From a virus, in IMG/VR virus record IMGVR_UViG_3300020536_000024, positions 1 to 35,607 of that record: a stretch of 35,607 bases of DNA, one strand, 5' to 3'. Below the pieces are notes generated by a model. It was not told the origin of the DNA, searched no databases, and saw nothing but the letters and a program-made list of their open reading frames with translations. The position numbers and the translations under genes are program-made. Positions 1 to 35,607 of this stretch are shown piece after piece (within the stretch, counting starts at the first letter, position 1; the number at the start of each line of letters is the position of its first letter).

Positions 1-1
1 G

Positions 2-124
2 CGTTGGTTAGTTAAGCATTACTTGTATGAACTTAAACCTAATGGTGGTTCGTCACTTAAAGATTCAGTATCAAGATTAGAAGAACGCATAGATGACCTG
101 TACCGATTGGTTGCAGAGAAATGA
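2..124 (+). CDS. Small phage protein, C-terminal part (cut by window start)
   Basis: The open frame enters from the left edge and ends at TGA 122-124, leaving 40 residues. The motif LKPNGGSSLKDSVSRLEE is followed by an amphipathic helix with E/R/L heptad-like spacing. Small proteins with an LKPNGGSS(L/I)(R/K)D motif are common in actinobacteriophages just before the endolysin, often with an N-terminal membrane segment that would lie outside this window. The stop lies 6 bases before the endolysin ATG, so the two are probably co-transcribed and coupled. The exact function (holin accessory or tail-lysis linker) is unknown. Confidence 0.6.
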   Translation, partial: RWLVKHYLYELKPNGGSSLKDSVSRLEERIDDLYRLVAEK

Positions 125-130
125 GTAACG

Positions 131-631
131 ATGAAACTTGTAAAGAAAGCCACGCCTGCAGCCATTGCTGTCCTTCGACAGGCCACAGCGATTTCACCAT
201 TGCGTATGAAAGCCAGCGATGGACTCCTGCCTTCCCAAGCGCATATCAAACAGAGTCCAGTCAGCGACCATAATACTGGACTTGCTGTTGACTTAACTCA
301 CGACCCTAAGAATGGAATTGATTGTGCCGACATTTTTGAAAAACTTAAAGAAGATAAGCGTGTTAAGTATCTTATCTTCAAAGGCAAGATATGGTCTAAA
401 GAAAAGGCTAAACAAGGAAACAGACAGTACACTGGGAGTAATCCTCATAACAAGCATCTACATATTTCTATTAATGCTGCTTGCTCTACCGATATTTCTC
501 CCTGGTTCTGGTGGTTAAACCAACCTAAGATTGTTAATCAGGTGGTAGCAAAGGTGTTACCAGTACCTGCAAAGAAAGCATATAAGACTGAAGTTTGTAC
601 CTGCTGCAAAGTGCACGGGACAAAATCCTAA
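131..631 (+). CDS. Endolysin, M15-like zinc peptidase
   Basis: A 166-residue protein that probably cleaves the peptide part of host peptidoglycan at lysis. Residues 30-60 carry SD.....H......SDHNTGLAVDLTHDP and residues 104-113 carry NPHNKHLHIS. This gives the zinc ligands expected of D-Ala-D-Ala / L-Ala-D-Glu M15-type peptidases: H47, D54 and H111, with H109 nearby. No signal peptide is seen, so export through the following holin-like protein is expected. The C-terminal 40 residues contain a CTCC..H cluster after the catalytic domain, possibly a small wall-binding or metal-binding tail. The start at 131 has only a weak purine-rich RBS (AGAGAA) and is probably coupled to the upstream gene. 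The family call is firm; bond specificity cannot be read from sequence. Confidence 0.85.
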   Translation: MKLVKKATPAAIAVLRQATAISPLRMKASDGLLPSQAHIKQSPVSDHNTGLAVDLTHDPKNGIDCADIFEKLKEDKRVKYLIFKGKIWSKEKAKQGNRQYTGSNPHNKHLHISINAACSTDISPWFWWLNQPKIVNQVVAKVLPVPAKKAYKTEVCTCCKVHGTKS

Positions 632-648
632 TCCCCTAGGAGGATACA

Positions 649-834
649 ATGGAACAATTCAAGCAACTATCACTAACATGGTTCCGTGCTGCAGCGTCTG
701 CCGCTGTTGCGCTTTACCTTGCTGGCGAGACAGACCTTAAGACTCTTGGTGCTGCTGCATTGGCTGGCTTTGCTGGTCCACTGCTTAAGTGGCTAGACCC
801 ATCTGCTACAGAGTTTGGTCGCGGCTCTAAGTAA
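649..834 (+). CDS. Holin-like small membrane protein
   Basis: A 61-residue protein with a strong RBS (AGGAGG, 6 bases before ATG). There are two hydrophobic stretches, at about residues 10-25 (FRAAASAAVALYLAG) and 30-46, followed by a charged tail with WLDP and FGRGSK. Short proteins with this pattern (R..A.A..A.YLAG...LK.L..A.LAG..GPLLKWLDP..FGR) occur beside endolysins in many environmental phages and are usually annotated as holins. It lies 17 bases after the M15 endolysin and is the last gene before the terminator, which fits a lysis role: pore formation in the cytoplasmic membrane. Holin function is inferred from size, topology and position. Confidence 0.65.
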   Translation: MEQFKQLSLTWFRAAASAAVALYLAGETDLKTLGAAALAGFAGPLLKWLDPSATEFGRGSK

Positions 835-871
835 TCTAATTTAAGGGGCCTAGCAGCCCCATAGACACAAG

Positions 872-916
872 AAACCCCCAGAACTGGTAATTACTACCAG
901 CGCTGGGGGTCTTTTG
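872..916. terminator. Bidirectional intrinsic terminator between convergent operons
   Basis: An 8-bp stem (ACCCCCAG 874-881 with CTGGGGGT 903-910) encloses a second 5-bp hairpin (CTGGT 884-888 with ACCAG 896-900). A T-run follows on the plus strand (CTTTTG), and on the minus strand the stem is followed by TTTCTT. It sits exactly between the holin stop (834) and the stop of the minus-strand nuclease gene (917), so it can end transcripts from both sides. Confidence 0.85.
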
Positions 917-1291
917 TCATTTACGCAGTGTATTTAGGATGTCTTCAACCTTTACAAGGTAGCCCTTGCTGGGGTTGGGAGGTATGTTGCAGGTAATGGC
1001 CCTTCCCCGTGCCGTTACTACTTGCCTCAGTACCTCCGTTGGTACTAACAGAGTTGCCCCCTCCAGTACGAAAGCCCAGTATTCTGCTTTAGTACTGGAC
1101 AATCCTGATAGATACCAATTCTCGTTGTTGTGTGACCAGCAAACTGTTTCGATGTATAGGTTGCCAGTATCTTTCCATTTCAAATCTGTCTTTACTTCTA
1201 CTGTAGTACCACCTGTTAACAGTTGTTCTACTAGTCCTTCGCCTTCGTGACCTCTGGCTAAGTCTAAATCAAAGTCTGATAGTTTACTCAT
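917..1291 (-). CDS. PD-(D/E)XK nuclease-like protein
   Basis: A 124-residue protein. The N-terminal DFDLDLARGHEGEGLVEQLL is followed by TTVEVKTDLKWKDTGNLYIE. This resembles a restriction-endonuclease-like fold: a helix with E16/E18, then the E-x-K catalytic strand (E32-V-K34). Similar small phage proteins are seen next to replication genes and are probably DNA-processing nucleases. The usual acidic residue before the ExK strand is not obvious, so activity is uncertain. It is the last gene of the long minus-strand operon. Its start overlaps the whiB-like stop by 4 bases, implying translational coupling. Confidence 0.6.
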   Translation of the reverse strand: MSKLSDFDLDLARGHEGEGLVEQLLTGGTTVEVKTDLKWKDTGNLYIETVCWSHNNENWYLSGLSSTKAEYWAFVLEGATLLVPTEVLRQVVTARGRAITCNIPPNPSKGYLVKVEDILNTLRK

Positions 1292-1554
1292 GGGTATCCT
1301 AAGTATAGTGGTATGGGTGTAATGTTTAGTTTTCTTCTCATTAGTTTACGTTCATACTCTGTAGTACCACCCCAGTATCCAAAGACAGCGTGCTTAAGTG
1401 AGTAATCTAAACACTGCTTTTTAACTTCACAGTTGTTACAGATTTTCTTAAGCATCTTAACTTCTCTATATGTAGCACTACCATCTGGTACAAAGAACTC
1501 CTCTGAATTTACACTCCTGCAATTAGGTGTGCCTCTCCATTCTGGGTACTCCAC
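1288..1554 (-). CDS. WhiB-family transcriptional regulator
   Basis: An 88-residue protein with the full WhiB signature: four cysteines C12, C39-x2-C42-x5-C48 that bind a [4Fe-4S] cluster, then the turn motif FGYWGG (58-63) and a basic tail (ERKLMRRKL). WhiB-like (Wbl) proteins act with sigma factors in Actinobacteria. Phage versions such as mycobacteriophage TM4 WhiBTM4 can interfere with host WhiB2 and superinfection; the role here is inferred. It uses a GTG start directly after the FmdB-like stop, and that gene's last codons (GGA GGA) serve as its Shine-Dalgarno. This gene is the best single indicator of an actinobacterial host. Confidence 0.93.
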   Translation of the reverse strand: MEYPEWRGTPNCRSVNSEEFFVPDGSATYREVKMLKKICNNCEVKKQCLDYSLKHAVFGYWGGTTEYERKLMRRKLNITPIPLYLGYP

Positions 1555-1716
1555 TTATCCTCCTGTTGAATAAAAACCTGAGCCGTTAAATTTGATTGCT
1601 GGTGCTGACCATATACGCTGCATGGTTTCACCACAAGTAGGGCAGGCTGGTGGAATGTTTTCGTTAATCTCTATTACTTCTGTGCAACACTCACACTTAA
1701 AATCAAACAAAGGCAT
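1555..1716 (-). CDS. FmdB-like zinc-ribbon protein
   Basis: A 53-residue ORF (ATG 1716, TAA 1555-1557). It begins MPLFDFKCECC, has a second CPTCG knuckle around residues 25-29, and ends SAPAIKFNGSGFYSTGG. This is the pattern of FmdB-family putative regulatory proteins: MPxYxYxCxxC...CPxCG...SAPxIxFxGSGFY. Host FmdB proteins are small zinc-ribbon proteins of poorly defined regulatory role. Its ATG overlaps the upstream stop by one base (TAATG) and its C-terminal codons carry the RBS for the WhiB-like gene, so the two regulators are translationally linked. Confidence 0.8.
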   Translation of the reverse strand: MPLFDFKCECCTEVIEINENIPPACPTCGETMQRIWSAPAIKFNGSGFYSTGG

Positions 1717-1964
1717 TAGATAGTGTCCTCGTTCTTTGGGTAAGGGAGTGTGACCATTGAGCCACAGTTAGTGCACTCTCCATCAAGGAAATAAAAGCAT
1801 AGTTCACCTTGGTCAAACGCAACAAGCGCATGAAATACATCCCCTCCACAGACGCAAACATCTCCAATAGGTTCTCCTCGCAGGTCCATAGCACGCGAGT
1901 AATCCGTTGGGTGTAATAACTCTCTGATGTCTTTGACATTGTCATTCTCCTGATTCGTCATCAT
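1716..1964 (-). CDS. Small CxC/CxxC zinc-ribbon protein
   Basis: 82 residues. CVCGG at about 37-41 and CTNCG at about 64-68 form two halves of a probable zinc ribbon separated by a hydrophobic beta-rich stretch. No family name is recognised. The ORF starts with tandem ATG codons at 1964, overlapping the sigma-like gene by 23 bases, and ends one base into the FmdB-like gene. An AGGAG further inside could drive a shorter product in another frame, but that frame has no recognisable protein. Probably a regulatory or nucleic-acid-binding accessory protein. Confidence 0.65.
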   Translation of the reverse strand: MMTNQENDNVKDIRELLHPTDYSRAMDLRGEPIGDVCVCGGDVFHALVAFDQGELCFYFLDGECTNCGSMVTLPYPKNEDTI

Positions 1965-2586
1965 CTGCCTCTACTAAAGTGTCTTCTTCTATGTATGGCC
2001 TATGCCCGCCGAGATTTCTGATTAGACTGCTGACTGCCCGCTGCACTTTCATGCGTGCACCATCTGCTGTTGTAGATAGTTCCTGTGCTAGGTCTGACCA
2101 CTCTACATTTTCTGCTGAGTATTTAATACGAAGCACATTCTGTTTTGTATCTGACAATCTGTAGTAGGCAGTGGCTATATCTGAGCGTAGTACTAGCCAG
2201 TTGTTGGTGTCATTACTTTCGCCTTTAGAAAACTTAAAGTTCAAGTCCTTGATGGCAGTTGGAATCTCATATGATTCTGCAATGATAGATGGGAGAAAGG
2301 CTTCAATAACTGATGAGTCATAGTAGTAGAGGTCAAGTAATTCATAGCCAATCTTTCTGGCTTTCTCTCGTTCGCAATACTTAATTGCTGCATTGCGTAA
2401 AGACCTGGCTATAAGTTTGTCTCTGTCTTTCTGTTCTAACTCTGACCACTCTTTGTATTTTTGTGGATGAGAAACGAACCACAGCCATAGTACCTGTTGG
2501 ATATCTGATTGTTCAGTAATAGGGTACTTGCGGTGGTACTCAGCAGCAAGGGCTATCACCATTGCCTCGTACTCATCTACATACAT
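1942..2586 (-). CDS. Sigma-factor-like regulator
   Basis: A 214-residue protein. The N-terminal half is helical with a region-2-like pattern: about 25-75, QSDIQQVLWLWFVSHP then arginine-rich helices. The C-terminal part (about 145-195) reads LSDTKQNVLRIKYSAENVEWSDLAQELSTT...ARMKVQRAVSSL, matching the helix-turn-helix of sigma-70 region 4. An acidic tail (EADDDESGE) follows. Phages of actinobacteria often encode such ECF-like or SigK-like proteins that could redirect host RNA polymerase to late promoters. The region 2 assignment is weaker than region 4, so a non-sigma HTH regulator remains possible. Confidence 0.6.
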   Translation of the reverse strand: MYVDEYEAMVIALAAEYHRKYPITEQSDIQQVLWLWFVSHPQKYKEWSELEQKDRDKLIARSLRNAAIKYCEREKARKIGYELLDLYYYDSSVIEAFLPSIIAESYEIPTAIKDLNFKFSKGESNDTNNWLVLRSDIATAYYRLSDTKQNVLRIKYSAENVEWSDLAQELSTTADGARMKVQRAVSSLIRNLGGHRPYIEEDTLVEADDDESGE

Positions 2587-2589
2587 TGG

Positions 2590-2874
2590 TTAGTTAACGC
2601 CTTCCCACTGTCCTCTTTGTACCAATAGTCCGATTATTGCATAGTTTGCTAGGTCAATAAAGGAATCCTGTATAGATTCGTAGTTGGGCGTGTCGTTATT
2701 TTTGTAGTAAAGATTCTCTAGTCGTGCCATCTTGTCATGCATACGGACAAGCAATCCATTCATTGCCCCTCCTGGGGCATTGGAGATATTCAACGGACCG
2801 TAGTCTGCATGTTTACGTATCATAATAATACGCAGTTCTTTTAGAATATCTTCAAAGTCATTCGGGTCTTTCAC
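2590..2874 (-). CDS. DUF1599 / nucleotide-modification-associated domain 1 protein
   Basis: 94 residues. Key pattern: K-H-x-DYGPLN at about 20-28, then GLLVRMHDKMARLENL at about 39-54 and a final helix DSFIDLANYAIIGLL. This is typical of the DUF1599 (PF07659) family, named for its association with nucleotide-modification genes in phages. The compact acidic/His helices resemble all-alpha NTP pyrophosphohydrolases, so a nucleotide-pool role is plausible. It uses a GTG start overlapping the upstream ORF by 17 bases. No base-modifying enzyme is visible in this window. Confidence 0.7.
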   Translation of the reverse strand: MKDPNDFEDILKELRIIMIRKHADYGPLNISNAPGGAMNGLLVRMHDKMARLENLYYKNNDTPNYESIQDSFIDLANYAIIGLLVQRGQWEGVN

Positions 2875-3172
2875 TGAGTATCTCCTTTGTTTCTTTATCG
2901 AAGTTATGCATTGCCTCTGCTACTAGCAGTTCTTCAATAGTCTCGTTGCCACTACCTGATGCTGCTGCCACTATGACTGTGGCTATCATGGTAAGCATTT
3001 TGTGTGCCATGTCTGGGTCTTTGTGAATCATCTCAGCCACATCTCGTAGTGCATTGAGTAGGTCTAGCCCCTGCTTGTCTGATACTGGTAGCCCAAGGAT
3101 ACGTGGATTGTCTTTGATAAACTCCCATACATTATCTTCACTAGGAACTGAGGCATCTAGCGATTCGCTCAT
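2858..3172 (-). CDS. Hypothetical phage protein
   Basis: 104 residues, mostly predicted helix: an acidic N-terminus, a central helix LLNALRDVAEMIHKDPDMAHKM and an Ala/Val-rich hydrophobic stretch (about 61-71) that is too short and polar-flanked for a confident membrane span. No family recognised. It overlaps the primase TOPRIM ORF by 32 bases and the DUF1599 gene by 17 bases, placing it in the replication/nucleotide cluster. Confidence 0.6.
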   Translation of the reverse strand: MSESLDASVPSEDNVWEFIKDNPRILGLPVSDKQGLDLLNALRDVAEMIHKDPDMAHKMLTMIATVIVAAASGSGNETIEELLVAEAMHNFDKETKEILSERPE

Positions 3173-3770
3173 TGATGAAATCCACTCCTTCTTTATGCAC
3201 GATACTGTTTACATCGTGGCCTTCTGGCATTTGAATAATGTTTACATTGCCTAACTCTTTACTTATCTTTTTGCCGAACTCTAGTCCTGGCCCATCACCA
3301 TCTGCCAATACAATTACTGTATCAAAGTCATCTAATATTCTTGTGTAGAAAGGCTTCCAATTGTTTGCACCTGGAATACCTACTGCTGGGTGATTAGTTT
3401 TAACGCTGAGTGTAATGCAATCTATCTCACCTTCGGTGACACAGATGTAGTCTGATGCTGTTAGTACTACCTGTGCATTGAACATGCTGGTCTTAGCACC
3501 TGGCATACCCATATACTTTGGGTCTGCTCCGTTCATTGCTCTGAATCTGATATCTACCACGCCTGATGGCGTGATGTATGGAATGGCTAGCCTATCCATG
3601 TACTGTTCATGACCTGGAAGAGCGTCCTTTACTACTCCCAAATGAAAGCGTTGAGCCTCTGCGACCGAGAGATTGCGTGTTGCCAGATACTCTGTTGCTA
3701 AATGTATCTGGCTTGCGTACTGCTGCGCCGCCTGCAAGAGAAATTGTCTGTGCGAATTTGATAGCCTCAC
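3141..3770 (-). CDS. DNA primase, TOPRIM (catalytic) part
   Basis: 209 residues matching the C-terminal half of phage/bacterial DnaG-like primases. The fold begins with a helix (YASQIHLATEYLATRNLS, about 18-35) and an F.LG turn. TOPRIM motifs follow: VTEGEIDC at 111-118 (E113/E115) and VLADGDGPG at 154-162 (D157/D159). It would synthesise RNA primers with the helicase encoded downstream. The reading frame is +1 relative to the CHC2 ORF, which overlaps it by 164 bases. A GTG start at 3770 is preceded at 8 bases by GAAGGAGG, so it can be translated on its own. Host-type primases carry both halves in one chain; this is either a true split gene, a +1 frameshift fusion or an assembly error. Confidence 0.85.
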   Translation of the reverse strand: MRLSNSHRQFLLQAAQQYASQIHLATEYLATRNLSVAEAQRFHLGVVKDALPGHEQYMDRLAIPYITPSGVVDIRFRAMNGADPKYMGMPGAKTSMFNAQVVLTASDYICVTEGEIDCITLSVKTNHPAVGIPGANNWKPFYTRILDDFDTVIVLADGDGPGLEFGKKISKELGNVNIIQMPEGHDVNSIVHKEGVDFINERIARCLSS

Positions 3771-3990
3771 GATATGTGCCTCCTTCCTTCTGAATAATTA
3801 AGTCGTACACATCTCCACCTACACCACAACCATGACATTTGAATCTACCTTCATCAAAGTTTAGACCTGCTGATGCATGACTGTCATCGTGAAATGGGCA
3901 TTTTATTTTGCGCCAACCGCTGCCCTCTGGTGGCACGGTTGCGCCAATGTAATTTAAGTAATCTACAATACTATGTTTCGCTGCGTCCAC
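3607..3990 (-). CDS. DNA primase, CHC2 zinc-finger part
   Basis: 127 residues. The first 80 form a primase CHC2 zinc finger: C31-P-F-H34, then C52-H-G-C55, followed by GGDVYDLI and REAIKFAQ, the expected end of the domain. After about residue 82 the frame continues into a Ser/Arg/Gly-rich 45-residue tail (ending SSKGRSSRS) with no family resemblance. Over that stretch the overlapping +1 frame carries the true TOPRIM_N-like sequence. The tail may therefore be out-of-frame sequence, with the functional break near 3720-3770. GTG start at 3990 with an upstream AAAGGA. Confidence 0.85.
   Translation of the reverse strand: MDAAKHSIVDYLNYIGATVPPEGSGWRKIKCPFHDDSHASAGLNFDEGRFKCHGCGVGGDVYDLIIQKEGGTYREAIKFAQTISLAGGAAVRKPDTFSNRVSGNTQSLGRRGSTLSFGSSKGRSSRS
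3779..3786 (-). promoter_or_regulatory. Strong internal Shine-Dalgarno in the primase gene
   Basis: GAAGGAGG on the minus strand ends 8 bases before the GTG (3770) of the TOPRIM ORF. It lies inside the CHC2 coding region, over the codons for K-E-G-G. It supports internal initiation of the second primase half. A strong SD upstream of a frame change is also known to promote +1 frameshifting, as in bacterial prfB, although there the spacing is much shorter. Confidence 0.7.
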
Positions 3991-4327
3991 GCATTGCGTC
4001 CTTTATTAAAGCCAACCATACTTTGGCTGGCATTGTGCAATACCATTCGTCAACATTCTTAGTTCCTTTTTTCTTGTGGAGGACAACGCCTGTCCAACCT
4101 TGGTCGTTAATCATTTCTACTTCTAGTTCTTTTAGCCAAGCACTAAGGTCTAACTTAATATGGTTCTTAACTTCAATCGTCACGCCATTGACTCCTGCTA
4201 TGTCACCTCTGTCGAGGTGGCTGCCTGCTAGTCTGCGCTCTGCATATGGAAACCCATTTGCTTTTAACCAATTAACTGCTGGGATTTCTCCGCCTTGTGT
4301 ACCTTTACGCTTGGCTGCACTACTCAC
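3971..4327 (-). CDS. Holliday-junction-resolvase-like PD-(D/E)XK nuclease
   Basis: 118 residues. The pattern K-x-GT..E in the first helix, RR..G...DRGDIAGV at about 31-46 and VTIEVKNH at 49-56 gives the catalytic set E14, D42, E52 and K54 of archaeal-Hjc / phage resolvase-type nucleases. A C-terminal WY..M....W..L segment follows. The role is probably resolution of branched replication or recombination intermediates before packaging. Its GTG start overlaps the helicase stop (GTGA), and it lies between helicase and primase, consistent with a replisome operon. Confidence 0.75.
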   Translation of the reverse strand: MSSAAKRKGTQGGEIPAVNWLKANGFPYAERRLAGSHLDRGDIAGVNGVTIEVKNHIKLDLSAWLKELEVEMINDQGWTGVVLHKKKGTKNVDEWYCTMPAKVWLALIKDAMRGRSET

Positions 4328-5136
4328 ACTATTCCCTCTTGTTGGTATCTGACTGCTACATCTTCTAAGTACATAGAGTCTGGGTTGAATGAAAGACTAA
4401 CATAGTTACTACCTGTTTGGTCTGCTCGCCCATATCTGTTCTTAACTGGAGCCACACATAAGTATGTGTCATCTCCTTGTTTCATCTGACCAATTGTAAG
4501 AACCATTGCTGGAATCTGATTGACCATTCCTTGCACTGCACTGCGTGGCTGACAGGGATAGCCATCGAATCCTTCTTTAGTGTGGTGCAGTACTAACACT
4601 GCTGCGTTTGTATCTCTGGCTAGGTACTTAAGTTCTTTCATAACGGCACGCATTGCACCGAACTCATCGTACCCATCCATTGCTACATCCATAAGATTGT
4701 CTACAACAATAAGGGTTGGACTCTTACCCCACACTGTTTCAAAGGCTGAGACTTCATCATCTAGGTCTTTAAGTGTAGGGCTAGATTCAAATGACCAGAA
4801 CAAATGATTGTTCAGTTGTAGTATCTCGTGTGATTTTGCTGGATTGTTTTTAAGTAACTGTTCTGCTGCTGCTTGTGTCATCTTGCCTGTCATAGCAATC
4901 AAACGCATAGCCATAGTATGTGCATTGGTATCTGCTGAAAAGTAAAGTGTAGGATGTTTTGTTTTAGCAGCGATAGCCAATGCAACTGATGACTTGCCTG
5001 CACCTGGAGTGCCTGCAACTACAGTTACCTCTGCTCTACGCAGAATAATTCCTGCTCTTTCAAACGCCGCAAAAGCGGGTGGCAATGGTTCGCCACCCAC
5101 CTCTGCTTTGTTTATAGAGCGTCTAAGTGTTTTCAC
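4324..5136 (-). CDS. DnaB-like replicative helicase / RecA-fold ATPase
   Basis: 270 residues. Walker A GTPGAGKS at 42-49 and Walker B LIVVD at 142-146. A DTN...MAMRL segment follows beta-2, LVLHHTK provides a sensor-like His strand, and a C-terminal KNRYG resembles the arginine-rich motif of DnaB-like ATPases. It lacks the N-terminal primase-binding domain of full DnaB, so it is a short phage form, nearer to RepA/DnaB core ATPases. With the separately encoded primase it should form the fork-unwinding complex. GTG start, 4-base overlap with the upstream stop. Confidence 0.8.
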   Translation of the reverse strand: MKTLRRSINKAEVGGEPLPPAFAAFERAGIILRRAEVTVVAGTPGAGKSSVALAIAAKTKHPTLYFSADTNAHTMAMRLIAMTGKMTQAAAEQLLKNNPAKSHEILQLNNHLFWSFESSPTLKDLDDEVSAFETVWGKSPTLIVVDNLMDVAMDGYDEFGAMRAVMKELKYLARDTNAAVLVLHHTKEGFDGYPCQPRSAVQGMVNQIPAMVLTIGQMKQGDDTYLCVAPVKNRYGRADQTGSNYVSLSFNPDSMYLEDVAVRYQQEGIV

Positions 5137-5606
5137 TTAATCTGTTCTGGAACGAATGTGTTCCACTCTGGTGATTGAACAACAACATATTGGTTCTTAC
5201 ACTTATCGAAAGCACCCTTCGGTGCTGGACAAAAGTAACCCTTGTATGGCTTGCCGTCCTTACCCATACCTTGAATTGCTGTCATCTTTCCATGTGCGCA
5301 TGCACGCCCACCAATAGTAGATACTGGTGCTGGTGCTGGGTTTGCATATTCTTGGGCAGGAACTGATGTTCCCCCTAGTGTGTCAATGATATTGCCACCT
5401 AGCGCTGCTGCTACTGACTGAACTGACACTGCTGGTGCTGATGCACCACGCACTGCTGACTCTAGTTCCTGTGCTGCTGATGCGATTGCTGCAATTGAAT
5501 GTGCAACAATGTTATCTAGTTCATCTCCGCTTTCTGCTCGGACTGTTACTAGACTACCTGCTGTTGTCTTTACTGTGATACTGATTGGTGCTTCTGTACT
5601 AGGCAC
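5133..5606 (-). CDS. Phage protein with C-terminal zinc-binding segment
   Basis: 157 residues. The N-terminal 45 residues are beta-rich with Thr/Val alternation and the middle is Ala/Pro-rich and flexible. The C-terminal region from about residue 102 has C-A-H-G-K, then GYFCPAPKGAFDKCKNQ, a Cys/His arrangement typical of a treble-clef or ribbon. Similar C-terminal CxHG...CP....C segments occur in actinobacteriophage proteins beside the RecB-like exonuclease, where a single-stranded-DNA or exonuclease-partner role has been suspected. GTG start preceded by AAGGAG. No firm family name. Confidence 0.6.
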   Translation of the reverse strand: MPSTEAPISITVKTTAGSLVTVRAESGDELDNIVAHSIAAIASAAQELESAVRGASAPAVSVQSVAAALGGNIIDTLGGTSVPAQEYANPAPAPVSTIGGRACAHGKMTAIQGMGKDGKPYKGYFCPAPKGAFDKCKNQYVVVQSPEWNTFVPEQIK

Positions 5607-6381
5607 TATCTTCTCCTTGCTCGAATGGAGTAGCCAAACCTTTTTGGTCTCGCCACTTTCTTACTTTCATTGCAAACTGTACACCCTTCCATCCTTCTTT
5701 GATGTCAATCCATACAAGTTTGCATGTTCCTGTCCCTGCTGGGGCATGAACAATAATTGCTTTCTCTTTATTGATATCGCCCCACGTACCACGGGTTCCC
5801 GTATCAGTCATGTACGGGGACCCGTTAGCATAGATTGCTAACTGCATAGCAATATTATTTGGGTGGTCAATGCGACCTGTCTTTAAGTCTGCGATAAATC
5901 TTTCGCCTTTATATTCAACAACTCTATCTGGTGTGCCTGCAATTTTATACTTGTCTAGCACTGTGAATTGCTCGATGTAAATCTTAGTAAGAATACTTGT
6001 TGCCTGTTCATAGGCTTTGATGTCTGGCATCCACTGCTCTGGGAATATACCTAACTCTAAACCTAAGTCTAGTTTTTCTGTTAGTGCGTGGATTGCTGTA
6101 CCGATAGTGGCTGCTTTACTAGCGCCTGCTACTTCCATTGCTTCTTCAATATAAGCATTAACTAACTTGTTGTTATCTCCTGCTACACCAATGGCTAACA
6201 ATAGGTCTGGTCTACTTGTTAAACCTATTGCTGCCATGCGCATCTTCCATGCTGTTAATGCAGAGGCATCATCTAAACTGTTGGCAATAGTTGTTGCACG
6301 AGTATAAGCAACTGGCTTGCCACCTGTAGGTGGGACAACTAGTGGTCGTCCGTATCTATCTCTTTCAATTTCTGTTGGCAT
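5599..6381 (-). CDS. RecB/Cas4-like PD-(D/E)XK exonuclease
   Basis: 260 residues. GTAIH at 94-98 (His of motif I), GTPDRV at 149-154 (D152), FIADLKTG at 162-169 (D165-x-K167) and QLAIYA at 180-185 form the order of motifs of RecB-nuclease/Cas4-type exonucleases. The protein probably trims DNA ends for recombination-dependent replication. The start ATG 6381 has AAGGAG at good spacing. It shares an 8-base overlap with the zinc protein downstream. No Cas1/Cas2 or CRISPR is nearby, so a phage recombination role is preferred. Confidence 0.85.
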   Translation of the reverse strand: MPTEIERDRYGRPLVVPPTGGKPVAYTRATTIANSLDDASALTAWKMRMAAIGLTSRPDLLLAIGVAGDNNKLVNAYIEEAMEVAGASKAATIGTAIHALTEKLDLGLELGIFPEQWMPDIKAYEQATSILTKIYIEQFTVLDKYKIAGTPDRVVEYKGERFIADLKTGRIDHPNNIAMQLAIYANGSPYMTDTGTRGTWGDINKEKAIIVHAPAGTGTCKLVWIDIKEGWKGVQFAMKVRKWRDQKGLATPFEQGEDSA

Positions 6382-6500
6382 TACTCTCCTTGTTAATTAG
6401 TGTCCCGTGTTCGCAGATGGCGGGACCACCCATCCCCAAGTCTAACACATAGTAGAAATGAAAAAACACCTATGCATTAGATAGCGACTATGGATGTTGG
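6382..6500. other. Short intergenic leader with hairpin
   Basis: A 119-base gap between the exonuclease gene and the upstream ORF, one of the few real gaps in the early operon. It contains an inverted repeat (GTCCCG 6402-6407 with CGGGAC 6421-6426, 13-base loop) just upstream of the exonuclease RBS on the minus strand. It also has a minus-strand run of six T, with no stable stem before it. It may hold an internal promoter or an RNA processing site. No gene is seen here. Confidence 0.4.
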
Positions 6501-6935
6501 TTACTCTCGTTCAATGTCTTGTACTCGTACATCTGGGTCGTGCAACTCTAAGTCGTAGCCGCTAACTTCGATGTTGTCCGTAATGTAATCTTCAACTTCC
6601 TCAGGGGAGGTAGCCTTGATTCCAGTAACAGTAACTGTAATCTCTACAGTTGCTGACCAGGTTGTAGTAAGTACATCTGAACCGATTGATTCTAGTAACT
6701 GATTCACGTCATCACGTGTAACTGTTACCTCATCTGAACCATCATCAAATGCTTCTGAAAAGAAATCATATACCTTGGAGCGTGTGCTAACAAGTTTTCT
6801 ATATGCTTCTTGTGCTTCATTAGATATTGCTTCATGCTTTTTCTTTGTTGTAATCTCACTCTTGATTAGTTCTTTGAGTGAATCTTCTGTGAAGTTGTAG
6901 GTTGTTCCGTCTACTGTGATTGGATTTAGGTACAC
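6501..6935 (-). CDS. Hypothetical phage protein
   Basis: 144 residues, acidic. The N-terminal half has a coiled-coil-like helix (about 17-60, KELIKSEITTKKKHEAISNE). The C-terminal half is beta-rich, with Val/Thr alternation (SATVEITVTVTG) and an acidic end. No family recognised. ATG 6935 lies 8 bases after the DUF932 stop. It sits between DUF932 and the exonuclease. Confidence 0.6.
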   Translation of the reverse strand: MYLNPITVDGTTYNFTEDSLKELIKSEITTKKKHEAISNEAQEAYRKLVSTRSKVYDFFSEAFDDGSDEVTVTRDDVNQLLESIGSDVLTTTWSATVEITVTVTGIKATSPEEVEDYITDNIEVSGYDLELHDPDVRVQDIERE

Positions 6936-6943
6936 GATTCTCC

Positions 6944-7891
6944 TTAGATTGAGAGTAGTTCTAGTGCTCGTAGTTTAATGCCATCATTCCGTCCTGCAAG
7001 GATAGAAATACTAGCATCTTTCTGAGAGTAGTGGTCGGCATATTCTACAACTGCTTGCCATAAACCAAACTCTGTGTTGCGGATGTTCTCTTGTGTTGGG
7101 CTATCTGAGTAGATAGCAAATGCTTTCTGCCGTGCATTGAGGGCACGGGACTTAGCATTCTTTTCACCCTTGCTGAGTAGGTGCATAGGTGATTGTTCAA
7201 TTTTGGTAGGCAATGCCCATACTTTCTTGAAGTATGCGGTTGCTCTAGAGATATCTGTCTCACGCTGGATGAGATGGTTAGCCAGGTCGCTATACATATC
7301 AATGCTTGAGTAGGTTAGGTCAAGTAAGTTTCGCATGTCAGATACTGATAGTACTGCGTTTGAAGTATGACGCAGCGTATAAGTATGTGCTTTGTTCTTG
7401 GCTCTAAAGATACGATTGATTTGGTTGGCACAAAACAATCGCTCAATGATAGGGCGCACTACTACCGATGATGAACCGTCATGACTAGTCTTGGCTAGTA
7501 AGAAGGCAGCATGTGGGTCGCCTTGGATTTCCATTTCTTTTGGTAATGACATGAGCATCCATACTTTTGCTCCGTCATCGTACTCACCTGCTGCTGCATA
7601 GCGAGCCTCGCCTGAATCAATCAATCCATCTAGTGAGCCAAAGACTTCAGAGTTCTGAAAGACTTTGTACTTACTACCCACTACACCAATGACTGACTCT
7701 TTTCCTTGATGTGTTTTTATGACTGCTTGCTTTTTTGGTACATGCAAGAAGTCTGAAGTGTGCATATCTGACAGGCTAACTGTCCAGTTAAGTCCTGCTT
7801 CTTGTGCTACTTGTGCTGCGCTTGTTGCTTCTACTGCTACGCCAGCCTTAAGCCAGGCTGAGCGGTTTTTTACTACATCTGCTGTAGTCAT
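6944..7891 (-). CDS. DUF932 phage/plasmid-like protein
   Basis: 315 residues. The chain matches the DUF932 / phage-plasmid-like protein (TIGR03299) family: an N-terminal helical part, VPKKQAVIKTHQGKESVIGVVGSKYKVFQNSEVF at about 52-85 (the characteristic V..Y..vQn.e.F), a VWMLMSLP strand, PIIERLFCANQ and long C-terminal helices. These proteins are frequent in phages and plasmids, often near recombination genes; their biochemical role is unsettled. Good RBS (AAAGGGACAC) before ATG 7891. Confidence 0.8.
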   Translation of the reverse strand: MTTADVVKNRSAWLKAGVAVEATSAAQVAQEAGLNWTVSLSDMHTSDFLHVPKKQAVIKTHQGKESVIGVVGSKYKVFQNSEVFGSLDGLIDSGEARYAAAGEYDDGAKVWMLMSLPKEMEIQGDPHAAFLLAKTSHDGSSSVVVRPIIERLFCANQINRIFRAKNKAHTYTLRHTSNAVLSVSDMRNLLDLTYSSIDMYSDLANHLIQRETDISRATAYFKKVWALPTKIEQSPMHLLSKGEKNAKSRALNARQKAFAIYSDSPTQENIRNTEFGLWQAVVEYADHYSQKDASISILAGRNDGIKLRALELLSI

Positions 7892-7903
7892 GTGTCCCTT
7901 TCT

Positions 7904-8389
7904 TTACCATGAAGCCTGATACTCGAAGGACCATCCTTCGGGTACATCTTCAATGAGTTTACTTACTATCTTCACAGTCTTTTCAAGACCATGAAAATAC
8001 CATTCGTCATACTCTGTGCTGCCAAAGAAGAAGCCACCACCTGGTGGTAGTAATCTACTTGCTTGACTGTGGTCTGCTAATACTATTTCACATGCATTCT
8101 TTAAGTCAATTAAAGAACTGCGTGGTACATAGATTGGTTGGCACTCATCAACTCCGTCTGCTAATTCTTGAACGAACCAGTTATGAATAGCATTAACCTT
8201 GCGCCAGTATCCAACTTGAATAGATACAGATGCAAAGGCTAATTCATCTGGGTCATACATCCAATCTGTAGCCCCCACGAGGGAGGCGAGGATTGTGTAA
8301 TCAGCATTGAGTTTCTTGTTATGTGTTACTGGTTCCCACTCAATAGATGAGATGCTTTTACGAGCATAAAGATACATATCCAATCCCAT
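7904..8389 (-). CDS. Conserved phage protein beginning MGLDMYLYARK
   Basis: 161 residues. It shows the hallmark of a widespread phage family of unknown function: MGLDMYLYARK at the start, then GYWRKVNAIHNWFV in the middle and GFFFGSTEYDEWYFHGLEKT toward the C-terminus. The aromatic and acidic conserved residues suggest a small enzyme or ligand-binding domain, but no catalytic role is established. It lies 2 bases after the stop of the DUF4192-like gene. Confidence 0.75.
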   Translation of the reverse strand: MGLDMYLYARKSISSIEWEPVTHNKKLNADYTILASLVGATDWMYDPDELAFASVSIQVGYWRKVNAIHNWFVQELADGVDECQPIYVPRSSLIDLKNACEIVLADHSQASRLLPPGGGFFFGSTEYDEWYFHGLEKTVKIVSKLIEDVPEGWSFEYQASW

Positions 8390-8391
8390 GA

Positions 8392-8892
8392 TTAGATACC
8401 CATCCCTGCCTTGACCTTTGGATGAAGTTCCTCAGTCATTGCTTTGAGTGCATCTGCTGGCCAATTTGAATTGAATACACGGCGAAGCAAGTTTGCTAGT
8501 GAATAAGTTGGATTATTTTCTAGCGCCTGTGATAGCACTTCTCTTGCTGATTCATCTTCTTCAATTGAATAAAGATTTGCAGCCAAGATACTAGCAACTG
8601 GTGCAATGAACTCACCTGGAACTACATCCATAAAGGATGCAAGGTATGTATTGACTGCTGCAATTGGACGCTCAGATGGTAGACCTAATACAAAGTCACG
8701 CAGTTGAATATCTTTATTCAAACCTGCTGTTACCTCTGCAATGTGGTCATCATCTGGTGTTGCACCTGAATCAATCTGTGAATAGATTGCATCTGTTAGG
8801 CGCTTGCGTTGCTCTATTAGTTGTTCTTCTTCACCATTCTCACCTAGCAAGATGTTGTGGTAGTTTTGGATTTCTTCTGTTGTTACTGTCAT
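8392..8892 (-). CDS. DUF4192-like actinobacterial protein
   Basis: 166 residues. The C-terminal half (about 90-150) reads PVASILAANLYSIEEDESAREVLSQALENNPTYSLANLL, a TPR-like helical pair resembling the C-terminus of actinobacterial DUF4192 proteins. The frame extends upstream to 8970, but the start at 8892 is chosen: AAAGGAAA lies 5-6 bases before this ATG and it overlaps the upstream stop as ATGA. Function unknown; the family supports an actinobacterial origin. Confidence 0.65.
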   Translation of the reverse strand: MTVTTEEIQNYHNILLGENGEEEQLIEQRKRLTDAIYSQIDSGATPDDDHIAEVTAGLNKDIQLRDFVLGLPSERPIAAVNTYLASFMDVVPGEFIAPVASILAANLYSIEEDESAREVLSQALENNPTYSLANLLRRVFNSNWPADALKAMTEELHPKVKAGMGI

Positions 8893-9071
8893 TTGCTTTC
8901 CTTTTCTTTTGTGTAGCGTTGGAGGGATTCCAACACATCTTGTTGTTGCTCTTTGCTGCATGTTGCCCATAGATAACCAAGTAAATAATGGATAGATAAA
9001 CCATCATCTCCACTGTATATCTGCTTGGCTAACTCTTTTGCTTCTTTTAATCCTGGTGTTCCAACTGTCAT
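8889..9071 (-). CDS. Small hypothetical protein
   Basis: 60 residues. A central segment SIHYLLGYLWATCSKEQQQDVLESL looks like two amphipathic helices; the rest is charged. No family recognised. AAGGATAAATAA precedes ATG 9071. It overlaps the DUF4192-like start by 4 bases. Confidence 0.6.
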   Translation of the reverse strand: MTVGTPGLKEAKELAKQIYSGDDGLSIHYLLGYLWATCSKEQQQDVLESLQRYTKEKESK

Positions 9072-9081
9072 TTATTTATCC

Positions 9082-9501
9082 TTAATACCAACCATTGCTT
9101 CGCCAATGTGACCAAGCAACTGATGGTTTCTCGTATCTGTGCTGGATGTAAGCCAGCCCACGCTCAATCTGGAGCGGGGCTGGCGTTTGTGGGTCAAGGT
9201 TAAGTAACTGTGGGATACCGAAGGCTGAACTGTTTGGGTTGTCTGCTTTAGGATTCCAGGCTGATTCCTTTCCCCATAGTTTCATTAGTGCACGGTGTTC
9301 AGACAAGTTCCAGTCTGGGTACGCCATGCGCATGAACTGTTTTGCATATAACTTCAGAGCACGGGGAGTCCAATGGAACTCGCTCATCTCTGTAGGTTTT
9401 GGCTGTGTGTGTGGCTTGGCATGTACCACTGGCATGTGCCACGGTAGCATTGACAAGAAGGTTAGATACCATGCGGTAAACAGTGCGAATAGTTTTTTCA
9501 T
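9082..9501 (-). CDS. Secreted lytic-transglycosylase-like protein
   Basis: 139 residues. A signal peptide is clear: MKKLF then a hydrophobic core to about residue 26, with VHA-K as a likely signal-peptidase site near 28/29. The mature domain has WGKESAWNPKADNP...AFGIPQLL at about 76-100, with E79 as the probable catalytic Glu of the SLT/goose-lysozyme fold. It then has ERGLAYIQHRY and WSHWRSNGWY, as in actinobacterial transglycosylase-like proteins. It is encoded in the early operon, away from the lysis cassette and on the opposite strand, so it is unlikely to be the main endolysin. Wall remodelling, or exclusion of other phages, is inferred. Confidence 0.75.
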   Translation of the reverse strand: MKKLFALFTAWYLTFLSMLPWHMPVVHAKPHTQPKPTEMSEFHWTPRALKLYAKQFMRMAYPDWNLSEHRALMKLWGKESAWNPKADNPNSSAFGIPQLLNLDPQTPAPLQIERGLAYIQHRYEKPSVAWSHWRSNGWY

Positions 9502-9596
9502 CTAACGACCCATCTGTAGAGGAGATAGAAAACTGTAATGAGGAATGCCCAGGACTGTAATGGTGTGAGAGGGAGGATTGATATTTCATTCATCAT
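9498..9596 (-). CDS. Single-span membrane microprotein
   Basis: 32 residues starting at tandem ATG codons (9596, 9593) and ending as an ATGA overlap with the transglycosylase ATG. The core LQSWAFLITVFYLLYRWVV is a clear membrane span with a positively charged end. Its coupling to the secreted wall enzyme suggests a membrane partner or leader. Too short for family assignment. Confidence 0.5.
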   Translation of the reverse strand: MMNEISILPLTPLQSWAFLITVFYLLYRWVVR

Positions 9597-9660
9597 TATC
9601 CTCTGAGTTGCAGATATCGCATAAGGTTCCGCACTGACTGCAGCAAGCATCTTCATTCAT
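9586..9660 (-). CDS. Cys-rich microprotein
   Basis: 24 residues with CC..CG...C..C (five cysteines) and an acidic tail. The ATG at 9660 overlaps the upstream stop, and the stop overlaps the next start region. A zinc-knuckle is plausible. Support comes from gene overlap and repeated occurrence of similar Cys microproteins in this cluster. Confidence 0.45.
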   Translation of the reverse strand: MNEDACCSQCGTLCDICNSEDNDE

Positions 9661-9757
9661 CTCCCCACATCCTATCTGGTTCTTGGTAACCTTCATCTTC
9701 ATCTTCTATGTCTTTGTCTAGTGCTATGTCATCTTCAAGCGGTGGTTCGTAGCCCAT
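9653..9757 (-). CDS. Acidic microprotein
   Basis: 34 residues, strongly acidic (LEDDIALDKDIEDEDE), ending MWGDE. AAAGGAAG precedes the ATG at 9757, and the stop overlaps the next ATG. It starts within the last codons of the XRE gene (23-base overlap). Highly acidic small phage proteins are often inhibitors or DNA mimics; that is only a suggestion here. Confidence 0.5.
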   Translation of the reverse strand: MGYEPPLEDDIALDKDIEDEDEGYQEPDRMWGDE

Positions 9758-10022
9758 CTTTTCTTCCTTTCATTACATGCATTTGGTCTCCATACATACT
9801 GTGTCTGATAACTGCATCGATTGATATGCCGTATACCTCACACAATTTCAACAATCTTTTAACTGTTATAGGTCTATGGTTGCGTTCATAACTACCTAAT
9901 GCTGCGACAGTAAACTCACCATTGCTTACGCGTTCTACATCTCTAAGGGTGTAGCCAGCAACTAGTCTTACTATCTTAAGCGTTGTCATTATGTCTAAGT
10001 AATCAGGGTTTAAGTTACTCAC
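9735..10022 (-). CDS. XRE-family (BldD-like) HTH regulator
   Basis: 95 residues from GTG 10022, chosen because AGGGAG lies 6 bases upstream; the frame could extend to GTG 10052 but that lacks an RBS. The core GYTLRDVERVSNGEFTVAALGSYERNHRPITVKRLLKLCEVYGI is an HTH of the actinobacterial type where the recognition segment reads GSYERG.R..TV.RL..L...YG. It probably represses or activates early phage promoters; the inverted repeat at 11779-11805 is a candidate target, unproven. Confidence 0.8.
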   Translation of the reverse strand: MSNLNPDYLDIMTTLKIVRLVAGYTLRDVERVSNGEFTVAALGSYERNHRPITVKRLLKLCEVYGISIDAVIRHSMYGDQMHVMKGRKDGLRTTA

Positions 10023-10143
10023 ATTCTTCTCCCTTATGTAGTACTTGGTCACAACAGATTGTGCATAGACCAGTTATATTGCAGAATCTTTCTGCATATT
10101 GGTCGCAGTCAGCACACTGAGATGGCATGTATGGTGCGCTCAT
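10015..10143 (-). CDS. Zinc-finger-like microprotein
   Basis: 42 residues with CADC near residue 10, then C21, C27 and CTICC at about 27-31, and a terminal C. The ATG 10143 has GGAG 7 bases upstream and overlaps the preceding stop (ATGA). Its own stop overlaps the GTG of the XRE gene. Cys spacing suggests one or two zinc sites. No known family. Confidence 0.55.
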   Translation of the reverse strand: MSAPYMPSQCADCDQYAERFCNITGLCTICCDQVLHKGEECE

Positions 10144-10244
10144 AGTATTTCTCCACACTTATCGCAAGGTAATCCTGTTACCTCATCTAGTGCGTCATAC
10201 TTTGTACCCTTCCAGCAATGCATACATATGATAACGAACTTCAT
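10140..10244 (-). CDS. CxxC microprotein
   Basis: 34 residues: two knuckles ICMHCW and PCDKCGEIL separated by 16 residues, a minimal zinc ribbon. AGAGGAAG lies upstream of ATG 10244. ATGA overlap with the next gene. Confidence 0.55.
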   Translation of the reverse strand: MKFVIICMHCWKGTKYDALDEVTGLPCDKCGEIL

Positions 10245-10245
10245 T

Positions 10246-10377
10246 TTATTCTTCCTCTACATAAATTCTACCTGTTGCCATCATTTCTTCCAAGATATTG
10301 TTGGCTGCTTTGATGGATAGGATTGCAGCCTCCATTGATTCATTTAGTTGTGCGATTTCTTCTACGGTGTAACTCAT
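10246..10377 (-). CDS. Small helical protein
   Basis: 43 residues, acidic and helical (EEIAQLNESMEAAILSIKAANNILEEMM), coiled-coil-like. The ATG at 10377 overlaps the upstream stop (ATGA) with GAGAAAG as RBS, and the stop codon lies one base before the next ATG. Unknown function; may oligomerise. Confidence 0.5.
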   Translation of the reverse strand: MSYTVEEIAQLNESMEAAILSIKAANNILEEMMATGRIYVEEE

Positions 10378-10541
10378 TTGCTTTCTCCTATCTTGGTCCA
10401 TGCACATGGGGTGCAGTAGTTTCTGGGCGCTGTTCTATCTCTATCTACAAGAATGTCCATGCCACATGCATGGCATTCATCTTCTTTGTACTTGCTTTGC
10501 ACTGGGTAGTGGGCAAGGGTTATGAATTCTTTGTTTGCCAT
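10374..10541 (-). CDS. Small zinc-ribbon protein
   Basis: 55 residues. CHACGMDILVDRD and NYCTPCAW give a C-x2-C ... C-x2-C ribbon with a short DRDR loop. AAAGGAAG precedes ATG 10541. It overlaps the 3' end of the membrane protein gene by 22 bases. Resembles general phage Zn-ribbon fillers; no specific family. Confidence 0.6.
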   Translation of the reverse strand: MANKEFITLAHYPVQSKYKEDECHACGMDILVDRDRTAPRNYCTPCAWTKIGESK

Positions 10542-10756
10542 AGGTCTTCCTTTGCTATGTCTGGGTCATAGTAGAAGTTATTCTTTGGCATATAATAATC
10601 TACGCTGCGGGCTTTCTTTGCTATCCTGAGAGCACGGCGTAGTTCTAGGTTCTCTTTGGTAAGGATGGCGTTCTGTCTGATAGCCAGGGTTAGTACTACT
10701 ACAGATGTAATTAAAGCAATCATGATGGCTAACAGAGTCAATGAATCTAACAACAT
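10520..10756 (-). CDS. Membrane-anchored coiled-coil protein
   Basis: 78 residues. One N-terminal membrane span (about 4-26, LLAIMIALITSVVVLTLAI) is followed by a basic coiled-coil helix (KENLELRRALRIAKKAR) and a Tyr-rich tail. AAGGAG lies before ATG 10756. Topology resembles small spanin- or membrane-adaptor-like phage proteins, but the early-operon position argues against lysis. Confidence 0.6.
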   Translation of the reverse strand: MLLDSLTLLAIMIALITSVVVLTLAIRQNAILTKENLELRRALRIAKKARSVDYYMPKNNFYYDPDIAKEDLWQTKNS

Positions 10757-10758
10757 TT

Positions 10759-10839
10759 CTATCTCCTTCTATGTGAGCATTGGCTGATAGGAACTAGGCA
10801 GTCCCCACAATAAACTGTATTGTTTTCTGTATCTGACAT
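10759..10839 (-). CDS. Possible Cys/His microprotein
   Basis: 26 codons: CGDC...C-S-H then RRR. It ends 2 bases before the next ATG, and its last codons carry that gene's AAGGAG. The upstream AGG is a weak RBS. Plausible by analogy with neighbouring zinc microproteins, but short enough to arise by chance. Confidence 0.35.
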   Translation of the reverse strand: MSDTENNTVYCGDCLVPISQCSHRRR

Positions 10840-10884
10840 AGCGACCTACTTTCAGTTGTCTGAACTTATACGAATACCTTTGCA

Positions 10885-10928
10885 CTAAAAAAGTGCAGGT
10901 GGTGAGAGCCGAAGCCCCCACCACCTGC
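10885..10928 (-). terminator. Intrinsic terminator after the 10936-11247 gene
   Basis: On the minus strand a 10-bp perfect stem (10919-10928 with 10895-10904) encloses a loop with CTTCGG, followed by AC and six T (10887-10892). It lies 8 bases after the stop of the upstream gene, so that gene and its promoter form a separate or attenuated transcript from the rest of the early operon. Confidence 0.85.
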
Positions 10929-10935
10929 GGTTAGA

Positions 10936-11247
10936 TTAGACTAGCGATAACTTGGTTACTACCTGGTTTTCATACCACTTATCATTCTTTTCAGAGAATG
11001 TTGAAGTCATATACCCTTCAATGTTTACAGCGAATTCGGTTTCGCTGGAGTTGATTAGATTTTCACGAACCCATGCTTGGATTGCAGGGTCTGTGATGGT
11101 GATTTGACGGCTTGCGGTGAACTTGCTAGCCATATCGCCGTTGGGTGTATATTCTAAGCGGCGGTCTACTACAGTTGCTTTGATAACATTATTGTAATCT
11201 TTCACTGCCTTGACAATTGAACCGCTGAATGTGAATGTGTTTGACAT
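10936..11247 (-). CDS. Small beta-rich protein, possible OB-fold
   Basis: 103 residues, beta-rich with alternating polar/hydrophobic strands: TFTFSGSIVKAVKDYNNVIKATVVDRR, then KFTASRQITITDP, FAVNIEGYMTSTF and NQVVTKLSLV. Strand order and size are compatible with an OB-fold, such as a small ssDNA-binding protein, but no diagnostic motif or acidic tail is present. Good RBS (AAAAGGAAATAAC). It has its own terminator, suggesting high or early expression. Confidence 0.5.
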   Translation of the reverse strand: MSNTFTFSGSIVKAVKDYNNVIKATVVDRRLEYTPNGDMASKFTASRQITITDPAIQAWVRENLINSSETEFAVNIEGYMTSTFSEKNDKWYENQVVTKLSLV

Positions 11248-11288
11248 GTTATTTCCTTTTCTAGTAGTTGGTTGATTGGGCTAAGCAC

Positions 11289-11304
11289 CCGTCACTCGTG
11301 ACGG
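11289..11304. repeat. Perfect short hairpin in intergenic leader
   Basis: CCGTCAC (11289-11295) and GTGACGG (11298-11304), 7-bp stem with a 2-base loop, in the gap between the two first minus-strand genes. No T-run follows, so an RNA processing or stability element, or an operator, is more likely than a terminator. Confidence 0.5.
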
Positions 11305-11325
11305 GGCTGCCCTTGGTGGTGCAGG

Positions 11326-11724
11326 TTAGTTGCAGTTTGGGCACTTGGTGTGCTTGTTGTAGGTATAGTGACAGTCTTGGCAGATGACACTATTGGCAGG
11401 CATGTCGAACGATAAGTCGAATAGCCTGTCAGTGATGACGGTGATAGGGTCTAAGAACTCCTCTCGTGTATCCTCCCAAGTTTGGGTGGCATAGACGAAG
11501 TAGGGTTCAACCCTAGTAGTTGCACCTACCCAGTCATGCCCTGAACTTTCGGGCAGATTGTAGGATAGTTGCTTGCGGTACTGGAGATTGCCTTCGTCCA
11601 CGATAGCATGGGCAATATTGCTATCACGGGCTGTGCGACTGTCCTCGCACTCCAGACAGACTTCGTTGAGCATGTAGCAGGCGTAGCAGTTGTTAGTGAT
11701 GGTAATGCCTATAGACTCACTCAT
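11326..11724 (-). CDS. Zinc-knuckle protein, first early gene
   Basis: 132 residues from ATG 11724, chosen over the longer frame (to 11766) because AGAGGAAA lies just before it and because the predicted promoter lies at 11753-11782. It has Cys pairs at both ends: CYACYMLNEVCLEC near residues 14-27 and CQDCHYTYNKHTKCPNC at the C-terminus. The central part is acidic and aromatic. Probably a DNA- or protein-binding early protein; no family recognised. Confidence 0.6.
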   Translation of the reverse strand: MSESIGITITNNCYACYMLNEVCLECEDSRTARDSNIAHAIVDEGNLQYRKQLSYNLPESSGHDWVGATTRVEPYFVYATQTWEDTREEFLDPITVITDRLFDLSFDMPANSVICQDCHYTYNKHTKCPNCN

Positions 11725-11752
11725 TGTTTCCTCTCTGTAGTTAGTATCTCTA

Positions 11753-11782
11753 ACTACACTTCCCACACTGCAGGCCTGTCAA
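11753..11782 (-). promoter_or_regulatory. Candidate early promoter (minus strand)
   Basis: A perfect -35 hexamer TTGACA (11782-11777) with TGTAGT (11758-11753) at 18-base spacing. It sits about 30 bases upstream of the first early gene ATG (11724), so a short leader would result. It would drive the long minus-strand early operon. Confidence 0.6.
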
Positions 11783-11805
11783 GCCCAGTCTTTTCATGGG
11801 CTTGA
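11779..11805. promoter_or_regulatory. Inverted repeat overlapping the early -35 box (operator candidate)
   Basis: TCAAGCCCA (11779-11787) and TGGGCTTGA (11797-11805) form a perfect 9-bp inverted repeat with a 9-base spacer. The left arm covers part of the TTGACA element, so a bound regulator would block the early promoter. The XRE or WhiB-like protein encoded in the operon could be the ligand; this is inference. Confidence 0.55.
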
Positions 11806-12098
11806 TTGGACTGCTATCTTTAGCCTGCACTTTAGTTATTAGGCTAGCCAGTTAGGATTTTATTATTAACTGGGGCGCGGACTATTGTTTATAAGGGAGC
11901 GCCGAGATAGTAGTCTGTCAACAGGCTCCACTAACAGTACAGACTGAGCGACAGCAAACAGGCTGTGGGTCTAAATGACCCCAGACTGTTTAATGGCTTG
12001 TCAATGTAGTAGAGTATCTCTGTCTAAATATTTTCTGTACAACAGTATGCCCCTGCTACTACCCTGCTAATACTGGCTCTGACCTGCGGTTATACTAT

Positions 12099-12114
12099 TG
12101 TGATGTAAATCACC
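12099..12114. promoter_or_regulatory. CRP/GlxR-like binding site
   Basis: TGTGATGTAAATCACC matches the actinobacterial CRP/GlxR consensus TGTGA-N2-TA-N2-TCACA at every defined position except the last base. TATACT (12091-12096), a possible -10 element, lies immediately upstream. This suggests host cAMP-dependent control of phage transcription; unproven. Confidence 0.5.
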
Positions 12115-12155
12115 TGCCCAAAAGCGTTCGGAATGGGCTGTTGAACGGATTAATA

Positions 12156-12187
12156 TATAGTAGAGGCAATTTATTGCCGATACTATA
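12156..12187. repeat. 32-bp near-perfect palindrome
   Basis: Outer arms TATAGTA (12156-12162) and TACTATA (12181-12187), inner arms GGCAAT (12165-12170) and ATTGCC (12173-12178), with only the GA dinucleotides at 12163-12164 and 12179-12180 unpaired. The outer arms read as -10-like TATAGT boxes on both strands. Likely a dimeric-protein operator, cruciform or origin element. Confidence 0.6.
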
Positions 12188-12208
12188 GCAAGGGCTTCAG
12201 GCCCTTGC
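12188..12208. repeat. Hairpin directly after the palindrome
   Basis: GCAAGGGC (12188-12195) and GCCCTTGC (12201-12208), 8-bp perfect stem with a 5-base loop, no T-run. In the leader of the terminase transcript it may act as an attenuator or RNA-processing structure. Confidence 0.55.
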
Positions 12209-12294
12209 GTACAGACTGTATCTACTGTCTGTTACAAACTGACTAAGCAGGCTGTTTGTAGATGGGTAAATACTGCCTTGGGACAGGATACTAA

Positions 12295-14184
12295 ATGACT
12301 TTCAGTAAGAGTAATAACCCCCGCACTCAAAAGACCGTGGAGGCAAAGGCCAAACTTTTGGCGCTAGTTGCCGAGGGCATGGGTGCACCTAGGGCTATGC
12401 AGCAACTGGGGTACAAGGAAGACACCCTAAGAATCTGGCTAATGCGGGATAAGAAGTTTGCCCGTGATTTGGAAGATGCCAAGGCTGATGCCAAAAATAA
12501 GTCCACCATCTCCCTTGGAGTGGCAAAGGACGAGATTTCTTTTTCCCAGTTCTCAGATGTATTTTTGGGGCAAAAGGTCTTTGAACACCATCAAGACTGG
12601 ATTGACCTCCTTGAGGGGGAAGAACCCTCTTGGCTCCATGATTCTATGATTTATGAGCCTGGCGACCAGAATCGCCTATTGGTTAACGTACCACCTGAGC
12701 ATGCTAAATCTACCGTGGTAACCGTTAACTACTCAACTTACCGTATCGCCCTCAATCCGAATGTGCGTATCATTGTGGTCAGTAAGACCCTTAACAAGGC
12801 ACGAGAGTTCGTGTATGCGATTAAGCAAAGACTGTCCCACCCACGCTGGCTGAAGTTACAAACAGCCTATGGACCAGAGGGCGGTTGGAAACAAGATGCT
12901 GATACCTGGAAGGTAGACACCGTTTACCTTGGGGGCGATGCGAGAGATTCATCCGAAAAGGACCCAACTATCCAAGCACTTGGTATGGGTGGTCAGATTT
13001 ACGGTGCACGTGCTGACCTAATTATCTTGGACGACTGCATTACAACTGCTAACGCCCATGAGTGGGACAAGCAGATTAACTGGTTACAAAAAGAAGTTAT
13101 TACCCGTTTGGGTAAAAACGGCAAGTTGCTGATTGTAGGGACACGAATTGCGGCGAATGATTTTTACAAGGAACTCCGTAACCCTAAGCATTGGTCTAAT
13201 GGTAAGTGCCCTTTTACTTACATGGCAATGCCTGCGGTATTGGAGTTTAGGAAGAAGCCAGAAGACTGGGTAACTCTTTGGCCTAAGTCCGACCATCCGT
13301 GGGATGGAGACGAGGACGAACTACCCGATGAGCAAGGGCTATTTCCTAAGTGGGATGGACCATCTTTGTTCAAGCGCCGTGGCGAAGTAACTCCTAGTAC
13401 TTGGGCTTTGGTTTATCAGCAGGAGGATGTCGAAGAAGATTCCATCTTCCCACCCGCCCTGGTTCAGGCTTGTGTCAAAGGTACACGTAGACGAGGTCCG
13501 TTAAAACCAGGCGCGGTGGGACATCCGACCAGTGTCGAAGGTTATACAGTTGTTGGATTTGACCCTGCTATGGGCAGAGGCCATGCTGCATTTGTAGCGA
13601 TGACCTATAACCGAATAGACGGAAAAATGTATGTGCTGGACTGTGAGAACATGTCCGACCCAACACCACAAAAGATTCGTGCGATGATTGAAGAATTTGT
13701 TATCAAGTATAACCCTAATGAGTTGCGTGTTGAAATTAACGCACACCAGAAAGCCTATGAACTTGATACTGATTTGCGTCAATGGCTGTCGCAATACGGC
13801 TGTAGTTTAAAGCCGCACTTCACACAGAAGAACAAATGGGATACCTCACATGGTGTTGCATCTATGTCAACCATGCTAGGCACTATGCACGATGGAGTAT
13901 TCCAGAAGAACAACACAATTGAATTTCCCTCCTCTGAAGGTTCAGAAGGAGTGAAGGCGTTAATTCAACAACTGATTACGTGGAAGCCTGAGACCAAAGG
14001 CAAGACTGACTGCGTAATGGCCATGTGGTTTGCGTTCCTACGCTGCCGTGAGTTGATGCAACAAAGCACAGTTATCTCACGATACGCAGATAATCGTTGG
14101 GCAACCCGTGCACAACTAGCAAAACGCGGAACAGTAAACCTAGACCTTGCGCTGCAAGAACAGTGGCAAGAGCAATTCGGATAA
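12295..14184 (+). CDS. terL: Terminase large subunit with N-terminal HTH domain
   Basis: A 629-residue DNA-packaging motor. ATPase: atypical Walker A VPPEHAKST at 132-140 and Walker B LIILDD at 242-247, with a coupling VGTR strand at 281-284. RNase-H-like nuclease: GFDPAMGRGHAAF from 421 (D423), VEIN (E480) and TDCVMAMWFAF (D572). The first 65 residues (LLALVAEGMGAPRAMQQLGY then LRIWLMRDKKFARDLEDA) resemble the HTH of phage small terminase subunits rather than the usual TerL start. No separate small-terminase gene is seen nearby, so DNA recognition may be built into this chain. AGGA lies 7 bases before ATG 12295. First gene of the late operon. Confidence 0.93.
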   Translation: MTFSKSNNPRTQKTVEAKAKLLALVAEGMGAPRAMQQLGYKEDTLRIWLMRDKKFARDLEDAKADAKNKSTISLGVAKDEISFSQFSDVFLGQKVFEHHQDWIDLLEGEEPSWLHDSMIYEPGDQNRLLVNVPPEHAKSTVVTVNYSTYRIALNPNVRIIVVSKTLNKAREFVYAIKQRLSHPRWLKLQTAYGPEGGWKQDADTWKVDTVYLGGDARDSSEKDPTIQALGMGGQIYGARADLIILDDCITTANAHEWDKQINWLQKEVITRLGKNGKLLIVGTRIAANDFYKELRNPKHWSNGKCPFTYMAMPAVLEFRKKPEDWVTLWPKSDHPWDGDEDELPDEQGLFPKWDGPSLFKRRGEVTPSTWALVYQQEDVEEDSIFPPALVQACVKGTRRRGPLKPGAVGHPTSVEGYTVVGFDPAMGRGHAAFVAMTYNRIDGKMYVLDCENMSDPTPQKIRAMIEEFVIKYNPNELRVEINAHQKAYELDTDLRQWLSQYGCSLKPHFTQKNKWDTSHGVASMSTMLGTMHDGVFQKNNTIEFPSSEGSEGVKALIQQLITWKPETKGKTDCVMAMWFAFLRCRELMQQSTVISRYADNRWATRAQLAKRGTVNLDLALQEQWQEQFG

Positions 14185-14192
14185 GGACCAAC

Positions 14193-14564
14193 ATGGCTAA
14201 CGTAATAAAAGTATTAAATAAAGCAATGCGTGGAAAGAAAAACTCTAAAGGGCTTAAAGCAACCAATTATAAAGATATAGAAAAACTTACTACTGGTAAG
14301 GCAAAATCTATAACACGCAATACTAAAGTAAAAGAATCTGGTGTACTTACTGGTAAAGGTAAAAATAAGAACTGGGCAAAAGAAACCAATAAAAAAACTT
14401 TGCCTACTTCAACAACGTCACGCCGTGCTACTTTAAAAGAAGTAAAAATTATTAGTGGCCTTGAAAAACATCCACTTGTTCGTAATGCTGGTAATGCATC
14501 CTCTGAGGCCAAGTATCGCGTTATGCGCGGAAGACCAGTACCTGTAAAGAAAAAAGGTAAGTAA
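14193..14564 (+). CDS. Lysine-rich basic protein 1
   Basis: 123 residues from ATG 14193, chosen because AAGGA lies 5 bases upstream; the frame extends back into terL but has no other RBS. Strongly basic (K-T-S-G rich), low complexity. N-terminus MANVIKVLNKAMRGKK and C-terminus VPVKKKGK are shared in form with the following genes, indicating paralogy. Likely a DNA-binding, histone-tail-like protein that might be packaged with or condense the genome. No enzymatic motif. Confidence 0.7.
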   Translation: MANVIKVLNKAMRGKKNSKGLKATNYKDIEKLTTGKAKSITRNTKVKESGVLTGKGKNKNWAKETNKKTLPTSTTSRRATLKEVKIISGLEKHPLVRNAGNASSEAKYRVMRGRPVPVKKKGK

Positions 14565-14565
14565 T

Positions 14566-14946
14566 ATGGCTAACATAGCAAAAATTATAGGTAAAGTAGT
14601 TAAGGGTTCAAAAACAAAAAAAGTTGCACCTAAAGTTGCTAAAGACGCAGCAGCAAAAAAAGCCACACGAATTAACGCTGCTGCAGCAAAGGGTAGAACT
14701 ATAGGTTCACCAGTTGCATGGAGAAATTCAAAAGGAAAACTTAAAGTTACAGAATATATGACTGGCAAGCCAGTTAAGGGCAGTATGAGAAATATTAAAG
14801 ATACTGCTCAGTTAACTGAATACAATGCTGGGTCTTCTAAAAAAATTACATCTCTTAAGTATCCTTCTAAAGATTTAAGAAGCATAAACAGCAGAACTAA
14901 AAAACCAACTACTCCAAAAGTACCTGTAAAGAAAAAGGCTAAGTAA
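14566..14946 (+). CDS. Lysine-rich basic protein 2
   Basis: 126 residues. MANIAKIIGKVVKGSKTKK at the start, Ala/Lys-rich (KDAAAKKA), VPVKKKAK at the end. An 18-base stretch near its 3' end (14919-14936) is identical to one near the end of the previous gene (14537-14554), supporting tandem duplication. The middle has a less basic GSPVAWRNSKGKLKVTEYMTGKPV segment, perhaps a small folded part. Confidence 0.7.
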   Translation: MANIAKIIGKVVKGSKTKKVAPKVAKDAAAKKATRINAAAAKGRTIGSPVAWRNSKGKLKVTEYMTGKPVKGSMRNIKDTAQLTEYNAGSSKKITSLKYPSKDLRSINSRTKKPTTPKVPVKKKAK

Positions 14947-14947
14947 C

Positions 14948-15211
14948 ATGGCTAAGACTTCTAATCGTACTGATATCCCAAAAATTAAAAAACAAAAACC
15001 TCTACCAGGTACTGCTGGTAAAGTGGCAAAGTTTTCTAATGACTGGATTATGCCCCAGAATGCAACCGATGTTGCTATGTATTTAGTTCCTTATGGAAAG
15101 ATTGCAAAGGCTACAGGCAAGGCTGTAAAGAAAGTTGTTAAGTCTACTAAAGCAGTTAAGGCTTCTACTACCACTAAAAAGGTAACACCACGCAAGAGGA
15201 AGATGTTTTAA
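14948..15211 (+). CDS. Lysine-rich basic protein 3
   Basis: 87 residues. A short central segment NDWIMPQNATDVAMYLVPYGKIA is followed by an Ala/Lys/Val/Thr-rich tail ending PRKRKMF. The tail resembles H1-type or bacterial HU-like lysine tails in composition. It follows protein 2 by one base; its RBS is formed by the Lys/Gly codons of the upstream gene. Confidence 0.65.
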   Translation: MAKTSNRTDIPKIKKQKPLPGTAGKVAKFSNDWIMPQNATDVAMYLVPYGKIAKATGKAVKKVVKSTKAVKASTTTKKVTPRKRKMF

Positions 15212-15215
15212 TACA

Positions 15216-15776
15216 ATGGCAAATCCAATTAAAATTATTAAAAAGGTAGCATCTTCCCGTGCCACTAAAGACAAGCAAATTATTGCACGTTCTGTAGATT
15301 TAAAGAACACACCTAACATGACCATTAAACAAGCCAAGGTTATGAAGAAGGGCACTAAGCAACTTGCTAAAACAACTAAGCGAATTGCTAAGCAAAGCAG
15401 CAAAAAAGGTTCTTATGGTTCAACAACCGTTGGTGAGTCAAATGCATTCAAAAAAAGAATGGGTCTTGATAAAGGCTTTGGCGGAGTAGATGTAAAAAAC
15501 TTTCCAGCATTGAGTACTCCATCACTAGGTGGATTACGCAAAGGTGTTCCTGACAATATGACTCTTAATCAGTTAGATAGATTAGATGCTATTCGTCAGG
15601 CAGAAAGAGCAAAGGCATATGCTGCTGCATACCGCACAGCAAAGCGCGAAGTAAAAGGTATGAAAAAGGCAACTCAATCTAAAACTACAAGAGTTGTTAA
15701 GAAAACAGCAGTAGCAAGTGCCGCAGCGGGTGGCGCTGGAGCAGCGGTAGTTGCTTCTAAGAAAAAGAAAAAGTAA
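15216..15776 (+). CDS. Lysine-rich basic protein 4
   Basis: 186 residues. MANPIKIIKKVASS start matches proteins 1 and 2. Central segment around residues 75-115 (MGLDKGFGGVDVKNFPALSTPSLGGLRKGVPDN) is not basic and may fold or bind another virion protein. It is followed by a helical Ala/Arg/Lys region and an Ala-Gly-rich AAAGGAGAAVVASKKKKK end. AGAGGAAG upstream. Confidence 0.65.
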   Translation: MANPIKIIKKVASSRATKDKQIIARSVDLKNTPNMTIKQAKVMKKGTKQLAKTTKRIAKQSSKKGSYGSTTVGESNAFKKRMGLDKGFGGVDVKNFPALSTPSLGGLRKGVPDNMTLNQLDRLDAIRQAERAKAYAAAYRTAKREVKGMKKATQSKTTRVVKKTAVASAAAGGAGAAVVASKKKKK

Positions 15777-15788
15777 AGGAAAAATAAA

Positions 15789-16265
15789 ATGCCATTAAAG
15801 AAAATTGTAACAAAGGCAGGTAAGGCAGTTGTAAGCAGCATTCAGGGAAAAAAGGCTGGTCAACAATATGCGGCTGATGCAGCAAAGAAAGCAGTAGCAG
15901 CCAAGGTAAGCAAGGCAAAGAAAGCATCAGCAAAGAAGAGTGCCAAAGCAACTGCACGTGGACTAAAGGCAGCACAAGGACCATCATTGGCTCCTAAGGG
16001 ATACGTGCCAGATACCACAGGTCGTAACGCAGTTAAAAAGATGATGGAAGATGTCAAGGTAACTAAAGACGGCAAGAAGTATTATGGCGAGTACTACATG
16101 ACCGCTGCTGATATTGCAAAACTTGTAAGCATGAGACGCTCTACACGAGAAGTTCCAAACTTTACAGGTGCAGTTAAGTTGACAGAAAACGTTGTTTCAA
16201 AGTCAGGTCGCAAGGCTAACACTCCAAAGTTAATTAAGAAGGCCGCTAAGAAGAAGGCTAAGTAA
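15789..16265 (+). CDS. Lysine-rich basic protein 5
   Basis: 158 residues. The first 65 are almost entirely Ala/Lys/Ser (AKKAVAAKVSKAKKASAKK), very like histone H1 tails. A folded-looking segment follows (YYGEYYMTAADIAKLVSMRRSTREVPNFTGAVKL, about 100-133) and the end is KKAAKKKAK. AAAGGA precedes the ATG. Probably nucleic-acid-binding. Confidence 0.7.
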   Translation: MPLKKIVTKAGKAVVSSIQGKKAGQQYAADAAKKAVAAKVSKAKKASAKKSAKATARGLKAAQGPSLAPKGYVPDTTGRNAVKKMMEDVKVTKDGKKYYGEYYMTAADIAKLVSMRRSTREVPNFTGAVKLTENVVSKSGRKANTPKLIKKAAKKKAK

Positions 16266-16267
16266 TT

Positions 16268-16528
16268 ATGATTGCAAAAAAGAAGGCGGGTTCGCCACAA
16301 ATGCGCATAGTTAGACCTACTGCTAAGCCAGTACCTATGCCAACGCGTAAGCCTAATCGTGCACCTGGACAAGCAACACCAGTGCCTATGCCTACAAGAG
16401 AAGGCAACTATGGTAAGCCAAGAATTAAGCAACGGCCAATGCCATCTGGTCCTAAAAAGTCTGGAACTTCAGGACCTGCAAAGCCATCAAGAATGAAGCG
16501 TTTACCCGCAAGACGGAAGATGATTTAA
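16268..16528 (+). CDS. Basic Pro-rich protein 6
   Basis: 86 residues, Lys/Arg/Pro-rich. The sequence PVPMPTR occurs twice (about 21-27 and 38-44), a short tandem repeat. C-terminus RMKRLPARRKMI resembles the KMF/KMI ends of neighbours. Likely disordered, DNA- or capsid-binding. Confidence 0.6.
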   Translation: MIAKKKAGSPQMRIVRPTAKPVPMPTRKPNRAPGQATPVPMPTREGNYGKPRIKQRPMPSGPKKSGTSGPAKPSRMKRLPARRKMI

Positions 16529-16541
16529 CAAAGGAGCAGAG

Positions 16542-17423
16542 ATGCCAGCACCACTAGCAGCAGGAGTAGTAGCGGCAATAGCCCGTGCTGCCATCTCTAA
16601 TGCAGCAAAAAAACGCCTTATGCAGGCTGCTGCAAAAAAAGTTACACAAAAAGATATTAAATCTCTTATCCGTACTGAGATGCAAACTGGTGCACCTAGA
16701 CTAGGTCGCGCTAGTCGTAGACCAGATGTGGCTAATCCACCTAAGCGTGTAGTAGAACGCAGAGGTAGCACTGGTTCTGTTCGCCCACCAAAAGTAGACC
16801 CTGCTAAAGAGATTTATAATCTTTACAGAAAAAAGCCTGATACCAGAACCGTAACTCGGTCAGCACAAAAAGAACGTGTTACACCAGCAGATGTTATTGC
16901 AAGACGTGGTGCTGAAAAAGCAGCCCGCACTGCACGTGCAAGCGCAAGACCTGCGCCACGTAAAAAGGCTGAACCTGTTACTCCACCAGTACGACCAGGA
17001 GCAGCAAAAGCATCTTTAAAGCGTGAAGCCCGTGCTATGCGCGATAAAAGAAAGCGCGAGATTGCGGCGCAAAAGCGTTTGATTGCTAAGTCTCAAAAGG
17101 CTAAAGAAGCAATTATTAGAAAGAAAGCAATTAGAGATGCGGCAGAAGACCCAAGAAATACTCTTGTTCCGCGTCAACCAACAATTGCATCACGTGAACC
17201 AGCACGTAATTCAGATGCACCATTAAAGAATGAACTAAGTAATATTAAAAAGATTATTGCTGAAATGAACAAGGCTCAAAGAGATGCGTTCAAACAGAAT
17301 GATGATATTGCAGATGCATTTTTTAGAAGGTACGGTTTAGGCGTAACAGATATAAGCAAAAAAGAAGCAGCCAATATAGCAAAGAAAGCATCTGCTTATC
17401 TTGCAAAAAAAGGAATTAAATAA
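16542..17423 (+). CDS. Arg/Lys-rich protein 7
   Basis: 293 residues, the largest of the series. Starts with an Ala-rich helix (MPAPLAAGVVAAIARAAISNAAKKR), continues as a long Arg/Lys/Ala-rich disordered or helical chain, and ends in helices (NELSNIKKIIAEMNKAQRDAF, about 225-245). Excellent RBS (AAAGGAG). It overlaps the portal ATG by one base, so it may be a head-assembly or portal-associated DNA-binding protein rather than a simple histone mimic. Confidence 0.65.
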   Translation: MPAPLAAGVVAAIARAAISNAAKKRLMQAAAKKVTQKDIKSLIRTEMQTGAPRLGRASRRPDVANPPKRVVERRGSTGSVRPPKVDPAKEIYNLYRKKPDTRTVTRSAQKERVTPADVIARRGAEKAARTARASARPAPRKKAEPVTPPVRPGAAKASLKREARAMRDKRKREIAAQKRLIAKSQKAKEAIIRKKAIRDAAEDPRNTLVPRQPTIASREPARNSDAPLKNELSNIKKIIAEMNKAQRDAFKQNDDIADAFFRRYGLGVTDISKKEAANIAKKASAYLAKKGIK

Positions 17424-19162
17424 TGCTAACTGATAAGCAAATTTTTGCACGTGTTGCGTCTTTAAAAGACCGTAGTCGTGAACGCGATAGTCGCCATCAA
17501 GATGTACTACTAGTTCGTCAAGGTTTAATTTCTAATGTATACCCTGAGTTTTTTCCAGAAGGTGTAGAGGCTAACGTAGTTGCTAACTTTGTTGACATTG
17601 TAGCCCGTGACCTATCTGAAGTTATGGCTCCACTACCAGCAGTTAACTGCTCAGTAGTTAGCCAAACTAAAGACCGTGCTCGTAAAGCAGCAGATAATCG
17701 CACCCGCATTGCTGCTAACTATCTTTACAACTCTGAGTTGCAAGTACAGATGTACACAGGTGCTGACTGGTACATTACATTTGGGTTTGTTCCGTTCATT
17801 ATTGAACTGGACACTGAAGCAAAGTTGCCGCGTATTCGCGTAGAAAGTCCTGTCGGGGCGTATCCTGAGTTTGACCGCTACGGACGCTGCGTTGCTTTTG
17901 CTAAGCGTTATGCTATGCCACTGGCTGAATTGATTTCTCAGTTCCCAGAGCATACTGACGTTTTGCTTGGTCGTGACGGATATGACCAAGACATGAATAA
18001 TAGAGTTGAGATTGTTCGTTACTACGACCAGTATCAATCTATTATCTTTGTTCCAGACCGTCAGAACCTAGTTATCTCCCGTGCTAAGAATCCTATTGGC
18101 AAGATGATGGTTGTAGTCGCAAAGCGACCAACCGTTGATGGTGAGATGCGTGGACAGTTTGATGATGTACTAGGCATTCAGTTGCTTCGCAATAGATTCG
18201 CATTACTTGCGATGGAAGCAACAGAGAAGGCTGTGCAAGCACCACTGATTGTCCCTGACGATGTGAACGAGTTCCAATTCGGTGGAGACGGAGTTATCCG
18301 TACTAAGAACCCAGCAGGTGTTCGCCGAGTTGAACTACCAGTATCTGGCTCATTGTTTAATGAGCAAGCAGTTCTACAAAACGAACTGCGTACTGGAACA
18401 CGCTACCCTGAATCACGTACTGGAAATATTGATGCTTCAATTATTACTGGTCAAGGCGTGCAAGCCCTTATGGGTGGATTTGACACACAAGTTAAATCAG
18501 CGCAGGCTATCTTTGCATCTACACTTAAGAGTGTAATTTCACTTTGCTTTGAAGTAGATGAGAAAATCTTTAATGAGCAAAAAGCAATTCGTGGTATTGA
18601 TTCTGGTAGCCCTTATGCAATTGAGTATTTACCATCAAAGGACATTAAGGGAGACTACTCTGCTGATGTTCGTTATGGAATGCTGGCTGGTCTTAACCCA
18701 GCACAGGGACTTATTTTTATGTTGCAAGCCCTTGGTGGTAAATTAATCTCTAAGGACTTAGCACAGCGTGAATTACCATTTGGAGTTAACGTAACTCAGG
18801 AGCAAGAAAAGATTGAAGTTGAAGAAATGCGTAATGCTCTTATTTCATCTTTGAATGCTTCAGCACAAGCAATTCCACAACTTATTGCTAATGGCGGAGA
18901 CCCAACTACAATCGTTAAGAAGATTGCAGAAGTTATCCGTATGCGCCAAAAGGGCACTCAGATTGAGGACGCAATCAATGAAGTGTTCGCTCCAGAATTA
19001 CCACCTGCTGGGGAAGCACCTATGGTTGAGCAACCGTCCCCTGCTCCCGCCGCTCCTCCAGCAGGTGGCGCTCAACCTCCACAAGGATTACAAAGTTTAC
19101 TTTCCAGCCTAACGATGGGTGGAACAGCAAACGCTTCGGCACGAACCGTAACTCAAAGATAA
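17423..19162 (+). CDS. Portal protein
   Basis: 579 residues. Alpha-rich N-terminus, a central region of beta strands including WYITFGFVPFIIEL, then VESPVGAYPEFDRYGRCVAF (the portal wing), a helical stem with NRFALLAMEATEKAVQAP, and a C-terminal Pro/Ala/Gln tail. Size and position after terminase and before capsid genes fit the portal ring at the unique capsid vertex through which DNA is pumped. The C-terminal 60 residues are low-complexity (PSPAPAAPPAGGAQPP). No protease or other fusion is seen. Confidence 0.85.
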   Translation: MLTDKQIFARVASLKDRSRERDSRHQDVLLVRQGLISNVYPEFFPEGVEANVVANFVDIVARDLSEVMAPLPAVNCSVVSQTKDRARKAADNRTRIAANYLYNSELQVQMYTGADWYITFGFVPFIIELDTEAKLPRIRVESPVGAYPEFDRYGRCVAFAKRYAMPLAELISQFPEHTDVLLGRDGYDQDMNNRVEIVRYYDQYQSIIFVPDRQNLVISRAKNPIGKMMVVVAKRPTVDGEMRGQFDDVLGIQLLRNRFALLAMEATEKAVQAPLIVPDDVNEFQFGGDGVIRTKNPAGVRRVELPVSGSLFNEQAVLQNELRTGTRYPESRTGNIDASIITGQGVQALMGGFDTQVKSAQAIFASTLKSVISLCFEVDEKIFNEQKAIRGIDSGSPYAIEYLPSKDIKGDYSADVRYGMLAGLNPAQGLIFMLQALGGKLISKDLAQRELPFGVNVTQEQEKIEVEEMRNALISSLNASAQAIPQLIANGGDPTTIVKKIAEVIRMRQKGTQIEDAINEVFAPELPPAGEAPMVEQPSPAPAAPPAGGAQPPQGLQSLLSSLTMGGTANASARTVTQR

Positions 19163-19176
19163 CTAGGTAGGGGACA

Positions 19177-19746
19177 ATGACAACACTTGCTGCTTATCAA
19201 GGAGATGGCTGGTCTGTAATCGGTTGCGATTCTAGAGCATCTGATGATAATGGTCGTCCTATGACGATTGCTACTCACAAGATTATCGAGAACAACGGAT
19301 ATTTAATTGCAGGTTCTGGTGCTAGTCGTGGTTCTAACATCCTTCACTTTGGATGGAAACCACCTAAGCCAACTAAGTTAGAAAACTTAGATTTGTTTAT
19401 GACACAAAAGTTTATACCTGCTATGCGTAAAGTATTTATTGATGCAGGTTATGACATGAAAGAAGATGGCGATGCAGCAGCGCAGGATTCAGATTTTATT
19501 ATCAGCATACATGGAGTTATTTATCCTGTCTTTGAAGATTATTCTTGGGACCGTGATATCCGTGGTATCTATTATGGTGGGAGCGGTGGCGATGTTGCTT
19601 TGGGAGTTATGGAGGCTTTACATATTGATAAAGCGAAAACTCCAGAACAAGCGGAAAAAATAATTCGCAGAGCCATTGAAGTAGCGTGCATGTGGGATAT
19701 TCACACAAGTGCACCAATTATTACAAAGATTCAGTACGCAAAATGA
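19177..19746 (+). CDS. Proteasome/HslV-like Ntn-hydrolase
   Basis: 189 residues. After Met the chain begins T2-T3-L-A-A-Y, then GC-D18-S-R at 16-20 and H-K35-I at 34-36, matching Thr1, Asp17 and Lys33 of proteasome beta / HslV peptidases. GSGA (51-54), YGGSGGDVALGVMEAL (about 132-147) and AEKIIRRAIEVACMWDIHTSAPI complete the family pattern. There is no propeptide: initiator Met removal would free the catalytic Thr. It lies directly after the portal gene, where tailed phages usually encode the prohead maturation protease. A capsid-maturation or virion-cleavage role is an attractive inference; degradation of host proteins is the alternative. Good RBS (AGGTAGGGG). Confidence 0.8.
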   Translation: MTTLAAYQGDGWSVIGCDSRASDDNGRPMTIATHKIIENNGYLIAGSGASRGSNILHFGWKPPKPTKLENLDLFMTQKFIPAMRKVFIDAGYDMKEDGDAAAQDSDFIISIHGVIYPVFEDYSWDRDIRGIYYGGSGGDVALGVMEALHIDKAKTPEQAEKIIRRAIEVACMWDIHTSAPIITKIQYAK

Positions 19747-20015
19747 GTGAGAGATTCAGGGAGAAAATAGAGCAAGCATTAAAAGTTCTAATAGAGGAAG
19801 ACCCTGATGGGTCTAACTTTATCTGCGCTAACTGGTTAATAATTACAGAATGGGCAGACTATGATGGAACTCGTTACTTGCATACGGAAGTGTCAGAAGC
19901 AATGACACCCTGGAATGCCGAAGGCATGATGCGTCTGGCTAAGGAATACAATAAAGATTCCTTTGGCCAACCAGCAGAAGTTGAAGATGAATTGGAAGAC
20001 GAAGGAGATGAATAA
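19743..20015 (+). CDS. Small acidic protein after the Ntn-hydrolase
   Basis: 90 residues from ATG 19743, which overlaps the Ntn-hydrolase stop (ATGA). It has a central WLIITEWADYDGTRYLHTEVSEAMTPWNAEGMM block and an acidic tail (EDELEDEGDE). Resembles small phage head-module proteins of unknown role. Coupling suggests it may be a partner, inhibitor or substrate of the hydrolase. Confidence 0.6.
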   Translation: MSERFREKIEQALKVLIEEDPDGSNFICANWLIITEWADYDGTRYLHTEVSEAMTPWNAEGMMRLAKEYNKDSFGQPAEVEDELEDEGDE

Positions 20016-20449
20016 TGGCAGTACAAGGTGGATACCGTGCACCGTCTAACCCAGCACCAGTTTCAGGCCCTGGCGCTCTTTCTCAGCGCACTGACGGGGG
20101 ACCAACACAAGGTGCTAGATACATTCCAGGACTCCCATACGGACAAGGACAGCAAACCTACTCAAACCAAGTAGCAGCACCAATGGCTGGCAACAGCATG
20201 GGCGCTAACGCTATGGGCAATTCAGGATTAGTTCAGATGGAAATGCCAACAGAGTTAATGGCTGCTACTACACGTCCTAATGAACCTATTTCATCTGGTG
20301 TAGATATTGGTGAAGGACCAGGAAGTGAAGTAATGAACCTTCCTACAACTACTGAACCAATTTCTGTAACTATGCGTAAGATTGCACAGTTTGACCCAAC
20401 TGGAGAAGCCGAACTTATTTATTCAACCCTTGCTGAATATGGGTACTAA
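20015..20449 (+). CDS. Conserved actinophage head-module protein
   Basis: 144 residues beginning MAVQGGYRAPSNPAPVSGPGALSQRTDGGPTQGARYIPGLPYG, a Gly/Pro/Gln-rich disordered segment recurrent in actinobacteriophage proteins next to the portal. It ends with a short folded segment (VTMRKIAQFDPTGEAELIYSTLAEYG). Its ATG and stop each overlap neighbouring genes by one base. Structural or scaffold-accessory role inferred. Confidence 0.65.
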   Translation: MAVQGGYRAPSNPAPVSGPGALSQRTDGGPTQGARYIPGLPYGQGQQTYSNQVAAPMAGNSMGANAMGNSGLVQMEMPTELMAATTRPNEPISSGVDIGEGPGSEVMNLPTTTEPISVTMRKIAQFDPTGEAELIYSTLAEYGY

Positions 20450-23400
20450 TGGCCCGCATAAATCCAGTTGTAGGAGAAGTTAATCCTGCTGTTTATAATG
20501 CTGCAAATAATGCTAACCTTTCACCTCAGCAAAGACTTGCCGTTGAACAGTTGGCTTACACTGTTAAAAAAGCAAAAGAACTTCGTGCTCTTAAAGCAGA
20601 TGATGCTAAGCGTGAGTTTCAAGCCTTAACAGAAGAAGCCCAAGCAAACATTAAGGCTCTTTACCCAACCGCTAAGTTTACTCAAGAAGACCCAAGTCTA
20701 CTTCAACGTAGTCTTGGAATTGCTGGCAAAGTTCTTAAACTTGGTGGAAGTCCAATTATTGGAACGCTTCAAAGTGCTATCGCATGGGGTAAAACTATTA
20801 ACACTCCTTATGTTGCAGGACGACAAATCGCCCAAGGCGCTGACCCAGCATTGGCTCCCATTGCAGTAACTGGTGGTTTATCGGCTTTTGGTGGTCCTGT
20901 TGGACCCGCTATTGCTGCTGCTAATCTTGCAATAAACAAACCGTTTAAAGGTACTGTTTGGGATGATGCATACAATGGTCGCGATGCCTGGGACAAAGGA
21001 GCAGTACAGGCTGTTGAAGCACGCTACGGCAAAGAGAATGTTTTTGTAGCAAAGGGTTTACTATCTGGTAAAACTCCTGGCGAAATTGTTGAATCCTATG
21101 GTAAGCCAGACCCAAAGATTCTTAACGCTATTACATATGCTTTTGATAATCAAAAAGAATTTGCTCAGATTATTTTTGATACAAAGGCTGCTGGTATTTC
21201 ACCAGGTCGTGATTTATATCGTAAAATTTACACAGCAAATCAGGCTAACAGTGGAAACTTAAATTCACGTGTACTTTCTGGTAAGTATCAGACTGGTGTA
21301 ACTGGAACAATTGACACAATTTATCAAATTGTTGTAGACCCACTAACATATATGACTGGTGGCGCAAGCAAGATTGCTACTTTTTCAACTAAAGGCCAAC
21401 GCCTTGCTGATAATATTATGCAAGAAGCAAAAAAAGGTAACTTTAAGGGTAGTGTAAAGCAGGCATTTGAAGACCCTAGCGTTAAAACTTTATGGGATGA
21501 GGGCGTAGGTCCTGCAATTAGAAAGTTTGCTGAAGCAAAAAAGGGTTCTATTGAAAGGTCTAGCGCTTATCGCGAGTTAGTTCAGAACTATCCTGGCTTT
21601 AGTAACTTTGAAGTTGTAACAACACTGGCGAGTAAAGAAGTTTTTGATTCAAAAACTGCTGAAAACTTTTTTGGCGAGATTCAAAATGTTGGAATCTTGC
21701 TAAATGGCCGCGTTGATGGCATTACATTTATGCGCAATGGTATTCCAACTGCACAATCAGAGCGCCACATCAGCATGGGTATTGCTAAACTTGCAGATGC
21801 AATTATGAATCCTAATGCTGCTAATGCAAAGACATCAGTTGGATTAGCCAGTGCACAGAATAAAGGTTTAGATGCTGTAAGCATTCTTAGAACCGCTGGT
21901 GCTGACATTGATAAAGGTGTTAACGTTGCTGGAATTCAACGCTTTGATGAAATTGACAAAGATATTAAGCGTGCACGCCGTATCGGTGAAATTTTTGGTA
22001 AGGCTGCAAGCCGTAACCCTGCTGGTACACAGATTCTTCTTGGAGAAGATGCTGTTAAAACAGCAGAAAACTTCCGTCTTGTAGCACGACAGGTATTTAC
22101 CCGTGATGTTGCAGACTTTGTGACATTCCATTTCTTGGACTCACAGGCTGATGAGCAGGTTATTATTATTCGTAACCTATACGCAGCAATTATGCACCGT
22201 TATGGTCTACATGGCACAGCCGAAGGCCGTAAGATTATGGAAGAAATCCTTAATAGGACTTTTAACAATCGTTCTGGTATGACTACTACTTCTAGAACAG
22301 AAGTGCCTACAGATTTTATTGATGATATTAGCCCACACGTTGTTCGTATTGAAAATGATTCCCCTATTCTTAATGCCCGTGGAATTGTGCAGCCTAGCCA
22401 GGTAGCGCAAGGTATTGGTGCTCTGCCATATGAGCAGATTATTCAGGTTGCTGCGTCTACACGCCGCAAGAACTCTATTCCAGCCATTTTTGATGGTGCT
22501 ACACGCAACAAGTATGTCTCTGAGTTTGTAAACTTCTGGACAATTCTTACACTGTTTCCGCGTTTAGGTATTCGTTCTGCTATTGATGAAGCGTTTATGT
22601 ACGCCCTTAATGCACCACTACTTGACCTACTTTCACTACGAAAGATTAGAGATGTTCAAGAGTTTAAGAATGTAGCCACAGCACTTACTGGTTCTAAGTC
22701 TTCTGTTGGCCCTATTCGTAGTGCTATTAATATATTATTTCGTAAGGGTGGTCCAGAAGGAACGCTTACTGTTGCAGAACGTTCTCAGATTGCTGCTGAC
22801 CTTGCGATTGATAAAAAGATTCCAATTGAAGAAGTAACACACATGATGATTCGTGAAGAAACCATTAGACGTGTATATAGTGCCTTTGGTGTGGATGAAT
22901 CAATTACACAGTTTAAGTGGCTTAAGGATGCATTTATTCACCACCCAGATGTAATCAACTCAATGGCTGCATCAGTTTCTGCTCGAACATCCCTTGGTGG
23001 TAAGTTCGATAAGGATATTATTGATGCTATATTTACACCATCTACTCTTTCTTCAGCACTAGAAGAAGTTGGGGTTAAGACTGGCCGTAAGTTCCGTGCA
23101 TTATCCACAGAGGAACTTCGCCGTACTAATGATAAGTACTTAACTCTTGCTCACTTTGATACCTGGTATCGCCAGTTTGCTGTAAATAAGTATTCACTTA
23201 AAAGCGAAAAACAATCAGTAGACCCAGCAACAGTGTTCTTTGATAACAATGGTTTAAGAACTGCTAAAGACTTTGCTACTGCTAGAACTAATATGCTTAA
23301 GGCTCTTGGAGTCAACTATGACTTTACTACTCGCCAGTTTACAGTAGACCCAAAGCGTACAGCGATTGTTAGAGAGTTTCTATCCTTGTTTGGTGATTCA

Positions 23401-25692
23401 GTTCACTACACACAACGTGGTATTCCAGATGCAGAAATTGCACGTATCCACGTAGAAACAATGTTGCTAGATATGCGCAACACTTTCCATGGTGGACCTA
23501 AATCTTTTAATGAAGATTTATTTAATCTAATGGTTGCTAAGCATAACGACCTTGTTGCCTATGAAATGCGCGAGGGTAAAACAATTGCTGGCAAGTGGTC
23601 AAAGGTTGCTAGTAGAACATCATTTGATGAGTTTGAAAAGGCTACTGTTGGTAAGCAACCAACTGGTGAAATTAATACCAACATTGAGTTTGAAGAGTTT
23701 CTTGATAAGGCTGACCTAGAATCTGCATGGGGCAAGTTTGGTAATGCGATTATGGAAAGAATGGACCGTCAAGTAAATGGTTTATTCCGTCAACCTGCAG
23801 TTCTTACAACCTATGCTCGTCTTCGTGATGGATATGAAGGGTTACAAAAAGAGTTTGCAAGTAAGTTACTTCAAGAGGAAGTTACTAACAACCCAAGTCT
23901 TTTAACAAATGATAAGGCACTTGCTAAAGTTACTAAAGAAATAGATGACATTGCGGCAAAAAGATTTACAGAACTTGCCATGGATGATGCATCTAATATG
24001 ATTCTTAAGTATGTAGATAATCCTGCAATTCGTTCTAACTTTGCATTATCTACACGCACAGTAGCACGTTTCTATCGTGCAACTGAAGACTTCTGGAGAC
24101 GCTACTACCGCTTAATGCGTGAGAAGCCACTACAAGTTATCTATCGTATGCGCCTAGCGCATCAAGGACTATCTGCCCGTGGTGAAGTTTATGAAGATGA
24201 CCAGGGTGAGCCATACGTAGTACTACCAACCGATACAATTATCAACACAGCGGTTGAACCAGTAGTACGTCAATTTACTGGTGGAGCATTTAAGGTTCCA
24301 CAGTTTAATGATGTTACTCTTAAACTGCGTTTAATTAACCCATCCTTTGCTCCCGATGCAGGACAACCATCACTATCTGGTCCAGTTGCAGCCATATCAT
24401 TCCTTGGTATTAAGGGTATGTTGGGCTACATTCCAGGCAAGTTGGGCGAAAGGGCTACTAACTTTGCCAATGATTATGATACTTGGGCACTAGGTAATCT
24501 TGGCGATAACATGACTTTGCGCAAAGCGCTTATGCCATTGTTCTTGCAGAATCTAGAAACTATTGGCCGTGGTGCTACAGCCCGTGCAATTGATATTGAT
24601 GAGATGAATCGTCAAGAAACAACTGCTGCGTTTCAGGCTATTGCTTACATAAAAGCATTTGGTGATGAAAGCATTCAACTACCTGCTAATGCAACAGATG
24701 TACAAAAGGCTGAATACTTAAAGACCGTTAAAATTGCAGCACATAACGTGCTTGCAGCCCGTGCTTTCTTTGGAATGCTTAGCCCTATTTCTCCCACATT
24801 ACGTGAGAGCAAGGGTGTTCCAGATTATATTAAAAGCACTGGTGTAACTAATATGCGTGCTCAGTTTTATGACATCCTTGCTGGTATATCAAAGACGGAA
24901 GGTGACTTCCTAACAGACCCATATGAGTTGGCCGTTGCTACATTTATTGGCAAGAATCCACGCAAGATTATTTATACTGTCTCTCGTAATGAAAAGGCTA
25001 CAAAGATAGCAATTCAAAAGACTGATACTATGTATAAGTGGGCACGTAATAACGAGTCATTTCTTAAGACTTATGGTGAAGCAGCGTATATCTTTGGTCC
25101 ACAAACTGGAGATTACACAGCAGATTCATACACTTGGCTAGAAGCGCAAGGGTTAATTAAACTACCTACTCTTGAAAAGTATCTTGACAATGTATCTATT
25201 GCTCAGGCTAAGCAAGCATACTTTGATATTGAGCGTGACCAACGCGATTTGCTTGCTAGAACAGCAGCACCTGAAACCCGTAAAGGAATTATTGAGCAAG
25301 CAACCGCTAGACGCAATGCGTTAAAGGCTGGATATCCATTACTACGAACAGCCCTTGAGACTGGTGGCTTTGAAGTATCAACAGAAAGAAACATTCTTTC
25401 TTCTATTGACCAAGCCATTACTGATAAGTCAACACCAATATCACCTCAAGTTCGCAAAAACATGGGAACTGTTACATCACTTATACGTGAGTTTATTTCA
25501 TTTTCAGAAGACCCAGAAAGCAGACGCATCTGGAACTTTACAGAAATGAAGCGTAATAAAAAAGCGCAAATTGAACAAATTCTAAATGATTTAATTCAAT
25601 TAGACCCAGCAATGAGAGAGGCTAATAGAGCAGTGTTTGCACCCATCTTAGGTTTCTACTCTCGTGACACATACACAACGGAGGTTCGATAG
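20449..25692 (+). CDS. Giant virion-associated protein (1747 aa)
   Basis: The largest gene in the window, 5.2 kb. By eye the chain contains no cysteine. It is predominantly helical with several hydrophobic Ala/Gly segments near residues 100-160 (SPIIGTLQSAIAWG, PIAVTGGLSAFGGPVGPAIAAANLA) that could be membrane-active. No lysozyme, protease or polymerase motif is recognised. Between portal and capsid genes, such large internal proteins in podoviruses are often ejected with DNA (compare T7 gp14-16); alternatively it could act as a length or tape function. Functional class is inference. Confidence 0.6.
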   Translation: MARINPVVGEVNPAVYNAANNANLSPQQRLAVEQLAYTVKKAKELRALKADDAKREFQALTEEAQANIKALYPTAKFTQEDPSLLQRSLGIAGKVLKLGGSPIIGTLQSAIAWGKTINTPYVAGRQIAQGADPALAPIAVTGGLSAFGGPVGPAIAAANLAINKPFKGTVWDDAYNGRDAWDKGAVQAVEARYGKENVFVAKGLLSGKTPGEIVESYGKPDPKILNAITYAFDNQKEFAQIIFDTKAAGISPGRDLYRKIYTANQANSGNLNSRVLSGKYQTGVTGTIDTIYQIVVDPLTYMTGGASKIATFSTKGQRLADNIMQEAKKGNFKGSVKQAFEDPSVKTLWDEGVGPAIRKFAEAKKGSIERSSAYRELVQNYPGFSNFEVVTTLASKEVFDSKTAENFFGEIQNVGILLNGRVDGITFMRNGIPTAQSERHISMGIAKLADAIMNPNAANAKTSVGLASAQNKGLDAVSILRTAGADIDKGVNVAGIQRFDEIDKDIKRARRIGEIFGKAASRNPAGTQILLGEDAVKTAENFRLVARQVFTRDVADFVTFHFLDSQADEQVIIIRNLYAAIMHRYGLHGTAEGRKIMEEILNRTFNNRSGMTTTSRTEVPTDFIDDISPHVVRIENDSPILNARGIVQPSQVAQGIGALPYEQIIQVAASTRRKNSIPAIFDGATRNKYVSEFVNFWTILTLFPRLGIRSAIDEAFMYALNAPLLDLLSLRKIRDVQEFKNVATALTGSKSSVGPIRSAINILFRKGGPEGTLTVAERSQIAADLAIDKKIPIEEVTHMMIREETIRRVYSAFGVDESITQFKWLKDAFIHHPDVINSMAASVSARTSLGGKFDKDIIDAIFTPSTLSSALEEVGVKTGRKFRALSTEELRRTNDKYLTLAHFDTWYRQFAVNKYSLKSEKQSVDPATVFFDNNGLRTAKDFATARTNMLKALGVNYDFTTRQFTVDPKRTAIVREFLSLFGDSVHYTQRGIPDAEIARIHVETMLLDMRNTFHGGPKSFNEDLFNLMVAKHNDLVAYEMREGKTIAGKWSKVASRTSFDEFEKATVGKQPTGEINTNIEFEEFLDKADLESAWGKFGNAIMERMDRQVNGLFRQPAVLTTYARLRDGYEGLQKEFASKLLQEEVTNNPSLLTNDKALAKVTKEIDDIAAKRFTELAMDDASNMILKYVDNPAIRSNFALSTRTVARFYRATEDFWRRYYRLMREKPLQVIYRMRLAHQGLSARGEVYEDDQGEPYVVLPTDTIINTAVEPVVRQFTGGAFKVPQFNDVTLKLRLINPSFAPDAGQPSLSGPVAAISFLGIKGMLGYIPGKLGERATNFANDYDTWALGNLGDNMTLRKALMPLFLQNLETIGRGATARAIDIDEMNRQETTAAFQAIAYIKAFGDESIQLPANATDVQKAEYLKTVKIAAHNVLAARAFFGMLSPISPTLRESKGVPDYIKSTGVTNMRAQFYDILAGISKTEGDFLTDPYELAVATFIGKNPRKIIYTVSRNEKATKIAIQKTDTMYKWARNNESFLKTYGEAAYIFGPQTGDYTADSYTWLEAQGLIKLPTLEKYLDNVSIAQAKQAYFDIERDQRDLLARTAAPETRKGIIEQATARRNALKAGYPLLRTALETGGFEVSTERNILSSIDQAITDKSTPISPQVRKNMGTVTSLIREFISFSEDPESRRIWNFTEMKRNKKAQIEQILNDLIQLDPAMREANRAVFAPILGFYSRDTYTTEVR

Positions 25693-26957
25693 TGGCATCA
25701 CCAGAAGTTTCTGCTGCCAATCAAGGAACAGTAGGTAGAAAGCCACCTGTTAATCAAACCCTCAAAGATATGACCGAGGATTTTGGTGCTAATGGTTACT
25801 ATCAAATTGTTCAACGTGGTAACGAATGGATTCTTAATGGAACTGAAAACTCCCCTATTCCTGGACAAGTATATCTTTACATTAACCCAAAGGGCGATTA
25901 TCAAGTTCTTGGTGCTGAAGCAGTTCGCTCTAAATATATTGCTGAGGCTAGGGCTGGCAAAGGTATAGAATATTTGCGTAAGCGTCTTTATGATGCTGAC
26001 TATATGCAAAAATCAGAGTTTGAATCTAAAGATGAAACTGCTTTAGCAGTTGCTATTACTAAAGCCGCAAGCAAAATTTCAGTAGAATCGGTAATGAACT
26101 TCCAGGATAGTGGAATATTAATTACTCAAGGCTTTGACAAACTGCTTAACAAATATGTTGGTATTGGTCGTGGAGAAGGCCGTGATGGTTCTGGTCTTAA
26201 CCTAACTAGTAAGACACAGGCAGACCAAGAGATTGATGATTACTTCTTTTTAATGCTTGGCCGTAGGGCTACGGCTGCAGAAAAGAAGTCATACTATGAC
26301 CAAGTAAACAAAGAAGAAAAGGCTGCACTAGTTAAGCAGACTACTACTGCTGGTGGTAAGACTACTACTGTTGGTGAGTATCTTGATGCTGATGATTACT
26401 CTCGCATTAAGGCTATGGTTATTAAGCCTGCTATTAAGGGTACAGACCTAGAAGGTTTAACAAAGAACAATGGTCAAGTAGCACAAAGTGTTCAAGAGAT
26501 TAAAGAGTATGCATCTTCCTTTGGTATCAAGTTAGATACAAAGCAAGCCCTTGATAAGGTAATGGGAGTCTTCACTCCTAGTGGCAAGACTGATTTAGAT
26601 TCTGCCAAGAATACTATTAAGAGTATGGCTAAGGGTTTTTACGGAAACATATCTGGGTTAATTGATGAAGGTGTTAAGCCTTCTGACATTGCTAATCAGT
26701 ATGCCTTTTATAAAGGCAGACTACTTGGTTTACCAGATAATGCAATTAGTATTTTTGATGAAGATATTCAAGCAGCCCTATCAAATAGGGATGCATCAGG
26801 AGCGCAAAAGGCTGGAGTTATGAGTATCAGAGATTACGAGAAACTACTGCGCACCAGCCCTAAGACAAAAGAAGCGTGGCTTAAGTCACCAGGTGCTAGA
26901 GAAGAAGCATCAGGATATGCACTTGAGATTCTACGCTCCTTTGGATTGATGGCATAA
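25692..26957 (+). CDS. Virion structural protein candidate
   Basis: 421 residues, GTG start overlapping the giant protein's TAG by one base. An N-terminal beta segment (about 35-75, YYQIVQRGNEWIL...QVYLYINPKGDYQVLG) precedes a helical body. A motif DDYFFLMLGRRATAAEKKSYYDQVNK near 180 is of a type (LGR.AT..E...Y) seen in repeated form in large actinophage virion proteins. Coupled to the giant protein and the next gene, suggesting one internal complex. Confidence 0.55.
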   Translation: MASPEVSAANQGTVGRKPPVNQTLKDMTEDFGANGYYQIVQRGNEWILNGTENSPIPGQVYLYINPKGDYQVLGAEAVRSKYIAEARAGKGIEYLRKRLYDADYMQKSEFESKDETALAVAITKAASKISVESVMNFQDSGILITQGFDKLLNKYVGIGRGEGRDGSGLNLTSKTQADQEIDDYFFLMLGRRATAAEKKSYYDQVNKEEKAALVKQTTTAGGKTTTVGEYLDADDYSRIKAMVIKPAIKGTDLEGLTKNNGQVAQSVQEIKEYASSFGIKLDTKQALDKVMGVFTPSGKTDLDSAKNTIKSMAKGFYGNISGLIDEGVKPSDIANQYAFYKGRLLGLPDNAISIFDEDIQAALSNRDASGAQKAGVMSIRDYEKLLRTSPKTKEAWLKSPGAREEASGYALEILRSFGLMA

Positions 26958-28399
26958 TGGCAAGAATAAACGAATCCTTTTCTAGTCTTCGACCTGTAGT
27001 AGATGAGCAAACTAAGGCTGCTGCTATGCGTGCAGCAACTGCTGCTGTACCTGCTGCACAAAAGGCTATTGCTAAAACCCCTGATGAACTTTTGCTTGAT
27101 AGAGTAAATGCACAGATTGCTAAAACCCAAACAAGTATTTCTAATCTGGAAAATACAGCAGCAGAAATTGGTGCTATCAACCCAGATGCTATGAAAAAAA
27201 TGAAGGGTGAAACCAATACAGCATTTAACGAAAGAGTAACTGCTGCCTACAAAGCACAAGAGCAACCAACACTTACAGATGAGCAAGTAGCCCAGGGCTT
27301 TACAGTTCAGTTTGTTCGTACTGGTGCAGGCGGTAAAGGCGAGTATCGCGTTATTCGTCCAATGGGATTTAATGCAGCAGGTAGTTCTACTGCTGTTACT
27401 CCAACAAATGTTAACCCTACCTCACAGGTTACTAGTCAAACCACATCACCTGATGCAACATTAGTATCTACTGAAACAGATGCTTACGGAAATGTAATTG
27501 GGTTTTACTCTGATGGCACACAAAAAACTCTTGTTGCCTCTGGCAATAAGTACAAGTCAACAGTAGATGTAGATGCATACACATTGCTTGAAAGTACCTT
27601 TAAGGATTATGGACTAGAAGAACTAGTGCCAGAAATTAAACGCTTTATGGAAGAAGGACTTGGTGCTAACCAAGCATCAGTAGAACTTCGTAAGACTACT
27701 TCTTACATTAACCGTTTCCGTGGTAATGAGATTCGCCGTGCTGCTGGACTTAACGTAATAGATGAAGCAACCTATCTACAACTAGAAGATTCTTATAATG
27801 AAACCCTACGCGCCTTTGGTTTACAGGGTTACTTTGGAGCAGACCGCAAGGTGTCTCAGTCTAGAATGGCTGACATCATTGGCAATGATATTTCTGCTGC
27901 AGAGTTTAAGGATAGAATTGATACAGTAGTAACTAGGGTCAATAACTCTGACCCTAACATTAAGGCTACTCTTAAGTCATTCTATGGTATTCAAGATGAT
28001 GATTTAGTTAAGTACTTTCTTAACCCTAAAGAAAATCTACCTAAGTTACAGGAGAAGGTTCTATCTGCTGAGATTGGCAATGAAGCCTTAAAGCAGAATC
28101 TACTAACAGATGTAACCAGCGCTACAGCGCTTGCCAAGTTGGGCATTACTCAGGAGCAAGCCCGTGAGGGTTACCAAGGTATTGCCAATGTTCTACCAAC
28201 TGGAACAAAACTTGGTCAGATTTATGGTGAAGAAGGAATTAACTACACACAAAAAACAGCAGAGGAAGAAGTCTTTGGACAACTTGAATCTGCAAAGCGC
28301 AAGCGACTACGACTAGCCGAAAAAGAAGTAGGCTCATTTGGTGGTGCATCAGGCTTAGCCCGTGGCGCACTAGGTAGCGGTAACTCCAGCGCATTCTAA
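26957..28399 (+). CDS. Virion structural protein candidate
   Basis: 480 residues. The N-terminus is a helical coiled coil (about 15-85), followed by a Thr/Ser-rich linker (150-180) and a helical C-terminal half. It ends with LAEKEVGSFGGASGLARGALGSGNSSAF, a Gly/Ser tail of a kind common in phage internal proteins. Overlaps the preceding gene by one base. No catalytic motif. Confidence 0.55.
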   Translation: MARINESFSSLRPVVDEQTKAAAMRAATAAVPAAQKAIAKTPDELLLDRVNAQIAKTQTSISNLENTAAEIGAINPDAMKKMKGETNTAFNERVTAAYKAQEQPTLTDEQVAQGFTVQFVRTGAGGKGEYRVIRPMGFNAAGSSTAVTPTNVNPTSQVTSQTTSPDATLVSTETDAYGNVIGFYSDGTQKTLVASGNKYKSTVDVDAYTLLESTFKDYGLEELVPEIKRFMEEGLGANQASVELRKTTSYINRFRGNEIRRAAGLNVIDEATYLQLEDSYNETLRAFGLQGYFGADRKVSQSRMADIIGNDISAAEFKDRIDTVVTRVNNSDPNIKATLKSFYGIQDDDLVKYFLNPKENLPKLQEKVLSAEIGNEALKQNLLTDVTSATALAKLGITQEQAREGYQGIANVLPTGTKLGQIYGEEGINYTQKTAEEEVFGQLESAKRKRLRLAEKEVGSFGGASGLARGALGSGNSSAF

Positions 28400-28516
28400 A
28401 TTCCCTAGACGGACCAACCAGCCCCGTCAGGCGTAAAAGTCTGGTAGCAGAAGCCAATCAAATATCCCCTTATCTGACTGAGGTCTGCGACAACTACTAA
28501 TGAAGGGTGATGTTGC

Positions 28517-28999
28517 ATGAGCAACGAACAATACTGGGAAAACGATAACGAAAGTCTAGAGAACGAATTAAACCGTTCTCAATTCTCGAATGGCGATGAT
28601 GGTATCGCTAACCTACGCAAAGCCAAACGAGCAGATGAAAAGCGCATTAAGGAACTAGAAGAACAACTAGCGAAATTCTCTAGGGAATCTAATGAGCGAA
28701 CCGTTAAAGAAATCCTCGAATCAAAGGGAGTAAATGTTAAGGCTGCCCGCCTTGTCCTTAAGGACTTAGACACTATCAACGCAGACGCAGTTTCAAACTG
28801 GCTCGTTGAGAATGGTGACTTAATTGGGTACACGCCAAATCAAGAAAAGCCAGTTGATACAGAAAACATACGTGCTTTACAGCAACAGGATTCTGTAACT
28901 CAAACGGCTGACACTCCCGCTTATTCAGAAGACATTGCGCGATTAATTGCAAATGCCTCATCTGAGGAAGAAATCATATCCATTCTCAGCGGTCAATAA
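28517..28999 (+). CDS. Scaffolding-protein-like
   Basis: 160 residues, acidic, with a coiled coil at about 30-65 (LRKAKRADEKRIKELEEQLAKFSRE) and acidic low-complexity ends. It is placed immediately before the major capsid gene. This length, charge and position are typical of phage scaffolds, which guide capsid assembly and leave or are cleaved. No protease domain is fused. The 117-base gap upstream has a weak GACGG/CCGTC hairpin and a very short ORF, nothing else clear. Confidence 0.7.
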   Translation: MSNEQYWENDNESLENELNRSQFSNGDDGIANLRKAKRADEKRIKELEEQLAKFSRESNERTVKEILESKGVNVKAARLVLKDLDTINADAVSNWLVENGDLIGYTPNQEKPVDTENIRALQQQDSVTQTADTPAYSEDIARLIANASSEEEIISILSGQ

Positions 29000-29034
29000 A
29001 AACCGCACACTAATTAGAAAGGGGATATCGCCAA

Positions 29035-30222
29035 ATGGCCGATGTCTTTTCAACTTCAACCTCTGGGTTAGGTTCCAATCTCGTAACGTTGGCATACGAC
29101 AAGTTAATTGAAATCAACTTGCGTTCAGTGCCACAGTTCCGTGCAATCGCGGACAAGAAGATGGGAAACCCAACTCACAATGGTTCTTCAATCCGTTTCC
29201 AATTCCACAACGATATTGCTGACACCTCAATTGCAGGTGCAACACTAGATGAGACTACTGACCCAGATGCAGTAGCGCTACCAGCAACTACAACACTAGA
29301 TGTCGCACAGACAGAACTAGGTCGCGTAGTACTTCCAACACGCAAGTTGTCACTTTTGTCACTTGCTGACGTTGACCCATGGATTGCAAACGCAGTTTCA
29401 TACAACATGGCAGTAACACTAGACAATGGTATTGCTGCTGTTCTAGATGCAGGTACAAACGTTATCCGTGAGGCTGGCGGAGCACTATCAACATCTGCTG
29501 CTCGTACATCTGTTGCTTCAACAGACACATTCAAGGGCCGTGACGTACGCTTTGCTGTAACAAAGTTACGCGCTGCTAACGTTGTAACTCGTGGCGGAAT
29601 GTATGTTTCATACATCCACCCAGAAGTTTCACACGACCTACGCACAGAGACAGGTAACAACATCTGGCGTACACCACACGAGTACCAGAATGTTGGTCCT
29701 CTACTTGCTGGTGAACTTGGCGCATGGGAAGGTGTTCGCTTCATTGAGACACCTCGCATGACAACCAACATGGGTGGAGCAGACCAGACAGCACTTGCTA
29801 CTGCACCTGCAGTAAGCGGCGCATCTGGCGCATTCACAATCGTAGTAGCAAACGGCGCATTCGGTGGCCTCGCTGAGGTTGGAGATAAAATCTCTGGCAC
29901 TAACGTTGGCACTTCTGCAAAGATTACTGCTATCTCAGTTGGTGCAACAAACACAACACTTACAGTGTCTGTTGCTAACTCAGGAACTGTTGGAACAAAC
30001 ACACTAACAGTTACTCCAGTAACACGCGTTTTCAACACTTACGTACTAGGACAGCAAGCACTTGCTGAAGCAGTATGGAAGGAACCAGGTATTGAATTTG
30101 GTAACGTTGTAGACAAGTTGAACCGTTTCCGCCCAGTCGGCTGGCACGGAATTATCAACTGGTCTATCTACCGTCCAGAGGCTCTATACCGCATTGAAAC
30201 AGCATCGTCTGTTCGCGTCTAA
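29035..30222 (+). CDS. Major capsid protein, N4-gp56 type (HK97 fold)
   Basis: 395 residues. N-terminal arm, then IRFQFHNDIADTSIAGATLDETTDPDAVALPATTTLDVAQTELGRVV, YVSYIHPEVSHDLRTETGNNIWRTPHEYQNVGP and GELGAWEGVRFIETPR: the N4-gp56-family pattern of HK97-fold capsids. Residues about 249-330 (Thr/Val/Gly-rich beta repeats, TNTTLTVSVANSGTVGTNTLTVTP) look like an inserted beta domain displayed on the outside, before the final helices and NKLNRFRP...GW. RBS is AAAGGGG, somewhat far. The coding strand is unusually rich in optimal-looking C-ending codons compared with neighbours, consistent with high expression. Confidence 0.85.
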   Translation: MADVFSTSTSGLGSNLVTLAYDKLIEINLRSVPQFRAIADKKMGNPTHNGSSIRFQFHNDIADTSIAGATLDETTDPDAVALPATTTLDVAQTELGRVVLPTRKLSLLSLADVDPWIANAVSYNMAVTLDNGIAAVLDAGTNVIREAGGALSTSAARTSVASTDTFKGRDVRFAVTKLRAANVVTRGGMYVSYIHPEVSHDLRTETGNNIWRTPHEYQNVGPLLAGELGAWEGVRFIETPRMTTNMGGADQTALATAPAVSGASGAFTIVVANGAFGGLAEVGDKISGTNVGTSAKITAISVGATNTTLTVSVANSGTVGTNTLTVTPVTRVFNTYVLGQQALAEAVWKEPGIEFGNVVDKLNRFRPVGWHGIINWSIYRPEALYRIETASSVRV

Positions 30223-30242
30223 TAAGTAATTAGATGGGTGGG

Positions 30243-30260
30243 GCAGAGGGAAACCTCTGC
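30243..30260 (+). other. GNRA-capped hairpin after the capsid gene
   Basis: GCAGAGG (30243-30249), GAAA loop and CCTCTGC (30254-30260), 20 bases after the mcp stop. No T-run follows, so it may be a partial terminator or an mRNA stabiliser that raises capsid-gene message over downstream genes. Confidence 0.5.
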
Positions 30261-30289
30261 TCTATCCATAAAACGGCTTAGGAGGCTAT

Positions 30290-30541
30290 ATGGCATACAG
30301 ATTCACAACACCTACAGTAAGCGAAGGCCCTGCTGGTGAAGGTCGTTTGTTTGAAAGATTTAGACTTGTAAGAGGCATTACAGTCTTGAAAATAGATGGC
30401 GAATATTATGAAATTCGTTTTCCATCTCAAGAAGAAACACAAGCAGCAGAGATTGCTTACATTGGAGGATACTCCTACGAAGTAAGCGAAGCAGAAAAAG
30501 CCAGCCTTGAGGCTGCAGGTTATACAGTGGAGACAGTGTGA
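30290..30541 (+). CDS. Small conserved head protein
   Basis: 83 residues: MAYRFTTPTVSEGPAGEGRLFERFRLVRGITVLKIDGEYYEIRFPSQEETQAAEIAYIGGYSYEVSEAE. This pattern recurs in actinobacteriophage small proteins after the capsid gene; function unknown (head-tail interface or capsid decoration). Good RBS (TAGGAGG). Confidence 0.65.
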   Translation: MAYRFTTPTVSEGPAGEGRLFERFRLVRGITVLKIDGEYYEIRFPSQEETQAAEIAYIGGYSYEVSEAEKASLEAAGYTVETV

Positions 30542-30852
30542 GACATAGATTAGACCATCCAGAAGATGTTGAAGGTTGCTTCGGATGCAAGATTATTGGA
30601 CTGCAATTAAATCCAGGAGACTCATCATCTCAAAAAATGGTGAGTAACAAAAAGTGGGACAGTGAGTTAGAAGCCTATCGGGCAGCACGTGCCGAAGGAA
30701 TTCAACCTGCTGGTACAAGTATGAAAAAAATTCAGGAAGCACGGCGTGCCTCTGATGTCATGGGTAAAGCATTCGATGCCAACACCATGGGTGATAGCAA
30801 GATAATACAGAACAATACAGTATCTAAACTCAAGGAAGTAGGAGCAATATAA
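30538..30852 (+). CDS. Conserved small head protein with CxxC
   Basis: 104 residues, GTG start overlapping the previous stop. HRLDHPEDVEGCFGCKIIGLQLNPGD carries a CxxC in a pattern common in phage head-module proteins; the C-terminus is helical and charged. May bind zinc or a disulfide partner. Confidence 0.6.
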   Translation: MRHRLDHPEDVEGCFGCKIIGLQLNPGDSSSQKMVSNKKWDSELEAYRAARAEGIQPAGTSMKKIQEARRASDVMGKAFDANTMGDSKIIQNNTVSKLKEVGAI

Positions 30853-31028
30853 TGCCAATGGTAAACGGAAAAGAATTTGCATACACCGCTAAGGGTATGA
30901 AGGCAGCCAAGATGGAAGCCAAGAAGTCAGGCAAGAAGATGGTTAAGAAGGCTGCTAAGAAAAAGACTATGAAGAAGACAGCAAAAAAGGCTATGCCTAA
31001 GAGCCGTGGATTATTTGGTGGCATGTAA
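30852..31028 (+). CDS. Lysine-rich basic protein 8
   Basis: 58 residues: VNGKEFAYTAKGMKAAKMEAKKSGKKMVKKAAKKK then KAMPKSRGLFGGM. Short NGK-x-(F/Y)-x-Y-T-x-KG-K-A/K-rich proteins of this type occur in many environmental phages near capsid genes. Overlaps neighbours by 1 base each side. Confidence 0.65.
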   Translation: MPMVNGKEFAYTAKGMKAAKMEAKKSGKKMVKKAAKKKTMKKTAKKAMPKSRGLFGGM

Positions 31029-31285
31029 TGCCATTATCAAAAAAGCCTAGAAAAGCAAAACTTACTAAATCAGAAGTTGGAAACGTACGCAAACTTGTAA
31101 AAATGTCAGGACGCAGTTCAGGAGTAAAAGTTGTAATGCCAGATGGAAGCACTGTTGGATTAAAAGACTTGGGTAAGGTAAAACCAACACCTAAGCCAAA
31201 GCCAAAGGCAACTCCTAAGACAACAAAGATGACTCCGCAAGATGAAGCAATGAAAAAGATTATTAAGAAAAGATACGGCTGGTAA
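31028..31285 (+). CDS. Lysine-rich basic protein 9
   Basis: 85 residues. The first half is a small mixed domain (about 14-50) and the second half is Lys/Pro-rich (KVKPTPKPKPKATPKTTK), ending KKIIKKRYGW. No family recognised; probably DNA- or capsid-binding. Confidence 0.6.
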   Translation: MPLSKKPRKAKLTKSEVGNVRKLVKMSGRSSGVKVVMPDGSTVGLKDLGKVKPTPKPKPKATPKTTKMTPQDEAMKKIIKKRYGW

Positions 31286-31288
31286 ATA

Positions 31289-31684
31289 ATGGCATACACC
31301 AAGGCAAGTTTACGTGAGCGTCTAAAGAATCAGATTATGTCTGGTTCTAAAGGTGGTAAGCCTGGCCAATGGTCTGCCCGTAAGGCTCAGTTGCTAGCAC
31401 AGGCTTACAAGAAAGCAGGTGGTGGCTACTCAGGTAGTAAGACTGCCAAGCAGAAGTCTTTGTCAAAATGGACTAAAGAAGACTGGGGTACTAAATCTGG
31501 TAAGCCAAGCACCCAAGGTGCTAAGGCTACTGGTGAACGGTATCTACCTAAGAAAGCCCGTGCTGCACTGAGCACATCAGAGTATGCAAGAACCTCTGCT
31601 GCTAAGCGTGCAGGTACTAGTGCTGGCAAGCAGTTCGTAAAACAACCTAAATCTATTGCAAAGAAGACGGCTAAATACAGATGA
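31289..31684 (+). CDS. DUF5872-like basic protein
   Basis: 131 residues: LRERLKNQIMSGSKGGKPGQWSARKAQLLAQAYKKAGGGYSG...SLSKWTKEDWGTKSGKPS...ATGERYLPKKARAALS...GKQFVKQPK. I recall this as the DUF5872 family, present in phages, some giant viruses and bacteria, function unknown. Strongly basic. Confidence 0.7.
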   Translation: MAYTKASLRERLKNQIMSGSKGGKPGQWSARKAQLLAQAYKKAGGGYSGSKTAKQKSLSKWTKEDWGTKSGKPSTQGAKATGERYLPKKARAALSTSEYARTSAAKRAGTSAGKQFVKQPKSIAKKTAKYR

Positions 31685-31962
31685 AAAAAGATTCCAGATT
31701 AACTCGTGCTGGTGTATCGGGTTTTAACAAGCCTAAGCGTACGCCTAATCATCCTAAGAAGTCACACGTAGTTGTGGCTAAAGTTGGAACTCAAGTCAAG
31801 ACTATTCGTTTTGGGCAGCAGGGTGTATCTGGTTCTCCTCGTAAGACTGGTGAATCTGCATCATATGCAGCACGCCGTAAGTCTTTCAAAGCAAGACATG
31901 CCAAGAATATTTCTAAAGGCAAATTAAGTGCAGCCTACTGGGCAGATAAGGTAAAGTGGTAA
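31681..31962 (+). CDS. DUF6321-like basic protein
   Basis: 93 residues: SRLTRAGVSGFNKPKRTPNHPKKSHVVVAKVGTQVKTIRFGQQGVSG, then RKSFKARHAKNISKGKLSAAYWADKVKW. I recall this as DUF6321, which often occurs beside DUF5872-like genes in phages and large DNA viruses. ATGA overlap with the previous gene. Basic, probably nucleic-acid-associated. Confidence 0.7.
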   Translation: MKKDSRLTRAGVSGFNKPKRTPNHPKKSHVVVAKVGTQVKTIRFGQQGVSGSPRKTGESASYAARRKSFKARHAKNISKGKLSAAYWADKVKW

Positions 31963-32888
31963 TGGGTATTCTACTTAACGAACTAACAGATGAGGTTTTA
32001 ATTAACCTTGCTGGTTATACAATTCAGCAGGATAAGGCTACACACCTAACAGGTCCTATTACTACAACTACATCTACTCTTGCATCACCTACAATTTTTA
32101 ACGTAGCAGATGCCCAACGCCTTGGCACTGGTATTGTCGAGATTGATGATGAACTATTCTGGGTAGACACAGTAGACCGCATTTCTAATAGCGCAACAGT
32201 TTCTCCATACGGCCGTGGCTTTATGGGTTCTACTGCTGATACACACACTGCTGGTTCTAAGGTAACTATCTCTCCTACTTTTCCTAGACACGTTGTAAAG
32301 CGTGCTATTCAAGATACCCTTCGCGCTATGGGCGCGGCTATTTTTGCAGTTAAGCAAACAAGTTTTACATATAGCAGCAGTGCAATTAACACATACGAAT
32401 TAGATAACAAGAACATACAAAACATTTTAACTATGCACTGGCAAGACATTGGCTCCAGCAAGGAATGGATTCGCATTAAGCGATGGGAGTTTGATGCTTT
32501 TCCAGACCAAACCACTTGGGGCACAGGAGCACAGACAGTAACTATTGGTGACAGAATTGTGTCAGGCCGTAAGGTAAAGGTTGTTTATGCAACCGTACCT
32601 TCAACAATATCTACTACATCTACAGATTCATTTAGCGCACAGACTGGATTGCCAGAGTCTTGCCGAGATGTTGTAATCCTTGGTGCTTCATACCGTTTGA
32701 TTGCCTACCTAGACCCAGCCCGTACTGGTGCACAGTCACCACAGGCTGACGAAACAGATAACAAGCGTACCTTTGGTTCAGCAACTAATGCGTACCGTCA
32801 ACTCTTTGCTCTTTACACACAGCGTCTTTCAGAAGAAAATCTGTCGCAACAACAACAATACCCACCACGAGTTCACTTCAGCCGATAG
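31962..32888 (+). CDS. Connector / head-completion-like protein
   Basis: 308 residues from ATG 31962, which overlaps the previous TAA; a GTG two codons upstream is less likely. An N-terminal beta module with RGFMGSTADTHTAGSKV (about 88-104) is followed by helices (HVVKRAIQDTLRAMGAA) and a beta-rich middle. Position between head and tail-fibre genes suggests a head-tail connector or tail adaptor. The same RG.xGST...H.AG..V module occurs in the next gene. Confidence 0.55.
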   Translation: MGILLNELTDEVLINLAGYTIQQDKATHLTGPITTTTSTLASPTIFNVADAQRLGTGIVEIDDELFWVDTVDRISNSATVSPYGRGFMGSTADTHTAGSKVTISPTFPRHVVKRAIQDTLRAMGAAIFAVKQTSFTYSSSAINTYELDNKNIQNILTMHWQDIGSSKEWIRIKRWEFDAFPDQTTWGTGAQTVTIGDRIVSGRKVKVVYATVPSTISTTSTDSFSAQTGLPESCRDVVILGASYRLIAYLDPARTGAQSPQADETDNKRTFGSATNAYRQLFALYTQRLSEENLSQQQQYPPRVHFSR

Positions 32889-32897
32889 GAAGATTGA

Positions 32898-35078
32898 ATG
32901 CCAACAAGAAAATACTCATCCCGTTCCCAGCAAACCACACTTACTGCTGGCATTAACTCAAGCGCCACTTCGGCTACAGTCGTATCTGGAAGTGCGCTGC
33001 TTGGTGGTATTACGATTTCAGCAGGTGAAATCTTTACTGTAGTTATTGACCCAGATACAGCCCTTGAAGAAATTGTAGATATTACCGCCGTCAGTACCAA
33101 CACACTAACTATTGTTCGTGGTATTGATGGCTCTACTGGACAGGCTCACTCAGCAGGTGCACAAGTTCGACACATGGCAATTGGTCGTGACTATCGTGAG
33201 GCTAATACCCACATTGAAAACACAACCACAGCACACGGGTTAACTCTTGCTAACGTAACTTTGTCAACTGGCACAGGCAATGTATCAACTACAATGCTTG
33301 CATCTAACGCTGTAACTACTGCAAAAATTACTGACGCTAACGTTACAACTGCAAAGATTGCCGATAGTGCAATTACATCAGCCAAGATTGCTGACCTTAC
33401 AATTGCTACAGGTGATATTGCAGACTCTGCTATTACAAGTGGTAAAATTGCAACTGGTGCTGTAGGTACAACTAAGATTGATGACCTATCAATCACAGAA
33501 GGCAAGATTGTTTCTAATGCGGTAACTACTGGCAAGATTGCAGACTCAGCAGTTACTAGCGCTAAGATAGCAGACGGAACAATTGTTGCTGGCGACATTG
33601 CAGATGGAGCCATTACTTCAGCCAAGATTCTTGATGGGACTATTTCTACTGGGGATATTGCTGACAGTGCTATTACTTCGGTTAAAATTGCCGATGGTAC
33701 TATCGTCGCTGGTGACCTAGCAGACGGTGCAGTAACATCTGCAAAGATTCTAGATGGCACAATTGTAAACGCTGATATTAATGCCTCAGCAGCAATTGAC
33801 TATAGCAAGTTAAATCTTGCAGGTTCTATTACCTCAGCAGATATTGTTAACGGCACTATCGTTGATGCTGATGTATCTGGTACTGCTGCTATTGCATACA
33901 GCAAGTTATCTCTTGGTGGAACTATTACATCTGCTGACTTGGTAGATGGAACAATTGTCAACTCAGACATTAACGCATCTGCTGGTATTGCACTCAGCAA
34001 GTTAGCAACAGACCCACTAGCCCGTGCTAATCACACTGGTACACAGACAGCATCTACTGTCTCAGACTTTGATACACAGGTTCGTACCTCTAAGGTAACT
34101 GACCTTGCAGCACCTACTGGCTCATTCTCAATGAACAGCCAAAAGATTACAAATCTTCTTGACCCATCAAGTGCACAGGATGCCTCAACTAAAGCATACG
34201 TTGATGCTCAAGTTAATGCTCTTGTAGATGGCGCACCTGGAACTCTTAACACTCTTAATGAAATTGCTACTGCAATCTCTGCTGGTGGTTCATTTGAATC
34301 TACTGTAGTACTTAAGTCAGGTTCAACTATGACTGGTGCTCTTACCTTGTCAGGTGCTCCAACTGTAGACTTACACGCTGCTACTAAGGCGTATGTAGAT
34401 ACAGTTGCTGGTTCTGCTACCGCTGCTGCAGCAAGTGCAACGGCTGCTGCTAATTCATATGACTCATTTGATGACCGTTACCTAGGTGCTAAGTCAACTG
34501 CTCCATCTGTAGATAACGATGGTAATGCACTCATTACTGGTGCTATCTACTGGAACTCAGTAACCAACCAGATGTTTGCTTGGACAGGTTCTGCATGGGG
34601 TTCAATCTCATCTACTGCAGATATCTACCGCTTCCGCTACACAGCAGCAGGCGGAGAAACAACAATCTCAGGAACAGATGACAATGGATTAACACTTTCT
34701 TACATTGCAGGTAAGGAGCAGGTATACCTTAACGGTGTACTGCTTGCTCGTACATCTGATTACACAGCATCTAATGGTTCAAGTATTACATCTCTAGCAG
34801 CCTTGGCTGCATCAGATATTGTAGAGATTATTACCTTCACAGCATTTGAACTAGCAGACTCTATTGCTCGTTCACTCTTTGATGCAAAGGGCGACATCCT
34901 AGTTGCTACTAGCGCAGATACACCAGGAAAACTTTCAGTTGGAACTAACGGATACTTCCTTAAGGCTGACTCATCTACAGCAACAGGTTTAACCTGGAGC
35001 GCAGTAGACCTATCATCATATGCAACTATAACAACCGAAAACGACAACACCATTATGAACATAATGGGTGCGTATTAA
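32898..35078 (+). CDS. Tail fibre with tandem hydrophobic repeats
   Basis: 726 residues. N-terminal attachment module to about 110 contains IVRGIDGSTGQAHSAGAQV, the element shared with the upstream connector. Residues about 135-371 are tandem repeats of roughly 10-20 residues (DGAITSAKILDGTIS TGDIA and variants), predicted as a long beta-helix-like shaft. A collar segment follows with MNSQKITNLLDPSSAQDASTKAYVD, a motif typical of phage tail fibres, then Ala/Ser-rich linkers and a C-terminal region with YLNGVLL and FLKADSS. Likely binds the host surface. No chaperone gene is visible. Confidence 0.8.
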   Translation: MPTRKYSSRSQQTTLTAGINSSATSATVVSGSALLGGITISAGEIFTVVIDPDTALEEIVDITAVSTNTLTIVRGIDGSTGQAHSAGAQVRHMAIGRDYREANTHIENTTTAHGLTLANVTLSTGTGNVSTTMLASNAVTTAKITDANVTTAKIADSAITSAKIADLTIATGDIADSAITSGKIATGAVGTTKIDDLSITEGKIVSNAVTTGKIADSAVTSAKIADGTIVAGDIADGAITSAKILDGTISTGDIADSAITSVKIADGTIVAGDLADGAVTSAKILDGTIVNADINASAAIDYSKLNLAGSITSADIVNGTIVDADVSGTAAIAYSKLSLGGTITSADLVDGTIVNSDINASAGIALSKLATDPLARANHTGTQTASTVSDFDTQVRTSKVTDLAAPTGSFSMNSQKITNLLDPSSAQDASTKAYVDAQVNALVDGAPGTLNTLNEIATAISAGGSFESTVVLKSGSTMTGALTLSGAPTVDLHAATKAYVDTVAGSATAAAASATAAANSYDSFDDRYLGAKSTAPSVDNDGNALITGAIYWNSVTNQMFAWTGSAWGSISSTADIYRFRYTAAGGETTISGTDDNGLTLSYIAGKEQVYLNGVLLARTSDYTASNGSSITSLAALAASDIVEIITFTAFELADSIARSLFDAKGDILVATSADTPGKLSVGTNGYFLKADSSTATGLTWSAVDLSSYATITTENDNTIMNIMGAY
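33301..34011 (+). repeat. Internal repeat region of the tail fibre gene
   Basis: About 700 bases of diverged tandem repeats, unit near 60 bases (20 codons), each often two 30-base half-units of the form (G/S)AI-T-S-A-K-I-x-D-G-T-I. DNA similarity between units is high enough for slippage or recombination to change shaft length. Confidence 0.7.
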
Positions 35079-35094
35079 GAAAGGGTAGTAACTA

Positions 35095-35400
35095 ATGGCT
35101 ACAACATCTAAGGCGCTGTTCCGTGGAGCAGCAACAACAACTACAACGACAACGCTATACACAGTTCCATCATCTACAACAGCAGTAGTAAGCAACATTG
35201 TTGTATCAAATACTGGTGGCTCTGCTTATACATTTACTCTATATCTTGATGACGTATTGCTTGCCAATACAGTATCAATTGCTGCTAACTCAATCGCAAT
35301 CTTTGATGTTAAGCAGACACTTGCAGCAGCAGACACAATTAAAGGTGGAGCCAGCAATACTGCTGTGACATTCCACATCTCAGGAGTGGAGATAGCATAA
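35095..35400 (+). CDS. Small tail protein
   Basis: 101 residues, Thr/Ala/Val-rich beta protein (TTTTTTLYTVPSSTTAVVSNIVVSNTGGSAYTFTLYLDDVLL). Similar short beta proteins follow fibres in many phages and may be fibre-tip or baseplate components. AGAAAGGG upstream; its stop overlaps the next ATG. Confidence 0.6.
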   Translation: MATTSKALFRGAATTTTTTTLYTVPSSTTAVVSNIVVSNTGGSAYTFTLYLDDVLLANTVSIAANSIAIFDVKQTLAAADTIKGGASNTAVTFHISGVEIA

Positions 35401-35607
35401 TGGGTGTAGCAATTTTTCCTGCCGCTGGTGGCGGCGTAACAAAAAAAGTAGTTGAGTTTACAAGCAGTGGAACCTTTACTTTGCCATCAGGTTTTGGCGC
35501 GGGTAATCCTTTAATTTGCGATGTATTAGTGTATGGCGCAGGCGGAGGCGGAGGCGGTGGTGGTGACCAAGCAAGTAGTGGAAATACTGGAAACGGCGGC
35601 GGGGGTG
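35400..35607 (+). CDS. Gly-rich tail protein (N-terminal part, cut by window end)
   Basis: The frame from ATG 35400 runs through the window end (69 complete codons visible). Beta-rich VVEFTSSGTFTLPSG, then a run of glycines (YGAGGGGGGGDQ), as in Gly-rich phage tail or receptor-binding proteins. Complete length unknown. Confidence 0.65.
   Translation, partial: MGVAIFPAAGGGVTKKVVEFTSSGTFTLPSGFGAGNPLICDVLVYGAGGGGGGGGDQASSGNTGNGGGG

Follow-up and report, generated by a model that had tools for sequence, protein, structure and literature searches.

Within a 35.6-kb virus record from IMG/VR, here called the window (the whole stretch of 35,607 nucleotides), a row of very small open reading frames raises two questions: whether these frames are genes, and what a phage would use them for. 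The segment 9498–10839 was read on both strands. It holds ten micro-ORFs, all on the minus strand (10839..9498) and packed within 1.3 kb, with lengths, after start correction, of 26, 78, 55, 43, 34, 42, 95, 34, 24, and 31 aa in order. A first-pass annotation of this DNA had counted ten genes in 1.3 kb, at least seven of them under 60 codons; this is borne out, with eight of the ten below that size. Along the minus strand, from 5′ to 3′, the order is a 103-aa gene, a terminator hairpin, the ten micro-genes, and a transglycosylase gene, and the micro-gene block shares an operon with replication genes. The array sits in the leftward, probably early, operon of a tailed phage.

The large terminase of the window is ∼60% identical to the terminases of LanE43-AprF5 and LanE43-AprE7 (phages F5 and E7 below), which infect ‘Ca. 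Planktophila’ and were both isolated on the same strain (PMC10202952). Because of this relationship, the window phage is taken to infect a member of the Nanopelagicales. The closest relatives of the window transglycosylase are actinobacteriophage enzymes, with <60% identity, and no DNA-level relatives were found in 50,697 phage records. The Nanopelagicales are without CRISPR-Cas (PMC10202952), so that any defence targeted by the row would be restriction or something as yet unknown.

To address the first question, ∼100 loci with relatives of the flanking genes were retrieved from IMG/VR, and the micro-ORFs were located there by tblastn. Independent nearest pairs were pooled within each family to obtain omega-like ratios, for which the transition bias was set to 3 and a binomial p value was calculated. 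Codon conservation in relatives, the lack of which the first-pass annotation had named as evidence against its proposal, was found in nine of the ten families, where substitutions are biased to synonymous changes (omega 0.14–0.44, p = 2.5e-4 or better, down to 1e-49). Wherever a value was computable for the same DNA in shifted frames, omega was about 0.97 or higher (a31, the last micro-gene, aside). Further families from the relatives, together with both flanking genes, gave 0.13–0.49, and homologues of the micro-ORFs occur in more distant contigs at 30%–66% identity. For a31 itself, omega is 0.72 (p = 0.18), which is not significant alone. In distant relatives, it has diverged homologues that are open in its own frame only; these are proteins of the MFPMTPLESWLFIIG type and share TPL(Q/E)SWxFxI. 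From these comparisons, it is close to certain that the ten small ORFs are protein coding.

Comparison with relatives also moved four starts downstream, shortening the products from 53 to 43 aa (f43, start at 10377), 47 to 42 aa (d42, 10143), 38 to 24 aa (b24, 9660), and 52 to 31 aa (a31, 9593). The gene for a helix-turn-helix (HTH) protein starts with GTG at 10022 and its product has 95 aa. The window junctions are, in order, a 2-base gap, overlaps of 22 and 4, a 1-base gap, and overlaps of 4, 8, 23, 8, and 8; a31 then overlaps the transglycosylase gene by 4 bases. The earlier description of mostly one- or four-base overlaps holds only in part for the window, which also has overlaps of 8, 22, and 23 as well as gaps; across all relatives (n = 113 junction types), an overlap of 4 is the commonest (42), followed by 8 (22) and 1 (13). 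A Shine-Dalgarno motif precedes 80% of the called ATG starts, compared with 10% for the remaining ATGs and 8% for antisense ones, a figure that is partly circular because the gene caller scores this motif. Within its final four residues, a typical array protein is richer in Asp/Glu (0.34 versus 0.18), as would be expected if the ribosome-binding site of the next gene is encoded by GAG/GAA codons. Standard gene callers have a default minimum of 90 nt. The remark that most of these genes are too short for such programs is correct for the two or three shortest and does not apply to the rest.

On the left, the row is flanked by the gene for the 103-aa protein (10936..11247, minus strand; omega 0.13), upstream of the terminator. 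This protein has no PHROG match and, on an impression from its sequence, is possibly SSB-like. Between it and the array lies an intrinsic terminator (10895..10928, minus strand) with a 15-bp stem, a 4-base loop, and a U-run. A hairpin with the core GGGC(T/A)NNGG(C/A)TCTCAC immediately precedes the array in every distinct close relative that was compared and is absent from the five distant relatives; the outer arms of the stem differ among close relatives yet stay paired. Such a terminator would separate the row from the preceding gene, and expression of the row would then depend on a promoter of its own or on partial read-through. The leader from the terminator to the first micro-gene (10840..10894, minus strand) is a candidate site and may hold the array promoter. 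It has no match in Rfam, and pseudoknots drawn by hand in it did not hold across relatives. A repeated promoter motif was likewise rejected, as pieces of the leader recur no more than by chance.

The first micro-gene, i26 (10759..10839; this and all following genes are on the minus strand), encodes 26 aa with one CxxC and is a variable member of the row (omega 0.30, p = 6.5e-5); it is related to a 24-aa gene adjoining ardA in the isolated phage E7. The next three genes are fixed on the left in 57 of 57 arrays: h78 (family F0; 10520..10756, 78 aa; omega 0.38, p = 1.6e-25), g55 (F1; 10374..10541, 55 aa; omega 0.44, p = 1.3e-10), and the acidic f43 (F2; 10246..10377, 43 aa; omega 0.14, p = 9e-50), which is the most conserved member of the row. 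In h78, a hydrophobic N-terminal segment is followed by a charged stretch and a conserved DPDxAKEDxW tail, an arrangement that would suit a membrane protein. The exchangeable members are e34 (F11; 10140..10244, 34 aa, two CxxC, 7 of 57 arrays; omega 0.17, p = 2.5e-4), the Cys-rich d42 (family F5; 10015..10143, 42 aa, 28 of 57; omega 0.29, p = 2.4e-13), and b24 (F7; 9586..9660, 24 aa, two CxxC, 21 of 57; omega 0.30, p = 8.5e-6). The HTH protein (F6; 9735..10022, 95 aa, 26 of 57; omega 0.42) is encoded, in arrays that have it, nearly always directly before the very acidic c34 (F3; 9653..9757, 34 aa; omega 0.22, p = 9.8e-19), which is nearly constant on the right (51 of 57). The right border is a31 (9498..9593, 31 aa), with one hydrophobic segment and a basic C terminus. 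It is followed by the SLT-type transglycosylase (9082..9501), which has an N-terminal hydrophobic segment and matches the PHROG transglycosylase family at 1.5e-14.

As the first-pass annotation had stated, several of the proteins carry CxxC pairs: five of the ten do, with two each in g55, e34, d42, and b24 and one in i26. Its term zinc-knuckle-like does not apply in the strict sense, as CX2CX4HX4C had no match in 406 array proteins. In g55, the motif is CX2C-X16-CX2C, and the cysteines (23, 26, 43, and 46) are all invariant. An AlphaFold model of g55 (pLDDT 77) has a β hairpin followed by a helix (E18–22, E29–33, and H44–51) and may be treble-clef-like. Together, the CxxC pairs and this model of modest confidence suggest small zinc ribbons or treble clefs. 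Matches to the fold are weak, with YacG as the top Foldseek row (E = 0.49) and a best Z of 2.5 over 40 residues in a second look. YacG is a gyrase inhibitor. Given the E value of 0.49 and the absence of YacG from the second-look list, a role of g55 as a YacG-like inhibitor is no more than a lead.

The HTH protein matches Pfam HTH_3 (2.9e-7), PDB entry 2ewt (E = 1.5e-8), and the NCBIfam BldD model NF050110 (1.7e-10), the last over positions 11–73 of 162 and with 40.9 bits against a cut-off of 250. It shares the sequence of the DNA-binding domain with BldD, the Streptomyces developmental regulator, but has 95 aa, aligns to the N-terminal HTH domain only, and is without the C-terminal c-di-GMP domain. 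As judged from these alignments, it is a BldD-type DNA-binding domain and nothing more. A pattern-limited profile scan of host genomes returned only Frankia-group BldD-like proteins (36%–48%). The suggestion of a compact regulatory system thus gains one DNA-binding protein and is limited to that. WhiB is not part of the window array; the WhiB gene of the window lies elsewhere (1345–1539).

The DNA of a31 is unusual. Synonymous differences are five to six times rarer in it than in the adjoining transglycosylase gene (0.054 versus 0.311 at four-fold sites), and the lowest 31-codon window of the transglycosylase gene is at 0.257. The +1 shifted frame has an omega of 0.35, compared with 0.72 in a31’s own frame. 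Dual coding by a +1 ORF (9299–9589) was rejected because this frame is interrupted in one close relative and in every distant one and because the transglycosylase gene is without synonymous constraint where the ORF continues. A stable RNA structure over a31 is not supported (z = +1.1). The remaining idea is that the synonymous conservation of a31 represents a DNA-level signal.

The composition of the row changes from phage to phage. When arrays were written as strings of the families between h78 and the transglycosylase gene in 57 distinct relatives, 32 small families in 43 different gene strings were obtained, with a constant left end (h78-g55-f43) and, usually, a31-transglycosylase as the right end. 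In their behaviour, the constant h78, g55, and f43 resemble core genes more than accessory genes. Among pairs of families co-occurring in at least two strings, 62 of 72 always have the same order, compared with 17 on average and 30 at most after shuffling. A direct view of the exchange is provided by one relative, L084, the terminase of which is 98% identical to that of the window and the flanks 92%–96%. Precisely at the junction of f43 and e34, L084 carries an insert of ∼357 bases, to which the gene caller assigns families F4 and F10, and b24 is missing. (The structure model of family F4 is a single long helix and uninformative.) Which family comes next can be predicted from the C-terminal tail of f43 (mutual information 1.17, with a null maximum of 1.16; 0 of 2000 shuffles) and, less clearly, from the body of f43, for which the observed value was reached in 17 of 2000 shuffles. 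The exchange point is therefore probably situated among the final codons of the preceding gene. When the junctions were listed and read by eye, no common recombination site was visible; they share only Shine-Dalgarno-like purines and the start/stop overlap, and an integron-like cassette array was rejected. Swapped junctions mostly keep overlaps of 4, 8, or 1 base and a Shine-Dalgarno motif within the last codons of the upstream gene, so that most combinations stay translationally coupled. The pool is also shared across diverged phages: in phage F5, with terminases at ∼60% identity, family F9 is 78% and the F17 nuclease 52% identical. Judged from the strings and junctions, the exchange of micro-genes as cassettes at gene junctions is close to certain.

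The isolated phages bear on what the exchanged genes may do. E7 and F5 have an equivalent row upstream of the SLT gene, with homologues of i26, the nuclease, and F9. The two phages differ from the window in having WhiB directly before the SLT gene, in their cassettes, and, in E7, in having ardA. The E7 row includes a 116-aa ArdA (Pfam ArdA, E = 9.7e-9) directly before the i26 homologue; F5 has unrelated 111-aa and 54-aa genes at this position and is without ardA. The E7 paper reports ardA and leaves the micro-gene row unmentioned in its main text (PMC10202952). When IMG/VR was scanned with the ArdA of E7 as query, 14 loci encoding a relative were found. Eleven of the 14 lie inside such rows, several with shared cassettes; in ten, an SLT gene is downstream on the same strand, and the eleventh has the same neighbours and ends at the contig border. 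In the 40 close relatives of the window, ardA was not found, in a search that gave no match anywhere as control. No micro-protein of the window row matches known anti-defence or inhibitor families. The first-pass annotation had offered three readings, namely anti-defence proteins, inhibitors for host takeover, and compact regulation. Of these, the anti-defence reading draws indirect support from ardA in the E7 row and in 11 of 14 IMG/VR loci, set against the lack of an inhibitor match for any window protein and of ardA in the 40 relatives. The ardA evidence derives from a single branch of related phages, which speaks against the anti-defence reading.

The closest known kind, by analogy, is the anti-defence cluster of mobile elements, which combines ardA and an HTH gene of fixed position with small genes that are shuffled (Pinilla-Redondo et al., 2020; PMC7648647). 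As in acr/aca clusters and anti-restriction-modification islands, small genes occur here in interchangeable combinations in one place, with an HTH gene at a fixed relative position and with ardA in homologous rows. The aca-type feature, a small HTH protein encoded with variable genes, is present in 26 of 57 arrays. The row differs from these clusters in that no acr or aca family is recognised in it, the HTH protein is of the BldD type and occurs in about half of the arrays, the micro-genes are translationally coupled in near-fixed order, and the host order is without CRISPR-Cas. The small early genes of actinobacteriophages (Ko and Hatfull, 2020; PMC7474061) are likewise tiny, mosaic, and mostly without known families. 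In contrast, three array families (F4, F12, and g55) tested against 50,697 phage records had no relative there, and the genes of the Wildcat toxic-gene region are 80–100 bp apart (PMC7474061), whereas those of the window array overlap. Small actinophage early genes can also serve other ends, such as toxicity and superinfection exclusion.

On balance, the row is somewhat likely to be a modular counter-defence and host-takeover accessory array of phages of freshwater Nanopelagicales (Actinobacteriota), with individual functions assigned conditionally. Most of the exchangeable micro-proteins would inhibit narrow targets in host defence or among host functions, and a change of host would decide which are retained and which replaced. 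Regulation of the row itself or of host promoters may fall to the BldD-type HTH protein, and g55, e34, d42, b24, and i26 would be small zinc-binding proteins acting through protein or nucleic-acid binding.

A possible but somewhat unlikely alternative is a host-takeover or regulatory module free of counter-defence, in which the fixed micro-proteins and the HTH protein target transcription, replication, or the membrane of the host, and the variable micro-proteins adapt the module to the strain. The BldD-type HTH protein, the CxxC proteins, and the fixed trio under purifying selection in 57 of 57 arrays fit this, as does the finding that 23% of 193 tested mycobacteriophage genes, ultra-small early ones included, were toxic on expression (PMC7474061); ardA in homologous rows and the strong turnover fit arms-race genes better, however, and the HTH gene is missing from about half of the arrays. 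Rather unlikely is a mixed bag of small accessory genes lacking a common purpose, collected at a recombination-tolerant spot in a compact operon. Such a collection would account for the diversity of families (nuclease, HTH protein, membrane and acidic proteins) and recalls the mosaic small genes for which actinobacteriophage genomes are known (PMC7474061), but purifying selection on nearly every family tested, the near-fixed order, and the recurrent ardA argue against it. The restriction of the array families to this phage group also suggests selected functions tied to one host group. An extended lysis cassette, with a31 and h78 as small holin-like membrane proteins working with the transglycosylase, is improbable: the 4-base overlap of a31 with the transglycosylase gene and its conserved hydrophobic segment and basic end are explained, but this covers a31 at most and perhaps h78, leaves the Cys-rich, acidic, and HTH genes out, finds no match to a holin family, and places a lysis block in an operon with replication genes. 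That the ORFs are chance open frames within a conserved non-coding region is hardly credible, since their small size and the unusually conserved synonymous sites in a31 are outweighed by frame-specific purifying selection in nine families, by the homologues in more distant contigs together with the Shine-Dalgarno enrichment, and, for a31, by its diverged homologues.

Within the reading as a counter-defence and takeover array, a more far-reaching version, which we consider doubtful, would make the row a dedicated platform for cassette exchange. The fixed end genes would be landing sites for homologous recombination, the ribosome-binding site in the preceding tail would travel with the micro-gene, and, owing to the overlaps, any cassette could be inserted with translation left intact. 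By this means, new families of micro-protein inhibitors, most of them against host defences still unknown, would be traded among phages of lake Actinobacteria that have no CRISPR.

The Nanopelagicales are among the most abundant freshwater bacteria, and their defences and the counter-measures of their phages are nearly unknown. The row amounts to a position-based list of candidate counter-defence micro-proteins, 32 small families, most without database names, for which gene boundaries and conservation are known and which are linked to ardA. Several array genes (24–31 aa) are at or below the size kept by many annotation pipelines. The mosaic nature of the row goes beyond the first-pass annotation, and ardA in E7 had already been published. 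The idea is testable because the host and phages E7 and F5 are in culture. For the window phage and its relatives, the row probably serves as a set of interchangeable tools for overcoming the host cell.

Within a31, the 31-residue last micro-gene of the array (9498-9593), synonymous differences among 52 distinct relatives were five- to sixfold fewer than in the adjoining transglycosylase gene. No stable RNA structure was found over this stretch. It contains a direct repeat, CATTACAGT, with copies at 9532-9540 and 9554-9562, and the region is possibly a DNA-level signal. Directly downstream of the transglycosylase gene, the relative L084 carries ~430 bases more than the window (L084:7405-7836), and this site is a second variable spot.

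At the other end of the row, the conserved terminator (terminator and leader at 10840-10935 in the window) is followed by a leader of 30-60 nt among the relatives. Several leader types were observed, each recurring among relatives (for example, ACGGAC...GCGAGTTCA and GTATAAGTTCAGACAACTGAAAGTAGG), and in some relatives TATAAT lies ~20 bases upstream of the first gene of the array. This region may be a promoter or an RNA element. One array cassette in some relatives (L043 and L055) is a 139-residue thermonuclease-like gene (PHROG nuclease, E = 1.7e-18), which is also present in the isolated Planktophila phages E7 and F5.

In both isolates whiB directly precedes the transglycosylase gene, whereas the WhiB-family gene of the window is located at 1345-1539 (minus strand; E = 4.4e-18). 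The window also encodes a sigma factor (1942-2586; PHROG sigma-K factor, E = 2.2e-15) that could read phage-specific promoters.
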